Under the pieces are notes generated by a model. That model made no database searches, was not told the origin of the DNA, and saw only the letters and a list, made by a program, of their open reading frames with translations. The translations under genes were made by a program, and so were the position numbers. DNA of 64,000 nt, taken from positions 1,302,001-1,366,000 of the forward strand of contig NZ_CP163512.1 of assembly GCF_041075285.1 (NCBI RefSeq). Reading direction: 5' to 3'. Below are positions 1 to 64,000 of this stretch, one piece after another. This DNA comes from Providencia rettgeri. GTDB taxonomy: Bacteria; Pseudomonadota; Gammaproteobacteria; Enterobacterales; Enterobacteriaceae. Positions within the stretch are counted from its first letter, which is position 1. The number at the start of each line of letters is the position of its first letter.

Positions 1-136
1 CTCCCCTGACGGCAGTCGCTTATGGGACAAAGAAACGTTAACTAAAATGGATAAAGACCGTTTCCGCCAAAGCCTCGGAGGGCTGATTGAAGCTTACGAA
101 GAGGTTGCACGTCGCATTGGGGTACAACTGGATTAA
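1..136 (+). CDS. purC: Phosphoribosylaminoimidazole-succinocarboxamide synthase, 3' end
   Basis: This is the C-terminal 44 residues of SAICAR synthase, which joins aspartate to CAIR in purine biosynthesis. The frame runs from base 2 to the TAA at 134-136 and ends in the enterobacterial PurC tail ([19 protein letters not shown] then IGVQLD). The start lies outside the window. A strong terminator follows. The order purC then tmcA, ypfN and dapE matches the E. coli neighbourhood. Confidence 0.95.
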
Positions 137-161
137 GCAGTTTCTATAACATAGATTATTT

Positions 162-188
162 TAGCCTGCATCGCAGGCTATTTTTTTT
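162..188 (+). terminator. Rho-independent terminator of purC
   Basis: An 8-bp perfect stem (TAGCCTGC / GCAGGCTA) with a 3-nt loop is followed directly by eight T. It also covers the last bases of the convergent ECF ATPase gene. There is no U-tract for the minus strand, so it should act only on purC. Confidence 0.9.
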
Positions 189-993
189 GCCATTTGTCCG
201 GGATAAAGGTGTTAGCCCATGCATCAGGTGTAAATGAGGATGTGGGTAAGGCTAACGTTTTACTCAGGGAAATAAGTGTTGGTGCGGGGAGTTCTGAGGT
301 TTGTTGTAGCACTGGGTGACTTAAAATATCGACCGGTGTACCATCGCCGATAAGCCGACCACTTGATAAATGTAAGACCCGCTCAAATTGACGAGCCACG
401 AAATCAAAATCATGGCTAATGGCGATAATACTGGTGCCTTTACCGCGCTGTAAATTTAACCAGTTTTCAAAACGCTTCGTCCATAACGCATCAAAATCAC
501 GACTCGGTTCATCAAGCAATAAAAGTGGTGGTGAAACAGCTTCTAAACATGCAACGGCAACCATTCTGCGTTGTCCCGCATGGAGATCAAGGGGGTGCTT
601 ATCTGCCACATTGGCTAAATGGCAAATTTCCAGCGCACAGTGTACCCGTTCTGCGATGACCTCCTTTGCTAGTTTTTGGCGTTTTAAACCAAAAGCCACT
701 TCACTTTTGACAGTACTGTGGAAAATTTGCTTTTCAGCTTCTTGAAATAAAATTCCCACTTGGTTGGCGCGTTGGGATGCGGGTAATTGTGCAATAACCT
801 GGCCATTTAATAGAACGCTGCCGAATGTAGGGGATAATAAGCCTGCCAATAGGCGCAATAATGTTGACTTTCCGGCACCATTGTCTCCAACCAGTGCAAC
901 CCATTCGCCGGCATGCAAGTTGAATGATAAATCGGAAATATTATCAATATTTGAGCTTGGCCAGCGGTAACTCAAATTATTCAGTTGTAGCAT
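178..993 (-). CDS. ECF transporter ATP-binding protein (second ATPase)
   Basis: A 271-residue ABC ATPase and last gene of the ECF operon. Walker A GDNGAGKST lies near residues 36-44 and Walker B LLLLDEPSRD in the middle. The ABC signature is degenerate: LHAGQ replaces LSGGQ. In heterodimeric ECF ATPases one of the two sites is often altered, so this may be the weaker site. The start overlaps the end of the upstream ATPase gene by 17 bases, indicating translational coupling. It powers uptake of a vitamin-like solute through the T and S subunits encoded just upstream. The substrate cannot be told from this subunit. Confidence 0.85.
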   Translation of the reverse strand: MLQLNNLSYRWPSSNIDNISDLSFNLHAGEWVALVGDNGAGKSTLLRLLAGLLSPTFGSVLLNGQVIAQLPASQRANQVGILFQEAEKQIFHSTVKSEVAFGLKRQKLAKEVIAERVHCALEICHLANVADKHPLDLHAGQRRMVAVACLEAVSPPLLLLDEPSRDFDALWTKRFENWLNLQRGKGTSIIAISHDFDFVARQFERVLHLSSGRLIGDGTPVDILSHPVLQQTSELPAPTLISLSKTLALPTSSFTPDAWANTFIPDKWQKK

Positions 994-1843
994 ATAACCT
1001 CTTAAAAGCCTCGACTAGCTGCTTTTCATCACGGGGGATTGCGCCTTGCCATTGACCAAGTTTGACTAATTCGCCAACAACACGCCATGCATCGGGCATG
1101 TTGATGGTAGCAAGCGTGTTGGGGAAAACCGTCTCTAATGAACCGCTAGACAGTATTTTCCCTGCGGCTGAAAACAGATTTCCTGAACTTAGCAAGAGAA
1201 AATCCTGACAAAAGTGGATAGCAGGTAATAAGTTACGTTCAAAGAGCATCACACAACAATTTGTTTGAACAGAATACGTTTTTAATTGGAGCAAGAGTCG
1301 TTGGGTCGCACTGGGCGTTAGCCGACTAAATGCTTCATCCAACAACAATAATTGTGGGCGCATAGCCAGCGCACTGGCTAGTACGACGCGTTGTGCTTCA
1401 CCACCCGATAAGGTGGCAGGGTGACGATGGCGAAGGGCTTCACAAAAAGTTAATGTGATGGCGTGCTCTACGCGCTGGGTGATCTCATCGACGGACAGGT
1501 TTAGATTTTCAGGACCAAAGGCAATTTCTTGTTCCACCGTAAAAGTACAGCCTGAAAACTGTAATGCGGGGGATTGCTGAATAAGCTGACGAGAAACAGA
1601 CGCTTGGACGACTGAATTATTGATTAGTGGCTGTTGTAATACTTCGGCTACTCCGGTTAGTTCACCGTGCAATAAATCCCCATGCCAGCCCGCAAGAAGT
1701 TGGGCTAGCGTACTCTTGCCACTTCCATTTCCTCCAAGTACACAACACCATTGTCCCGCCTTAAGCTGGATATCAATAGGCCCGAGTAAGGGCTGTTTTG
1801 CACCTTGGGGAATAAAATGCATTTGCTGTAAATTTACCACCAC
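977..1843 (-). CDS. ECF transporter ATP-binding protein (first ATPase)
   Basis: A 288-residue ABC ATPase with a canonical Walker A (GGNGSGKST), signature LSGGEAQRV and Walker B LLLLDEAF. Unlike its partner at 178-993 it keeps a good signature motif. The start chosen is a GTG, and it overlaps the end of the T-component gene by 10 bases. The two ATPases form the energising pair of an energy-coupling factor importer. Around residues 190-235 the sequence departs from the usual ATPase core, as often seen in the CbiO/EcfA family. Confidence 0.85.
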   Translation of the reverse strand: MVVNLQQMHFIPQGAKQPLLGPIDIQLKAGQWCCVLGGNGSGKSTLAQLLAGWHGDLLHGELTGVAEVLQQPLINNSVVQASVSRQLIQQSPALQFSGCTFTVEQEIAFGPENLNLSVDEITQRVEHAITLTFCEALRHRHPATLSGGEAQRVVLASALAMRPQLLLLDEAFSRLTPSATQRLLLQLKTYSVQTNCCVMLFERNLLPAIHFCQDFLLLSSGNLFSAAGKILSSGSLETVFPNTLATINMPDAWRVVGELVKLGQWQGAIPRDEKQLVEAFKRLYATTE

Positions 1844-2538
1844 AGAGCCAATCCACCTTCAATAACGATTAATAATAACAGGCTATAACGCAACCCTATT
1901 TGCCAGTGAGGATCGGCGGGAGGGTTCAGTGTCGTGCGTTTGGCATAATAACGAAAGGCATGCATATCAAGGGCTGCACCGCGAATAGTCAGTTCACTTA
2001 AGGTGTTACTCACTAATGGGAACAATATGGCGGGTAATGAAATACATCGTTGCCAAAAATTACCATCAAGGGGGACGCCCCTTGCTAATTGTGCTTCACG
2101 GATGGTGTTCAACTGTTGCTTAAACTGCTCGACAAGTAAAAGGGGGCCCGCAAAGAGATACGCAAAGCTTGCGGGTAATTTGCTAGCAAATAAAGCACGA
2201 ATAAAGCGCTCGGTTGGCACGTATTGTAGCCAAAGTTGTGACCCGCTGATAATAACCAACAACTTAAACCATAAGGCTAAAGCGAACTCAGGTCGGCTAT
2301 TTTTCAGGGGGGCGCCGGTGAGTAATTGTGCAAGCCATCCACCATGTATTAACCATAAACCCAATCCCATTGGGAGCATAAACCAGACGACAATTTTCCA
2401 GCGGTAACGGGCAGGACGCCATAATAGCAATGTGATAAAGGTGCTACATCCTAGTAGGATCAATGGCCAGCCCAATGGTAAGAAAAATGCGCTGGCACTG
2501 AGCCAAAGCCATAGAGTCAGTGAGGTAAACGGGTGCAC
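1834..2538 (-). CDS. ECF transporter transmembrane (T) component
   Basis: A 234-residue hydrophobic protein with several membrane helices, resembling the CbiQ/EcfT scaffold that couples the two ATPases to the substrate-binding subunit. The region EAQLARGVPLDGNFW near residues 143-157 corresponds to the conserved cytoplasmic coupling-helix motif (A-R-G) of the family. The start is a GTG placed immediately after the TAA of the S-component gene, so the two are translationally linked. Family is well supported; the transported compound is unknown. Confidence 0.85.
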   Translation of the reverse strand: MHPFTSLTLWLWLSASAFFLPLGWPLILLGCSTFITLLLWRPARYRWKIVVWFMLPMGLGLWLIHGGWLAQLLTGAPLKNSRPEFALALWFKLLVIISGSQLWLQYVPTERFIRALFASKLPASFAYLFAGPLLLVEQFKQQLNTIREAQLARGVPLDGNFWQRCISLPAILFPLVSNTLSELTIRGAALDMHAFRYYAKRTTLNPPADPHWQIGLRYSLLLLIVIEGGLALWW

Positions 2539-3120
2539 TTAACGTACCTTAGCCATATTGGGGTAGTTACGTTGTACACGTTCAGGCAATTGTCGAACTA
2601 ATAACCAGGCGACTAAAGCGGATATGATCTTATCAGCAATATTGGCGCCTAATACAGTGATAGCCACAGATTCAAGTAAGTTATCACCCACCGCATGAAA
2701 ATAGGCGACAAAGAAATCGGCTCCACTACCGGTTGTACCACCAAATAAATAAGTACGAATAGGTACCGCAACAATCATTAAGGCGAAAGTGATGAGGATA
2801 CCAGAACCAATAACACGGGGTAATGTACGAAAACCACCTGCACGAGCTAAAAGTCCCGCGCTTAAACCAATCATCATTGCAACAGGTGCAAAGGCAGCAG
2901 CAATTGGGCCACTCAATAACCCCCACAGTAGATTTGTCAATAAGCCGCTCGTGAGCGCAGCCCAAGGTCCAGCGAGTAAGGCACAAATTATTGTGCCGAT
3001 GGAATCAAGAAAAATAGGCAGTTTTAACATGGTACTTAATTGGCCTACAACCATGTTTATTGCAATGGAAAACACAATAAGCGTGAGTGTACGACTGGAA
3101 ATAAACGCTGATTTACTCAT
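2539..3120 (-). CDS. ECF transporter substrate-binding (S) component
   Basis: A 193-residue integral membrane protein of about six helices, the solute-binding subunit of the ECF importer. The stretch LPIFLDSIGTIICALLAGPW followed by a glycine/asparagine-rich loop is typical of the YpaA/RibU-like S-component superfamily. The start was set at the ATG at 3120 (MSKSAFISS); the frame is open further upstream, but that would overlap the end of the PPC-domain gene. Being in one operon with its own T and A subunits marks it as a dedicated rather than shared ECF system. Riboflavin-type ligands are possible, but no riboswitch is visible upstream. Confidence 0.8.
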   Translation of the reverse strand: MSKSAFISSRTLTLIVFSIAINMVVGQLSTMLKLPIFLDSIGTIICALLAGPWAALTSGLLTNLLWGLLSGPIAAAFAPVAMMIGLSAGLLARAGGFRTLPRVIGSGILITFALMIVAVPIRTYLFGGTTGSGADFFVAYFHAVGDNLLESVAITVLGANIADKIISALVAWLLVRQLPERVQRNYPNMAKVR

Positions 3121-3151
3121 AAGAAAACCATTCCTTGCAAAATAAAAGAAA

Positions 3152-3577
3152 TTAACGTGGAACAACAACCAGTTCTTCGTAGCCAGACAGGGCACAGGGC
3201 TCCCTTGTAAAAGTGATATTTTCAAGTTCACCAATGATTAATTCCAATGTAGTTCTAACACTGCAACCGGGCATCATGTGCCCGCCTCGCATATGACCTT
3301 TTTCATCAGAAACAGACAAATGCAAATGTTCGCCATTGGCTTCTAACGTGCCAATTAATGAGACGATTTCGAATTTACCGCAGGTGTGATCTGTCTCTTC
3401 TTGTCCTGCAAAACGGAGCGCGACATCGGTTAAACTGCCCACACAGCCTGCGATAAAGGCGGCTTGGAAACCGTGCTGGGTGATGTGTTTTCTTAACGTT
3501 AATAAGACGTCTTCACCGGGAAGCAAACGGATCGCAATAAAACGTGCGTTTGAGTAAGGGGATAATGCTTGAGTCAT
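3152..3577 (-). CDS. PPC/DUF296 domain protein
   Basis: A 141-residue single-domain protein of the PPC (plants and prokaryotes conserved, DUF296) family. The family's histidine set is present: GEHLHLSVSDEKGHMRGGH near residues 86-104. In structures of family members such histidines bind a metal. It is the first gene of an operon with the ECF importer and is 31 bases from the S-component start. The start is the ATG at 3577 (MTQALSPYSNAR); an upstream in-frame ATG at 3631 gives an 18-residue extension not typical of the family. Its biochemical role is unknown. The operon suggests a link to the imported compound, as enzyme or sensor. Confidence 0.8.
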   Translation of the reverse strand: MTQALSPYSNARFIAIRLLPGEDVLLTLRKHITQHGFQAAFIAGCVGSLTDVALRFAGQEETDHTCGKFEIVSLIGTLEANGEHLHLSVSDEKGHMRGGHMMPGCSVRTTLELIIGELENITFTREPCALSGYEELVVVPR

Positions 3578-3649
3578 ATGTTTAATCCTAAGCGCTGAAA
3601 TTGTATAAAGCGTTGCATAACGAGGTAACATATTAAAATTTCAACTAAT

Positions 3650-3866
3650 CTAGGAGCATCTTTTTGGGGCGATGTTTATGCGAATTAAAGCTATTTTAGG
3701 CAAGGGAACTGTTCGCTGCTAAGTGGATTCGGCAAGAGGCTCTGAACATAGCATCATACTTCAATCAAATAAGCGACAGCTTGAACCATACTCCCATCAA
3801 TTTTTCGGGTTGTTTTTTGCCCTTTATTCGCGGTAAAAATCAGTAAAAAAGATAAACCGCCTCTAG
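3650..3866 (+). repeat. MITE-like element, copy A
   Basis: A 217-bp non-coding element bounded by CTAG at both ends (3650-3653 and 3863-3866). Its right part (TTATTCGCGGTAAAAATCAG, then AAAGATAAACCGCCTCTAG) matches copies B, C and D. Its left part shares the GATTTTAGGCAAGGG-like segment (here CTATTTTAGGCAAGGG). The ends form degenerate inverted repeats. It lies about 70 bp upstream of the PPC-ECF operon. It is the most diverged copy. Confidence 0.65.
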
Positions 3867-4397
3867 GTTATAAATTTAGTGTATTGATTACCTATGGGTA
3901 TTATACGCAATATTTGAACGGTTTCTGGGGGGGAGGGCATTTGAAGCAAACTTCAGGAAATCACACTATGAGTTGGTGTTTATCGTGAGGAAAATTAAAA
4001 AAAAGGGCGGGTAAAAAAATAAAGAGTGATGAATATTCCGAGAATTTAGTTTAAGTTTTTTGACGAAATGTATAATTCCAGCGCAATCACGGTTTATTTT
4101 CACATTTTGCACCTTTACCATGGATTATGCTAAAGAGAGTCTTTGTTAAGCCATGTAAGAAAACACGTCAAATATTGGCATTACGGGCATGGGAATATAG
4201 TAACAATTGTTGTAAATATGTGCTTAAGGTGCAATTAAACGGTAAATAAAAGTCATCAACTCAATATTAAGATGGATTAATTATAAAAAGAGTTGGTGTA
4301 ATTATTTGCTTCTTAACTAATGACTCAATAACATGTTTTAAAATAAGTTATTTTGCTACTCACAATAATTATTCGCCAGTTTTACAGGGAAAAATCT
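3867..4397. other. Intergenic region, no gene seen
   Basis: About 530 AT-rich bases between MITE copy A and the UPF0756 gene. No convincing coding frame or RNA gene was recognised. A TTTGCACCTT near 4107 and an AAGGTGCAAT near 4225 could pair over about 100 bases, but this is weak. It presumably holds the promoter of the UPF0756-tmcA pair. Confidence 0.5.
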
Positions 4398-4850
4398 ATG
4401 AGTCACGTTGACCCCACATTAATCATTCTTTTAGTCTTGGCTGGATTAGGGATCATTAGCCATAATATGACCGTCACACTTGCCATGTTATTTTTATTGG
4501 TTGTACGAATAACCCCACTTAATAATTACTTTCCTTGGATTGAAAAGTATGGATTAACCATCGGGATTTTGATCTTAACTATCGGGGTAATGGCACCTAT
4601 TGCGAGTGGAAAAATTAGTGCAGGTGAAGTGTTGGGATCGTTTTTGAATTGGAAATCTATCCTAGCTATTGTAATTGGTATCGCGGTTTCTTGGTTAGGG
4701 AGTCGCGGCGTGACATTAATGTCAAATCAGCCTTCTACTGTTGCTGGGCTACTCGTTGGAACCGTAATAGGCGTCGCACTGTTTAGAGGGGTTCCCGTTG
4801 GGCCTTTGATTGCCGCAGGGATACTGTCGTTATTAATCGGAAAATCTTAG
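4398..4850 (+). CDS. yeaL: UPF0756 (DUF441) inner-membrane protein YeaL
   Basis: A 150-residue membrane protein matching the E. coli YeaL family in length and pattern, with four to five hydrophobic helices and the conserved [20 protein letters not shown] region. The function is unknown. The start is the ATG at 4398 (MSHVDPT), preceded by CAGGGA; the upstream in-frame ATG adds 15 residues that the family lacks. The stop is only 7 bases before tmcA, so the two are probably co-transcribed. In E. coli yeaL is elsewhere, so this pairing is lineage-specific. Confidence 0.9.
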
Positions 4851-4857
4851 CTGCCCT

Positions 4858-6879
4858 ATGAATGATTTACTGCCTGCCATTGCAGCACAACTGCGAAAAT
4901 GTGGCTTGCGTCGTCTCTTAGTTTTGTCTGGTGATGATGCGTGGATATCACAACAGCTTATACAGATGCAAGAGGTACTTAGCGGGGATTGGCTCACGAT
5001 TTCATCTGATTTACCCTCAGGGATCTTGCCTGAAAATGCCCACTTATTGTTAGGGCGGGAGTTCTTACATGGTATTTTTGATGCACGCAAAGGGATCCAC
5101 AGTGAAGCACTTGCCATGCAAGCTGGTACGTTAAAGGCAGGAAGTTTATTGGTTTTTTGCACTGTGCCCCAAGAGGCATGGCCAAATCACCCAGATATCG
5201 ATAGCCTGCGCTGGAACGAGCAGCATGGCATTATTTCAACACCGCATTTTGTTCACCATTTACAACGTCTGATGAACGCCTCTAATGATGTTATTTTTTA
5301 CCAACAAGGAAAAAAAGCGAGTGCATCATTATTGGATAATAATGCTGTTTGGCAACCACCGACAGGGCAGTTGACGGATCAACAACAGCATGTTTTGAAT
5401 AAATTATTAGTAGGTGAAGAAGGTGTTTGGGGGCTCATTGCCCCAAGGGGGCGCGGAAAATCAACGGTAGCCGGGCGGCTAATACGGCAATGGCAGGGGG
5501 AGTGTTGGTGCTGCGCGCCAGCTAAAGCCTCTACGGATGTGCTAGGGCAACATGCGGGGAAGCCACTTCATTTTTGGTCGCCAGATGCGTTACTAGCTTA
5601 TTGCCAAGCCGGTAACATAATAAGCGCAGACTGGCTAATTATTGATGAAGCTGCGGCGATCCCCAGTTATTTGTTACGCCAATTGATTGAATATTTCCCG
5701 CGCGTACTGCTGACCACCACTGTTGATGGTTATGAAGGGACAGGGCGCGGCTTTATACTAAAGTTTTGTGCGAACTTACCCCGTTTTACGGCTTTAACTT
5801 TAGATGATCCCATCCGTTTTGCTACTAATGATCCGTTAGAACGCTGGATAAATCAGGCGTTATTGTTGCAAGAGCCAAATCCGATTTTAACTCAACATAA
5901 TACAATTGAGTATCAATCAATTAGCCAAAGTGAATTGGCAACAGATGAGAGCAAACTTGCCTCGTTTTATGGCTTATTAATGAGCGCGCATTATCGAACT
6001 TCCCCATTAGATTTACGTCGTTTATTGGATGCGAAAAATCAGCATTTTATGGCTGCGTTCAGCCCCCAAAGTCATCAGCATTTTTTAGGTGCGTTATGGA
6101 TGGTGGATGAAGGATCATTAGATAAACCATTAAGTTGGCAAATTTGGGCGGGATTACGCCGTCCACGTGGAAATTTAGTCGCCCAATCATTAGCCGCGCA
6201 CAGTTATTTTCCGCAAGCAGCACAGTGGAAGTCGCAAAGGGTGATGCGTATTGCTGTCGATACTCATTATCGGCGACAGCAAATAGGTTTGACATTACTT
6301 GATAAACAAAAGCAGAGCCCTGATGTGCAAGGTTTGGATTTTCTTTCCGTTAGTTTTGGCTTAACACCAGACCTGCTCGCATTCTGGCAACAAGCAGGGT
6401 TTAGGCTTATTCGAGTTGGTTCGCAAAAAGAGGCCAGTAGTGGGTGCTTTACCGCGATGGCGATTTTACCTATGACTGTAAGAGCTCAGCAATTATGCGA
6501 ACGTGGTGAAATATTGCTACAACGTGATATTAACATGCGAACCGATCTTAGCGAATTTGCGCTGTGTTCGAGTGATGATCAGCAACTTATGCAAGAAGAT
6601 TGGCTTGAACTGATAGGCTTTAGTGAATTTAAACGACCAGTTTCCGCGAGTCAAAGTGCGATTTTACGCCTATTAGCCCACGTTCCTGACTCAGCGCCGC
6701 TGTTAAGAAACTATTTTGAACAGCGCCATTCATTGGCGCAAATATGCGAAGAATTTAAGCTGACAGGGCAAAAACAGTGGCTAAGTAGCGCCAGAAAGCA
6801 GGTTGGTATCTGGGTAAAACAATACCAGCCAGCGCTATTATCAGAAATTGTTCAAAAAGTTACTGCTTCTTATCCTTAG
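4858..6879 (+). CDS. tmcA: tRNA(Met) cytidine acetyltransferase TmcA
   Basis: A 673-residue enzyme that makes N4-acetylcytidine at the wobble position of elongator tRNA-Met, using acetyl-CoA and ATP. Visible parts in order: N-terminal DUF1726 domain, helicase-like ATPase with Walker [10 protein letters not shown] (near residue 198) and Walker [12 protein letters not shown], then a GNAT domain ([14 protein letters not shown] near residue 465) and the C-terminal tRNA-binding part. Length equals the E. coli enzyme. The last 20 bases overlap the convergent ypfN gene. Confidence 0.95.
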
Positions 6880-7051
6880 GCCAGTCGTCTTCATCGTCCC
6901 ACAAATGATTATTGTCTTTGTGGGGGGGGATCTGCGGTTTGTCATCAAGAAATTTTTTGGGGTCGAGTTTCATCATTTCTTTAATGGAGTTCCAAATAAG
7001 CCCAACCAAGAGAAGGATAATTATCCACCAGTAGTCTGCTAACCATTGCAT
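6860..7051 (-). CDS. ypfN: UPF0370 small membrane protein YpfN
   Basis: A 63-residue protein with one N-terminal membrane helix ([18 protein letters not shown]) and a charged cytoplasmic tail rich in Asp, Lys and Trp ([15 protein letters not shown]). It closely follows E. coli YpfN in length and sequence. The function is unknown. It lies tail-to-tail with tmcA, overlapping by 20 bases, an arrangement close to that in E. coli. Confidence 0.93.
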
Positions 7052-7275
7052 TTATTATCACCATTTATCATTGTTACGTTATCGCAGCGTTAGCGATGTT
7101 ATGTGCATACCATTAAGACGAGTTACAACAATAAGACTAATGGGCTTAAACAGGGAAAAGCGTCTTTTCATTAAACTCGTTTACTATTACAGTATATCAT
7201 TGATATAACTGAGAGTTACCACATATTTATCAGGGTTTTACCGTTACACGGGTTTGCAAGGGAGCTCAGGCAAAT

Positions 7276-7668
7276 TTGAAAAAAATCCTTCTTATTATAC
7301 TTGGTTGGTTGGCAGTGGCACTGGCTTTTGCTGGGGTAATATTGCCAGTTCTTCCCACAACGCCATTTTTATTATTAGCCGCATGGTGTTTTTCTCGCTC
7401 ATCGCCGCGTTTTCACCACTGGTTATTGTATCGCTCTTGGTTTGGCGGCTATATACGTCATTGGCAAAAGCACCGAGGCTTGCCAAAAGGTGCAAAACCT
7501 AAAGCGATTGTTTTGATTTTACTCACTTTTTCATTATCAATTTGGGTTGTCAGCTATCTCTGGTTAAAAATCGGCTTATTCGCTTTGCTTTGTTGGTTGC
7601 TTATTTTTATGTACCGACTTCCGGTGGTTGATGAGCCGATACCTCGCCGCGATAAAACCACACCCTAG
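7276..7668 (+). CDS. ybaN: DUF454 inner-membrane protein (YbaN-like)
   Basis: A 130-residue membrane protein of the DUF454 family with conserved LPVLPTTPFLLLAAWCFSRSSPRFHHWL and SWFGGYIRHWQKHRGLP segments and two hydrophobic regions. It aligns along its length with E. coli YbaN (unknown function). The start is a TTG at 7276; no in-frame ATG or GTG fits, and GGAG/CAGG motifs lie just upstream. Confidence in the family is high and in the exact start moderate. Confidence 0.88.
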   Translation: MKKILLIILGWLAVALAFAGVILPVLPTTPFLLLAAWCFSRSSPRFHHWLLYRSWFGGYIRHWQKHRGLPKGAKPKAIVLILLTFSLSIWVVSYLWLKIGLFALLCWLLIFMYRLPVVDEPIPRRDKTTP

Positions 7669-7720
7669 TTTGCAAATGTTAAACTATGATGTGGTTTATT
7701 ATGTGATATTAACGGTAAAG

Positions 7721-8389
7721 TCACTCCGGGATTTTAATATAACGGTCAAAAACATAATCTAGGTTATTGATTAACCAGTTTTTCCCAAGAATATCTTCTT
7801 GTTCCAAAACCTGCTTGACGATCTCGGTGGTTAACAGTTGTTCCGCTTCGTGGGAAAGTGGCCAATAGCTAATATGCCAAGGTTCGTAGGCGACTCCGGC
7901 GTTTTTTGCGGTGAAAGGGCGGTAAAAATCAAAGGTAGCCATATTATCAGATAACCAATCATTTAGCGGTGCAAGATAACCACCTGTTTCGTACTCCCAA
8001 GGCTCCAATTGCAATGTTTGGCCTGCGGGAATGCGTAAAGGGTCATACACATCAATCTCGGTTCCCCAATGATGGCGGCTTGCACCCGGTAATGCCGACC
8101 AATGCAAAATCGCCTCGCAAAGTTCACCTTCTGAAAGCTGCGTAATGTCGAGTGGTTGGCTATTGTGATCAAGAACAGGGCGTTTTCCTGTAAATTTTTC
8201 ATTCCAAATCACTTGCTGTCGTGCAAAATCACGAAATGCGCTTGCCGATTGCAATTTAAAGCCTGCTCTTGCAGCAGCTTGCTGCATGGCGAGGAAGGCT
8301 TTTGTCGCATTAAATTGCAAACGGTGAGCGCCACCAAGGGTGACTAAATGATCGGTTGAGCGGCCAGTCAGCATGTCAATGGTGATCAT
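7721..8389 (-). CDS. M15 family metallopeptidase (D,D-carboxypeptidase type)
   Basis: A 222-residue zinc peptidase of the VanY/LdcB-like M15B group. Zinc and catalytic motifs are visible: [10 protein letters not shown], then [12 protein letters not shown], and EPWHISYW near the C-terminus. Family members cleave peptide stems of peptidoglycan (L,D- or D,D-bonds). No signal peptide is seen, which suggests a cytoplasmic role in muropeptide recycling; this is inference. Its ATG overlaps the dapE stop by four bases, so it is translated as part of a yffB-dapE-peptidase operon. Confidence 0.82.
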
Positions 8390-9513
8390 AAAAGTAGTAA
8401 CTCCATAACTCGCTCATAGATCCGTGCCAGTTGCTGTAAATCGTCAACACTAACGCATTCATCAACCTTATGAATGGTGGCATTTAATGGACCTAACTCA
8501 ATAACTTGGGTTCCCATTTGAGCAATGAAACGACCATCAGAAGTCCCACCGCTGGTGGACAACTCAGCGGTACGCCCCGTGACTTCTTGAATTGCTTGTA
8601 AAGTCGCTGAGACTAACTCACCCTTGTCCGTTAAAAAAGGCTGACCCGATAGCGACCATTCAATTTTATATTCCAGTCCATAGCGAGATAACATTTCCGT
8701 GACCCTGTCACGAATCATGGTGTCAGTTAATTCCGTACTAAAACGGAAGTTAAACTGTACAAATAATTCCCCGGGGATCACATTACTAGCACCCGTCCCC
8801 CCATGAATATTCGCTATCTGCATGGTGGTTGCCGGGAAAAAGGCATTGCCGTTATCCCAAGTTGTGGTCGTTAGTTCTTGTAAAAATGCAGCCGCACGAT
8901 GCACAGGATTATCGGCAAGGTGTGGGTAGGCGACATGACCTTGCGTGCCGAGAACTGTTAAATCTGCCGTTATTGACCCGCGCCGTCCGTTTTTAATGAT
9001 ATCGCCGAGCTTCGTTTGGCTGGAGGGCTCGCCAACCAAACAATAATCAACACTCTCATTGCGCTTTATCAGGGCTTCAACAACCTTGACAGTCCCATCG
9101 TGAGCGTCAGCTTCTTCATCAGAGGTGATCAAAAATGCTAAACGACCTTGGTGCGCAGGATATTTTTCAACAAAGCGCTCAGCGGCGACAACCATCGCTG
9201 CCACAGAGCCTTTCATATCGGCTGCACCACGACCATACAAATGCTGATTAATAATTGTTGGTGTGAATGGGGGCGTTTGCCAGTTTGCACTGTTCCCCGC
9301 AGGGACAACATCAGTGTGACCGGCAAACGCTAATGTGGTGCCAGTACCTCTGTGTGCCCAAAAATTGAGTGTCTTACCAAAGTGCATGGGTTCAACGATA
9401 AAACCGATTTTTTGTAGCCTGTCGGTGAGTATTGCTTGGCACCCTTGGTCGTCAGGACTAATTGACGGACGAGAAATAAGCTCTTTTGCTAATTGAATAA
9501 CAGGACAATCCAT
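8386..9513 (-). CDS. dapE: Succinyl-diaminopimelate desuccinylase DapE
   Basis: A 375-residue M20 metallohydrolase that converts N-succinyl-LL-diaminopimelate to LL-DAP and succinate in lysine and peptidoglycan synthesis. Zinc ligands and catalytic residues are present: [29 protein letters not shown], and the C-terminal [13 protein letters not shown]. Length equals E. coli DapE. It sits 12 bases after yffB and overlaps the M15 peptidase gene by four bases. Its product feeds the cell wall that the peptidase acts on. Confidence 0.96.
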
Positions 9514-9525
9514 TTAATCACCTAA

Positions 9526-9897
9526 CTACTGAATAAAAGTGTGGTACTCATCGGCACTAAAACCGACTAAATAGCGGTTATCTGTTGAAACTAAAACAGG
9601 ACGTTTGATCATTGCGGGTTCAGCAAGTAATGCCTTTTTGGCGCTTGTGGCATCAATAATCGCATTCTTTTGGTCATCGCTGAGTTTACGCCAAGTTGTC
9701 CCTCGTTTATTGACAAGGATTTCCCAATCAATATGCTCAAGAAATTGGCAAAGCAACGCATCGTCCAGACCATCAACACGATAATCATGGAACTGATAGT
9801 CGACCCCATTGTCTTCTAAGTAGCGACGCGCTTTTTTGATGGTGTCACAGTTTTTAATTCCATACATAATATAAGGAGAAGAAGGGGTTTTAGACAT
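9526..9897 (-). CDS. yffB: ArsC/Spx-like protein YffB
   Basis: A 123-residue thioredoxin-fold protein of the ArsC family. The signature GIKNCDTIKKARRYLE carries the single active-site-type cysteine, followed by YRVDGLD and KRGTTWRKL, all as in E. coli YffB. Its role is not established; a glutathione-dependent thiol reductase activity has been suggested for relatives. It begins the operon with dapE. The N-terminus (MSKTPSSPYI) is slightly longer than in E. coli. Confidence 0.92.
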   Translation of the reverse strand: MSKTPSSPYIMYGIKNCDTIKKARRYLEDNGVDYQFHDYRVDGLDDALLCQFLEHIDWEILVNKRGTTWRKLSDDQKNAIIDATSAKKALLAEPAMIKRPVLVSTDNRYLVGFSADEYHTFIQ

Positions 9898-10074
9898 ACA
9901 TTTTTCCTCTAAAGCGAATGATTTACCTTACATAATGCGGGAAAATGCATTATGGGTCTACCCCCAATAATACAAATAAAAGTAGCGATTTATTACGGTG
10001 ATTATATTATTATTTAGTGCAATCATAATAACAAATATTGATTATATAATCTTTAACAAGGTTAATTACCCTTT

Positions 10075-10695
10075 TTATTGAGAACGCATGTAAATTAAAC
10101 TGGCTTCTAAACGGGAGCGTACTTGAAGTTTTTTTAAAATATTTCGAATATGAACTTTAACGGTTTCTTCAGAAATAAAAAGTAACTTAGCTATTTCTCT
10201 ATTTTTTAAACCTGCTGCGAGTTGATGTAATATTTCATATTCCCTGCGTGTTAATGTCGCCAGCGGGTCATTAGATTGGTGGCGGGTGATTAAATGTTGA
10301 TAAATTTTTTCACTGAATACATGTTGCCCGGTGGAGGCTTTTTTCATGCTGTAATATAACATATCAAGTTCACTGCTTTTTAAGAGGTATCCTTGTGCAC
10401 CTGCATCGATGGCACCATAAATATCCGTTTTAATGGCAGAAGCAGATAAAACTAAAAGATAGCTATTCAAGCAATGCTTTCGTAGCATTCGAATAGTTTC
10501 GAATGTTTTATTGCCATGCAGATTGGTATCGATGACGATTAGGTCGGGTTGTAAATGGGTTGCAAGGTTCAACGCCTCTGTGCAGTTACAGCTTTCAGCC
10601 GTCACAACAAAATGTTCATCGGTATTGATAAGCTGACGCAATCCAAAGCGTGTAATAGGGTGCTCATCAACAATCATTACTGTGTAATTAGACAT
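10075..10695 (-). CDS. narP: NarL/FixJ-family response regulator, NarP-like
   Basis: A 206-residue regulator with a receiver domain (residues about 4-118) and a LuxR-type HTH (about 142-200; LTRREYEILHQLAAGLKNRE, then SEETVKVHIRNIL). Acceptor Asp lies in LIVIDTN and the conserved Lys in GYLLKSS. The acidic pair is Asp-Glu (VDEHP) rather than Asp-Asp, which the family tolerates. The HTH resembles NarP, which responds to nitrate/nitrite; E. coli has narQ in this neighbourhood, but no sensor kinase is present here. The narP name is likely, not certain. Confidence 0.75.
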   Translation of the reverse strand: MSNYTVMIVDEHPITRFGLRQLINTDEHFVVTAESCNCTEALNLATHLQPDLIVIDTNLHGNKTFETIRMLRKHCLNSYLLVLSASAIKTDIYGAIDAGAQGYLLKSSELDMLYYSMKKASTGQHVFSEKIYQHLITRHQSNDPLATLTRREYEILHQLAAGLKNREIAKLLFISEETVKVHIRNILKKLQVRSRLEASLIYMRSQ

Positions 10696-11310
10696 AGAAG
10701 GTTCCTTTGTTATGCCTGAAACGTGACTAACAACTCGAGTGGGAGTAATACAAAAAACATTATTTTGCCGTTAATATAACTATGTTTATTATTTGATATT
10801 TCAATAGTTATAAATTTAATATGTGAAATATAATTTGACATTACTGAGATAAAATATATGAAGAATAATTTAAATGTGAATTAAAGATAGCGGTTGCTGA
10901 TTTTTGATAATACATTAAATATAAAAAAATAATATCGGTAATTTGGCTGGGTTAAATGATATTTCAAAAATGATAAAAATAAAACTAATTGTTATATAAT
11001 TAATATGTTAATTGAAGTAAGTGACTTTATGTTGGCGTTATTAATAATAAATATACAATTAGCACTATTAATAATGAATATGTGAATAGTATATTTTTTT
11101 TATAATTAAGTGCGCTAGAGATTGTTTGCAATGGTTAAGAAAAAATAAGGCTAAGGGGCAGTGAAAGATGAAGATATTTTATCCATTTTGCTGCAAATTC
11201 CTGCTTCACAAAAGATTTTTCTGGAAATTGCCAGCATGATCATGATTTGCTAGTAAGATGCGTTTATACTGTTATCGCTGTTACCTTACCTATTTTGAAA
11301 GGACTTGACG
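10696..11310. other. AT-rich divergent promoter region (narP / maeB)
   Basis: About 615 bases between the divergent starts of the narP-like gene and maeB. It is very AT-rich and holds no convincing frame. A TATACT hexamer at about 11265-11270 with a plausible -35 upstream may be the maeB promoter. No clear FNR or NarP operator was found by eye. Confidence 0.5.
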
Positions 11311-13590
11311 ATGGATGATAAATTAAAACAAAGCGCTCTTGATTTTCATGAGTTTCCACATCCAGGGAAAATCACGATCACCCCGACAAAACCCTTAACA
11401 ACTCAACGCGACCTCGCACTGGCGTATTCTCCAGGTGTTGCTGTGCCATGTCTTGAGATTGCTGATGACCCGCTTAAAGCCTATCGCTATACCGCCAAAG
11501 GTAACTTGGTTGGCGTTGTATCAAACGGGACCGCAGTGCTTGGTTTAGGGAACATTGGTGCCTTAGCAGGCAAGCCTGTCATGGAAGGGAAAGGGGTTCT
11601 ATTTAAAAAGTTTTCTGGCGTTGATGTCTTTGATATTGAAGTCGATGAAACTGATCCTGATAAGCTGGTTGATATTATTGCCTCTCTTGAGCCGACCTTC
11701 GGTGGGATCAATCTAGAAGATATTAAAGCGCCAGAGTGCTTTTATATTGAACAAAAATTGCGTGAACGCATGAAAATTCCTGTGTTCCACGATGACCAGC
11801 ATGGTACCGCGATTATATGTACCGCAGCGGTGATCAACGGTCTACGTATTGTGAAAAAACAGATTGGCGATGTTCGTTTAGTGGTTTCAGGGGCTGGTGC
11901 GGCATCAATTGCATGTATGAACCTGTTAGTTGCATTAGGCCTTAAACGTGAAAACATTACTGTTTGTGATTCAAAAGGTGTCATTTATAAGGGACGTGAC
12001 GAACGAATGGATGTCACGAAAGCGGCTTATGCAATTGACGACAATGGCCAACGTACCCTTGCAGATGCTATCCCAGGTGCAGACATTTTCTTAGGTTGTT
12101 CTGGCCCGCGTTTATTAACACCAGAAATGGTGAAAACGATGGCGAAAGATCCACTTATTTTGGCCCTTGCGAACCCTGAACCCGAAATTTTACCGCCACT
12201 GGCGAAAGAAGTTCGCCCTGATGCGATTATTTGTACAGGTCGTTCAGATTATCCAAATCAGGTTAATAACGTATTGTGTTTCCCATTCATTTTCCGCGGA
12301 GCGTTGGATGTTGGGGCGACAACGATTAACGAAGAAATGAAACTGGCTTGTGTTTACGCCATTGCTGATTTAGCCCTTGCAGAACAAAGCGAAGAGGTAG
12401 CTTCAGCATATGGTAATCAAGACTTATTCTTTGGCCCTGAATATATCATTCCAAAACCATTCGACCCACGTTTGATTGTTAAAATTGCACCAGCTGTCGC
12501 CAAAGCCGCAATGGACTCCGGTGTGGCAACGCGCCCAATTGCTGATTTTGACGCCTATATCGAAAAACTAAACCAATTTGTTTATAAAACAAATTTATTT
12601 ATGAAGCCTATTTTCTCTCAAGCGAAAACAGCCAAAAAACGCATTGTGTTAGCGGAAGGGGAAGAAGAGCGTGTATTGCATGCAACGCAGGAACTGGTTT
12701 CATTAGGGTTGGCATTCCCAATTTTAGTGGGTCGCCCAAGTGTTATTGAGATGCGAATTCAAAAGCTGGGCCTACATATCGAATTAGGCAAAGATTTTGA
12801 AGTGGTTAACAATGAAAATGACCCGCGCTATAAAGAATACTGGCAGGAATATTATCAAATCATGAAGCGCCGTGGTGTTTCTCAGGAAATGGCTCGCCGT
12901 GCAGTGATTAACAACCCCACACTTATCGGTGGCATCATGGTGTTACGTGGTGAAGCTGACGGTATGATTTGTGGTACGGTTGGCAGTTACGGTGAGCATT
13001 ATGAGGTTGTCAAAGATCTCTTTGGTTTCCGTGAAGGGGTGCATACCGCAGGTGCGATGAATGCCTTATTGTTACCGACAGGTAACACCTTTATTGCGGA
13101 CACTTATGTCAATGAAGACCCAACGCCTGAAGAGTTAACAGAAATTACGTTGATGGCCGCAGATACCGTACGTCGCTTTGGTATTGAGCCAAAAGTGGCT
13201 TTATTATCACGTTCAAGTTTTGGTTCTTCAAACTGTCCTTCCGCCCAAAAAATGCGTGATACTTTAGCGATGATCAAAGCGCGTGATCCACATCTTGAAA
13301 TTGATGGTGAAATGCATGCGGATGCGGCTTTGGTTGAGTCTATTCGTAAAGATGTTATGCCGGATAGCCCACTAAAAGGTTCTGCTAACTTGCTAATTAT
13401 GCCGACAATGGAAGCGGCACGTATCAGTTATAATTTATTGCGTGTGACCAGCTCTGATGGCGTGACCGTAGGACCGGTATTGATGGGGGTTGCTAAACCG
13501 GTGCATATCTTAACGCCAATTGCTTCTGTTCGTCGTATTGTGAACATGGTGGCACTGGCTGTGGTTGAGGCACAAACTAACCCGCTGTAA
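11311..13590 (+). CDS. maeB: NADP-dependent malic enzyme MaeB
   Basis: A 759-residue hybrid enzyme: the N-terminal malic domains (to about residue 425) decarboxylate malate to pyruvate and make NADPH, and the C-terminal phosphotransacetylase-like domain is regulatory. Typical motifs include [24 protein letters not shown] and the NADP fold [12 protein letters not shown]. Length equals the E. coli protein. The ATG at 11311 is preceded by GAAAGGA with 7-base spacing; a TTG six bases upstream is less likely. It is followed by a terminator interrupted by repeat T1. Confidence 0.96.
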
Positions 13591-13603
13591 TATTCAGTCA
13601 ACT

Positions 13604-13623
13604 AGATAGCCCCTAGGGGCTAT
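13604..13623 (+). terminator. maeB terminator hairpin, left copy at repeat T1
   Basis: The hairpin ATAGCCCCTAGGGGCTAT lies just after maeB but has no U-tract because the T1 repeat begins right after it. Ten of its bases (TAGCCCCTAG) occur again at 13765-13774 on the other side of T1, as half of a hairpin. This fits duplication of the terminator around the inserted repeat and later loss of one half. Confidence 0.6.
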
Positions 13624-13763
13624 CAGACTGCTGACATACATACATGTTTGGCGGCAGTCTGAATAGGTTATTGAAAATAAATCTGGAAAATCAATTTATT
13701 GATTTTCGCCTAATAGCCCCAAGTGGGTAAATCACGCTTTTACCCCACTTTGTCAACAACCTC
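13624..13763 (-). repeat. Terminator-associated repeat T1
   Basis: A 140-bp non-coding repeat, inverted relative to T3 and T4. On the minus strand it starts GAGGTTGTTGACAAAGTGGG and ends in TCTG. Three hairpins are visible: CAAAGTGGGGTAAA with TTTACCCACTT, an A/T-rich hairpin GAAAATCAAT/ATTGATTTTC, and a third with CAGACTGC/GCAGTCTG ends. The first hairpin is partly decayed on one arm. No coding capacity. Confidence 0.85.
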
Positions 13764-13816
13764 TTAGCCCCTAGACATAAAAGGCTTCCTTTTTCATCAG
13801 GAGGTCTTTTTTAATT

Positions 13817-13835
13817 GAAAATGATTATCATTATC
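13817..13835. promoter_or_regulatory. Fur box upstream of chaN
   Basis: GAAAATGATTATCATTATC matches the 19-bp Fur consensus (GATAATGATAATCATTATC) at 17 positions. It lies about 40 bases before the chaN ATG, so chaN should be repressed by iron-loaded Fur. Confidence 0.85.
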
Positions 13836-13876
13836 TGTATTTTGTGTGCGTCAACAGCATAACGGGAAATAATATA

Positions 13877-14749
13877 ATGATATCAAGACGATTTACTGCA
13901 AAAGCTACATTATTACTGGTAGGCCTAGTGTTACTGATCGGGTGTACACAGAAAGCCCCAACGAAAATACGTCTACTCGATAATAACTGGGTAGAACAAA
14001 ATCAATTGATTGATTTATCCACAGGGAAGTCAATCACACCAGAGCAACTGATACAGCAACTGGCGCAAGCTTCCCATGTTATTGTCGGGGAAAAACACGA
14101 TAACCGTTATCACCATCAAATAGAGCAGTGGCTCGTTCAAGAAATGCAGCAGGTTAGGCCTCAGGGTGCGGTTTTATTGGAAATGCTAACACCTTCTCAA
14201 CAAAAAGATATCAATAGGGTGAAGGTCGAGTTGCAAGGAAACACCTACATTCGTGATGAGCGCTTACAAAAGGCAATCAAGTGGAATACAGGCTGGCCAT
14301 GGGATCAATATGGTGAACTTATTAAGTTTTTATTAGAACAACCTTATCCAGTGTTAGCTGCAAATCTGGATAAAGACGATATTACAAAGGCTTATGCTAA
14401 TCCTCAAAAATTGACGGGGGTATATTCTACTCAAGCCGTTGTCCAAGAAATTATCAGTAAAACCATTGAAACATCTCACGGTGGTGAATTGACGACAGAA
14501 CAAATAGCCAAAATGACGGTTATCCAACAAATGCGTGATCGGGCAATGGCTAACGCTTTAATTAAAGCCCCGAAGCCTGCATTGCTATTTGCGGGAGGGT
14601 ATCATGCAACAAGGGCAATTGGCGTGCCGTTGCATTTGCAAGATATATCGCCAGAAACTGAACTTAAGGTGTTAATTATTTCAGAAAAAGGGAGTGAGAT
14701 TGATAATTTGCATGCGGATTTCGTCTGGTATACCCCAACAAGTGATTAA
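13877..14749 (+). CDS. chaN: ChaN family iron-regulated lipoprotein
   Basis: A 290-residue lipoprotein. The start is the ATG at 13877 (MISRRFTAKA), giving a signal peptide that ends in the lipobox LLIGC. The domain is the Cofac_haem_bdg (ChaN) family with the conserved GEKHDNRYHHQIEQW region and an AGGYHATR motif near the C-terminus. Relatives bind haem at the outer membrane and are found with haem receptors. A near-perfect Fur box precedes it. It heads the chaN-tonB-ptrB-receptor cluster. Family assignment is firm; a haem role is inference. Confidence 0.88.
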   Translation: MISRRFTAKATLLLVGLVLLIGCTQKAPTKIRLLDNNWVEQNQLIDLSTGKSITPEQLIQQLAQASHVIVGEKHDNRYHHQIEQWLVQEMQQVRPQGAVLLEMLTPSQQKDINRVKVELQGNTYIRDERLQKAIKWNTGWPWDQYGELIKFLLEQPYPVLAANLDKDDITKAYANPQKLTGVYSTQAVVQEIISKTIETSHGGELTTEQIAKMTVIQQMRDRAMANALIKAPKPALLFAGGYHATRAIGVPLHLQDISPETELKVLIISEKGSEIDNLHADFVWYTPTSD

Positions 14750-14832
14750 TAGCCAAGCTAATTAAGTCAAATAAATATCCATAGAGTGAATAAATTAGCA
14801 CTATTTACTATAAATGCTTTCCATTTGCATAT

Positions 14833-14851
14833 GTAATTGATTATCATTCGC
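14833..14851. promoter_or_regulatory. Fur box upstream of tonB
   Basis: GTAATTGATTATCATTCGC matches the 19-bp Fur consensus at 13 positions, with an intact core TGATTATCATT. It is just left of MITE copy B and some 300 bases before tonB, so the original promoter has been separated from the gene by the element. Confidence 0.65.
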
Positions 14852-14866
14852 GTTACTTGCGTGATA

Positions 14867-15143
14867 CTAAGCGCTGTTTCTCTTTGATGGTCAATTTAAA
14901 TTCGAATGAAAGCCATTTTAGGTAAGGCGAGAGGTGCGCCGCCGAGTGAACTTGACTAGAGCCTCTCAACGCAGCATCAAATGGGTAAAACATGCTTTAA
15001 TCGAACCTGTAGGGCGGTGTTTAGTGACAATAGTGGATTTACATCGTCGTCAGTCAGTACGGCGGATACATTATCTATTTTTTAGATTATTTCTTAACTT
15101 TTTTTAGCGGTAAAAATCAGCAGCAAAGATAAACAGCCCCTAA
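14867..15143 (+). repeat. MITE-like element, copy B
   Basis: A 277-bp element flanked by CTAA on both sides (14867-14870 and 15140-15143). The ends are inverted repeats: GCGCTGTTTCTCTTTGATGG on the left against the complement of CAAAGATAAACAGCCC on the right. It shares internal sequence with copy D, including the segment around CATCGTCGTCAGTCAG. Its right target duplication overlaps the tonB ribosome binding site (TAAGGA). Confidence 0.8.
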
Positions 15144-15151
15144 GGATTAAA

Positions 15152-15946
15152 ATGTTGGCGATCACGTTAGAACATAATAGGGCGACGAAAACCAGTAGCT
15201 CATTTGCTTTGGCTATTGTCTTACACATTGCAGTTATTCTGTTTTATTTAAAAGTCACAGAGAATGATTGGCAACATTTTTTACCGCCACCTTCAGTGGT
15301 TATGGAAGTCTCTATTGACTCACAAGCAAAACAGTTAACTGAAACTAATATTGGCGAAACGCAAGAACTGGCGGTTGCGAGTGAGGCGAAAGAAGCGGTT
15401 ACAGATGATATTGTCATCCCTTCTGTGCCTATTAACGAAGAGGCTGAAGAGCGATTAACAAAGGTGGAAAAAAAGAAAATTTCACCAGCACCTAAAAAAA
15501 AGCATAAGGATGTAAAAAATCAGCGAATTAGTGAAATGGAAAGCGATAACTCGAAAGCCAGCGCTGCGCCAGTGACAAGTGACGCTGCGGCTAAGCAACA
15601 AACGGAGCGTGTTGCCGCTACGTTTGATAGCCACGCTCAATCAGATGATGAACAGCGTCAGTGGGAAGCCTTAGTCCTTGGACAGCTAAATAAATTTAAA
15701 CGTTATCCGGAGGATGCAAAACGGCGTAATCGTATCGGAAAACCCGTGATTAAATTTGAGGTCGATGCACAAGGTTATATTGTGAATAGTGTTCTCGTAA
15801 AAAGTTCAGGCACAAATTCATTAGATAGAGAAGCCCAGCGGGTGCTTACAAGGGCTGAGCCTTTGCCGATACCGCCTTCAGAGATGTTAAACCAAGGCAA
15901 GGTGATCGTGGAATTGCCGATAGATTTTACGATTGAAAATAAATAA
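15152..15946 (+). CDS. tonB: Energy transducer TonB family protein
   Basis: A 264-residue protein. One membrane anchor lies near residues 18-36 (FALAIVLHIAVILFYL), followed by a long charged, Lys/Glu-rich periplasmic linker instead of the Pro-rich EP/KP repeats of E. coli TonB, then a C-terminal TonB domain (from about residue 175; FKRYPEDAKRRNRIGK and VKSSGTNSLDREA). It should pass proton-motive energy to outer-membrane receptors, probably the one encoded at 18294. The ribosome binding site AAGGA lies at the very edge of MITE copy B. ptrB follows after 12 bases. Confidence 0.9.
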   Translation: MLAITLEHNRATKTSSSFALAIVLHIAVILFYLKVTENDWQHFLPPPSVVMEVSIDSQAKQLTETNIGETQELAVASEAKEAVTDDIVIPSVPINEEAEERLTKVEKKKISPAPKKKHKDVKNQRISEMESDNSKASAAPVTSDAAAKQQTERVAATFDSHAQSDDEQRQWEALVLGQLNKFKRYPEDAKRRNRIGKPVIKFEVDAQGYIVNSVLVKSSGTNSLDREAQRVLTRAEPLPIPPSEMLNQGKVIVELPIDFTIENK

Positions 15947-15958
15947 TCAGGGTAAAAA

Positions 15959-18133
15959 ATGCGCATGCAGTTAAATAGATTGTCAGGCTTATTAGGCGCC
16001 GTTAAATTTTGCCTAATTGTATTATTGGGATCACAAACAAACGCAGTGTTTGCGGAGGAAAGAATGACAGCACCGTTGGCCAAAAAGCAGCCACATACGA
16101 TGACAATCCACGGTGATACCCGTGTTGATAACTATTATTGGTTAAGGGATGATGAGCGTAAAGCACCCGAGGTCATTGACTATCTGATACAAGAAAATGC
16201 CTATACCCAGCAAACGCTAAAGTTAGGCGAGTCATTAAAAAAACAAATTTATGACGAGTTATTTTCGCGTATGAAACAAGATGACGAATCGGTTCCGTAC
16301 GATTTTAATGGTTATACCTACCGTTCGCGGGTTGTTGCTGGAAAAAACTATGCAATCTATGAAAGGCGTCCAGTAAATAGCCGGGGAGAATGGGTTGTTT
16401 TGGTTGATGGTAACCAACGTGCCGAAGGTAGTGAATATTATCGTATGGGGGCGTTAACTATCTCACCAGATAATACCATGATGGCAATAGCCGAAGACAG
16501 GCAGGGGCGCAATGAGTTCACTGTCTCATTCCGTCAAATTGGTGAAAGCCAATGGCAAAATGAGGTACTGACAAACACATCGGGCAATATTGTTTGGGCA
16601 AACGATAATCGGACTTTATTCTATGTGAATAAAGACAAGCAAACGTTGTTACCTTATCAAGTCGTTAGCCATAAGTTAGGCACAAAGCAAGCACAAGATA
16701 AGCTGTTGTATGAAGAGAAGGATGATACGTTTTACGTGAGTTTGAGTAAATCGACATCGAAAGACCTTATTTTTATTGGCATTACCAGCACGGAGACATC
16801 AGAATATCGGTTGATTGATGCTAATGCCCCTGATAAAGCAATTGATATTTTTAAGCCTCGCCAAACAGGTGTGGAGTACTACCCTGATCATTTCAATGGG
16901 AAATTCTATATTCGTTCAAATCACGAAAATCCGTTATTTGGTCTATACACGAATAACAATGCAGAAAGACACGATGATTTTGCTGCATGGACGACATTAA
17001 TCGCTCCCCGCGATGATGTGGATTTAGAAGGATTTGAGCTGTTCAACAAGTGGTTAGTACTTGAGGAACGGGCAAACGGTCTGGTGAATATCCGCCAAAT
17101 TGATTGGCACACCCAACAGGAGAGTTATGTGGCATTTGATGATCCTGCATATATGGCATGGATCTCAAATAACCCAGAACCGGATACGAATAAATTGCGT
17201 TATGGCTATTCATCGATGACCACACCGTCTTCTGTGTATGAGATTAATATGCAAACGCAAGAGAAACAGCTACTAAAGCAAGAGGATGTAAAAGATTTTG
17301 ATAAGGCAAATTATCAAAGTGAGCGTTTGTGGATAAGCGCAAAAGACGGTGTCAAAGTGCCTGTTTCGCTTGTTTACCGTAAAGATCTGTTTAAACAAGG
17401 TAAAAATCCATTACTTATCTATGGTTATGGCGCTTATGGTTACGGTTTAGATCCGTCATTTAGTTCATCAAGGTTATCCTTATTAGATCGCGGTTTTGTC
17501 TATGCGATAGCACATGTTCGTGGCGGTGGTGAACTCGGTAAAAAATGGTATTTGCAGGGTAAAACCGTCAATAAAATGAACACATTTACCGATTTTATTG
17601 ATGTAACCAATGCACTTGTTGACCAAGGTTATGGGGAAAAAGGGCATATTTATGCCATGGGCGGTAGTGCGGGGGGATTATTAATGGGGGCGGTTGTTAA
17701 TATGGCGCCCGAATTGTACGAAGGGGTTGTTTCGGCGGTGCCATTTGTCGATGTTGTGACGACAATGCTTGACCCTTCTATTCCATTGACGACTGGGGAA
17801 TACGATGAATGGGGTGATCCTGCAAATGAAGAAGATTATTGGCGCATAAAATCCTATAGCCCTTATGATAATATCAAAGCGCAGCGTTATCCGCATATGC
17901 TAGTCACTACAGGGCTGCATGATTCTCAAGTGCAATATTGGGAACCCGCGAAATGGGTGGCTAAATTACGAGATATAAAACAAGGTAATTCTTTATTATT
18001 ATTAGAAACCAATATGAATGCAGGACATGGCGGTAAATCAGGGCGTTTTAATGCTCTTGATGATATTGCTTTGGATTACAGTTTTCTTTTAATGCTTGAA
18101 GACAAAGCTAAATACTTTCCTTATTTAAAATAG
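15959..18133 (+). CDS. ptrB: Oligopeptidase B (S9A serine peptidase) with predicted signal peptide
   Basis: A 724-residue S9A peptidase that cleaves peptides after Lys/Arg. It has an N-terminal beta-propeller and a C-terminal hydrolase domain with the Ser nucleophile in GGSAGGLLMG; the catalytic Asp should be in the HDSQVQ region and the His in GHGGKSG. The C-terminus is strikingly close to E. coli PtrB. Unlike cytoplasmic E. coli PtrB, the frame begins with a 33-residue signal peptide (ending TNAVFA). A second in-frame ATG at 16064, preceded by GGAGG at 5-base spacing, would give the leaderless E. coli-like form. It sits in an iron-uptake cluster rather than next to exoX as in E. coli. Confidence 0.92.
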   Translation: MRMQLNRLSGLLGAVKFCLIVLLGSQTNAVFAEERMTAPLAKKQPHTMTIHGDTRVDNYYWLRDDERKAPEVIDYLIQENAYTQQTLKLGESLKKQIYDELFSRMKQDDESVPYDFNGYTYRSRVVAGKNYAIYERRPVNSRGEWVVLVDGNQRAEGSEYYRMGALTISPDNTMMAIAEDRQGRNEFTVSFRQIGESQWQNEVLTNTSGNIVWANDNRTLFYVNKDKQTLLPYQVVSHKLGTKQAQDKLLYEEKDDTFYVSLSKSTSKDLIFIGITSTETSEYRLIDANAPDKAIDIFKPRQTGVEYYPDHFNGKFYIRSNHENPLFGLYTNNNAERHDDFAAWTTLIAPRDDVDLEGFELFNKWLVLEERANGLVNIRQIDWHTQQESYVAFDDPAYMAWISNNPEPDTNKLRYGYSSMTTPSSVYEINMQTQEKQLLKQEDVKDFDKANYQSERLWISAKDGVKVPVSLVYRKDLFKQGKNPLLIYGYGAYGYGLDPSFSSSRLSLLDRGFVYAIAHVRGGGELGKKWYLQGKTVNKMNTFTDFIDVTNALVDQGYGEKGHIYAMGGSAGGLLMGAVVNMAPELYEGVVSAVPFVDVVTTMLDPSIPLTTGEYDEWGDPANEEDYWRIKSYSPYDNIKAQRYPHMLVTTGLHDSQVQYWEPAKWVAKLRDIKQGNSLLLLETNMNAGHGGKSGRFNALDDIALDYSFLLMLEDKAKYFPYLK

Positions 18134-18156
18134 TTTACTCAATTTAATAATAAAAC

Positions 18157-18187
18157 CCCCTAAATAAGCTAGTACATTATTTAGGGG
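18157..18187 (+). terminator. Hairpin after ptrB
   Basis: An 11-bp perfect stem, CCCCTAAATAA with TTATTTAGGGG, and a 9-nt loop lies 24 bases after the ptrB stop. Only a weak T-rich run follows, so it may be a terminator or an mRNA-stabilising hairpin between ptrB and the receptor gene. Confidence 0.6.
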
Positions 18188-18293
18188 AAAATATTTTCTT
18201 TGATAGATTAATCATGGGAATTGAATTTATCCTTTTATTTTGGAATGCACTGTGAGCGTGAAAAGAAATATTGCGTTTACAGGAATGGTTTAA

Positions 18294-20555
18294 ATGAAAA
18301 ATAAAATAATATTATTGAGTATGAGTCTGGTTTTTACTGGTACTCAAGGAATCGCTTTTGCTGAAAATACAGGGCAAAAAGCACAAGGCAAAGAAAACAT
18401 AGTTAAATTTAGCCAATTAAAAGTTTCAGGTGCACAAAAACAAACACCGTTGGTTAAAGCACTGGAAAAAGCTGGGGCTTTCAGTGCTGTCGGTACAGAG
18501 AATAAATTACAAAGCTTGGATAAAGTCATCCGCACTATGCCCGGAACATACACTCAGATGGATAGCAGCCAAGGCACCGTAAACGTGAATATCCGAGGCC
18601 TAAGCGGCTTTGGGCGCGTCAATATGATGGTTGATGGAGTGACGCAAAGCTATTATGGGATTTCCCCGAGTAAATACACACACGGAATGCAACCCAATAA
18701 TGATTTCGGCTCGTTAATTGACCCTAACTTTATTGTGGCAGTGGAAGTAGAAAAAGGGCAGTTAAATGGAAGCAATAGCGTAAATGCTTTGGCGGGGAGT
18801 GCTAATTTCCGCACCATCAGTATTGATGATGTCATTTTCCACAACAGTTTATATGGGCTACGTAGCAAAGCCAGTTGGGGAGATAACGGACTCGGTTATA
18901 ATGGTATGGTTGCCGTTGCAGGGAAAAGCTTATTAAGTGATGGAGACGGTTATTTAGGTGGTCTAATTGGTATTAGCGGTCATAATATCCCCGGCAGTTA
19001 TAAAAATGGCGATGGTTTTGATAGTGACGGGTTTGCCACAGATCCCTCATTTAAACAAAAACCACAATCTCAATTAGCAAAGCTTAAATATAAACCGAAT
19101 GACAGCCATGAATTAGAGTTTAGTGGGCGCTTTTTGCAAAATAAACTGACCAGCAGAAAAATTAATAGTGAAGATTATTATCTAAAATATAAATATACGC
19201 CATTAAATGAATTAATTGATGTGGAAATCTTGGCAAGCCATGGAAATAATAAACAGAAATTCCAAGGTGATCCTATTGGTGGTGCTTTTAGAGATGCTAT
19301 ATCTGAAAATAAATCCGACAGTATCAATTTGTCAAATACCAGCCATTTTTCTTATGGTGATGTGGATTATCAATGGCAAGTTGGTTCGAAATTGATGAAG
19401 ACCAAATACCAAAAAACTTCCAAACCCGTTGAAGATCCTAATACCCAGATATTTAACCCTTTTTCACCGAGCGGTACGCAAGATATTACGAGTGTTTACA
19501 CACAATTTGAAGGGAAATATGATATTTATACAGCCACATTTGACCTTAACTACCTTAATTATAAGGTTAAAGGCTACAAACCCGCATGTGATGAAACCGA
19601 AAAATGTTTTCCGCAAGAAGCTAGCACATTGAATATCAAGGATAGCGGTATTAACCCCGGCGTTTTATTATCAGCGCAAATTATTCCTGAATTTCAACCT
19701 TTTGTGAGTTATGCGCATTCAATGCGTGCGCCTAATTCGCAAGAAGCCTTTTTCTCCCAAAATGGCGGTCAAAGTATGAACCCATTCCTTAAAGGCGAAA
19801 AATCAAAAACATGGCAAGTTGGATTTAACAGCTTTAAACCTGATCTCGTGGTAGAAGGAGATCAATTTAATTTGAAAGCGCTGTGGTTCCATACCCATGT
19901 CAAAGACTACATTACGAGTAAATCTTTTATGTTATGTAGAGCAAACGCACAAGAAGAGTTTGATTGGTGCTTGGTTAATGATGATGCTTGGAACAAAGAA
20001 AATCCGACTTTTTTTCAACGGGCAGATATGTATGTTAATGACCCAAGAGATGTGAATTTACGTGGATATGAACTGCAAGCTAACTATGATGCAGGGGTAT
20101 TTTATTCTATGATTTCGTATACTAAAGAGTCGGGGAAACAGCCCGTTTCTATTGCAAGTACTTCCATTTTTAGCGCAGGTGACTTTACACAATTGCCTGA
20201 ATACTATGTCACATTAGATTCTGGCGTACGCTTACTTGATGAAAAGCTAACACTAGGCTCAACCATTACATGGACAGGTCCCTCAAAGCGCATCAGCCCA
20301 CTTCCTGATAGTGATATAAATGGTGATGCCATGACAGAAAAGTACGAAAAACAACCGACGATTATTGACTTATATGCAGATTATGAAATCAATAGAAATG
20401 TCAAACTCATGATGACAGTTAACAATATCATGAATAAAAACTATACGGATGTATTAAACCGTGCAAATTCGGGGGCTGCTATGGAAGAGCGCGGTAGAAA
20501 TAATGAAACAGGAAGAGGGCGCACTTATATGCTTGGTGGGCAAATTCGTTTTTAA
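18294..20555 (+). CDS. TonB-dependent outer-membrane receptor
   Basis: A 753-residue receptor with a signal peptide (cleavage after GIAFA), a plug domain with LDKVIRTMPGTYTQMD and VNVNIRGLSGFGRVNMMVDGV, and a long beta-barrel with the TonB-receptor C-terminal segment VNNIMNKNYTDV and a terminal Phe. The plug resembles receptors of the haemoglobin/haem/transferrin type. Linkage to ChaN, TonB and a trypsin-like oligopeptidase fits capture of iron or haem, possibly from protein sources. The ligand is inference. No convincing Fur box was seen directly upstream. Confidence 0.85.
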   Translation: MKNKIILLSMSLVFTGTQGIAFAENTGQKAQGKENIVKFSQLKVSGAQKQTPLVKALEKAGAFSAVGTENKLQSLDKVIRTMPGTYTQMDSSQGTVNVNIRGLSGFGRVNMMVDGVTQSYYGISPSKYTHGMQPNNDFGSLIDPNFIVAVEVEKGQLNGSNSVNALAGSANFRTISIDDVIFHNSLYGLRSKASWGDNGLGYNGMVAVAGKSLLSDGDGYLGGLIGISGHNIPGSYKNGDGFDSDGFATDPSFKQKPQSQLAKLKYKPNDSHELEFSGRFLQNKLTSRKINSEDYYLKYKYTPLNELIDVEILASHGNNKQKFQGDPIGGAFRDAISENKSDSINLSNTSHFSYGDVDYQWQVGSKLMKTKYQKTSKPVEDPNTQIFNPFSPSGTQDITSVYTQFEGKYDIYTATFDLNYLNYKVKGYKPACDETEKCFPQEASTLNIKDSGINPGVLLSAQIIPEFQPFVSYAHSMRAPNSQEAFFSQNGGQSMNPFLKGEKSKTWQVGFNSFKPDLVVEGDQFNLKALWFHTHVKDYITSKSFMLCRANAQEEFDWCLVNDDAWNKENPTFFQRADMYVNDPRDVNLRGYELQANYDAGVFYSMISYTKESGKQPVSIASTSIFSAGDFTQLPEYYVTLDSGVRLLDEKLTLGSTITWTGPSKRISPLPDSDINGDAMTEKYEKQPTIIDLYADYEINRNVKLMMTVNNIMNKNYTDVLNRANSGAAMEERGRNNETGRGRTYMLGGQIRF

Positions 20556-20570
20556 TTAGAGTGATAACTT

Positions 20571-20600
20571 GGGTTTCATCGAAAAATAAAGATGAAACCC
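20571..20600. terminator. Terminator between receptor gene and xseA
   Basis: A 10-bp perfect stem GGGTTTCATC / GATGAAACCC with a 10-nt A-rich loop lies between the convergent receptor and xseA genes. Downstream bases on both sides are A/T-rich, so it may serve both strands. Confidence 0.75.
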
Positions 20601-20609
20601 ATAAAACAG

Positions 20610-21986
20610 TTAATTTAATTTTTTAGAAGAACGTTTTGCTTTTACTTTTTCAATATGGGTAATTTCACTTTCTACCCAACCATCATTTAAGCGAGTACGT
20701 AATTGTTGCCCAAGTTTGACTTGGCTAGTTTTCTTCAATACTGCACCATCAGGCGCTTCACTTATACTAAAACCACGGGCGAGTGTTGCCAATGGGCTAA
20801 CCGCTTCCATTTTTGAACAAGCGACCGCAAAACGCTGCCTGTAGTGATTCACTAATTGTGACATCATATTTTGCAAATGGTATTGCGTTTGTTGCAGATG
20901 GCGCTGCTGTTTTTGCCATTGTGCACGCAAATCGTTTTGTTGTAGCCGACGATTGACCCTATCAAATTGAAACGTGGCAGTATGTAATTGACGCGTCATT
21001 GATTGAGTCAACTTTTGCTGCAATAAATTAAGTTGGTTATGTTGCCTTGCTAAACGTAATTGCGGATGTTGCTGCTGTAGGCGATGATGCAAACGCGAAA
21101 ACCTTTGTTGTTGACCCGCAATATAATAATCCATTGCCATTTCAAGGTGTTGCTGTGCTGATTTTAGTTGACGTAGCATCTCTTGCTGGTTACGGCTAAC
21201 CAGTTCGGCAGCCGCAGATGGCGTTGGCGCTCTTACGTCAGCCACATAATCCGCAATAGTGACATCAGTTTCATGCCCCACGGCACTGATTATTGGTAAT
21301 TGACTCGAAAATATCGCTCTTGCGACGATCTCTTCGTTAAACGCCCATAAGTCTTCTAATGAGCCACCACCGCGACCAACAATCAACACATCACATTCAC
21401 GACGTAAATTAGCCAATTCAATCATACGTGCTATTTGAGCAGGCGCGAGTTCCCCTTGAACAGCGGTAGGATAGATAACAATAGGGAGTGACGGGTCGCG
21501 GCGACGGAGGATGTTTAAAATATCGTGCAAGGCGGCTCCCGTCGCAGAGGTAATAATACCGACGGACTTTGCTGGGCTAGGTAACGGCTTTTTATAGCGA
21601 GCATCGAATAATCCTTGAGCACTCAGCGTTTGTTTGAGTAACTCAAAGCGTTGCTGTAATAACCCTTCACCCGCAGGTTGCATGCTTTCGATAATTAACT
21701 GGTAATCGCCACGAGGCTCATACAAGGTGACAGTAGCACGCACTAACACCTGTTGCCCATTTTGTGGGCGAAAAGTCACTCTTGCATTTTGCCCACGGAA
21801 CATTGCCGCACGAACTTGCGCACGGTCATCTTTCAGCGTCAAATACCAGTGACCTGAACTCGGTTGGGAAAAATTTGAAATTTCTGCGGTGAGCCAAATA
21901 CGACCCATTTGCTGATCGAGTAATTCGCGAACGGCAAGGTTAAGCTTACTAACAGAAAAAATTGCACTATTTTGTGAAGTCGACAT
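20610..21986 (-). CDS. xseA: Exodeoxyribonuclease VII large subunit XseA
   Basis: A 458-residue large subunit of exonuclease VII, which degrades single-stranded DNA to oligonucleotides with XseB (not in the window). The N-terminal OB-fold ([20 protein letters not shown]), the catalytic region ([16 protein letters not shown], then [14 protein letters not shown]) and a long Gln-rich coiled coil (about residues 265-385) are visible. It is divergent from guaB, the same arrangement as in E. coli. Confidence 0.96.
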
Positions 21987-22078
21987 GTGAGCCAGATCAA
22001 ATTTTAAAACAAAGACTTAATCGTCAAATACTAACCTAGCCATCGGAGTTATCAAGTATTTTTTCAAAAAAAGGCTGG

Positions 22079-22094
22079 AAGCAACCGATTACGG
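22079..22094. promoter_or_regulatory. PurR-like operator in the guaBA promoter
   Basis: AAGCAACCGATTACGG matches 12 of 16 positions of the PurR operator (ACGCAAACGTTTNCGT). It lies just upstream of a good -10 (TATAAT, 22099-22104). Known: guaBA is PurR-repressed in E. coli. The site assignment here is by eye. Confidence 0.55.
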
Positions 22095-22103
22095 TGTGTA
22101 TAA

Positions 22104-23624
<1,521 letters not shown>

Positions 23625-23708
23625 CCGATAACTTTACAGGGTGATGTGCTGATGTGTCGCACGTCACCAATTTTTATTTTTGACTTGAATTTTTGGAATT
23701 CTCCTCAA

Positions 23709-25286
23709 ATGACAACTAATATCCATAAGCATCGCATCCTTATCCTTGACTTCGGTTCGCAATATACACAGCTGATTGCCCGCCGTATCCGTGAAATTGG
23801 CGTTTATTGTGAACTCTGGGCGTGGGACGTTACAGAAGAGCAAATTCGAGAATTTAATCCAAATGGTATTATTCTTTCTGGTGGCCCAGAAAGTACCACT
23901 GAAACTGATAGCCCACGCGCACCAGATTACGTCTTCAATGCGGGTGTGCCGGTATTAGGTATCTGCTACGGCATGCAAACTATGTCAATGCAATTAGGTG
24001 GTGCTGTCGAAGTTTCAGGTGAGCGCGAGTTCGGTTATGCAAACGTCGAAATTACTGAACAATGTGAGTTATTCCGTGATATCAAGGATTCTCTGAATGA
24101 AGCGGGTAAACCAGTTTTAGACGTGTGGATGAGTCACGGTGATAAAGTGACGGCGATCCCTGCTGATTTCAAAACGATCGCCAGCACACCAAGCTGCCCA
24201 TATGCCATCATGGCAAATGATGAGAAAAAATTCTACGGCGTGCAGTTTCACCCAGAAGTAACCCATACACACCAAGGGCTGAATATTTTAACTCGTTTTG
24301 TTAAAGATATTTGCCAGTGTGACGCCTTATGGACACCCGCTGCAATTATTGAAGATACAGTCGCACGTTTAAAAGAGCAGATCGGTGATGACCATGTTTT
24401 ACTGGCTTTATCAGGTGGCGTTGACTCTTCCGTTACTGCGTTACTGTTAAATCGTGCCATTGGTAAACGTTTAACCTGTGTATTTGTGGATAACGGTTTA
24501 TTGCGTTTAAACGAAGCTGATCAAGTGATGGACATGTTTAAAGGAAAATTTGACCTGAACATTGTTCATGCAAAAGCAGAAGATCGCTTCTTAAGTGCAC
24601 TGGCTGGGATCAGCGATCCAGAAGCAAAACGTAAGAAAATTGGACACGTGTTTATCGAAGTTTTCGACGAAGAATCTGCTAAATTACCCAATATCAAGTG
24701 GTTAGCACAAGGTACTATCTATCCCGATGTTATTGAGTCTGCGGCATCATCAACTGGCAAGGCACATGTGATTAAGTCTCACCACAATGTGGGTGGGTTG
24801 CCGGATGATATGAAACTTGGTTTAGTTGAACCACTAAAAGAGTTATTTAAAGACGAAGTGCGTAAAATTGGCTTAGAATTAGGCTTACCGTACGACATGT
24901 TATATCGTCATCCGTTCCCTGGCCCAGGTTTAGGCGTTCGTGTATTAGGTGAAGTGAAGAAAGAGTACTGTGACTTACTGCGCCGCGCAGATGCTATCTT
25001 TATTGAAGAACTGCATAAAGCTGATTTGTATCATAAAGTTAGCCAAGCATTCACTGTGTTCTTACCTGTGCGCTCCGTGGGGGTTATGGGGGATGGCCGT
25101 AAATACGATTGGGTTGTTTCACTGCGTGCAGTTGAAACCATCGATTTTATGACCGCACATTGGGCACACTTGCCATACGATTTCTTAGGTCGTGTATCTA
25201 ACCGCATTATCAATGAAGTCGATGGTATTTCCCGCGTAGTTTATGATATCAGCGGTAAGCCACCAGCAACAATTGAGTGGGAATAA
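23709..25286 (+). CDS. guaA: GMP synthase (glutamine-hydrolysing) GuaA
   Basis: A 525-residue amidotransferase converting XMP to GMP. The N-terminal class I glutaminase has the Cys in GICYGMQ and the His/Glu in FHPEVTH; the ATP-pyrophosphatase P-loop is SGGVDSS; the C-terminal dimerisation domain ends TIEWE. The ATG at 23709 ([10 protein letters not shown]) gives exactly the E. coli length; the longer open frame upstream is not conserved. Its last bases form the attachment core used by the adjoining accessory DNA, and the integrated sequence leaves the C-terminus intact. Confidence 0.97.
25275..25286. mobile_element. Attachment core at guaA 3' end (left direct repeat)
   Basis: GAGTGGGAATAA, the last four codons of guaA, is repeated exactly at 27343-27354. 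The 3' end of guaA is a known integration site for genomic islands, whose integration regenerates this end. The two copies frame a 2.07 kb accessory segment. Confidence 0.75.
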
Positions 25287-25332
25287 TCCTGCAATAAGAA
25301 TTAGCTAGCAGCGATTAGCAAAATAACGATTT

Positions 25333-25358
25333 AACCCCATGTAACAGTGGGGTTTTTT
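25333..25358 (+). terminator. Rho-independent terminator after guaA
   Basis: ACCCCA / TGGGGT hairpin followed by six T lies about 50 bases after guaA. It is inside the accessory segment, so it came with that DNA or was rebuilt there. Another terminator (27401-27427) lies beyond the right repeat. Confidence 0.8.
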
Positions 25359-25587
25359 GTTTTTATATGGGGGGGCTCTCGGGGGCAGGCAGGGGAAGTA
25401 AGACAACGGCTCAGCAGGGAAGGAATTCCGCCGGACCAGTAACAATCCCGGAGACCGATTTTTCTGCTTTACGGTGATACGATTTTTGGGGTTGGGGTCA
25501 AATCCGGTGTACCTCAGGTAATATTGACACTCCTTAATGTTCCCGATAGTATCTAATGAAGTCGTTTATTGGTATTTTTGGGGATTT

Positions 25588-26016
25588 ATGAGTAGTATTT
25601 TTGAGCCATTTTATACTGTTCATCAGGCGGCAGAGTATCTAAAGTTGCACCCGAAAACCGTACTCCGGTTTATTCACGAAGGGCGCCTGCAGGGAACGAA
25701 GATAGGTAAATCCTATCGAATCCAGCGCTCCAGCCTGGAGGCATTTGCTGGTACGGGGCAGGCACTGAAACCACAGATACAGTCACGAGTAACCTGTGTG
25801 GTAGAGCTGTCTGATGTCTCCCCCGAAGTATCACATCGTCTTACCGTAAACGTGCATGCGATGCTGCTATCTCAGGATCATAGCCCTGAGCGTATTCAAT
25901 TAAATTCTGCCTATGATGCGGAGCGGCAGCATTTGAAGCTGATCATCATCGGTTGCGCTGCCGATACTTCCGACCTCTTACGAAGCCTGGACAGGCAACT
26001 GGAGGCGCTCAGATGA
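25588..26016 (+). CDS. Excisionase-family HTH DNA-binding protein
   Basis: A 142-residue protein. The N-terminal winged HTH of the excisionase/MerR-like type (YTVHQAAEYLKLHPKTVLRF, then IGKSYRIQRSSLEAF) is followed by an about 80-residue C-terminal domain of unknown type. The extra domain makes a regulator more likely than a simple Xis. The start is the ATG at 25588 after GGGGAT; the ORF is open further upstream. Its TGA overlaps the hydrolase ATG (ATGA), giving a coupled three-gene operon. Base composition is visibly richer in G+C than the flanking core genes, suggesting transfer. Confidence 0.75.
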   Translation: MSSIFEPFYTVHQAAEYLKLHPKTVLRFIHEGRLQGTKIGKSYRIQRSSLEAFAGTGQALKPQIQSRVTCVVELSDVSPEVSHRLTVNVHAMLLSQDHSPERIQLNSAYDAERQHLKLIIIGCAADTSDLLRSLDRQLEALR

Positions 26017-26885
26017 CTAAGCAGGTATCGCAAACCTCAAAACTTGATGCCGTACTCCTTGATCAGTATCGAGCCGTTCTTGATCAGTGGCCGGTTCCTG
26101 CTGATCATTTGTGGGTCGATACACGAGAAGGTGACACTTTCGTTGTAGCTTGTGGCCCCAGGGATGCGCCCCCACTGGTTCTGCTACATGGTGCGTTGAC
26201 CAATTCGGCGATATGGATGTTCGATGCTGAACGTTGGTCACAGTCATTTCGTGTCTATGCAGTTGATGTGGTCGGGGAGCCTGGACTTAGCTCTGCTCGG
26301 CAGCCTTCCGTATCGGGAGGCGGGTATGCGGCCTGGCTCGACGATGTGCTTAACGGGTTGAAGCTCAAAAGCACGACCTTTGTTGGCGTTTCTTTCGGAG
26401 GATGGATTGCGCTGGACTACGCAGTGCGTCGAGCTCATCGTGTCGATCGTCTCGCGCTGCTTTGTCCAGCTGGAATCGGCCGTCAGAAGCCGTTCTTCCT
26501 AAAAGCCTTGCCATTTCTGCTGCTCGGATCCTGGGGGAAGTCCAGAGTTCGAGCTATGGTCATGGGACCGCCGCCGCAAGGGTTACAGGGTCCGGCGCAA
26601 TCATTGATGGAGTTCATCTCTAATATTCACGCAAAAGTCCGCCCGAAGCCGACCCGGATTCGACGTTTCTCAGATGAGGATCTTCGGCGCCTTGAAATGC
26701 CTGTTCTTATTATTATTGGGGGACGTGATGCTCTCATCGATTCTGGCGAAACCAAACGGCGGGTAGGGAGCACGATGCCAGGCGCTCAACTCCATTATCT
26801 GGAAGATGGGTTTCATTATCTTCCCAACCAGCGTGAGACGGTCTTTAATTTCCTTCAAGAAAAGAAAATTGGATGCATTCTATGA
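26013..26885 (+). CDS. Alpha/beta-fold hydrolase
   Basis: A 290-residue hydrolase. The oxyanion segment LLHGALTN (57-64), nucleophile elbow GVSFGG (Ser127), Asp239 in GGRDAL and His268 in DGFHYLP make a complete catalytic triad. No signal peptide, so cytoplasmic. The substrate is unknown; small esters, lactones or an antibiotic are possible, since the gene is cargo of an integrated segment under its own regulator. Overlaps both neighbours by ATGA. Richer in G+C than the core genes around it. Confidence 0.82.
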   Translation: MTKQVSQTSKLDAVLLDQYRAVLDQWPVPADHLWVDTREGDTFVVACGPRDAPPLVLLHGALTNSAIWMFDAERWSQSFRVYAVDVVGEPGLSSARQPSVSGGGYAAWLDDVLNGLKLKSTTFVGVSFGGWIALDYAVRRAHRVDRLALLCPAGIGRQKPFFLKALPFLLLGSWGKSRVRAMVMGPPPQGLQGPAQSLMEFISNIHAKVRPKPTRIRRFSDEDLRRLEMPVLIIIGGRDALIDSGETKRRVGSTMPGAQLHYLEDGFHYLPNQRETVFNFLQEKKIGCIL

Positions 26886-27259
26886 GTGACCTTATAACAA
26901 CTTTGGGTAGCTTACGCGTATTGTCCTGCGACGAGAACGGCCCGCAAATTTCTACGGAAGCAGATATCAACCGCATCATCGGAACTGCTTTTGGTGAAAG
27001 GGTTGATCTGGTTGCATTACCCGATACACGATTGACAGAGGATTTCTTCGATCTGAAGACAGGGTTTGCAGGACTTCTTGTCCAAAAATTCGTTAACTAC
27101 CAGCTGCGTCTGGCAATCCTTGGCGACATTTCTGGCGCTTGCGCGCGCAGTAAGGCGCTCAATGACTTTGTATATGAATCTAATCGAGGATCGGTGTGCT
27201 GGTTTCTCAAAGATCGGGAAGAGTTGGATCATAAATTGAATCAGCGAATATCTAAGTGA
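26882..27259 (+). CDS. DUF4180 domain protein
   Basis: A 125-residue protein of the DUF4180 family, recognised by VALPDTRLTEDFFDLKTGFA, then LVQKFVNYQLRLAILGDIS and NDFVYESNRG. The function is unknown. The ATG overlaps the hydrolase stop, so it is third in the coupled operon. The start at 26882 (MSDLITT) is preferred over one three codons upstream. DUF4180 genes in other bacteria commonly lie beside small regulators, as here (general knowledge). Confidence 0.78.
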   Translation: MSDLITTLGSLRVLSCDENGPQISTEADINRIIGTAFGERVDLVALPDTRLTEDFFDLKTGFAGLLVQKFVNYQLRLAILGDISGACARSKALNDFVYESNRGSVCWFLKDREELDHKLNQRISK

Positions 27260-27342
27260 CAATGGATGAAATCCGACGTCTGGAATAACTGTCTTTGATT
27301 ATCGGGGGAGTCTTTGCCTGTTCCTGGGGGGGGCCGATAATA

Positions 27343-27354
27343 GAGTGGGAATAA
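27343..27354. mobile_element. Attachment core, right direct repeat
   Basis: Exact second copy of GAGTGGGAATAA, 2068 bp after the copy inside guaA. To its left lies the three-gene segment, to its right the broken integrase. It can be read as the right end of the first segment and the left end of a second element. No third copy was seen in the window. Confidence 0.7.
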
Positions 27355-27400
27355 CATGGTTATTGTTGATAACAGTTTTTAGTTATCGATAAATTCGAAG

Positions 27401-27427
27401 GCATCAGTAACTTACTGGTGCTTTTTT
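27401..27427 (+). terminator. Rho-independent terminator beyond the right attachment core
   Basis: GCATCAGTAA pairs with TTACTGGTGC and is followed by six T. It may be the ancestral guaA terminator, displaced by integration of the upstream segment, or belong to the second element. Confidence 0.7.
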
Positions 27428-27465
27428 GTTTTTAACAGTCTTTAATTGTTGATAGTTGCAGATAA

Positions 27466-27553
27466 TTTTGACGGTATTATTGACGGTATTGAAAATAAAA
27501 TAGACTATATGAGTGACTCAATACCGTCAGAAAAATAATAAAAATGACGGTAT
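27466..27553. repeat. TGACGGTAT repeats upstream of integrase remnant
   Basis: Four copies of a TGACGGTAT-type motif: two in direct orientation (TTGACGGTATTATTGACGGT), one inverted (AATACCGTCA) and one direct (ATGACGGTAT) just before the integrase start. Such clustered motifs upstream of P4-type integrases are usually recombinase arm sites or integrase regulatory sites. Confidence 0.6.
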
Positions 27554-27572
27554 CACGCAAAGGAATACCGAC

Positions 27573-28289
27573 ATGTTAACCGATAAAAAATTAGAGAGCT
27601 TAAAGCCGGAAGATAAGCTTTATAAAGTAGCTGATCGTGACGGTTTGTATGTTGCTGTTACATAAACTAGTGCTATATCATTTAGATATGATTACCGCTT
27701 TAACGGGCGTAGAGAAACGATAACGTTTGGACGCTACAGCGATGACGGTATTACCCTTGCAGAAGCAAGAGAAATGCTAATCGACGCCAAAAAGACGCTG
27801 AACGCAGGTATATCACCATCTTCACAGAAGCGAGACGGTATTACAAAGCGTAAAGTGGGGTTAACCTTGAAAGACTATACCGTCAAATACCTATCAGAAA
27901 CCCGTTTCGCAGACAGCACGCTAGATATGAAGAGGGCTATTGTCGATAGTGTAACGATAAGTGAAACGTTATTGAAAAATAAGCCATCTGTAACAGCAAA
28001 ACAAACTACTAAAGGGGTGATTGATGCTTTTATGTCATTACCAAACGTTAAGGTCATATCTTCATCAGTTGAAAAATCAAATCCGGTAGGTTTGGATTCA
28101 GCCAGAGGTTATACGGTATTTAACAAGGGTGGTATATTTATTTATTATGATGGAATAAATGCAAATATCTACGATGAAAATAAGATGATACAGGTATCAT
28201 TTATTGGGACTGCTAAAGAAGAAAATGAAGTAAAAGAAATGCAGAATTGTGTAACTGAGATTATCAACACGATTCAATATATTAAATGA
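27573..28289 (+). pseudogene. Broken P4-type integrase with foreign C-terminal part
   Basis: The ATG at 27573 follows AAGGA and starts a DUF4102-type arm-binding domain (MLTDKKLESLKPEDKLYKVA, then DGLYVAVT). A TAA at 27663 interrupts it after 30 codons; the same frame continues as integrase (ISFRYDYRFNGRRETITFGR, then GITLAEAREMLIDAKKTLNA) to about codon 120. The tyrosine-recombinase catalytic domain is absent; the last ~110 codons (from about NKPSVTAKQTTK) do not resemble an integrase and may be another gene's 3' part joined by deletion. Not functional as recombinase. From codon 68 on the frame is open to 28289. Confidence 0.8.
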
Positions 28290-28294
28290 TCTAA

Positions 28295-28318
28295 AAAGCA
28301 CCTCCGCATAGGTGCTTT
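28295..28318 (+). terminator. Hairpin after integrase remnant
   Basis: AAAGCACCT / AGGTGCTTT, a 9-bp perfect stem with a 6-nt loop, lies right after the stop of the chimeric frame. The T-run is only three bases plus A/T-rich sequence. Confidence 0.6.
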
Positions 28319-28543
28319 AAATTACGCTCTCGCGGTAATTAGCCGCCTTATTATCTGTTGAAGTAGTTAATTCTGTCGAAAATATTATCTTTTTCTTTTG
28401 GGGGTATGTTTCCAACTTTTTCCAAGCTTATAAGTTATTGTTGGGTAGTTATCCCATGGAGTGGCCAGCTGCTTTTCTCTAGCAGAGCGTAGTTTTAACT
28501 GGTAATTTTTATACTCAATTTTGTGTAAAAAGTAGTAACATTT

Positions 28544-28894
28544 TTACGGTAACGGGACGTTCTTCTCACCCCATTTGCACATCATGTTTAAAACAGGGAT
28601 TAAGGACTTACCTTTATCAGATAGCATATATTCAACCTTGGGTGGGATCTCCGGGTAGGCGATACGAATAATCAATTCATCCTTTTCCAACTCCTTTAAC
28701 GTTAAGCTGAGTGTTTTGTAAGATATCGTACCAATGCAACGCTGTAATTCATTAAATCTAATCACGGGTTTATACATCGCAAACCAGTACAAAATGATCA
28801 TTTTATACTTGCCATTTATTACCGAGAGAGTGTAACCAAAACCGGTTTGGTTAATGTCAATTCCAGTTGGAGTGCAACTATTTTGGGCGCTCAT
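28544..28894 (-). CDS. HxlR-family transcriptional regulator
   Basis: A 116-residue winged-helix protein of the HxlR type, with the typical SVINGKYKMIILYWF, then RFNELQRCIGTISYKTLSLT and KVEYMLSDKGKSL. One Cys lies near the N-terminus (NSCTPTG), a position used as a redox or electrophile sensor in relatives such as YodB. It is divergent from the oxidoreductase gene at 28998 across a 103-bp gap, the usual layout for HxlR regulators controlling a quinone or aldehyde reductase. Confidence 0.88.
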   Translation of the reverse strand: MSAQNSCTPTGIDINQTGFGYTLSVINGKYKMIILYWFAMYKPVIRFNELQRCIGTISYKTLSLTLKELEKDELIIRIAYPEIPPKVEYMLSDKGKSLIPVLNMMCKWGEKNVPLP

Positions 28895-28997
28895 TTGTAC
28901 TTACCTTTAGGTTAGTATGTGTCATTAGTGTGCGTATTTACTATTTATATAGTGGCTAATATACTCCAACTCACTTTGCGTTTATAGAGAGTATTTT

Positions 28998-29549
28998 ATG
29001 AAAACATTAATAATCGTTGCGCACCCAAACCTTGGCGGATCAAAATTTAATCATTACTGGATAAACGAATTAAAAAAGTTACCTGAGCTGTATACGGTGC
29101 ATGATTTACATGCAGAATATCCAGATGGAGAGTTTGACATAAATAGAGAGCAGGCTTTACTTGTCTCCCATGACACGATAATTTTTCAATTTCCAATATA
29201 TTGGTTTAATTGTCCTCCGATATTAAAAAAATGGTTAGATGATGTATTAACTTATGGATGGGCCTACGGTTCTTCTAGTGGTTATAAATTACAGGGGAAG
29301 CGAATTACTGTTGCAGTTTCGGCAGGTATTGATCAGCAAGACTATTCGCAAAATGGGCGCTATAAATATACGTTAGACGAGTTGTTACGCCCATTTGAAG
29401 TGACGGTGAATTACATCAAAGGGACATGGATGCCATTTTTCGCGCATTACGGTATAGAGGCGATACCTGAAGATGAAATAAAATTAAAAGCGGAATTAGA
29501 AAAAAGCTTTTTTGCTTATCGCACTTTTCTATGCGAAACAAACAAATAG
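28998..29549 (+). CDS. NAD(P)H-dependent oxidoreductase (flavodoxin-like quinone reductase family)
   Basis: A 183-residue protein of the KefF/YwrO/MdaB group. It has MKTLIIVAHPNLGGSKFN at the FMN phosphate site, FQFPIYWFNCPPILKKWLDD and the GRYKYTLDELLRPFE segment. It probably reduces quinones or similar electrophiles by two electrons in the cytoplasm. Divergent from an HxlR regulator that likely controls it. Substrate is inference. Confidence 0.88.
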   Translation: MKTLIIVAHPNLGGSKFNHYWINELKKLPELYTVHDLHAEYPDGEFDINREQALLVSHDTIIFQFPIYWFNCPPILKKWLDDVLTYGWAYGSSSGYKLQGKRITVAVSAGIDQQDYSQNGRYKYTLDELLRPFEVTVNYIKGTWMPFFAHYGIEAIPEDEIKLKAELEKSFFAYRTFLCETNK

Positions 29550-30050
29550 GTAATTAGTGGAGAATAATTGGTCACCTGTTGAGTGGCCGATTATTACTGT
29601 ATGCCCTGTTAGAAGTTAGCTCGGTATTTTTGAGAATGCAATGAAACCAATCAGTAAAGGAGCTCACCTACCAATAAACTCAGTATTTAAATAGCATACA
29701 AGAACATGCCAAATTGTTTACTCGTTACCTCCTTATCTTGGCAAGTCACAGTAATGCCAACTCATAAGATGCACTATTTTGTGTATTACCGATTTTGCCT
29801 TACAGAGAAATAAGCGTTTATGCCCATATCATAGTGAATAACCAAATCTATAACGGTTTTTCCATGAAGGTGACATTCGTTCAGGTGTCTAGCTGAATGA
29901 GTTTTTATGCAATAAAAGTGAATTAATACTTGTTCAATTTCATCAAGTTGTTATCATTCTTAGGAGTTATACGTTTCATGTATATTTCAACGCCCCGTAA
30001 TCATAAAAATAATGAGTTAGGGCGATATGACAACAGCTAAGGAAGATCTT
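29550..30050. other. Intergenic region with hairpins only
   Basis: About 500 bases between the oxidoreductase and racemase genes. An imperfect hairpin (AATTGGTCAC with GTGGCCGATT, 29565-29595) may terminate the oxidoreductase transcript. Apart from the possible dehydrogenase remnant nothing else was recognised. Confidence 0.5.
29843..29899 (-). pseudogene. Possible 3' remnant of a zinc-type alcohol dehydrogenase/quinone reductase
   Basis: On the minus strand the frame starting at 29899 reads HSARHLNECHLHGKTVIDL, which resembles the C-terminal end (RHLE...GKIVL) of medium-chain dehydrogenases. Nothing upstream in any frame extends the similarity. A short decayed remnant is possible; chance is not excluded. 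Confidence 0.3.
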
Positions 30051-31283
30051 GTGGCATTTCGTTTAAAATATCTGGCATTACTCCCTCTTTTTGTTGCGGC
30101 AACGGCTTGCCAGCAGCCAATTAACACAAACAATACCGCAATGGTTACGCCGACAACGCAAGTTCAATCGGTCATTGTGAATAATTCATGGATTGAAATT
30201 TCAAAAAGTGCACTGGACTTTAATATCAAAAAAGTTCAAGCGCTATTAGGAGATAAATCGTCAATGTGCGCGGTGCTCAAAGGGGATGCTTATGGGCACG
30301 ATCTATCGTTAGTGACGCCAGTGATGGTCGCTAACAATGTCCAATGTATTGGTGTAACCAATAACCAAGAATTGAAAACGGTGAGAGATCTCGGTTTTAA
30401 AGGCCGTTTAATGCGTGTTAGAAGTGCTACTGAAAAGGAAATGGCGCAAGCAACTCAGTATGAAACAGAAGAGTTAATCGGTAATTTAGCCATGGCACAG
30501 CGCTTAAATGCGATTGCTAAACAGCAAAATAAAGTCATTCCCATCCATCTTGCGTTAAATTCCGCAGGTATGTCGCGTAATGGTTTAGAAGTGAGTACGC
30601 CAGCGGGGCTTAATGAAGCGAAGTTGATTTCACAACTACCGCAGTTAAAAATTGTCGGTATTATGTCCCATTACCCGGAAGAAGATGCCGCACAAATCCG
30701 TAAAGATCTGGCCAAATTTAACAAAGAGTCACAGCAAGTTTTGAGTGTGACAGGGCTAAAACGTGAAGATATCACACTCCATGTTGCGAATACTTATGCA
30801 ACTATTACGGTACCTGAATCGTGGTTAGACATGGTGCGTGTGGGGGGGATCTTTTACGGTGATACCGTAGCAACCAATGACTACAAACGTGTGATGACAT
30901 TGAAATCAAATATAGCGTCAGTAAACCATTATCCGAAAGGCAATACAGTCGGTTATGATCGCACCTATACACTTAAGCGTGACTCTATTTTAGCCAATAT
31001 CCCGGTTGGTTATGCAGATGGCTATCGTCGTGTATTTAGTAATGCAGGACATGCCCTTATTAATGGTCAAAAAGTGCCGGTATTAGGAAAAACATCAATG
31101 AACACAGTAATGGTGGATGTAACCGACTTAAAACAAGTCCGTCCAGGTGATGAAGTTGTTTTCTTTGGAAAACAAGGCAATGTTGAGGTGACCGCTGAAG
31201 AAGTGGAAGACATCAGCGGTGCATTATTTACCGAGATGTCTATCTTGTGGGGAGCAACTAATAAACGTATTTTAGTTGATTAA
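30051..31283 (+). CDS. Exported alanine/broad-spectrum amino-acid racemase
   Basis: A PLP-dependent fold III racemase of about 410 residues with an N-terminal signal sequence ([18 protein letters not shown]). The PLP lysine is in [12 protein letters not shown] and the second catalytic Tyr in the [10 protein letters not shown] segment. It resembles periplasmic broad-spectrum racemases (BsrV/Bar) that make non-canonical D-amino acids, more than housekeeping Alr. The GTG at 30051 has AAGGAAG at 5-base spacing and gives a normal signal peptide; an ATG at 30027 in the same frame is the alternative. The Cys after the signal core may allow lipidation, but the lipobox is weak. Confidence 0.87.
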
Positions 31284-31303
31284 CTTTATATTTAACTCAG
31301 CCT

Positions 31304-31332
31304 AAGCCCGCAATCATTGCGGGTTTTTTATT
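31304..31332 (+). terminator. Rho-independent terminator after racemase gene
   Basis: AGCCCGCAA / TTGCGGGTT hairpin with a 3-nt loop followed by a T-run, 21 bases after the stop. Confidence 0.9.
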
Positions 31333-31495
31333 CCAAAAATAGCTTAGGACGTTATGCAATCTATTTGAATAGGTTGATAATGTGCTGTTTAGGTGAATGA
31401 CTATCGAAACCTTTACGCTGATATGTTAGGTTGATTGAACCTTTTCTGAGCATACAAACTCAGAAGGCAAATAGTAGAATGAGAAGGATATTATT

Positions 31496-32233
31496 ATGTA
31501 TCAAGTTGATTTACATGCGCATACGATTGCCAGCACCCATGCATACAGTACCGTTAATGAATATTTTGCTGAAGCGGCAAGTCGTGGTGTTAAGCTATTT
31601 GCAATTACCGATCATGGTCCCGAAATGCAAGATGCACCGCATGAGTGGCATTTTGGTAATATGCCAATTCTTTCGCGGATTGTTGATGGTGTTGGTTTGT
31701 TGTATGGCATTGAAGCGAATATAAAAAATAAGCAGGGTGAGACAGACTGTAATGAAAAGATAGCACGCCATTTGGATATTATATTAGCGGGTTTTCATGA
31801 GCCGGTTCTTGAACCGCAAAGTTTAGCTGATAATACTGAAGCCATGATTGCCACTATCCGTAGCGGAAAAGTGCAAATTATTACGCATCCAGGAAATCCC
31901 AAGTACCCTATTGATATTTATGCAGTTGCTCAAGCAGCAAAAGAGTGTAATGTGGCTTTAGAAATGAATAACTCATCTTTTTTACATTCAAGGGCAGGAA
32001 GTCAACAAAATTGCTTAGAGATTGCGAAAGCTGTGAAAGAAACAGGTGGCTGGGTTGCGCTTGGTTCTGATTCCCATTTTGCCGGTTATTTAGGCCGTTT
32101 TGATCATGTTGTAGAAATGCTCGAATCGATTGATTTTCCACAATCACAAATTTTAAATGTTTCGCCGCGTCGAGTATTGGATTTCCTTGAGTCTCATGGA
32201 CGTAAACCCATTCCTGAATTTGCTGATTTTTAA
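31496..32233 (+). CDS. ycdX: PHP-family phosphatase YcdX
   Basis: A 245-residue PHP-domain phosphoesterase, same length as E. coli YcdX. Metal-binding motifs: [15 protein letters not shown] near the N-terminus, [18 protein letters not shown], and [11 protein letters not shown]. The E. coli protein has a trinuclear zinc site and is needed for swarming. ATG preceded by GAAGGATA. No partner gene is nearby. Confidence 0.93.
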
Positions 32234-32339
32234 CACTATTGCTTAGGATATCTTGCAATAATAGTAAAAGCCGCTCCGTATGCTATGAGGTTACTGAAGA
32301 GTTCGGCTTTTATTTTTTGCTTAAAAAGTGTAACTCCAT

Positions 32340-32447
32340 TTAAATGCAAGGCAGATAGGCTTTGGCAAGGAAAGAATGATAGCTGTTATGCCTAATTGAA
32401 ATAACCCCGTGTTTTTGATAAAAACGTACTGCATTAGGTGAAGAATA
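32340..32447 (-). pseudogene. 3' remnant of a GNAT acetyltransferase
   Basis: On the minus strand 35 codons ending in TAA read YSSPNAVRFYQKHGVISIRH and end FLAKAYLPCI. NAVRFYQKHG is the classic C-terminal GNAT segment. Upstream the frame is closed by a stop within a few codons and no start is present, so this is the surviving tail of a lost gene. Confidence 0.65.
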
Positions 32448-32881
32448 TATGGGTTATTCTCCACCATTCTTATGTAGTTTACACATCTTAATTTCATTGT
32501 TTAATCCTTGTTTATTTTTTTTATTCTATAGGACTAAAAAATAAGTTAAAAGACAGTCTAGGAATGAAATAATTTACTTATAAAAATAAAATCTGATATC
32601 AAATAAGTTGATTCAATTTGAAAAAAGATAAATAAAAAATTGATGATTGATAATTTTTTTTATTTATCTTTTTGTTTTTTAAAGGGTTGTTTCTATTTTG
32701 AGACTTGAATGAAACGCAGTAAAAAGTCAATGAAATATCAACAAACTTAAAATAAATATCACTTAAAATAACCTATAAAAAATTTATAAATCTTTAAATT
32801 TGTCCTATTGCGGTGAAATGTTTATTTGTGATTTAGTAGTGTTGCAAGAACATCCTTGCTTTAAAATTCTAAGGTACAAAA
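32448..32881. other. AT-rich intergenic region
   Basis: About 430 very AT-rich bases upstream of the first Asr-like gene. No frame or RNA gene was recognised. It probably holds the promoter of the Asr-like pair. Confidence 0.5.
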
Positions 32882-33082
32882 ATGAAAACGTTATTAGCAA
32901 TTATAACAGTTATGTCTGTTGCTGTTTCTGGTGCCGCACTGGCGAATACGACAGTGAAAACTGAACCTGCCACTCATACAGCGAAAGTTCAGCATACTGC
33001 GAAAAATCACCATGCTAATAAATTAAAAGCCGAGAAAAAAGAGGATAAAAGCAAAATTGTACAAACCAGTAAAGCAATATAG
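32882..33082 (+). CDS. Small secreted Asr-like protein, first copy
   Basis: A 66-residue protein. The signal peptide (cleavage after SGAALA) is followed by a very basic, Ala/Lys/His-rich tail with no fold signature. This pattern is that of the acid-shock protein Asr, whose precursor is processed in the periplasm. A paralogue follows 67 bases downstream, with nearly the same signal peptide. The spacing and AAGGTA-type ribosome sites are similar in both, indicating tandem duplication. The role in acid stress is inference. Confidence 0.75.
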   Translation: MKTLLAIITVMSVAVSGAALANTTVKTEPATHTAKVQHTAKNHHANKLKAEKKEDKSKIVQTSKAI

Positions 33083-33149
33083 TACCAACAAGCTGTGATA
33101 AATATCTTGTATTTTAACATCTAAATTATATTAAATTTAAGGTAGAAAA

Positions 33150-33350
33150 ATGAAAAAATTAGTCGCAATCGCAACCGTATTATCATTCGCTATTTCTGGA
33201 GCTGCACTAGCGAACACAGCAGCAAAAACTGAACCAGTTTCACCTATCGCACAGTCTCATCAAGCCGCTAAATCGTCTCATCTGAATACAAAAGTTGAGA
33301 AAAAGGCAGTTAAAGAAAAGGGCGCTGCAAAAAGCAAAGCAGCGAAATAA
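33150..33350 (+). CDS. Small secreted Asr-like protein, second copy
   Basis: A 66-residue paralogue of the preceding gene, with a signal peptide ending SGAALA and a Lys/Ala-rich tail (KKAVKEKGAAKSKAAK). The signal regions are highly similar while the mature tails have diverged. AAGGTAG precedes the ATG. Probably co-transcribed with the first copy. Confidence 0.75.
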   Translation: MKKLVAIATVLSFAISGAALANTAAKTEPVSPIAQSHQAAKSSHLNTKVEKKAVKEKGAAKSKAAK

Positions 33351-33455
33351 TAGGCAATAAATTTCGCTAACGTCACAGTGCCATGGGAATTTTCCATGGC
33401 GCTGCATCATCCCTTATATGCTATACTGGTCATTATTTTGCTATCAGTGACCTTT

Positions 33456-34280
33456 ATGAATTATCAATGCCCACTTTGTTTTACACCTCTTTTTCGAATC
33501 CACAATAGTTATCGCTGTGAAGCAAATCACCAATTTGATTGTGCTAAAGAAGGGTATGTTAATTTGCTCCCTGTACAGCATAAGCGATCGAAAGATCCTG
33601 GCGATAGTGTTGAAATGATGCAAGCACGTCGTCAATTTCTTGATGCTGGGCACTACCAACTCATGCGTGATAAAGCCGCAGAAAAACTGATCCAGTTTTT
33701 ACCCCCAAGTCAGTTAACCGTTTTGGATATCGGTTGTGGTGAAGGGTATTACACCGATTTTTTGTGGCAAACTCTGCAAAATAAAGCAAAGCATGTACAA
33801 GTTTTTGGTTTGGATGTCTCAAAGGTCGCCATTCGTTATGCTGCTAAACGCTATAAATCGGTCAATTTCTGTGTGGGGACTAGCCACCGTTTACCGTTCT
33901 CTGACAAAAGTTTAGGGGGGATTATTCGCATTTATGCGCCTTGTAAAGAGGAAGAATTGAGCCGTGTATTGGTGGATAAAGGTATTTTAATCACGGTTAC
34001 ACCAGCGGCTGAACATCTGCAAGAATTAAAAGCGTTGATTTACGATGAAGTAAAATTGCACCCCACTAAAGATGAAAACCTTGCTAACTTTACATTACTG
34101 GATGAAAGCCGTTTAAATTATAAAATGCGATTGACAGGAACAGAAGCCTATAACTTGTTAGCTATGACCCCTTTTGCGTGGCGGGCATCTGAAAATGTGA
34201 AACAAGAACTGCGACAAGCGGAAATGCAAAATTATACGGCTGATTTTTTGATCCGTGTCTACCAATATAGCACCGTTTGA
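33456..34280 (+). CDS. rlmA: 23S rRNA (guanine-745-N1)-methyltransferase RlmA
   Basis: A 274-residue SAM-dependent methyltransferase acting on G745 of 23S rRNA. It has an N-terminal zinc finger (CPLCFTPLFRIHNSYRCEAN, then H) and SAM motif I VLDIGCGEGYYT. The start is the ATG at 33456 (MNYQCPLC), directly before the zinc finger as in E. coli; the upstream open frame would add a hydrophobic stretch. It converges on mntP as in E. coli. Confidence 0.94.
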   Translation: MNYQCPLCFTPLFRIHNSYRCEANHQFDCAKEGYVNLLPVQHKRSKDPGDSVEMMQARRQFLDAGHYQLMRDKAAEKLIQFLPPSQLTVLDIGCGEGYYTDFLWQTLQNKAKHVQVFGLDVSKVAIRYAAKRYKSVNFCVGTSHRLPFSDKSLGGIIRIYAPCKEEELSRVLVDKGILITVTPAAEHLQELKALIYDEVKLHPTKDENLANFTLLDESRLNYKMRLTGTEAYNLLAMTPFAWRASENVKQELRQAEMQNYTADFLIRVYQYSTV

Positions 34281-34321
34281 TCGTCGTATTGCCCCCTCAA
34301 CAAAGTAGGGGGCAGTACTCT

Positions 34322-34903
34322 TTAGGGGGCGTACATAAATAATTCGAGGTGCTCAAACAAGATATTAAAACCAATACCAATTAACACCAATCCGCCGATA
34401 ATTTCTGCTTTTTTTCCTAATAATGGTCCCACATAACGGCCAATCATCATACCAATGGTGGCCATGATCATCGTCATCAAGCCAATAGTCATTGCAGTAT
34501 GGACAATATCCACTTGTAGGAAAGCTAAACCTAAGCCAATTGCCATGGCATCTAAGCTGGTCGCAATGGCAGAAAAGATAAGATTACTTGAGCTATGACT
34601 TGACGGTTTTGAACAGCATTCATCATCCTTTGTTTTAAGGCTCTGCCAAATCATTCGAGCGCCTAAAACAAACAATAACGCAAATGCAATCCAGTGGTCC
34701 CAACGGATAACGTATTGGCTAGCGAGAATACCAATTCCCCAGCCAATGATAGGGGTAATAGCTTCAATAAAACCAAAGATGAAACCAGTGCGGAGGATCT
34801 CTCTAAAACGGGGTTTATGCAGGACGGCTCCTTTACAGATTGCAACTGCAAAAGCGTCCATTGATAGCGCAAGGGCTAAGACAAGGGTAGCGTAAAAGCT
34901 CAT
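34322..34903 (-). CDS. mntP: Manganese efflux pump MntP
   Basis: A 193-residue, six-helix membrane protein that exports Mn2+. The internal duplication characteristic of the family is visible: [12 protein letters not shown] in the first half and [13 protein letters not shown] in the second. The ATG at 34903 ([11 protein letters not shown]) follows GAGG; the open frame extends upstream but is not conserved. Controlled by the yybP-ykoY riboswitch upstream and perhaps by Fur. Confidence 0.95.
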
Positions 34904-34969
34904 AACATAACCTCGGTTGGGTGTTTCCATATACACATAAACGACCCCCAACCTAAGGTGTGTTTATGT

Positions 34970-35095
34970 GTCTATGGTCTTGCCAACCAGATTATGGTGT
35001 CCGCACCACGTTTGAAATCAAACGAGTATGTTGATACGGACTTTCTGGAATATATATATTTCCAGAACAGGCTACTCCCCAATGACGTGGAAAGA
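34970..35095 (-). promoter_or_regulatory. yybP-ykoY manganese riboswitch of mntP
   Basis: On the minus strand the leader carries TTGGGGAGTAGCC (at 35083-35071), the paired arms, ATCAACATACTCGTT-like segments and GGTTGGCAAGACCAT (down to about 34973). This is the conserved yybP-ykoY architecture that senses Mn2+ before mntP in E. coli. Downstream, ACACATAAAC (34971-34962) can pair perfectly with GTTTATGTGT (34942-34933), a likely part of the expression switch. Confidence 0.9.
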
Positions 35096-35155
35096 AAGAT
35101 ACCACATTTTAATTTAAAGGCAACACTTTATTAGTTGTGGATATTAAACGGTAGT

Positions 35156-35174
35156 GAGAATTATTATCATTTGT
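35156..35174. promoter_or_regulatory. Possible Fur box upstream of mntP
   Basis: GAGAATTATTATCATTTGT matches the Fur 19-mer at about 13 positions and lies just upstream of the riboswitch leader. E. coli mntP is reported to respond to Fur and MntR; the site here is a by-eye call. Confidence 0.4.
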
Positions 35175-35182
35175 GGCAATAT

Positions 35183-35217
35183 AAAAAAAAAGGTTAATTG
35201 TATTTCCAATTAACCTT
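35183..35217 (-). terminator. Rho-independent terminator of yobD
   Basis: On the minus strand an 11-bp perfect stem AAGGTTAATTG / CAATTAACCTT is followed by a run of T. It lies just after yobD. Confidence 0.9.
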
Positions 35218-35243
35218 AGCATCTCTATGAATATAAATTGTAA

Positions 35244-35702
35244 TTACTTATGATTTATAAGGAATTCATAAATTCTTTGTAAATCATCAAGATGTGATAC
35301 TTGTATGTGAATTTTCTTTTTCTCTAAACCTATTATAAGAATACCATCTTCTGATAAATTCATTGTTTTTATTCTATCGTAAGAAATAAAGGTATTGGCA
35401 AAATAAAAACCAGATTGTTTAAATAGTAGTTTAGGCGTTCTAATAAATGCCAAATAGACTGACATAAAAATAGTAATCATTAATAAATAAGTGGTTAATA
35501 AACTACCATGTCGAACAATATTTGTATAAATAACAATACAAATTAAGACAATAAAAATAATGGTATCAACGCGATGTTTTCGTTTTAAGTTAATTTTTAA
35601 TAGCGTTTTACCTTTTAGCAAATGTTGAATAAATTCATCATAAATTGCATACACAAGCATGAGCAAAATGATAATGGCGAGAATAGCATCATTTAAGGTC
35701 AT
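35244..35702 (-). CDS. yobD: UPF0266 (DUF986) membrane protein YobD
   Basis: A 152-residue protein, same length as E. coli YobD, with three N-terminal membrane helices and a cytoplasmic C-terminal part including FANTFISYDRIKTMNLSEDG. The function is unknown. The start is the ATG at 35702 (MTLNDAIL); the open frame runs 11 codons further upstream without conservation. It lies between mntP and the man operon as in E. coli. Confidence 0.92.
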   Translation of the reverse strand: MTLNDAILAIIILLMLVYAIYDEFIQHLLKGKTLLKINLKRKHRVDTIIFIVLICIVIYTNIVRHGSLLTTYLLMITIFMSVYLAFIRTPKLLFKQSGFYFANTFISYDRIKTMNLSEDGILIIGLEKKKIHIQVSHLDDLQRIYEFLINHK

Positions 35703-35744
35703 TGGTGCGCCCTTGGCTAAGTAAACATATGGCAAAGCTTAAAA

Positions 35745-35773
35745 TTAAAAAAGGGAGGCTGCAACCTCCCTTG
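35745..35773 (-). terminator. Rho-independent terminator of manXYZ
   Basis: On the minus strand AAGGGAGG / CCTCCCTT with a 6-nt loop is followed by TTTTTTAATTTT, 20 bases after the manZ stop. Confidence 0.92.
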
Positions 35774-35792
35774 AAAAAATATTACCAGAAAA

Positions 35793-36644
35793 TTATGGTG
35801 CTAAGAATTTCAACCAAGCCCCTAAAATGCCCAAACCGAAGAAGCCAATAATAATCCACAGCGCATTCACTTTACGTCGTAATAACCACATACAACCGAA
35901 TGTGAGCAGAAGAGGGACTAATCCTGGCATTAATTGGTCAAGGATCATCTGAACTGTCGTAATATCTTCAACACCAGTGGTTTGGTTTTGAATTCGAGAA
36001 ACCTCAACAGGGATATTAACGTGAGTCCATTTATTAACAAGCGCCCCCATAACGAATAAACCGAGTATGGATGCCCCCTCCGTCAGTTTTTGTAGGAATC
36101 CACCGCCCATATCCTGAACGATATCAATCCCTTTTTTATAGCCGTATGCAACGCCGTAGTAACGAGTTAACAGACGAACTAAGTTAAACAGGACGAAGAA
36201 TAAAACAGGACCCAGTAAGCTACCCGTCATTGCGATACCTGCGCCTAGTGCTGCGAATACAGGACGAACTGTTCCCCAGAATATCGGGTCACCAACACCT
36301 GCTAACGGCCCCATCAGACCGACTTTGATACCATTTATTGCACCATCATCAATATCAGCGCCATTAGCACGTTGTTCTTCCATTGCCATCGTTACACCAA
36401 GAACTGGTGCAGCAACGTATGGATGGGTATTAAAGAACTCTAAATGGCGTTTAATCGCTTGTTTTCTATCGTCGTTATTTTCAGGGTAAAGACGACGAAT
36501 AACGGGCACCATTGAGAAACAGAACCCAAGGGCTTGCATCCGCTCAAAGTTCCAAGAGCCTTGGAACAAGTTGGAACGCAGGAATACACCGCGAATATCG
36601 CTCTGTGTCAGTTTTTTCTCTGTAGACTGAGTTGTATCAACCAT
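35793..36644 (-). CDS. manZ: Mannose PTS component IID ManZ
   Basis: A 283-residue membrane subunit of the mannose-family phosphotransferase system. Typical IID features are SNLFQGSWNFERMQALGF near the N-terminus, GLMGPLAGVGDPIFWGT in the middle and a C-terminal membrane helix. With ManY it forms the sugar channel for mannose, glucose and glucosamine. It starts 13 bases after manY in the manXYZ operon. Confidence 0.95.
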   Translation of the reverse strand: MVDTTQSTEKKLTQSDIRGVFLRSNLFQGSWNFERMQALGFCFSMVPVIRRLYPENNDDRKQAIKRHLEFFNTHPYVAAPVLGVTMAMEEQRANGADIDDGAINGIKVGLMGPLAGVGDPIFWGTVRPVFAALGAGIAMTGSLLGPVLFFVLFNLVRLLTRYYGVAYGYKKGIDIVQDMGGGFLQKLTEGASILGLFVMGALVNKWTHVNIPVEVSRIQNQTTGVEDITTVQMILDQLMPGLVPLLLTFGCMWLLRRKVNALWIIIGFFGLGILGAWLKFLAP

Positions 36645-36657
36645 GTTTGCGCTCCTC

Positions 36658-37458
36658 CTAGTCTAATTCGTTATCAAGGTTATTGTTGCTATTGCTTTGT
36701 GTGACAACAACTTGTGATTTGTTGTATTTAGGACTGAGTTGAATATACAGAACAGCCATAACAACACCAATCACACCGAGAGCAACAAGGTTGAAGTTTG
36801 TAAATGCCGCAGTTACGAAGCCTAAGTAGAAGAAAGGCATTAAGTAGCCAGCACGCATCATATTGATAACCATCGCATAACCGACGACAACAATCATACC
36901 ACCTGCAATATTCAGACCGCTGGTGACAACTTCAGGAATTGAATTTAACAAGTGTTGAACTTCAGATGTACCGACAGACACGGCAACAATAAGTGCAGGG
37001 ATAGCAATACGCATCGCTTGCAGTACTAGTGCACTGACGTGAATAATGCTAAGGGATGTTAGATTACCATTTGCCGCTGCACGGTCAGCGGCGTGCTGGA
37101 ACGCAACGGTGATAGTACGAACAATAATGGTTAGGACTTGTCCCGCAGCGGCGAGGGGAATTGCCAAGGCAATACCTGCCCCGATGCTTTGACCACCTGC
37201 AATAACTAAAATAGTTGAAATGATGGATGCTAAAGCAGCATCTGGCGCAACAGCAGCACCGATATTCATCCAACCTAAGGCGATCATTTCCAGTGTACCA
37301 CCGATGATGATCCCCGTTTTCATATCTCCCAAAACGATACCGATAAGCGTACAGGCAACGAGAGGGCGGTGAAACTGGAATTCATCGAGGATTGATCCCA
37401 TACCGGCGATACATGCGACAATGAAAACCAGTACTATTTGAACAACGGTAAGTTCCAT
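36658..37458 (-). CDS. manY: Mannose PTS component IIC ManY
   Basis: A 266-residue polytopic sugar channel subunit. The IIC signature region GGTLEMIALGWMNIGAAVAP is present. It imports hexoses while the IIB domain phosphorylates them. It is in the operon between manX (83-base gap) and manZ. In E. coli ManYZ is also a receptor for phage lambda DNA entry and bacteriocins; this is general knowledge. Confidence 0.95.
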   Translation of the reverse strand: MELTVVQIVLVFIVACIAGMGSILDEFQFHRPLVACTLIGIVLGDMKTGIIIGGTLEMIALGWMNIGAAVAPDAALASIISTILVIAGGQSIGAGIALAIPLAAAGQVLTIIVRTITVAFQHAADRAAANGNLTSLSIIHVSALVLQAMRIAIPALIVAVSVGTSEVQHLLNSIPEVVTSGLNIAGGMIVVVGYAMVINMMRAGYLMPFFYLGFVTAAFTNFNLVALGVIGVVMAVLYIQLSPKYNKSQVVVTQSNSNNNLDNELD

Positions 37459-37541
37459 TGTTTAATCTCCTGTAACCAACAAGTTTTAAAATCTGTTTGA
37501 GTAATGGTTTAAAAAACAATCATAAAAAGGTTGATAACACA

Positions 37542-38504
37542 TTATTTTTTGAGTTTATTAATCAAGTCCATCATGGAGACTTTGCTGTCTGATGAAACTT
37601 TACGAACTTCTAACTCAATATTTTTGTCGTTCAAATAATTAAAGGCATCAATATCAGTTTGGTTGATAGAAACGGCATTGGTTACCATGGTTTTACCTTC
37701 ATGATAAGCCATACCTCCGATATTGACGGATTTAATCTCTACACCTTCCTCAACAATACGCTTTACATCCGTTGGGTTAGTAAATAACAACATGACTCGC
37801 TCCCCCGCATATTTGGGGTTGTTATAGACGCGAATACATTTTGCAACGTCCACTACGTGAGCTGTAACCCCAGGAGGCGCAACTTGTTTTAACAGTGTCG
37901 AACGGACTTGGTCTTTCGCGACTTCATCACTTACGACGATAATGCGTTTAACATGGGTCTCTTTTGTCCAGCGTGTCGCAACTTGACCGTGAATTAAACG
38001 GTCATCGATACGGGCAAGGGCGATCACCATATGTTCACCTGGTCCTGCTTTTTGCACAGGGGCTGGAGGTGTATTTTCAACAACTGGAGCAGGTTTAGTT
38101 TCAACTTCCTTAAATTTAAATGGGCGGACACCGCCACGACCTGTTTCTAATGCAACGGTGATCAGTTCATCTAAAGAGGGGTCATCATCACGGCACATAA
38201 AGGTTTCAACTAGCATTGGAACATTCACACCTGTGATAATGTCATAATTATCATGCTCATTCACAATACGGCTAGCCGCGTTAAAAGGGCTACCTCCCCA
38301 TGTATCGACAAGAAATAACACGCCTTTAGAGGTATCTAAATCAGTCAGTTTTTGTGTGTATTTTTCAAACAGGGTGTCTGCGTTTTCCCCAGGGATAAAG
38401 TCAATAAACGAGACATTATCTTGCTCGCCAATTAACATTTCGGTGGTTCGGAGAAGCTGCTCAGCGGCGACTCCGTGGGTACCAATCATAATAGCTATAC
38501 TCAC
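37542..38504 (-). CDS. manX: Mannose PTS component IIAB ManX
   Basis: A 320-residue cytoplasmic fusion: IIA domain (residues 1-130, phospho-His10 in MIGTHG), a Pro-rich hinge (about 137-156), and IIB (from 158, phospho-His172 in RIDDRLIHGQ). It passes phosphate from HPr to the sugar. It is first in the operon, with two perfect or near-perfect operator-like palindromes 330-430 bases upstream. Confidence 0.96.
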   Translation of the reverse strand: MSIAIMIGTHGVAAEQLLRTTEMLIGEQDNVSFIDFIPGENADTLFEKYTQKLTDLDTSKGVLFLVDTWGGSPFNAASRIVNEHDNYDIITGVNVPMLVETFMCRDDDPSLDELITVALETGRGGVRPFKFKEVETKPAPVVENTPPAPVQKAGPGEHMVIALARIDDRLIHGQVATRWTKETHVKRIIVVSDEVAKDQVRSTLLKQVAPPGVTAHVVDVAKCIRVYNNPKYAGERVMLLFTNPTDVKRIVEEGVEIKSVNIGGMAYHEGKTMVTNAVSINQTDIDAFNYLNDKNIELEVRKVSSDSKVSMMDLINKLKK

Positions 38505-38830
38505 TATTTTTCCCTCATTGATAGATAAAACGAAATATTATCTGTAGATAAATTGGACACTAAAGTTAGACTCCTTTTTATCAGTTTCCCCTGTATCATA
38601 ATATTAGCTGAATAATGACAACTTACTTATGGCGGTCACGAGTCAGCAAATTGAATTATTAGTATGAAATACATTTGTAGCATATCATTTTGTTTTAACC
38701 TAAAAACTTGTTTCGCGTCAGAAAAATAAGAATATACCTAAAACCACTTAATAATTTACGATTATTAACTTTTTATTCCTTGCAAGGCAAATGATAAAGC
38801 TGTTAAATAATTATTTTACGGAGTTAATTA

Positions 38831-38846
38831 TTGTTATCGGTAACAA
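38831..38846. promoter_or_regulatory. LacI/GntR-type operator palindrome upstream of manX
   Basis: TTGTTATCGGTAACAA is a near-perfect 16-bp inverted repeat of the TGTTANCGNTAACA type bound by LacI-family regulators such as GntR. A second, similar palindrome lies 99 bp away. Confidence 0.5.
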
Positions 38847-38930
38847 AATTAGAGTTTAAAAATGTGTGCAAGTGATTTTATGGTTAAAAAATGAACGTTT
38901 TTGTATGATAAATAAAGAATGGTTAGCGCT

Positions 38931-38944
38931 AACAAAATCGATTT
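38931..38944. promoter_or_regulatory. LacI-type operator palindrome upstream of manX
   Basis: GGTTAGCGCTAACA contains the perfect 12-bp palindrome GTTAGCGCTAAC. It has the central CG/GC step typical of LacI-family operators. Centre-to-centre distance from the first palindrome is about 99 bp, compatible with looping. Confidence 0.5.
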
Positions 38945-39098
38945 TTAGAATAAAATAGTATTGATTTTGGATTGGAATTATTAGCAAAAATCGGTGAAAA
39001 CGACAATAAACCATCAATATTTTGTGGATGTTTGATTAAATAAATTTGTGGGTATTGATAGGGCGACATGAATAAAGCGAAAGATATTTTAGTACAGA

Positions 39099-39132
39099 TA
39101 AAAAGCGCCCTACAAATAAACAGAGGGCGCTT
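39099..39132 (-). terminator. Rho-independent terminator of sdaA
   Basis: On the minus strand AAGCGCCCT / AGGGCGCTT with a 12-nt loop is followed by TTTT, 22 bases after the sdaA stop. Confidence 0.88.
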
Positions 39133-39153
39133 CTAAAGATGAAACCGATTTAA

Positions 39154-40518
39154 TTAGTCACACTGGACTTTGATGGCTAAACCACCGCGAGATGTTTCGC
39201 GGTATTTTGCATTCATGTCTTTACCCGTTTCATACATAGTTTCAATGACTTTATCCAAAGAAACACGAGGTTCACTGGTTCTGCGAATTGCCATACGAGC
39301 CGCATTCACTGCTTTAACGGAGGCAATTGCATTACGTTCAATACAGGGTACTTGAACTTGCCCAGCCACGGGATCACAAGTAAGACCTAAGTTGTGCTCC
39401 ATACCAATTTCGGCGGCAATACACACTTGTTCTGGGCTACCGCCGAGTAATTCAGCAAGACCTGCTGCTGCCATTGAACAAGCAACACCCACTTCCCCTT
39501 GGCAACCAACTTCAGCACCTGAAATCGAGGCATTCATCTTATAAAGAATACCAATCGCCCCCGATGCCAAGAAATAACGGAGGTAAAGCTCTGGCGTAAC
39601 AGGTTCAATGCAGTGGTTATAATAAGCCAGTACAGCAGGAACAATTCCGCATGCACCATTGGTGGGGGCGGTAACGACTCGTCCACCTGCCGCATTTTCC
39701 TCATTAACCGCAAGGGCGTACATATTAATAAGGTCAATGACATTCATTGGGTCATTTGATAGTTTACTCGAAGAGGTCACAATACGGTTTAATGCGGGGG
39801 CACGCCGAGGTACACGTAATGGCCCTGGGAGCACACCCTCGGTGTTTAAGCCGCGTTCGATACAGGCTTGCATGGTGTGCCACACATCCGCAAAGTAGGC
39901 GTCGATCTCTTCTTTTGAGTGAAGGTCGAGCTCATTTTTCATCATCAGGCTAGAAATGGAGAGACCTGATTTTTTGCAATTAAGCAGTAATTCATTTGCT
40001 GAATTGAATGGGTAGGACACAGGTTTGCTATCGACGGTTGATTCACCAAAGTGTTCTTCATCGACAATAAAGCCGCCACCAATTGAATAATAGGTTTTGG
40101 TATAAATTTCGTCATTCCCAGCAAAAGCATGTATGGTCATACCATTTTCGTGTAACGCAAGGTTATCTTGACGGAAATTCATTCCACCTTCACGTGGAAA
40201 ATCAACTAGTTGGGCTCCATTAGCTAAAGGCAACTTTTCAGTGTCTTCAACCGTTTTAATAAAGGTTGGAATAGATTCAATGTCAACGGTGGCAGGTAAA
40301 TTACCTGCTAGCCCCATAATAATGGCGATATCAGTATGGTGCCCTTTACCAGTAAGCGATAATGATCCATAGACGTCAACAGAAATTCGAGTGACGGTAG
40401 GCAGGAGATTTTTGCTCACTAAATCATCGACAAATTCTTTCCCAGCTTTCATTGGACCAACGGTATGAGAGCTTGACGGGCCAATGCCCACTTTAAACAT
40501 GTCGAAAACGCTTATCAC
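39154..40518 (-). CDS. sdaA: L-serine ammonia-lyase SdaA
   Basis: A 454-residue iron-sulfur serine deaminase converting L-serine to pyruvate and ammonia. The cluster-binding cysteines are in TNGACGIVP, GAEVGCQGEVGVACS and GLTCDP. The GTG start at 40518 with AAGGAG upstream gives the same N-terminus (MISVFDMFKVGIG) as E. coli SdaA. The order sdaA-nudL-pabB is as in E. coli. Confidence 0.95.
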   Translation of the reverse strand: MISVFDMFKVGIGPSSSHTVGPMKAGKEFVDDLVSKNLLPTVTRISVDVYGSLSLTGKGHHTDIAIIMGLAGNLPATVDIESIPTFIKTVEDTEKLPLANGAQLVDFPREGGMNFRQDNLALHENGMTIHAFAGNDEIYTKTYYSIGGGFIVDEEHFGESTVDSKPVSYPFNSANELLLNCKKSGLSISSLMMKNELDLHSKEEIDAYFADVWHTMQACIERGLNTEGVLPGPLRVPRRAPALNRIVTSSSKLSNDPMNVIDLINMYALAVNEENAAGGRVVTAPTNGACGIVPAVLAYYNHCIEPVTPELYLRYFLASGAIGILYKMNASISGAEVGCQGEVGVACSMAAAGLAELLGGSPEQVCIAAEIGMEHNLGLTCDPVAGQVQVPCIERNAIASVKAVNAARMAIRRTSEPRVSLDKVIETMYETGKDMNAKYRETSRGGLAIKVQCD

Positions 40519-40791
40519 GCAGGACTCCTTAAAAAAAAGATGAAAATAGAGTGCTTTATTTTAAAAGGCGCTACTTTACTGTTATTTAGTAGTGTTAACC
40601 AGTAAGTTTAAAGTATTTTTTGAAATAAGGTAGTTGCTTAGGAATAATTGATTGTAAATAGCACAATCTGCTTGTGTTTTGCTTGAAATTTATACAGCCA
40701 TGTTGGCGGAATTAGGAATGATAGGGAAGTAGATAAAAATAAATGTAAAATTTTTAGCTGTAAAATTGTATTTAACTGGTGAATGATGTTG

Positions 40792-41358
40792 TCATAATGA
40801 ATCAAGCTGTAATGCTAACTGGTGAAGGATGGAGGCGGTCAATCCCCAAACCAAGTGGTCGTTATACCAATAGAAAAAAATGCGATTTTTACGCCCAGAT
40901 CGTTTGATATCCACATATTTATGTTGATGCAGTGATAATGCATCAAATAGTGGAACCTCAAAAATGGATGCGACTTCACTTGGATTGGCTTGATAGCGAA
41001 TATTATTAGGTAGTAAGCCAACAATCGGGGTCACTTCATAACCGCCATAACTTTGTAACGGCGCTAATTGCCCTAATACTTTGACTTTTTCTGGCGGAAT
41101 AGCGACTTCTTCATAGGCTTCACGCAGCGCAGTATGGATTAAAGAACCATCTTCGGGATCTTTAGCGCCACCGGGAAAGGCGACTTGCCCGGCATGGGAG
41201 CGTAAAAATGGCGAGCGTTCGGTTAACAATAAGGTTGGCTTAGGCTTATTAATGATCGGCAGCAAAACCGCAGCCGATTTACCCGTCTGGCGCAAAGGCT
41301 GACGGGTTGTCGGTAAAGTAAACTGAAAACGGTTAATAAAGTTATTCAGCTCGGTCAT
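40792..41358 (-). CDS. nudL: Nudix hydrolase NudL (CoA pyrophosphatase type)
   Basis: A 188-residue Nudix protein. The Nudix box GGAKDPEDGSLIHTALREAY and then EEVAIPPE is complete, preceded by RSHAGQVAFPGG, typical of CoA pyrophosphatases. Its 5' end overlaps the end of pabB by 17 bases, indicating coupled translation. The substrate in vivo is not proven for E. coli NudL. Confidence 0.93.
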   Translation of the reverse strand: MTELNNFINRFQFTLPTTRQPLRQTGKSAAVLLPIINKPKPTLLLTERSPFLRSHAGQVAFPGGAKDPEDGSLIHTALREAYEEVAIPPEKVKVLGQLAPLQSYGGYEVTPIVGLLPNNIRYQANPSEVASIFEVPLFDALSLHQHKYVDIKRSGRKNRIFFYWYNDHLVWGLTASILHQLALQLDSL

Positions 41359-42721
41359 CCGAATTTAATGCTCCTAATAGAGGTAGAATAAGACTGAGTT
41401 TATCAAATGTCTCTTGATATTCTTTGTCTGCTTGGCTGTCTGCTACAATACCCCCGCCTGCCCAACAGTAAATTTGCTTTTTATAAGTCAATAAAGTGCG
41501 AATGGCAATATTGGTATCCATATTGCCACAGAAACTAATATAGCCTATTGCGCCACAATATCCATGTCGGCGATGAGGTTCTAATTCCTCGATAATTTCC
41601 ATCGCACGAATTTTAGGGGCTCCCGTTATCGAACCTCCAGGAAAACAAGCCCGTAATAAATCAGTGGCTTGGTAAGGACTATCTAATCGTGCAGTAATTG
41701 TGCTCACTAAGTGGTGAACCGCAGGGAATGGTTCAACCACAAATAATTCAGGGACATTGACTGTGCCAGGTTTTGCAACTCGACCAATATCATTACGCAG
41801 TAAATCGACAATCATCACGTTTTCAGCGCGATCTTTCGGGGAGTTTGCCAGTTTTTCTGCCTGTGCTAAATCCTCTTGTGCATTGTCTAAACGTGGTAAT
41901 GTGCCTTTAATTGGACGGGTTTGGATATCACCATCTTGTAATAAAATGAAGCGCTCAGGGGAAATGCTGATCACGGCATTTTCAGGCAGACGTATAAAGG
42001 ACGAGAATGGCGCGCCGTTGCGTTCGAGCAACGCAAGGAACGCATTCCATTCATCACCTTTATATTTGGCTTTAAAACGCTGCGCTAGATTGATTTGATA
42101 ACAATCCCCGTTACGTAAATACTCATGGATACGAGCAATATTTTGCTGGTATTCACTTTCTGTCATGTTGGATTGCCACGGTGAGCTGAGTTTAAATTTA
42201 TTTTTACGGGGTACTTTTTGGCTTTGAAGCCAAGTCAGCCGCGCCTCTGCATCATCATGGCTAATTAATGTGACGGTTTTGTCTTGGTGATCAACAATGA
42301 GTGCCCATAAATAGATACCCACTGCCATATCGGGGAACTTTAATTCAGTTTTTGCAAGTTCTGGGATTTTTTCAATACGGCGACCGAGATCATAACTCCA
42401 AATGCCTAAAGCGCCGCCATTAAACGGCAAGGTATTATCCAATATTTGACTGGCATGGTGTTTATCAAGCTGAGCTTGGAGCAGGGTAAAGGGTGAGGCG
42501 TCTGAAATAATAGGCTCTTGATTTAATTCTGTGATTATTGTTTGTGTTTGATTAGATGTCAGTGTAGCAACGGGATCAGCAACAATAATATCAAAACGGT
42601 TATGTGAATGTTCGGCACGACCTGAATGCAGTAACATCGCCCAAGGTTGGTGTGCGAGAGGCGTAAAATAATCGATTGCCGCATTTGGGCTATAAGGTAA
42701 CTGAATTTTATTAATAATCAT
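41342..42721 (-). CDS. pabB: Aminodeoxychorismate synthase component I PabB
   Basis: A 459-residue chorismate-utilising enzyme that, with PabA, makes 4-amino-4-deoxychorismate for folate. Motifs include PIKGTLPR, KDRAENVMIVDLLRNDIGR, HHLVSTI and FPGGSITGAPK. The ATG at 42721 (MIINKIQL) fits the E. coli N-terminus; a TTG eight codons upstream is the alternative. MITE copy C lies only about 30 bases upstream of the start, so the promoter must lie within or beyond it. Confidence 0.94.
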   Translation of the reverse strand: MIINKIQLPYSPNAAIDYFTPLAHQPWAMLLHSGRAEHSHNRFDIIVADPVATLTSNQTQTIITELNQEPIISDASPFTLLQAQLDKHHASQILDNTLPFNGGALGIWSYDLGRRIEKIPELAKTELKFPDMAVGIYLWALIVDHQDKTVTLISHDDAEARLTWLQSQKVPRKNKFKLSSPWQSNMTESEYQQNIARIHEYLRNGDCYQINLAQRFKAKYKGDEWNAFLALLERNGAPFSSFIRLPENAVISISPERFILLQDGDIQTRPIKGTLPRLDNAQEDLAQAEKLANSPKDRAENVMIVDLLRNDIGRVAKPGTVNVPELFVVEPFPAVHHLVSTITARLDSPYQATDLLRACFPGGSITGAPKIRAMEIIEELEPHRRHGYCGAIGYISFCGNMDTNIAIRTLLTYKKQIYCWAGGGIVADSQADKEYQETFDKLSLILPLLGALNSDDRAE

Positions 42722-42751
42722 GGTGATATGTATATTTCTTTGCAAGTGATC

Positions 42752-42888
42752 CGAGAGGCTGTTTATTTTCCCTGCTGATTTTTACCGTTAAAAGGTCAAA
42801 AAACAATGCCAAAAAGTTGCTGAATGTGTCAATCACGCAGATTGACGATTATTTGAATGAAGCATGATATTAAAAAGCTGCCCCTAAC
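42752..42888 (-). repeat. MITE-like element, copy C (short)
   Basis: A 137-bp copy in inverted orientation. On the minus strand it runs from CTAA/TTAGGGGCAGC-type end at 42888 through AACGGTAAAAATCAGCAGGG to an AACAGCCTCTCG end at 42752. Compared with copies B and D it lacks much of the centre. One flank reads CTAA, the other CGAG. It sits in the pabB-yoaH divergent promoter region. Confidence 0.75.
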
Positions 42889-42977
42889 CAGACTAACAGA
42901 TATTCTTATCTTAATATTCGAAGAGATGTTAAAATCTTATTTAGTGATTTTAGTCTTTTATTAATGAGGTTTAAACC

Positions 42978-43157
42978 ATGTTATCAGGAATTCCTGCACT
43001 TAATCATGAAGAACAGCAAGACGCGGTGGAGAAAATTCATCAATTAATGGCTAATGGAATGAGCAGTGGAGAAGCAATCGCATTGGTGGCCCAAGAGATC
43101 CGTGAAAAACATCAAGATAAAGAACAAGTTCACGTGCGTTTTGAGGATGAAAATTAA
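42978..43157 (+). CDS. yoaH: UPF0181 small protein YoaH
   Basis: A 59-residue protein with the same length and pattern as E. coli Yoa[41 protein letters not shown], ending VRFEDEN. The function is unknown. TGAGG precedes the ATG. Divergent from pabB, as in E. coli. Confidence 0.92.
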
Positions 43158-43347
43158 TAATAAGCAAACATACTATTAACATTAATGTACAAATCTGGTA
43201 GATTAATATTAGTTAAGTCATTCTGTATATCAATGTCGTTAGAGAATAACTCACAGATAACTGGCAAATTTAACACCTTCTTATAGGCTTAAATGAGCAA
43301 CTAAACTAATCAAAATCTTCACCTAACAATAGGTACCGGAGGAGAGT

Positions 43348-43713
43348 ATGGAAGCGAATAAAAAAATGGCTATAGCAGTAGGGGCTTGTGCGCTTGTTTT
43401 TAGTTCGTTCGCATTAAGTGTTAACAAGGAAGAAGGTAAAGCTGCACCGTTTGTAAGTTGTGGTGCGTTAACGGAATCGCAAATTGCAGCTCAGGTCAAA
43501 AATGATTTTATGCATAATCGGTTACCTCGCTGGACGGAAGAAAAAGCCGCATTAGGTAAAAAGGCGGTTGCTTGGGTCAATGATAATGAGGTAACGAAGA
43601 CAGATACAGGGTATACCGTACCGTTAGTCGTCAGAGGGGCTAAATCGGATTTACATTACGCTGTATCGGTGGATTGCCAAAATAGCACTATAACCTACAA
43701 CACGACTAAATAG
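43348..43713 (+). CDS. yebF: YebF-like secreted protein
   Basis: A 121-residue protein with an N-terminal signal-type hydrophobic segment (MAIAVGACALVFSSFALS). The mature part shares with E. coli YebF the two cysteines (VSCGAL and SVDCQN), KNDFMHNRLPRW, VAWVNDNE and VPLVVRGAKSDLHYAVSVDC. YebF is exported to the medium in E. coli through OmpF. GGAGGAG precedes the ATG. Followed by terminator-associated repeat T2. Confidence 0.85.
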   Translation: MEANKKMAIAVGACALVFSSFALSVNKEEGKAAPFVSCGALTESQIAAQVKNDFMHNRLPRWTEEKAALGKKAVAWVNDNEVTKTDTGYTVPLVVRGAKSDLHYAVSVDCQNSTITYNTTK

Positions 43714-43728
43714 TTTTATCACTGTCAA

Positions 43729-43837
43729 TCAGACTGGTTAGGTTATTGAAGATAAACAAGGAAAATCAATATGTTGATTTTCCTTGATAACACAAAGTGG
43801 GGAAAACTACGTATTATCCCACTTTGCCGACAACCTC
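43729..43837 (-). repeat. Terminator-associated repeat T2 (short form)
   Basis: A 109-bp copy, inverted. On the minus strand it begins GAGGTTGTCGGCAAAGTGGG, keeps hairpins 1 and 2, and then goes from AATAACCTAACC directly to AGTCTGA, so hairpin 3 is missing. The GAGG end abuts the terminator at 43838. Confidence 0.8.
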
Positions 43838-43860
43838 AACCCCATTTACTGGGGTTTTTT
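43838..43860 (+). terminator. Rho-independent terminator next to repeat T2
   Basis: ACCCCATTTACTGGGGT hairpin followed by six T. It serves yebF, 124 bases upstream, across the T2 repeat. Unlike T3 and T4 no second copy is seen on the other side of T2. Confidence 0.85.
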
Positions 43861-43914
43861 GTTGCTCATAAATTGGTTTAGGATCGAAAAAGAGTGCTTT
43901 TCACTGCTTTGTTT

Positions 43915-44145
43915 TTAACGATTTTTGGGCTCGTAAGGTAACCGAGAGAAATTTTGCGATAACTGGCGGTAATAAACTAGCCGCTCTCTAAAGTATTCCC
44001 TTAAATGCTCAGGTTGTTCCCGTTCAACAGCTTCGGCAATGATGGCAATGTTATAGCGTTCTTTAAACGCGACACCAGATGCCAATAAGTCAACATTCAC
44101 CTTGTCCATTTCATCTTTGGGTAATAAAGCAAGATTGTGGCTCAT
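43915..44145 (-). CDS. holE: DNA polymerase III theta subunit HolE
   Basis: A 76-residue theta subunit that binds the epsilon proofreading subunit. It is nearly colinear with E. coli Hol[51 protein letters not shown]. Same length. It stands alone here, converging on yebF. Confidence 0.95.
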
Positions 44146-44448
44146 TTTAATTCTCTATCACTAAATATCACTAAATGGGACTTAGGGATATTGTAGCGAT
44201 TAAATGAGAAAAAGTCTCAATTCTTTGTATAAAAGCGCGTGAAAATAACATCAAAATAATATAGCTTTATATTTAATTACAGACTTTAAAAACAGTGAAA
44301 GATAATGAGATTGATTATTATTGTTTTTAACAAAAGTTATTAATAATCAGTAAATTGGATTTTTTTGTGTTCAGAATGTTTTGGGGTTTTAATTATTGTA
44401 ATACTGTGCATAATAGCCTCAGGAATATTTAAACATTAAGGTAAAAAT
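44146..44448. other. Divergent promoter region holE / ftnA
   Basis: About 300 AT-rich bases. No gene was seen. An AAGGT ribosome site precedes ftnA. No Fur box with good match was found. Confidence 0.5.
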
Positions 44449-44952
44449 ATGTTAACTACTGATATGGTCAAAAAATTAAACGAACAATTAAATCTTGAGT
44501 TTTATTCTGCAAATCTTTATTTGCAAATGAGCGCTTGGTGTAGCGACAAAGGTTATGAAGGCGCAGCGGCCTTTCTAAAAGCGCATTCTCAAGAAGAAAT
44601 GGAACATATGCAGCGTTTGTTTGATTACCTTAGCGATACAGGGGCTCTGCCATTATTGGGCCAAATTGCAGCTCCACCTGTTGATTTTAAATCCATTTCC
44701 GATGTGTTCACTCAAACATATGAACATGAACAATTAATTACACGTGAAATTAACAAGTTAGCGCATTTAGCAATGTCCACGCAAGATTATTCAACGTTTA
44801 ACTTCCTGCAATGGTATGTTGCAGAGCAGCACGAAGAAGAGAAATTATTTAAATCTGTATTGGATAAGCTGGATATGGTGGGTGAGTCTGGTAAAGCGTT
44901 ATTCTTACTGGATAAAGATTTAAAAAATCTGTCTGCAACTACGCACGTTTAA
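44449..44952 (+). CDS. ftnA: Non-haem ferritin FtnA
   Basis: A 167-residue ferritin subunit that assembles into a 24-mer iron store. Ferroxidase ligands are visible in [18 protein letters not shown] and [10 protein letters not shown], with EQHEEEKLF in helix 4. Length and sequence match E. coli FtnA. A long hairpin terminator follows. Confidence 0.95.
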
Positions 44953-45013
44953 TTTTTCGTTGCGCTTAGGGGAACAACGCGCGTTCTCTCTATTTTACGT
45001 ATAAAACCTTGTT

Positions 45014-45060
45014 AGGCTTATGGACACAAGCGATTAATTTCAATGTTCATAAGCCTTTTT
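45014..45060 (+). terminator. Terminator after ftnA
   Basis: AGGCTTATGGACA pairs with TGTTCATAAGCCT (one mismatch) across a 21-nt loop and is followed by TTTTTC. Confidence 0.8.
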
Positions 45061-45185
45061 CTTTTCATTTTGTGTGAAAACTCACAGGATAAGGGGCAAA
45101 TCCTGTTTTTAAGCGGCATAAAATGTTTTTTTCCGTATAATGATTGGCAAATATTCTAAATTCACCTGCAAATTAAGAGGTTACT

Positions 45186-45572
45186 ATGCCAATTACCCAT
45201 ATTAAATCTTCATGGCGTAAACTGAGTGCGGTTGCTGTGTTATTTTTAGGGATGTCTTTCCAGCAAGCGTTCGCTCATGCACATTTAAAAGATCAACTTC
45301 CTGCGGAAGGTGCCGCGGTTGAACAAACACCTGAATCAATCACCTTAAGTTTTTCGGAAGGGATTGAAGTTAATTTTACCAAAGTCTCTATTATTGGCCC
45401 TGAAAAAAACATGATCAAAACCGGGAAGGCCGCATTAGATCCAACTAACGACACCAAAGTGATCGTCCCCGTAGAAGACAAACTTACTTCAGGTAAGTAC
45501 GATGTAAACTGGAGCGTTGTTTCAGTTGATGGTCATAAAACAAAAGGGACCTATAGCTTTACAGTGAAATAG
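45186..45572 (+). CDS. yobA: CopC-domain copper resistance protein YobA
   Basis: A 128-residue periplasmic protein. The signal peptide is cleaved after FQQAFA, giving a mature N-terminus His-Ala-His, the usual CopC Cu(II) site; the C-terminal DGHKTKGTYSFTV completes it. One base separates its stop from the yebZ ATG. Together they are thought to handle copper in the periplasm and inner membrane. Confidence 0.93.
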   Translation: MPITHIKSSWRKLSAVAVLFLGMSFQQAFAHAHLKDQLPAEGAAVEQTPESITLSFSEGIEVNFTKVSIIGPEKNMIKTGKAALDPTNDTKVIVPVEDKLTSGKYDVNWSVVSVDGHKTKGTYSFTVK

Positions 45573-45573
45573 T

Positions 45574-46470
45574 ATGTCACTTGAAGCATTTTATACCTTA
45601 ATTCGATTTATTCATTTTATCGCTGCAATATTGATGTGTGGAATGTCAATATTTGCGGCTTTGCTAAGTTGTGGGCAATTCAGTTACCTGATTAGCCGTT
45701 ATTTGAATAAAGGCATTCATTTCTGCGCGGTTATCACTGTTGTGACCGTTTGGGCCTGGATGTTATCGCAAGCCGGATTAATGGGAGAAGGTTGGGAGGA
45801 TGCGACTGACTGGGATATCTGGCAAGGCGTGTTAGGGACTTCGTTTGGTCAAATTTGGCGCTGGGAATTAATATTGTCGGTTATTTTACTGGTAGTTTTA
45901 TTTATTAAACCAATAAAATTGCGTCTGCATTTGGTCTTAATTCTTTCTATTCTTATCCTTGGATCACATGCCCTTATCGGCCATGCGGCAATGCATGATG
46001 GAGCCATTGGTGCTTTTTATCGTTTTAATCAATTTGTTCATCTGATGAGTGCAGCCTATTGGTTTGGTGGTTTATGGCCATTCTTAATCTGTATACAGTT
46101 TTTGCGTAACAAACGTGAACTTGCCGCTGGAATGGATGGGCAAATTATTAACACCATGAAACGCTTCTCGGGTTATGGACACATTGCGGTGGTTTTGGTG
46201 ATCCTGACCGGTGTGGTTAGTGCGATAACAATTTTACCACAATGGCCGATGGTGTATTCAGGCTCGGAATACCAATCATTGTTATGGTTTAAGGTTATAT
46301 TGGTTATAGGAATGATATTGCTAGCATCTATTAATCGTTATTATATCGTGCCACGGGTTAAGCAAAAAGGGCTCGTTAATTACTTGATTATTAATAGCTG
46401 GGTTGAATTACTGCTTGGCACTATGGCAATTTTAGCGGTAGCCATTTTTGCTACTTATCAACCTGTGTAG
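45574..46470 (+). CDS. yebZ: CopD-family inner-membrane copper protein YebZ
   Basis: A 298-residue membrane protein with about eight helices. Conserved His/Trp-bearing membrane motifs are visible (LIGHAAMHDG, HLMSAAYWFGGLWP). It belongs to the CopD family that partners with CopC (YobA, one base upstream). Copper import or haem-linked redox has been proposed for the family; the direction is unsettled. Confidence 0.92.
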   Translation: MSLEAFYTLIRFIHFIAAILMCGMSIFAALLSCGQFSYLISRYLNKGIHFCAVITVVTVWAWMLSQAGLMGEGWEDATDWDIWQGVLGTSFGQIWRWELILSVILLVVLFIKPIKLRLHLVLILSILILGSHALIGHAAMHDGAIGAFYRFNQFVHLMSAAYWFGGLWPFLICIQFLRNKRELAAGMDGQIINTMKRFSGYGHIAVVLVILTGVVSAITILPQWPMVYSGSEYQSLLWFKVILVIGMILLASINRYYIVPRVKQKGLVNYLIINSWVELLLGTMAILAVAIFATYQPV

Positions 46471-46517
46471 TCAACCCTCTCTATTTATCTGATAATATCC
46501 CACTATTATCGCACTCG

Positions 46518-46883
46518 TTGAACAAGGTTATTCTGATGAAATCTAAACTTATTATTTGCTTATTATTGGTTGGCGGGGCAATTGGTACTGCTTTTGCAGC
46601 CCCTTTAACATCAGTTAGTAAAAAACAATTCGGTGACGATTGGCCATTTACCCGTGAAGAGGTGATGTTGGAATGCCGGAGTAATGGTGCGCTGGTGGTG
46701 ATCAATCCTGCCACATTAATGCAGTACCCATTGAATGATATAGCCGCAACACAAATGGAGAGAAAAGAAATCAAAGGCCAGCCGGTTGAGGTACTACTTA
46801 AACCAATTGAGACTACAAAAAGTGTTGAAGAGCGAGTTTTGCCCTTGAAAGAAGCTGCGGCTAAATTATGTGGTACTCACTAG
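46518..46883 (+). CDS. yebY: DUF2511 protein YebY
   Basis: A 121-residue protein with a signal peptide (cleavage near GTAFA). The body has KKQFGDDWPFTREEVMLECR and a second Cys near the C-terminus (AAKLCGTH), so a disulfide is likely. It is the third gene of yobA-yebZ-yebY, as in E. coli; the E. coli protein has been linked to copper or haem handling. The exact function is unknown. Confidence 0.92.
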   Translation: MNKVILMKSKLIICLLLVGGAIGTAFAAPLTSVSKKQFGDDWPFTREEVMLECRSNGALVVINPATLMQYPLNDIAATQMERKEIKGQPVEVLLKPIETTKSVEERVLPLKEAAAKLCGTH

Positions 46884-46963
46884 ATGTGTTGAAGACAATT
46901 TTTCTATCGCAAAAGATGAGAAGGGATAAATGGATGCTTGCTGAAATATTTTTATATATCAAC

Positions 46964-46979
46964 AGGTTAGGTTATTGAA
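46964..46979. repeat. Possible remnant of terminator-associated repeat
   Basis: GGTTAGGTTATTGAAA repeats the segment at the T2 left end (43737 onward) exactly for 15 bases. No hairpins remain around it. It lies downstream of yebY, a typical place for this repeat. Confidence 0.35.
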
Positions 46980-47121
46980 AGGTTTTATATATTACTGGCA
47001 TAGATGTAACCAATTGAACAAATAGTTCAATATTAGAAAATTAAGCAATAAATTGTGTTAATAATATGTAAAATAATTGATAATTAATGTGGTAAGAACG
47101 TGCATTGAAAGCTAGTATTAA

Positions 47122-47220
47122 GGTGTACTTTGTTACGTCTCAATGGCAATTTTAGCGCACGGCTCTGCCAGAGCCATTTCCCAAGGCCCGGTAATCGGAA
47201 TCTACCAGGCCTCTTTTTTT
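47122..47220 (+). ncRNA. sdsR: Small RNA SdsR (RyeB)
   Basis: The segment TTTTAGCGCACGGCTCTGCC, AGAGCCATTTCCC and the final GGCCCGGTA...TACCAGGCC terminator with seven T correspond to the conserved core of enterobacterial SdsR, an Hfq-dependent sigma-S-controlled sRNA. It sits directly downstream of yebY, as in E. coli. The 5' end is estimated from a CTAGTATT -10-like element at 47112-47119; it could differ by several bases. The 5' third differs from E. coli. Confidence 0.88.
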
Positions 47221-47309
47221 GCCTATTGTTTTTCATCGACGCATATTGACCTATCAATAGTAAGCCAATCACCTGTGCATTCATGATTTTCTTATTGCCC
47301 AATAAAGTA

Positions 47310-47543
47310 CTAAGCAACTTTCATAACCCAATGGTGATTTTCTTTGTCATAGCGATGGCGATAAAGCAAAACCGGTTTTTCATCAATCGTAGCTGGGATA
47401 CTGGTGTGCTCGTCCCAACCATCCAATTGCATACAGAAATCCGTGTCAGAATCGCAGGGAATGCTGATTGTATCGCTTTTGTGGGAGTCCATAACAGCAT
47501 CATTAATTTCATAGGAAGATATTTTCAATTTAACTAAACACAT
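47310..47543 (-). CDS. yebV: DUF1480 protein YebV
   Basis: A 77-residue acidic protein close to E. coli YebV: TISIPCDSDTDFCMQLDGWD, EHTSIPATIDE, VLLYRHRYDKENHHWVMKVA. The function is unknown. It lies between SdsR and letB, close to its E. coli neighbourhood. Confidence 0.9.
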   Translation of the reverse strand: MCLVKLKISSYEINDAVMDSHKSDTISIPCDSDTDFCMQLDGWDEHTSIPATIDEKPVLLYRHRYDKENHHWVMKVA

Positions 47544-47689
47544 AATTTCACCTCATTGATAGATTTTAGCTGCATAAATTCAGCCTAACGAGATTAAGCA
47601 TAGTATAAATGGAATCTATTTCCAAAATATTTTTTTAAGCCTAAAAAAGAAAAGGTGCATTGTTGGGATGACAAGCACCTTTACAGAGG

Positions 47690-50029
47690 TTATTTTTGTG
47701 GAATAGCGGTTCCCCATTCCAGATAGTCCCGTGGTGGCTCTAATTTTAGAATGAAATGCTGTTCGGGTTTAGCATTTGGCGCTAATGGCACTGTTGGTGG
47801 GGTGGCAAATACAATACCTCCACGAACAAATTGTTTAAATGTGCCACTTTTAACCACTCCACCAGTTAAACCAAAGGAAAAATTGAAGCCGGAAGATAAC
47901 CAAAATTGGGTATTATCACGCACTAGATATTGGTATTCTTTACCGATGCGAGTGGCGACATAAACCCGATCGGAAAGCTCTCCCAAATATAATCCCGTAA
48001 CAACACCGACCTCGATACCTCTAAAAAGAATTGGTGTTCCGACTTGGATGGAACCGACATCGGTTGCATCAAGGTAAAGCGTCAGGCCATCTAAATAACG
48101 AGAGTCAGTGATATTGGCGGCTTGCAGTTCAAATTGATAACGACTTTTATGACTTCTACCGGGTTCGGCACTGATATAAGGTTGCAGTAAACTGTCTAAA
48201 TTGTTGAGACCAGCAGGGGACAGTTCAGGTGTGACGACAGCAAAACGACTGCCTAATTTTGTAAAAGCGCTCACATATTCAGGGTAGAGGATGGCTTTCG
48301 CCTGAACTTCACGTTTATCCGCAGACAGTTTTAATGATTCAATTTGACCGATATTAATGCCTAAATAGCGAATTGGCATGCCTTCAGAAAGCTTCGAGGC
48401 GTCAAAGGTGGCTAAAGTGACAACACTACCAATCGCTTTTGCAGAAGCTTCGTTAGGGTATAGCGTATGTCGACGCGCTTTATTCACGGTAGCATTATCA
48501 AAGTTATCAAAGCTAATTGCGCCGCTAATGGCACGGCTTAATGGTGCAGCTTGCACGGTCAACCCGTGACTATTTAACGCAACTTTTGCACCACCTTCCG
48601 CCCAGAACACACTGTTGTCAGTGAGTAAATGACGATATTCACTGGAAATATTAACATCGATAGCAAATCCTGATTTTGTTGGCTTGATAGCAATGATCTT
48701 CCCAACGGCGAATTGACGATAAAGAACGACTGAACCGGCTTGGATATCAGGTAAACTTGAAGCGTTAAGTGTGATTGTCGTTGGTGGTAAAGCACCGAGA
48801 ATACCCGCTTTGGCATTTTCATCGCTGCGATACAGTGGAAAAGTGTCAGGAAGCTTGTCTTGGCTGTTACCGACAAGTAGATGTAGTCCCCCTTCGAGCC
48901 ACTCTTGAGGGGTAGCTCCTTGAAATTGAAGCCCATTTAACCCGAGTTGAATATCAACGCGACTATTCGCCACAAATTTGCTGTCTGCTCGCACAAGGTG
49001 GCGATATTCATCATAAATTGCGATAGTAAAGTCAACTTTATCGGTCGTTAAGTGACGTTGTAACACTTCACCAATTTGTATACCGCGATAGACAACGGGC
49101 TGCCCTTGATCCACGCCAAAAGTATCATCGGCCCATAAGGTTAAATTAAGGGGGGATTGGCTAGTTTGCTTGACTTTGTTTGCCGCAGTTGCACTGCTTT
49201 GTAAGACAAATGATTGGCCTTCTTCTGCTTGTGGGCTGCCTTCAGGGGAATCAAATGCAACTGCACCATTAATTACCGCAGAAAGGCTTTCCATTTTGAC
49301 ATTCGCACCTGACTTTAGGTCAAAACTGCCTTGTAAACCTGAGACATTCCAAAACTGACTGTCTTTACGGACAAGACTCGCATAGCGTTTTTGTACAATC
49401 CCTGAGATAGATACGCCTTGGTTATCAGGTAAAATGGTGTAATCAGCAATATGCCCCACCGGTACTTTACGATAATAGATAGGCGAGTTTTCATTCAATG
49501 AACCTAAATCGGGGGCCGTAAGGTGAATAAGTAGCTCTCCTTGGTCAATATTTTGCTGTGGGGGTGTGTCTTGTGCGACAAAAGAAAATTGCTCTGAGCC
49601 CGTACTTGGCAGCATGCCAATATAATTCCCTCCGACAAGGGCATCGAGCCCAGAGACTCCTGCAAGTGAAGCTTTTGGCGTTACCAACCAAAACTTAGTC
49701 CCAGAATTTAATGCTGAACGCATGTCTTTGTTAATACTGGCGGTCACAATAATATTTTTCATGTCCTTACTAATAGACACGGACTGCACCAAGCCGACTT
49801 CAACACCTTGGTAACGAATAGGGGTACGATTGGCGACGACACCAGGGGCGGAGGTAAATTCAATGGTAATCTCGGTGCCGCGTTCAAGCCAATGTTGGAA
49901 GAGTAACCACCCTGCGATAAAGATAGCGACCAGAGGTAGCAACCAAAAAGGTGAAATGCGGGTGCGTCTGCGTTGTATTACTTCTGCGATATCATCAGAA
50001 GGTTCATTTTGTGGGTTTTGTTTTTCCAT
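47690..50029 (-). CDS. letB: MCE-domain lipid transport protein LetB (YebT)
   Basis: A 779-residue protein with one N-terminal membrane helix (27-46) and a periplasmic series of MCE domains that stack into a tube for lipid transport between membranes. I count six MCE domains at about 52-145, 164-262, 295-388, 418-508, 535-625 and 648-745, whereas E. coli LetB has seven in about 877 residues. The length deficit equals about one domain. Its start overlaps letA by 26 bases, as expected for the letAB pair. Confidence 0.93.
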   Translation of the reverse strand: MEKQNPQNEPSDDIAEVIQRRRTRISPFWLLPLVAIFIAGWLLFQHWLERGTEITIEFTSAPGVVANRTPIRYQGVEVGLVQSVSISKDMKNIIVTASINKDMRSALNSGTKFWLVTPKASLAGVSGLDALVGGNYIGMLPSTGSEQFSFVAQDTPPQQNIDQGELLIHLTAPDLGSLNENSPIYYRKVPVGHIADYTILPDNQGVSISGIVQKRYASLVRKDSQFWNVSGLQGSFDLKSGANVKMESLSAVINGAVAFDSPEGSPQAEEGQSFVLQSSATAANKVKQTSQSPLNLTLWADDTFGVDQGQPVVYRGIQIGEVLQRHLTTDKVDFTIAIYDEYRHLVRADSKFVANSRVDIQLGLNGLQFQGATPQEWLEGGLHLLVGNSQDKLPDTFPLYRSDENAKAGILGALPPTTITLNASSLPDIQAGSVVLYRQFAVGKIIAIKPTKSGFAIDVNISSEYRHLLTDNSVFWAEGGAKVALNSHGLTVQAAPLSRAISGAISFDNFDNATVNKARRHTLYPNEASAKAIGSVVTLATFDASKLSEGMPIRYLGINIGQIESLKLSADKREVQAKAILYPEYVSAFTKLGSRFAVVTPELSPAGLNNLDSLLQPYISAEPGRSHKSRYQFELQAANITDSRYLDGLTLYLDATDVGSIQVGTPILFRGIEVGVVTGLYLGELSDRVYVATRIGKEYQYLVRDNTQFWLSSGFNFSFGLTGGVVKSGTFKQFVRGGIVFATPPTVPLAPNAKPEQHFILKLEPPRDYLEWGTAIPQK

Positions 50030-51230
50030 AAGAATCCCAAATTAAACGACTGTCTAAACACTCAACGGCTAAAATTGTTAGGATCACGGCGATGCCGAAA
50101 TAGAGAGCAGCAGGCCCCATAGTAAAGGACATCAATTGTTCTCGGTTAACCAGTGTCATCATCAGCGCGATGACAAACAAATCCAACATTGACCATCGAC
50201 CAATCCATGAAACAAACTTCAGTAATTTCATGCGTAAGACGGGGTCTGTTTTGCTATTAATATGAATCGAAAAAAGCAACAAAATCATAATAATAATTTT
50301 AATAAACGGAACTAAGATACTGGCAATAAAAACAATAATAGCAATTGGCCAATTACCTGAGTTGATAAGCGATACCACACCGGAATAAATGGTGTCTTCC
50401 AATCGCTGACCGTTTAAATAAAAAATGGAGATGGGCATTAGGTTAGCAGGTAACAATAACACCATGGCGGCAATCAGTGCTGCCCATGCTTTTTGTAAAC
50501 TATAGGGATCTCGATATTGCACAGGACGATGACAACGTTGGCATTTCCCTTGTTTATTGCTGGGACCAGTATAATGACAAGCTGTACAGGTGACAGCATG
50601 CGCCTGTGAAGCTTTTTCTTCTATGGGATAAAAATTTTTCCATAGTACATCAAGATTGATGTGGATGAGTATTAGCAAGCTCAAAAGAGACATGGTAATA
50701 AAGGCAATTAACCCATGACCGATAAATACACTGGCATAATCTTGCATTTTGATAGCAGCAATGCCGAGGGCAATTAAGTAAACATCCAACATAACCCATT
50801 CTTTGATATGGCTCAGGATCAATAAAATGGGACGAAGGTTTAAGCCTATTTTTTGGCCAATTAATAGGGACAAAATTAAAACAGGTAACAGTAAAGGGGC
50901 GGCAATCGCACAAAAAGCCACTATACTGGCAGTGAAGGGATCGCCTTGTTGGTTAATTAAGCGAATACCTTCTATGACATTGGCATTGATTTGGCTACCC
51001 AATAAATGAATCGATATCAATGGTTGCCAAAATGCAATAGGCGCTAGCATCAGTAGTGTGATGGCTAGTATCGAAAGCCGACTTAAAGACCAAGACCGCC
51101 CGTCGTTGAGTTCAGAGGCGCAACGTGGGCAAATAATCACTTGCCGCGGATTAAATGGCGGCATAAGAATTTTTTGATTGCAGTGGCTACAACATTGCAA
51201 AATCAAGTCAGTATGATTAATGTGGTTCAT
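50004..51230 (-). CDS. letA: Inner-membrane protein LetA (YebS)
   Basis: A 408-residue PqiA-family membrane protein. Two zinc-ribbon modules are visible (CCSHCNQKILM with CPRC, and CTACHYTG with CQRC), each preceding a four-helix membrane block. It is the inner-membrane partner of the LetB tube in lipid transport. Its 3' end overlaps letB. Confidence 0.93.
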   Translation of the reverse strand: MNHINHTDLILQCCSHCNQKILMPPFNPRQVIICPRCASELNDGRSWSLSRLSILAITLLMLAPIAFWQPLISIHLLGSQINANVIEGIRLINQQGDPFTASIVAFCAIAAPLLLPVLILSLLIGQKIGLNLRPILLILSHIKEWVMLDVYLIALGIAAIKMQDYASVFIGHGLIAFITMSLLSLLILIHINLDVLWKNFYPIEEKASQAHAVTCTACHYTGPSNKQGKCQRCHRPVQYRDPYSLQKAWAALIAAMVLLLPANLMPISIFYLNGQRLEDTIYSGVVSLINSGNWPIAIIVFIASILVPFIKIIIMILLLFSIHINSKTDPVLRMKLLKFVSWIGRWSMLDLFVIALMMTLVNREQLMSFTMGPAALYFGIAVILTILAVECLDSRLIWDSYGKTKPTK

Positions 51231-51364
51231 ATTTGCTCATTTTTTGAGTTTAGCCCAGATGTAATCTAGTGTAAAAAAATTTACCTCAAAGTGACAACTT
51301 GGTAACCTTAGCATTACTCTTGGATATGTGTATTTTAATCACTTGATGATTACTAGAAATAATT

Positions 51365-51847
51365 ATGGATAAAAAGAAGTATTATCTCGAACTTTCAGAT
51401 AATCTCTCTGCTTTACTGGCGGGAGAATATGATTTAATTGCCACCTTGGCAAATACCAGTGCGTTATTATATGAGCGTTTAGATGGTGTTAACTGGGTTG
51501 GCTTTTACCTGAGTAATGGGCACGAGCTGGTTTTAGGTCCATTCCAAGGGAAAGTGGCATGTGTTCGCATTCCATTCGGTAAAGGGGTCTGTGGTACGGC
51601 ATTTAATGATATCCAAGTTCAGCGTGTTGAAGATGTTCATGCTTTCCCTGGTCATATCGCTTGTGACGCCGCAAGTAATGCTGAAATTGTCTTTCCACTG
51701 GTGGTAAATGGTCAAAATATAGGGGTTTTAGATATTGATAGCCCAAATATTAACCAATTCGACCAAGAAGATGAAAAAGGGTTACAACACCTTGTAAACC
51801 AGTTGTGTCAGCATCTTGCAATGTGTTCTATGCCAAAATATTACTAA
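51365..51847 (+). CDS. msrC: Free methionine-(R)-sulfoxide reductase MsrC
   Basis: A 160-residue GAF-domain enzyme (YebR/fRMsr) that repairs free methionine-R-sulfoxide. Catalytic cysteines are in GKVACVRIPFGKGVCGTA and the later HIACDAAS. It is divergent from letA and 110 bases upstream of proQ, as in E. coli. Confidence 0.94.
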   Translation: MDKKKYYLELSDNLSALLAGEYDLIATLANTSALLYERLDGVNWVGFYLSNGHELVLGPFQGKVACVRIPFGKGVCGTAFNDIQVQRVEDVHAFPGHIACDAASNAEIVFPLVVNGQNIGVLDIDSPNINQFDQEDEKGLQHLVNQLCQHLAMCSMPKYY

Positions 51848-51957
51848 ATATTGGGCTGTAAAATTAATAGTAACGTGGCAATTGTTAGCAACACGATTAT
51901 AATGTCGGCTTGTTCATGCCCGTGAGGTTGGCAAAATCGTTGTTATCAGGAAATTTC

Positions 51958-52647
51958 ATGGAAAATCAACCTAAGTTGAATAGTAGTAAAGAAGTTATCG
52001 CATTTCTAGCAGAGCGTTTTCCTCGCTGTTTTATCGCTGAAGGCGAAGCACGTCCGTTAAAAGTCGGAATTTTTCAAGATATCGTAGGGTGCTTAACTGA
52101 AGAAGATGGTATTAGCAAAACGCAACTGCGTTCAGCATTACGCATGTATACTTCGAGTTGGCGCTACCTTTACGGTGTTAAAGAAGGCGCAAAACGCGTT
52201 GGCCTAAATGGCGAAGATTGTGGTGAATTAGATGCTGAGCATATTGCTCATGCGCGTCAACAATTAACAGAGGCAAAAGCGCGCGTTCAGGCACAACGTG
52301 CTGAGCAAAAAGCGCAAAAACGCCCTGTAGCGAGAAAAACGGGTGAAAAACCGACTCGCAAGACAGACGCTACTAATGATAAAGCCCCACGTCGTCGCCC
52401 ATCAGACAATAAAGAACGCCCGCAAAGTACATCAACCAAAACACCTCGTCGTAACAATCCAGCTCCTGAGCAAAATCTGCAATCAGTGACTGATATCAAC
52501 GCACTTAAAATAGGTCAAACTGTGAAAGTGAAAGTCGGTAGCAGCTTGATGGACGCTTCCGTTCTGGAAATTGCGAAAGATGGTGTTAGAGTTCAATTGC
52601 CAACTGGACTGGCAATGATTGTACGCGCGGAACATTTAAAGTTCTGA
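51958..52647 (+). CDS. proQ: RNA chaperone ProQ
   Basis: A 229-residue RNA-binding protein. It has an N-terminal FinO-like domain ([20 protein letters not shown], then [13 protein letters not shown]), a Lys/Arg-rich linker (about 105-180) and a C-terminal Tudor-like domain ([20 protein letters not shown]). It binds sRNAs and mRNA 3' ends. The ATG at 51958 is preceded by CAGGAA; the upstream open frame is not conserved. Prc follows after 19 bases. Confidence 0.95.
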
Positions 52648-52666
52648 TACGGAGGTCAACCAGGTC

Positions 52667-54706
52667 ATGAACAAATTTCTTAAAGTTGCACTAGTCGTTA
52701 GTTTAGCGACTTTCGGCAGTGCAATGGCTAATACTCAAGCAGTGGCTCCGGTCACTGCTGCTCAGTTACCTGTCTTAAAACAGAGCGCACAGCACGGCAC
52801 CGTCAGTGAAAGGGTAACCTCACGGTTTACGCGTTCACATTATCGCCAATTTGATTTAGACAAGGCGTTTTCTGGGAAAATATTTGATCGTTATCTCAAT
52901 ATGCTAGATTTCGGTCACAATGTTTTACTTCAATCCGATGTTGACCAATACGCTAAAGATAAAGGAAAAGTCGGTCAATGGCTTGAGGATGGCAAATTAG
53001 ATACGTTTTATGATCTGTATAATCTGTCTCAGGAAAGACGTTTCGAACGTTTTAAGTATGCATTAGCACGTTTAGAACAACCGATTGATTTGAATGCGAC
53101 GGATTCGATTGAAGTTGACCGTTCAAAATCACCTTGGCCAAAAGATAAGCAAGAGCTTGACCGTCTTTGGGATCAAAAAGTCCGTTATGATTGGTTAAAC
53201 TTAAAACTTTCAGGCAAAGATGACAAAGAAATCAAAGAAAAACTCACTAAGCGTTATAACTTTGCGTTGCGTCGCTTAACCCAAGCGCAAAGTGAAGATG
53301 TTTTTCAGTTAATTGTGAACGCATTTGCCCGTGAAATCGATCCGCACACCAGTTATCTTTCTCCTCGTAATACAGAGCAATTTAATTCTGAAATGAGTCT
53401 TTCATTAGAAGGGATCGGCGCTGTTTTGCAGCAGGATGATGAAAATACGGTGATTAACTCCCTCGTTGCAGGGGGGCCTGCGGCTAAGAGCAAAGAACTG
53501 AAAGTCGGTGACAAAATTATCGGCGTTGGTCAAATGGGTAAACCGATTGTTGATGTTGTGGGTTGGCGTCTGGATGATGTTGTTGCATTAATCAAAGGGC
53601 CTAAAGGAAGTCAGGTTCGTTTGGAAGTCGTTTCTGATACTAAAGGTGCGAAACCACATATCGTTACTTTAGTGCGGGAGCAGATCCGACTTGAAGACCG
53701 TGCCGTAAAACTGACGATCAAACAAGAAGGTAAAGATAAAGTTGCTGTGTTGGATATTCCAGGCTTTTATGTTGGTTTAACCAATGACGTAAAAACACAA
53801 CTGCAAAATATGTCAAAAGATAATGTTTCTGCGTTAATTATTGACCTTCGTGGCAATGGTGGTGGAGCATTAACGGAAGCTGTTTCGTTATCAGGTTTGT
53901 TTATTCCGAAAGGGCCAATTGTTCAAGTGCGAGATAACAATGGTCAAGTTCGTCAAGATGTTGATGATGATGATGTTATTTACTATAAAGGGCCATTGGT
54001 TGTTTTAGTTGACCGTTTTAGTGCATCAGCTTCTGAAATTTTTGCCGCAGCAATGCAAGATTATGGTCGTGCGTTAATTGTCGGTGAACCTACATTTGGT
54101 AAAGGCACTGTTCAGCAGCACCGGAGTTTAAGCCGTGTTTATGACCAGATGTTGAAACCGGAATGGCCATCATTGGGATCTGTGCAATATACCATCCAGA
54201 AGTTTTATCGTGTCAATGGTGGTAGTACGCAACGTGAAGGGGTTACTCCAGATGTGGTGATGCCAACGGGGCAAGATCCTGCTGAAACGGGGGAAAGCTT
54301 TGAAGATAATGCGTTGCCATGGGATAGTATTCCTGCTGCGAACTACAGTAAAGTTGGTGATATTTCATCGGATTTATCTGCCATTAAAACCAAGCACCTC
54401 GCTAGAATTAGTCAGGATCGTGAATTCAATTATATCGATGAAGATATTGCGCGCTATAAAGTGAATAAAGAAAGTAAAAATCTGATTTCATTAAATTACG
54501 CACAGCGTAAGAAAGAAGATGATGAAATCGAGGCGACGAAGTTAAAACGCATAAATGAACGTAATGCGAAAGAAGGTAAGCCATTACTGAAAAAACTGGA
54601 AGACTTACCAAAAGATTACGAAGCGCCAGATCCTTATTTGGACGAAACGGTGAAGATGGCGGTTGATTTGGCTAAGCAAAATACCAAAATGCTATCCAGT
54701 AATTAG
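52667..54706 (+). CDS. prc: Carboxy-terminal (tail-specific) protease Prc
   Basis: A 679-residue periplasmic serine protease. A signal peptide (FGSAMA) comes first, then helical N-terminal region, PDZ domain (about 240-325, SLSLEGIGAVLQ) and a catalytic core with the Ser in DRFSASASEIFAAAMQDYGR and the Lys in GEPTFGKGTVQQH. It processes FtsI and, with NlpI, degrades MepS. It is co-transcribed with proQ. The transcript ends at the duplicated terminators around repeat T3. Confidence 0.95.
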   Translation: MNKFLKVALVVSLATFGSAMANTQAVAPVTAAQLPVLKQSAQHGTVSERVTSRFTRSHYRQFDLDKAFSGKIFDRYLNMLDFGHNVLLQSDVDQYAKDKGKVGQWLEDGKLDTFYDLYNLSQERRFERFKYALARLEQPIDLNATDSIEVDRSKSPWPKDKQELDRLWDQKVRYDWLNLKLSGKDDKEIKEKLTKRYNFALRRLTQAQSEDVFQLIVNAFAREIDPHTSYLSPRNTEQFNSEMSLSLEGIGAVLQQDDENTVINSLVAGGPAAKSKELKVGDKIIGVGQMGKPIVDVVGWRLDDVVALIKGPKGSQVRLEVVSDTKGAKPHIVTLVREQIRLEDRAVKLTIKQEGKDKVAVLDIPGFYVGLTNDVKTQLQNMSKDNVSALIIDLRGNGGGALTEAVSLSGLFIPKGPIVQVRDNNGQVRQDVDDDDVIYYKGPLVVLVDRFSASASEIFAAAMQDYGRALIVGEPTFGKGTVQQHRSLSRVYDQMLKPEWPSLGSVQYTIQKFYRVNGGSTQREGVTPDVVMPTGQDPAETGESFEDNALPWDSIPAANYSKVGDISSDLSAIKTKHLARISQDREFNYIDEDIARYKVNKESKNLISLNYAQRKKEDDEIEATKLKRINERNAKEGKPLLKKLEDLPKDYEAPDPYLDETVKMAVDLAKQNTKMLSSN

Positions 54707-54725
54707 TCGTTCTAAATATCTTATT

Positions 54726-54746
54726 AAAGCCAGCTTACGCTGGCTT
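54726..54746 (+). terminator. prc terminator hairpin, left copy
   Basis: AAAGCCAGCTTACGCTGGCTT forms a perfect hairpin but runs directly into repeat T3 with no U-tract. A 21-bp near-copy (ACG loop changed to ATG) lies at 54887-54907 on the far side of T3 and has the T-run. Confidence 0.8.
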
Positions 54747-54886
54747 GAGGTTGTTGACAAAGTGGGATAAAAGCGTGGTTTTTCCCACTTTGTGTTATCA
54801 AGCGAAAATCAATATATTGATTTTCCTTGTTTATTTTCAAAATCTATCCAACCTGCTGCCAAACATGTTATGTTTGGCAGCCGTCT
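54747..54886 (+). repeat. Terminator-associated repeat T3
   Basis: A 140-bp copy between two terminator hairpins. It starts GAGGTTGTTGACAAAGTGGG. Hairpin 1 is CAAAGTGGGA/TCCCACTTTG; hairpin 2 is a perfect 22-bp palindrome at 54814-54835 (GAAAATCAATA and its complement); hairpin 3 is GCTGCCAAACAT/ATGTTTGGCAGC. It ends CCGTCT. No coding frame of note. Confidence 0.88.
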
Positions 54887-54912
54887 GAAGCCAGCTTATG
54901 CTGGCTTTTTTT
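54887..54912 (+). terminator. prc terminator, right copy
   Basis: AAGCCAGC / GCTGGCTT hairpin followed by seven T. It is the functional-looking copy of the pair that brackets T3. Confidence 0.88.
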
Positions 54913-54929
54913 GTTATGGTGGGTTGACC

Positions 54930-55199
54930 TTATTTAATAGCACTTTTATCCGCACTCACACTGTTTATTTGGGCGAGCCATTGCACTTCGTGAACCGTCA
55001 GTTTTAATGGTTTGGCTATAAAAGGGCGGTGTAATGTATAAGTTTGATTGGCAATTTTAATCATAGGTATTTCAGCTAACTTTTTGATTATCGTGTTTTC
55101 CTGTTGGGAAAATTTCGCCTGAGCATAATCTTGTAACAAGTCCCTATGTTTTTTTGTTGGATGACAGTTTTTAGAGTGAAAAGGTAAATGTATTGGCAT
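54930..55199 (-). CDS. Hypothetical protein
   Basis: An 89-residue basic protein of unknown family. The sequence is compositionally normal for a coding gene (IPMIKIANQTYTLHRPFIAK, PLKLTVHEVQWLAQINSVSA) with no signal peptide or membrane helix. Only a weak GAG ribosome motif precedes the ATG. It converges on prc past repeat T3. I do not recognise it. Confidence 0.5.
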   Translation of the reverse strand: MPIHLPFHSKNCHPTKKHRDLLQDYAQAKFSQQENTIIKKLAEIPMIKIANQTYTLHRPFIAKPLKLTVHEVQWLAQINSVSADKSAIK

Positions 55200-55467
55200 A
55201 TTTTTCTCGAGTAAGTGTATGTGTAGATTTATTTATACAGGGTATTTCTTTCCCTATCTTGTAAATTAAGTGGTAGGAAGGGTTATTTTGCTGCAGCTTT
55301 ATTTAGGGGGGCGGAGTTTTTGATAGGTGAATGCTGGAATAATTGAGTTGGATTATTTATTTCATGAGTGTGATTAACTAAATTAATGTTCTGATGGTGG
55401 ATTGCTTTACCTTTACTTAATTTATCCTAAACTTTTGGTGTAGCTCCCATAAACATGAGGCAATACC

Positions 55468-56181
55468 ATGCGTAAAATACTTTTAGGATCGATAGTCGTT
55501 AGTATCATGATGGTTTCAGCGGTTAATACAGCGAATGCGAGGAATTATCCTTGCTCAGGCAGTAAAGGTGGAATAGAGCGCTGTGAAGATGGCAAATTTA
55601 TTTGTAACGATGGCTCGACAAGTCGTTCAGAGCAAGTGTGTACGATTGAATTAAAAAACGATATCAATAGCAAGGCGGGCATTGTTGGGGGAGGGATTGG
55701 AGCAGGCGTCGCGAAACAATCCAGTAAAGCCTCTGATAAGGCGAAAACAGTGAAAGATAACGTGTCTAAAGAAGTGGAGAAAGAGACGAAAGAAAAGGCA
55801 AATAAAGTTGCGGACAAAGACGTGACTAAAGAGACAAAAGAAAAAGCGTCAAAAGCGGCAGACAAGAAAGAGACAGTGAAAGAAACAAAAGAAAAAGCAA
55901 ATAAAGTTGCGGACAAAGACGTGACTAAAGAGACAAAAGAAAAAGCGTCAAAAGCGGCAGACAAGAAAGAGACAGTGAAAGAAACAAAAGAAAAGGCAAA
56001 TAAAGCTGCGGACAAAGACGTGACTAAAGAGACAAAAGAAAAAGCGGCTAAAGCAGCTGATAAAAAAGCCGCAGTGAAAGAGACAAAAGAAAAGGCAAGT
56101 AAAACGGCGGATAAAGAAAAGTCAAAAGTAGTGAAAGAAAAAGCGACTAAAGCAACTGATAAGGAAAAGGCAAATAATTAA
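55468..56181 (+). CDS. Secreted YdcA-like protein with LEA-like Lys/Ala/Glu repeats
   Basis: A 237-residue exported protein. Signal peptide residues 1-24 (cleaved after TANA); then a Cys-rich head (about 26-60; NYPCSGSKGGIERCEDGKFI, CNDGS, QVCT) similar to the small E. coli protein YdcA; a Gly-rich hinge (70-82); and four tandem 33-residue repeats (105-137, 138-170, 171-203, 204-236) of the KETKEKANKVADKDVT type. Each repeat is three 11-mers, as in group 3 LEA proteins, which fold into amphipathic helices on drying. The first two units are almost identical in DNA. Function unknown; a periplasmic protective or adhesive role is inference. Confidence 0.78.
   Translation: MRKILLGSIVVSIMMVSAVNTANARNYPCSGSKGGIERCEDGKFICNDGSTSRSEQVCTIELKNDINSKAGIVGGGIGAGVAKQSSKASDKAKTVKDNVSKEVEKETKEKANKVADKDVTKETKEKASKAADKKETVKETKEKANKVADKDVTKETKEKASKAADKKETVKETKEKANKAADKDVTKETKEKAAKAADKKAAVKETKEKASKTADKEKSKVVKEKATKATDKEKANN
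55780..56178 (+). repeat. Tandem 99-bp coding repeats
   Basis: Four consecutive 99-bp units (55780, 55879, 55978, 56077) inside the LEA-like gene. Units 1 and 2 are nearly identical; units 3 and 4 diverge progressively. This makes copy-number variation by slippage or recombination likely. Confidence 0.85.
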
Positions 56182-56218
56182 AGTCCCCATTTTTCTGTTT
56201 CGCTAACATTGTCATGAT

Positions 56219-56246
56219 AATGCCACCTTCGGGTGGCATTATTTTT
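56219..56246 (+). terminator. Rho-independent terminator after LEA-like gene
   Basis: AATGCCACC TTCG GGTGGCATT: a 9-bp stem closed by a UUCG tetraloop, followed by ATTTTT. Confidence 0.93.
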
Positions 56247-56603
56247 GGTGTATAATTTTCATTAAAAGTTGACTATTGCTTATTAGGCTAGGAAAGTCAG
56301 CAAAAGCTCTGATAAATACATTATTCAGCGCTATTTTGCGCAAAAATTAGCTTTCTCTATTCAATTAAAAACAAGTTGAAATTGAACGGGTTAAAAAGTG
56401 AACCTTTTAAAACAAATAGTTAAAATTCGAATGCGTATCGCCAAAAGCGTGTACTGGAGACTTTTACCCTTTTTTAGTTTTGCTATGTAAAGTTATGTTG
56501 TTTTTTGCTGTTTTCGTGTTAATTGACTTGAAATAGTGTGAAAAAACCTTATTTATAAAGTAAATTCTACGTGATCTTAGTTTTTACCAAGGAATACAAA
56601 AAA
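56247..56603. other. Intergenic region upstream of htpX
   Basis: About 350 bases holding the htpX promoter region. A 30-codon GTG frame at 56398-56490 with a hydrophobic end was noted but lacks support. Nothing else recognised. Confidence 0.45.
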
Positions 56604-57485
56604 ATGATGAGAATTGCTTTATTCTTGCTCACAAACTTAGCGGTTATGTTTGTGTTTGGAATAATATTAAGTTTAACGGGTATTCGCGGCAGCAGTGTTC
56701 AAGGCTTGCTCATTATGGCGGGTCTGTTTGGGTTTGGTGGTGCTTTTATTTCATTGTTAATGTCAAAGTGGATGGCACTGAAATCGGTGGGCGGTGAGGT
56801 TATTGAAAATCCACGTAATCAAACTGAACAATGGTTAATGACAACGGTTGCGCGTCAAGCACAGCAAGTCGGCATTAAAATGCCTCAGGTCGCTATTTAC
56901 CATGCACCAGATATCAACGCGTTTGCAACAGGGGCGCGTCGCGATGATTCATTAGTTGCAGTGAGTACAGGGCTACTTGAAAATATGAGCCGCGATGAAG
57001 CAGAAGCCGTTATCGCCCATGAAATCAGCCATATTGCTAATGGCGATATGGTTACAATGACCTTGCTGCAAGGTGTTGTAAACACCTTCGTCATCTTTAT
57101 TTCTCGTATTATTGCCCAATTAGCAGCTGGCTTTATGTCAAATAATGATAACGAAAGCGAAAGTAGTAACGGTAATCCGATGGTTTACTTTGCGGTTTCC
57201 ATGGTATTGGAAATTGTGTTTGGTATCTTAGCGAGCATTATTACCATGTGGTTCTCTCGCTATCGTGAGTTCCATGCTGATGCAGGTTCGGCAAAATTAG
57301 TTGGGCGTGAAAAAATGATCGCAGCCCTGCAAAGATTGAAAACCAGTTATGAGCCGCAAGAGGAAGGGCGTTTGATGGCATTTTGCATCAATGGCCGTGG
57401 TAAGGCATTTAGTGAATTATTCCTATCACATCCACCGTTAGACAAACGCATTGAAGCGCTTCGCTCCGGTGAATATTTAAAATAG
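56604..57485 (+). CDS. htpX: Membrane metalloprotease HtpX
   Basis: A 293-residue M48 zinc protease that degrades misfolded membrane proteins with FtsH. Two N-terminal helices, the zinc motif HEISH in [18 protein letters not shown], a further pair of helices and [15 protein letters not shown] (third ligand Glu region) are present. The ATG at 56604 (MMRIALFLL) after AAGGA gives the E. coli length; the 11-codon extension is not conserved. CpxR control is known in E. coli. Confidence 0.95.
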
Positions 57486-57489
57486 TACA

Positions 57490-57518
57490 AAAGGCCACTT
57501 CTAATGAAGTGGCTTTTT
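57490..57518 (+). terminator. Rho-independent terminator after htpX
   Basis: AGCCACTT-type hairpin (GGCCACTT / AAGTGGCT) followed by six T, just after the htpX stop. Confidence 0.88.
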
Positions 57519-57545
57519 TAATGTATATTAATAGGAATAAAAAAA

Positions 57546-57854
57546 ATGAAACTTTCAAATAGTGTTAGCGGTGCCTTGAGAACTTTCGCTTATTTTATGA
57601 CCAGTGGTAGCCACTACATGCTCAATGGTATTGATTATGTTGAATTATGTGCAGATGATCCTAGTTTAGTCGAGCAAGTGTATGCCATTTTAATCAATAC
57701 ATTAGAACTTGATGAAAATGGCGATGTTATTAACTTCACATACGCCCAAAAACGCGCGACTGACTATATTCGTTGGTATGATGATCACTCTTATGTCGTT
57801 GATCCACCCTATGAGGATTGGGAAATTGCGCTACATAGTATTCCAACAAGCTAA
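57546..57854 (+). CDS. Hypothetical protein
   Basis: A 102-residue acidic protein without signal peptide or membrane helix. It starts MKLSNSVSGALRTFAYFMTS and ends with VDPPYEDWEIALHSIPTS, with a tryptophan/tyrosine-rich C-terminal half. AGGAATAAAAAA precedes the ATG. I do not recognise the family with confidence. It lies between htpX and MITE copy D. Confidence 0.65.
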   Translation: MKLSNSVSGALRTFAYFMTSGSHYMLNGIDYVELCADDPSLVEQVYAILINTLELDENGDVINFTYAQKRATDYIRWYDDHSYVVDPPYEDWEIALHSIPTS

Positions 57855-57992
57855 ATCCAAATTAAGGGTTTATAAAAAAGCCTATAGGACACAGCTAGCC
57901 TTATAAGTAAAAAATATCTATTTATTTAATAATGCATCTTCAACATAGATATCCATAATAAGCTATATTAATTCTAGTGATAGCGTATTTCG

Positions 57993-58263
57993 CTAGGAGA
58001 TATGTAGGCTTTGATGGTCAATTTTTATTTGAATTACAGCGATTTTAGGCAAGGGGAGAGGTTCCCCGCTTAGTGAAATCGACAAGTGCCCCTAACATCA
58101 AACGGGTAATGTGCTTTGATGGAACTCGCAGAACAGCGTTTAGAGACAATATCTGATTCACGTCGTCGTCAGTCAACATGACGGAGCCATTCATCCATTT
58201 ATTGGGTTGTTTTTTGGCCGTTTTTAACGGTAAAAATCAGCAACCAAGATAAACAGACCCTAG
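57993..58263 (+). repeat. MITE-like element, copy D
   Basis: A 271-bp element with CTAG at both ends (57993-57996 and 58260-58263), consistent with a 4-bp target duplication. The left end GAGATATGTAGGCTTTGATG and the right end CAAGATAAACAGACC are degenerate inverted repeats. It shares the TTTTAACGGTAAAAATCAGC end block and the CACGTCGTCGTCAGTCAA centre with copy B. Confidence 0.82.
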
Positions 58264-58289
58264 TGTTTAATTTTCAAAAGGATAGCCAT

Positions 58290-58568
58290 ATGGACGTACT
58301 GGTTAAAACAATGCTTTTCGGTAATTCATTTCAAACAGTCGCTAACCCCGCACGACTTGTCCCCATTAAATTTGAAATTTACCAATCAGACCAAGGGTTT
58401 TACCATCGAATTTATAAAGAAGTGGGGATGTCTGGGGCAAATTTAGGACAGGTATTTCGTGTGTGGGCATTTGAAGAACAAACAAGTTGGGATAAGCAAA
58501 CGAAGAATACAACACTTGATGAATATGTGAGTTATTGCAAGAGCTTGTATACGCAAGCAGAACAATAA
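58290..58568 (+). CDS. Hypothetical protein
   Basis: A 92-residue soluble protein (MDVLVKTMLFGNSFQTVANP, then IYQSDQGFYHRIYKEVGMSG). The ATG at 58290 has AAAGGA with about 8-base spacing. The open frame reaches back into MITE copy D at a GTG, which is not used. The family is unknown to me. Its promoter must lie in or before MITE copy D. Confidence 0.6.
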   Translation: MDVLVKTMLFGNSFQTVANPARLVPIKFEIYQSDQGFYHRIYKEVGMSGANLGQVFRVWAFEEQTSWDKQTKNTTLDEYVSYCKSLYTQAEQ

Positions 58569-58574
58569 ATAAGA

Positions 58575-58608
58575 TAAAAAAAACCCCCTTCATAGGGTTT
58601 GAAGGGGG
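58575..58608 (-). terminator. Rho-independent terminator (minus strand)
   Basis: On the minus strand CCCCCTTC / GAAGGGGG with a 9-nt loop is followed by eight T. It lies downstream of yecF (58742) with a 130-base gap, and also after the convergent hypothetical gene. Confidence 0.82.
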
Positions 58609-58741
58609 AGCTAAATGAATAAAGAATGGTTTAATTCGTTAATAAAGATAGATGATTTCGGTAACAAAAACTTAGTTATTTGTGCAGTTAATCCATTCTT
58701 TGCTATTTTTATGCTTTAAATAGCATTTATCGCTAAATAAT

Positions 58742-58963
58742 CTATTGGCGATAACCAGTTTTAATTTGTTCTAAGATACTGGTATAGGTTTCTGCTTGTT
58801 TTTGGTCTTCCATTTGAGCAACTTCGCGTTGCATTTTGATCAAAATCTTACCTGCATCAGCTTGACCAATAGCTTTAAGCATATGGGTGACCAAATTTTT
58901 TAAGCATGTTACTTCATCGGCAAGTGCGTTGACATCAGGTTCAGTAGGAAAATGGGTTTTCAT
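58742..58963 (-). CDS. yecF: DUF2594 protein YecF
   Basis: A 73-residue protein similar along its length to E. coli YecF: ALADEVTCLKNLVTHMLKAI, GQADAGKILIKMQREVAQME, ending IKTGYRQ. It is probably helical or coiled-coil. The function is unknown. AAAGGATTGATTTA precedes the ATG. Confidence 0.88.
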   Translation of the reverse strand: MKTHFPTEPDVNALADEVTCLKNLVTHMLKAIGQADAGKILIKMQREVAQMEDQKQAETYTSILEQIKTGYRQ

Positions 58964-59384
58964 TAAATCAATCCTTTAAGAAAAAAGTAATTTTATCAAA
59001 AGTAATTTTATCGATTGTAGCATAGAAAAAATAATATGTGCTTTCAGATAAATAAGATGTATGTAATCAGAAAATAAAGCAGCTAAATAAGCATCTATTA
59101 GTTGAATTTTTCAGCATGAGCTTAGCTGAATTTTGCAGCATTATATTTTTGATAGAGGGCTAACAGTAAGTACAACTCTTTTTTGTTCATGATCAACACC
59201 GAGAGCAAGCTTTAAAATAGCCAAATAGTTGTGATACAATTCACATAATTCGGTGAGTAGCGCAATAAAACACCGTTTAATCGTTCAGTTTAGTTCTAAA
59301 CAAATATTTTCCTATGTGCCATCGTCATAAATCGGCAATCGATTTGTGTAATTAGCTTATGGAAAACTGAAGGCAAAATAAATA
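58964..59384. other. Intergenic region yecF / sotB
   Basis: About 420 AT-rich bases with divergent promoters. The minus strand has a 48-codon open stretch (59141-59285) without a start codon; not called. Nothing else seen. Confidence 0.45.
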
Positions 59385-60584
59385 ATGACACAAGTATCGA
59401 GAAAAACCGCTTGGATCCGCGTTTTAGCGTTAGCGGTTGCTGCATTTGTTTTTAATACAACAGAGTTTGTCCCTGTTGCATTATTAAGTGATATTGCAGC
59501 CAGTTTTGACATGACGGTGGCGCATACAGGATTGATGATCACCATATATGCGTGGGTGGTGGCGTTAATGTCGTTACCGTTAATGTTATTAACCAGTAAA
59601 ATCGAACGCCGTAAGCTACTGGGCTTCTTATTTGTTATTTTTATTATTAGCCATATTGTTTCAGGTTTTGCGTGGAACTTTAACATGTTAATAGTGGGGC
59701 GTGTTGGTGTTGCTTTATCTCATGCGGTGTTTTGGTCGATCACGGCATCATTAGCTATTCGTGTGGCGCCAGCGGGTAAAAAAGCACAAGCGTTAGGTTT
59801 GCTGGCAACGGGGACGGCGTTAGCCACTGTTTTAGGTTTGCCAATCGGTCGTATCATCGGGCAGTTTTTAGGCTGGCGAGTGACGTTCTTGGGTATTGGT
59901 GTCGTGGCATTACTCACTATGATTGCGCTGCTTCGCTTCTTACCGCGCTTACCAAGTGAACATTCTGGTTCGTTGAAAAGTCTTCCCGTGATATTTAAAC
60001 GTCCTGCGTTAGTGGGCATGTTTGCACTTACCGTGTTAGTGGTAACCGCACACTTTGCTGCATATAGCTATATTGAGCCATTTGTCCGTGATGTGGCGCA
60101 TCAAAGTCAAAACTTTGCTACGGTATTACTGTTGATTTTTGGCGCATCAGGGATCATCGGTAGTGTCATTTTTAGTCGCTATAGCACTAAGCTCTCCTTA
60201 ATATTCTTACCCTCAGCGATAGCTTTAATGACGCTGTGCCTGCTATTGCTGTTACCTATGGGGGCAAATGCATGGTCACTGGTTCTATTGTCGATATTCT
60301 GGGGAATTGCGATGATGTGCATTGGCCTAGGGATGCAGGTCAAAGTGATTGATTTAGCACCGGATGCCACAGACTTGGCCATGGCTATCTTCTCTGGGAT
60401 CTTTAATATCGGGATCGGCGGTGGCGCATTACTGGGTAATCAAGTGATTGTACATCTGGGGATGACGCAAATTGGTTATGTAGGGGGGGCGATTGGTGCA
60501 ATATCCCTTGTCTGGTGTCTCTATTTGTTTAGGCGTTATAGCCAAATCTTAAGTGATAAGCAGGTCCTTGCTGCACAACATTAA
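59385..60584 (+). CDS. sotB: Sugar efflux transporter SotB (MFS)
   Basis: A 399-residue, 12-helix major-facilitator transporter closely following E. coli SotB (YdeA): [26 protein letters not shown]-type segment [40 protein letters not shown]-type segment [19 protein letters not shown]. It exports arabinose and similar sugars or IPTG in E. coli. ATG at 59385 after GAAGGCAAA. Confidence 0.93.
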
Positions 60585-60697
60585 CAATCTAGCTTGATGT
60601 AATATTAAAATAAGCTCTGTACCGCTTTTAACGGCTACAGAGTTTTTTCTGTTTTCTGTGCTATTTGTTTCTTTTAATACAACACTAAGGATCACCG

Positions 60698-61030
60698 ATG
60701 AAAGGTCTAAGTTTTCTCTTAATGTCTATTCTTGCCGAAGTCATTGCAACAACCACACTAAAAGCCTCTGAGGGGTTTAGCCGTTTTTGGCCGTCATTAA
60801 TTGTGATTATTGGCTATGGCGTCTCTTTCTGGGGGTTATCACAGGTCGTGAAAGTGATGCCATTAGGGATTGCTTATGCCATCTGGTCTGGCTTAGGAAT
60901 TGTGCTTGTTTCGGTCGCTGCAATTTTTATTTATAACCAAAAACTCGATTTACCTGCAATTATTGGTATGCTATTAATTATAGTTGGTGTTTTAGTAATC
61001 AATTTATTTTCAAAAAGTAGCGCACATTAG
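60698..61030 (+). CDS. emrE: Small multidrug resistance transporter EmrE
   Basis: A 110-residue, four-helix SMR transporter. The essential membrane Glu is at position 14 (LLMSILAEVIATTTLKASEG), and the GIAYAIWSGLG motif is present. Works as a dual-topology dimer exporting quaternary cations by proton exchange. Length equals E. coli EmrE. It lies between sotB and a DUF333 lipoprotein gene. Confidence 0.92.
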   Translation: MKGLSFLLMSILAEVIATTTLKASEGFSRFWPSLIVIIGYGVSFWGLSQVVKVMPLGIAYAIWSGLGIVLVSVAAIFIYNQKLDLPAIIGMLLIIVGVLVINLFSKSSAH

Positions 61031-61068
61031 TGCAAGGGATGACAACGGTTTAACGGGAGATAAAGCGC

Positions 61069-61368
61069 ATGGGGCGTAAGGTCAGTCAGTTATTAAAATC
61101 GGTGATGGCAGTGGTGGTTGCCGGAATAATGTCAGTGATGTTATCGGCTTGTGGAAACTCAGAAGTGAATAAAACCGTTGATAATTCTGCAACTCAATAT
61201 GCGAAGCAAGTGGTTAATTTGGGCCCAGGCGCTCAAGAAGCTTGCGTTTCAGCAGGGGGATTACCTGCATTAACGTTTGAGCTGAATGGCGATAAAACTG
61301 CGGTCTGCCAATTTGCAAATGGCAAACGTTGCGCTGCAAATGTGATCCAAAGTGGTGCTTGTATTTAA
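61069..61368 (+). CDS. DUF333 lipoprotein
   Basis: A 99-residue lipoprotein. The signal peptide ends in VMLSAC (lipobox), followed by a linker and the DUF333 domain with paired cysteines (EACVSAGGLPA, AVCQFANGKRC, SGAC). DUF333 proteins are small periplasmic or secreted proteins, some named hemolysin without proof. GGGAGATAAAGCGC precedes the ATG. The terminator is duplicated around repeat T4. Confidence 0.82.
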   Translation: MGRKVSQLLKSVMAVVVAGIMSVMLSACGNSEVNKTVDNSATQYAKQVVNLGPGAQEACVSAGGLPALTFELNGDKTAVCQFANGKRCAANVIQSGACI

Positions 61369-61390
61369 TCTTTATTCAAGCTTTACAAAA

Positions 61391-61416
61391 GAAAGCCCCC
61401 TTTAATTGGGGGCTTT
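61391..61416 (+). terminator. Terminator hairpin, left copy at repeat T4
   Basis: A 26-bp hairpin (GAAAGCCCCC, TTTAATT loop side, GGGGGCTTT) follows the DUF333 gene but lacks a T-run because T4 starts immediately. It is identical to 61555-61580. Confidence 0.85.
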
Positions 61417-61554
61417 GAGGTTGTTGACAAAGTGGGATAAAAGCGTGGTTTTTCCCACTTTGTGTTATCAGCCGAAAATCAATATATTGATTTTCCTTAT
61501 TTTTTCAAAACCTATCCAACCTGCTGGCAAACCTAATCGGTTTGTCAGCAGTCT
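61417..61554 (+). repeat. Terminator-associated repeat T4
   Basis: A 138-bp copy very similar to T3. It starts GAGGTTGTTGACAAAGTGGG and contains the CAAAGTGGGA/TCCCACTTTG hairpin, a perfect 22-bp palindrome (61474-61495) and a third hairpin CTGCTGGCAAACC/GGTTTGTCAGCAG. It ends GTCT before the duplicated terminator. Confidence 0.9.
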
Positions 61555-61583
61555 GAAAGCCCCCTTTAATTGGGGGCTTTTTA
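61555..61583 (+). terminator. Terminator, right copy at repeat T4
   Basis: The second identical copy of the 26-bp hairpin, here followed by TTTTT. It is the likely functional terminator and faces the convergent dsbB gene. Confidence 0.88.
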
Positions 61584-61604
61584 CATGTTTCAGTTCAGAT
61601 ATGA

Positions 61605-62126
61605 CTAACGTGATTTTTTACTAGGGAAAAATTGACTAATGAGTACAATAACCGCAACTAAAATATAAGCTGCAAAAATACCAATTAACCACTGCGGCAT
61701 ATCAAGACCGATAAATACCCACTGCCTTACAGCGCAGTCACCCGTTGCTTCAAACATGGCAGGAACCCACTCTTGCAGAGGTAGCCAGTCAGGGAAGTTG
61801 ACAAAGAAATCGCAAGAAGCAAATGGTGAAGGATAAAGTTGCAGCATGGTGTGTTCCCATGCGAGGCTTAAACCACGCCAAGCGGCGTAAATCCAGATAA
61901 CAATCGCAACCCAGCGAACGATAACATTCCGTGGTGCGATGGCACCAATTAAGCCTGCGAACATCACGCCTAACAATGCAACACGCTCATAAATACACAT
62001 TACACAGGGTTGTAATTTCATGACATGTTGAAAATACAGTGCGGCACACTCTAACATAAAGGCGGTAAAGGCCATTAATAGCCACGCGCCTCGTCCTTGT
62101 GAGCAGTAGTTAAAAAATCGAAACAT
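61605..62126 (-). CDS. dsbB: Disulfide bond formation protein DsbB
   Basis: A 173-residue, four-helix quinone oxidoreductase that re-oxidises DsbA. The two cysteine pairs are in place: Cys41/Cys44 ([10 protein letters not shown]) and Cys105/Cys131 ([15 protein letters not shown]). Length matches the family. It is next to nhaB, as in E. coli. Confidence 0.95.
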
Positions 62127-62237
62127 ACGTGAGATATCCTAATTGAGTGATGCGCACATTTTGCCCCTATCTGACTGATAAAAAAAGCGCTTAAAGCAAA
62201 ATAAATACCGTTTCTAGTTAGGTTTTACCAAACATTA

Positions 62238-62267
62238 CAATCAGGCGCTAGGAAAAACGCCTGATTG
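62238..62267 (-). terminator. Hairpin between nhaB and dsbB
   Basis: A 10-bp perfect stem CAATCAGGCG / CGCCTGATTG with a 10-nt loop lies just after nhaB. The minus-strand continuation is not very T-rich, so it may be a weak terminator or processing hairpin. Confidence 0.6.
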
Positions 62268-62283
62268 ATATTACACATCATCA

Positions 62284-63831
62284 CTACCCAAAAGATATTA
62301 AACCAATGGCGCCCATCCAATGTGTTATTGGCACCAACCAATACTCAATGCCTAATAAGCCAACAATGGTCATGACAATGGTATAAGGAAGAGCCATCCA
62401 TACCATTCGACCATAAGATAAACGAATTAATGGGGAGAGGGCTGAGGTTAATAAAAATAAAAATGCGGCTTGTCCATTAGGTGTTGCCACCGATGGGAGG
62501 TTTGTCCCTGTGTTGATGGCTACGGCTAAGAATTGGTATTGTTCCGCTGAAATAAGCCCTTCATTTGCGGCCTTCATGGCTTCTGTAATGTACACTGTAC
62601 CGACAAAAACATTGTCTGATACGGCAGATAGCAAGCCATTAAACAGATAAAATAAGGACAGTTGAGAGGACTCGGATGATTGTAATACGAACTGAATAAA
62701 CGGTGTGAATAGCTGTTGGTCAATAATAACAGCAACGATGCTGAAAAATACGGTTAATAATGCGGTGAAAGGGAGGGCTTCTTCGAACGCTTTACCCAGT
62801 GCATGTTCGTCAGTGATGCCACAAAATGCAGTCGTTAACACAATCACGGATAAACCGATAAGCCCGACTTCGGCAAAATGGAATGCTAAAGCGACAATAA
62901 GCCATATGCCAATTAAGCCTTGCACCCACAATTGTGCTTGTTCCCTTTTTGTCCGTTTGGCACTCATTTTTTTATCGTGGTCGGTTAAAATTTGGCGCAC
63001 ACTAGTTGGTAGTTCTGCCCCATAACCAAAGAGTTTGAATCTTTCAACTAAAAAACAAACGACTAACCCACAGAGGAAAACTGGGATAGTGACAGGTGCC
63101 ATGCGAATATAAAAAGTAATAAAATCCCAATCAACGTGTTTGGCGATGATTAAATTTTGGGGTTCACCGACCATGGTCATTACACCACCCAAGGCCGTAC
63201 CAATCCCAGCATGCATCATTAAACTACGTAAAAACGCGCGAAATTGCTCCAAGGTTTGTTTTTGTTCGCTGCTATTGATGAATTTATCATTTTGCAGGTC
63301 AATATCACTGTGTTGATTTGATGCATATTGGTGATAAATAGAATAGAAACCAATTGAAACGCTGATCACGACAGCAATGACGGTTAAAGCATCTAAAAAA
63401 GCAGATAGAAACGCACTTGCTAAGCAAAAAGCTAATGACAGAATTCGTTTAGAACGGACGTTTATCAGTAATTTGGTAAATACAAATAACAAAAGCTGCT
63501 TCATAAAATAGATACCAGCTACCATGAAGATCAGCAGTAAAACGACTTCAAGATTGTTACTGATTTCATGGGAAATCTGCGCAGGGCTTGTCATACCAAT
63601 GAGCACGGCCTCGATTGCGAGTAGGCCACCGGGTTGTAATGGATAGCATTTTAATGCCATTGCTAATGTGAATATAAATTCAATCACTAATAGCCATCCA
63701 GCAATAAACGGGCTGGCAAAATAGAAAACAATAGGGTTAATGATGAGAAAAGTAATTATCGCAAGCTTGTACCAATCAGGTGAATTCCCAAGAAAGTTTT
63801 TCAAAAATGCACTTTTTAAACTAAAATCCAT
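62284..63831 (-). CDS. nhaB: Na+/H+ antiporter NhaB
   Basis: A 515-residue antiporter with about 12 helices. Conserved regions include [58 protein letters not shown] and [20 protein letters not shown]. It exports Na+ in exchange for protons. Its neighbours dsbB and (beyond the window) probably fadR match E. coli. Confidence 0.95.
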
Positions 63832-64000
63832 TATGATCCGTTATCCTCTTATTGGATGTCATGTGACATCACATACTACTCTTATCTTTTACGGATTTTA
63901 AGTCTATTTGCTAATTGATACTGTATGAATTATATGGGAATTCTATGATTTGCTAACTATATCAGAGGACGACAATCTGGTATGATTTCCCCAATATCCG
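63832..64000. promoter_or_regulatory. Upstream region of nhaB, possible FadR-like site
   Basis: The last 169 bases hold the nhaB promoter and probably the start of the fadR regulatory region; no coding start is reached. AATCTGGTATGATTTCC (63974-63990) shares the CTGGT-N-GA half of FadR operators. This is weak and by eye only. Confidence 0.25.

Follow-up and report, generated by a model that had tools for sequence, protein, structure and literature searches.

The closest described relatives of the repeat studied here are small enterobacterial repeats and transposons of the IS1182 family. YPAL/RU-2, the palindromic sequences of Yersinia, are intergenic, about 167-168 bp long, accompanied by a target duplication and devoid of a terminal TA, while ERIC, IRU and RU-1 carry TA at their termini (both according to Table 1 of PMC2229807). 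In staphylococci, IS1272 and TnSha1 of the IS1182 family are described as targeting terminators and other stem-loops that share no consensus of primary sequence; the stem-loop is reportedly replaced or partly deleted, and no target duplication arises (PMC4923244, PMC5678879). The MITEs of ISMac2, an IS1182 element of Methanosarcina acetivorans, measure 160-169 bp, with direct repeats of 4 or 0 bp in the table of PMC3852290, as we interpret its column order. The portions of the literature that our search covered hold no description of stem-loop-long duplications by IS1182, nor of the present element in Providencia. A DDE transposase with fixed spacing is expected to give a duplication of fixed length.

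Here we analyze an element that lies 3′ of prc and at many other loci of Providencia rettgeri. We propose, with a probability of roughly 0.8, that it was inserted locus by locus with duplication of a whole stem-loop, and that it descends from IS1182.

Anatomy of the prc locus

The window, a stretch of 64,000 nucleotides, belongs to a P. rettgeri genome of 4.35 Mb in one contig, and contains three copies of the element (see the table). At prc, the two bracketing stem-loops, AAGCCAGCTTACGCTGGCTT and AAGCCAGCTTATGCTGGCTT, are identical at 19 of 20 bases, and the sole difference lies in the loop. The first-pass annotation had counted 20 of 21 bases with one change in the loop; the loop change stands and the count does not (position 54726 is A and 54887 is G). 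It had also described a left copy without contact to a T-tract and a right copy that keeps it, and this is borne out: a T-tract follows the right copy only, and intrinsic-terminator scoring picks out that copy alone. Since terminators have A before the stem and T after it, the T and A at the two extremities of the element are ambiguous and may belong to either the element or the target.

The folding of the 143-nt element confirms the three hairpins noticed at first reading, and is more stable than that of all 200 shuffled sequences (z -7.6). The whole 241-nt region also beats its shuffles (z -8.7), partly through mutual pairing of the left and right copies. An Rfam scan gave no match at the element locus. 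The loops of the prc copies, TTAC and TTAT, are the reverse complements of GTAA and ATAA, and the loops of element-free relatives include GAAA and GTAA, as if the prc loop had been flipped.

The copy beside the DUF333-like gene is bracketed by a stem-loop unlike that at prc, AAGCCCCCTTTAATTGGGGGCTT, which is identical on its two sides. The decayed minus-strand copy is flanked by TAGCCCCTAGGGGCTA at one end and by no more than TAGCCCCTAG at the opposite end.

Table. Features of the three element copies and their flanks in the window
Feature	Coordinates	Strand	Basis or remark
prc, carboxy-terminal processing / tail-specific protease	52667..54706	+	NCBIfam and Pfam; its terminator received the insertion
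Left stem-loop copy of the prc terminator (target duplication), AAGCCAGCTTACGCTGGCTT	54727..54746	+	followed by the element, not by a T-tract
Mobile element (MITE), 143 bp, TGAGGTTGTTGACAAA...TCTGA	54746..54888	+	ends from copy comparison and end matches
Internal hairpin 1 of the element	54757..54793	+	overlaps the left terminal repeat
Internal hairpin 2 of the element, GAAAATCAATATATTGATTTTC	54804..54825	+	folding; coordinates taken from the sequence
Internal hairpin 3 of the element	54855..54881	+	overlaps the right terminal repeat
Right stem-loop copy AAGCCAGCTTATGCTGGCTT (54888-54907) and T-tract	54888..54912	+	sole terminator-like call in 54650-54960
DUF333-like gene	61069-61368		Pfam match slightly below cut-off
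Left stem-loop copy of the second element, AAGCCCCCTTTAATTGGGGGCTT	61393..61415	+	sequence
Second element copy, 3′ of the DUF333-like gene	61416..61556	+	end matches, sequence
Right stem-loop copy of the second element, identical AAGCCCCCTTTAATTGGGGGCTT, then TTT	61557..61579	+	sequence
Third element copy, decayed	13623..13764	-	flanked by a palindrome (13607-13622) and, opposite, by a truncated copy (13765-13774)

A large family bracketed by duplicated stem-loops

The element is a member of a large Providencia family. A search of its own genome with the prc locus returned 134 first-look candidates, with at least 40 copies among those listed (40 scored). With up to two mismatches, the two 16-base ends matched this genome at 86 and 88 places, 48 of them exact in each case, and the reversed-pattern controls at 2 and 6. 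Among 60 genomes, the own genome included, 26 contain element matches: 23 of the 24 from the same genus and three beyond it. The phage collection and the E. coli genomes gave no element match at an E-value of 1e-5. In the plasmid collection, 12 records have partial matches (nine Klebsiella, two Proteus and one Providencia), two of which were fetched.

In order to compare flanks, we surveyed 84 copies with both ends, namely 64 of the 70 loci fetched from the own genome and 20 of the 28 fetched from relatives. The excluded own loci (L035, L040, L042, L045, L058 and L059) have no end pair 100-150 bp apart or represent the deletion derivative, and eight loci of relatives (L088, L091, L092 and L094-L098) were set aside on like grounds; many lone ends and at least two end pairs (near 3395612 and 4316840) lie outside the survey. 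A direct repeat of 16-30 bp flanks 70 of the 84 copies (51/64 in the own genome and 19/20 in relatives). The repeat is exact in 40 of these, with one mismatch in 15, two in 11, and three or four in 4, and its sequence varies locus by locus, in agreement with the first-pass view that the hairpin belongs to the target. When the flanks were shuffled into mismatched pairs, an equal score was reached by 1 of 16,602.

The repeats are stem-loops. Hairpins abut both ends in 69 of the 84 copies (51/64 and 18/20, respectively), while the null in the flanking DNA of the own genome is 5.2% per side; the insertion model as first formulated demanded that most copies lie next to terminators, and they do. The repeat is centred exactly on the dyad of the hairpin in 62 of the 70 bracketed copies, and no more than 1 bp away from it in the remaining eight. 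Moreover, repeat length and optimal stem-loop span are moderately correlated (r 0.46, p 5e-5), a relationship in which A/T tracts lengthen the stem past the repeat. A strong repeat is missing from 14 copies, and two of the 84, L054 and L057, have a hairpin at neither end.

The bracketed copies are also oriented. A T-tract on the right only is found in 32 and an A-tract on the left only in 5, with both in 22 and neither in 11 (p 7e-6); the imbalance of 32 versus 5 indicates that the orientation is biased, either by insertion or by selection. The right stem-loop copy is not significantly better kept than the left (14 versus 8, with 8 equal; p 0.29), and we do not offer this comparison as evidence that it is the right copy which terminates transcription. 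The gene context, judged crudely from the longest open frame on each side, was determined for 50 of the 84 copies: 29 lie between convergent genes, 21 between tandem genes (15 + 6), and none between divergent genes.

Three sites deserve individual description. In L012 (47985-48137 of the own genome), the loops of the flanking hairpins are mutually reverse complementary, AATG versus CATT; as AATG is also the loop of the nearest element-free relatives, it is the right copy that looks inverted. With this one clear case and one possible case at prc, we do not take inverted loops to prove that a hairpin intermediate exists. In L011 (2880233-2880376 of the own genome), the right copy shows a compensatory pair change, C-G to T-A, as compared with the left copy, which has the sequence of the nearest relatives. 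One terminator is occupied in two species (L008 and L074), with AAAA loops in both hairpin copies of one and GAAA loops in both copies of the other, and this may reflect either independent insertions at one site or concerted change.

Element-free sites in relatives

What did the sites look like before the element arrived? Over the 170 bases after prc, the element is absent from all 18 aligned same-genus relatives (the alignment was confined to this genus and left out 11 further order-level loci, L122-L132). A GCCAG...CTGGC hairpin occupies the site in 17 of them and a different hairpin in the other, L107. By eye, each relative has one hairpin, so that empty sites with two hairpins, which the first-pass annotation had named as fatal to an insertion model, number 0 of 18. 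At the L011 site, the element is absent from 23 of 23 relatives in the stretch shown, mostly with one terminator hairpin in place, and in two close ones, L209 and L210, this is a single TACCCCAT...ATGGGGTA hairpin. The L012 site is likewise element-free in all 17 aligned relatives (of 23); the nearest two, L233 and L234, have one hairpin, and the remaining relatives are too diverged for comparison. These single-hairpin empty sites set the direction of change as insertion with duplication.

Probable parentage in the IS1182 family

We reached IS1182 loci by a PF13751 search and examined 75 of them for ends; among plasmid records, 8 of 1514 matches were fetched. End pairs of the TCAGACTGCTGACAAA type, 1.3-1.6 kb apart, are present at 28 of the 75 loci, which represent at most 27 elements since L135 and L187 are two readings of one IS. 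The stem-loop is duplicated at 17 of the 28, and hairpins stand at both ends in 26 (null 5.7% per side). The loci with a duplication include Providencia plasmids (L203-L205) and the P. burhodogranariea chromosome (L183, L184), as well as Klebsiella (L191, L206, L207), Izhakiella (L180), Serratia (L182), Rhodanobacter (L186) and Paludifilum (L188). When the 75 loci were scanned for exact repeats, palindromic direct repeats turned up only beside this end type, including the diverged L134/L179, and the other IS1182 loci had none.

The remaining 11 of the 28 loci, such as L200 and L201 on Salmonella plasmids and L202 in Providencia, have no duplication. Several of the 11 carry two different hairpins, which we put down, as a conjecture, to recombination between copies. 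The right-hand hairpin of L200, which is one of the 26, is the inside of a second IS copy. This Salmonella plasmid locus (CP053580.1, 74382-79281) contains two tandem IS1182 transposase genes, with the right end of one copy abutting the other.

The IS1182 family is a DDE family (PF13751, PF01609), and its cut-off is passed by the Providencia proteins of L204 and L205 and by two of the three fragments tested. With the L204 transposase as query, no solved structure was found at an E-value of 0.01.

A deletion derivative links the MITE to the IS1182 elements and speaks for an origin of the MITE by internal deletion. This 220-bp sequence, at 1427483-1427702 of the own genome, opens with the IS end and codes for 28 residues of the transposase N-terminus, 24 of which are as in L204; its right end is 98% identical to the right 58 bp of the element. 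Its two flanking hairpins differ. In addition, a transposase remnant in the same genome adjoins a hairpin, GGCGACCATCTAGTCGCC, that is repeated 1.7 kb off beside an IS left end, as expected for a decayed IS; this left end is the start of the 220-bp derivative.

The right-end 16-mer of the element is identical to the ends of several IS loci. The left end, TGAGGTTG, is a variant of the end that these IS usually have, TCAGACTG; a TGAGGTT-type end occurs in just one of the 28 IS loci, Paludifilum L188, and the left 85 bp of the element gave no match to 15 IS loci. The IS1182 elements with TCAGACTGCTGACAAA-type ends and the MITE share terminal inverted repeats, terminator targets and a duplicated stem-loop, and differ in that the former are 1.3-1.6 kb long with a transposase, while the MITE has none and has the variant left end. 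In the own genome, PF13751 has one degenerate match, and an intact IS1182 element with such ends did not turn up; the source enzyme must therefore either be missing from it today or reside in relatives and plasmids. An autonomous parent was also sought there as end pairs 0.8-3 kb apart, and none was seen by eye in the lists of end matches.

Comparison with the described elements

Both YPAL/RU-2 terminal sequences, TTCAGACTGCTGACAAAC... and ...CACTTTGTCAAYAACCTCA, are present in the element. One YPAL end agrees with the Providencia majority sequence at 18 of 18 positions by eye (16 of 18 in the prc copy) and the other end agrees with the element at 18 of 19; target duplication and the lack of a terminal TA are likewise common to both. 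However, the interiors are unrelated, the lengths are 168 and 143 bp, and only the ends align well. Shared ends around a different interior make the element, as judged by this alignment, a relative of YPAL and not YPAL proper. The initial impression that no described enterobacterial repeat behaves in this way has to be given up: the ends match YPAL/RU-2, and stem-loop targeting by IS1182-family elements has already been reported in the sources consulted above.

An RU-2 search of the own genome produced no match at an E-value of 0.001 among the 2 scored of 78 candidates, and YPAL end-pattern searches matched 0 of 394 and 0 of 198 genomes, in sets that may hold no Yersinia. De Gregorio is said to have described, in 2006, many YPAL targets as overlapping terminators. 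Of the 17 plasmid records with RU-2 matches, 15 cover most of RU-2; two were fetched, and the flanks were checked in L287 (E. coli plasmid NZ_CP067312.1, 70600-72763), where a YPAL relative has a 15-bp flanking hairpin repeat with 2 mismatches. Many Enterobacterales genomes match the interior alone, at RU-2 positions of about 67-120 (L263-L286), and no end pair was found in L257-L286; the matches of the RU-2 search lay mostly in the interior of the repeat. The RU-2 interior may be a separate structured repeat.

The outcome for the target is opposite to that of IS1272, since the Providencia element has hairpins at both ends (69/84) and matching repeats (70/84); stem-loop replacement of the IS1272 type was rejected for the element, as its stem-loop is duplicated. 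The ISMac2 MITEs also differ, with no stem-loop duplication listed for them. The element resembles ERIC, IRU and RU-1 as an enterobacterial structured intergenic MITE of similar size. ERIC identity was rejected, because the termini are TGAGG...TCTGA, with neither a terminal TA nor a TA duplication.

Proposed mechanism and alternatives

How might a DDE transposase duplicate a whole stem-loop? The copy survey, the single-hairpin empty sites and the flanks of the IS relatives all agree with the first-pass proposal of insertion at rho-independent terminators with duplication of the entire stem-loop. We propose that the element is a non-autonomous, internally deleted transposon of the Providencia IS1182 lineage, which an IS1182 transposase, acting in trans, would put into intrinsic terminators. 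The two ends of the element would join at the 5′ feet of the hairpin, one on each strand. At a four-way junction, these joins would be a constant distance apart for any arm length, and repair would copy the intervening hairpin, yielding a duplication of stem-loop length (16-30 bp) centred on the dyad. Attack at the feet of an extruded hairpin would thereby make the duplication length follow the hairpin length, and joins at the 3′ feet, with reversed polarity, would result in loss of the stem-loop, the IS1272 outcome. That the transposase recognizes an extruded hairpin, as a cruciform or a single strand, is a tentative suggestion to which we give slightly less than even odds. We are equally guarded about the generalization that this IS1182 DDE clade may size its duplication by DNA structure and not by fixed spacing, attacking the two 5′ feet in a resolvase-like manner.

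Could the two hairpins have pre-existed, as tandem terminators or a chance pair, so that the element landed between them and nothing was duplicated? Convergent genes might plausibly have such pairs between them, and this arrangement is what 29 of 50 loci seem to show; however, the element-free orthologues have one hairpin (18/18 at prc, and L209 and L210 at the L011 site), and each locus has its own repeat, an exact one in 40 of 70, which leaves this the least probable of the accounts considered. Hardly more credible is homologous recombination or gene conversion, by which the element would have entered terminators resembling its adjoining hairpin and carried one hairpin along. The L008/L074 site, with AAAA loops on both copies against GAAA on both, speaks for such an exchange, but the stem-loops vary by locus and match the element-free orthologues at the compared sites, which assigns the hairpin to the target. 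Moreover, mismatched flanks do not match (1 of 16,602), and no hairpin sequence is common to donor and target loci.

The remaining alternatives concern the enzyme and the shape of its target. Hairpin targets or long duplications are features of HUH/REP, group IIC intron and Cas1-like systems, and structure-guided copying of a single strand or RNA by an HUH/REP-associated transposase, by group IIC intron-like target-primed reverse transcription or by a Cas1-like integrase might replace a DDE reaction; the apparent loop inversion in L012 hints at a folded intermediate of this kind. Nevertheless, the ends and one deletion derivative point to IS1182, a DDE family, and the IS1182 elements have the same flanks, so we regard this route as quite improbable. 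It is less far-fetched, though still unlikely, that insertion and parentage are as we propose but that the enzyme prefers a palindromic duplex and makes long staggered cuts at the palindrome ends, with no extrusion. Some IS1182 members are described as palindrome-targeting (Siguier 2015, as cited in PMC4923244 and PMC5678879), but dyad-centred repeats of 16-30 bp (62/70) would be hard to produce for a fixed-spacing dimer on linear duplex.

Locus-specific insertion with stem-loop duplication by an IS1182 enzyme would have several implications. Through shared ends and an intermediate, YPAL, an orphan enterobacterial repeat type, is now linked to a transposase family. The element would have a way to occupy terminators, which offer safe ground within a compact genome, and yet leave them intact. 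To judge from the anatomy, transcription from either side would still run, past the element, into a full stem-loop that has a T-tract of its own; since a complete terminator is kept there, the cost to the host would be small, and the element would become part of 3′ UTRs, so that such insertions would give dozens of genes structured 3′ UTRs. The question of how a DDE enzyme yields variable-length duplications that match a hairpin becomes testable, and if the duplication is truly measured by structure, the stem-loop loss of the IS1272 type would be the same reaction with its polarity reversed.

Other features of the window

The protein encoded at 55468-56181 is rich in lysine, looks secreted, contains tandem KETKEKANKVADKDVT-type repeats and has no match in Pfam; the start of a similar gene lies 3′ of prc in at least one relative (L105). 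Rfam matches in the window correspond to a manganese riboswitch on the minus strand (34904-35092) and to the SdsR/SraC small-RNA pair (47087-47222).
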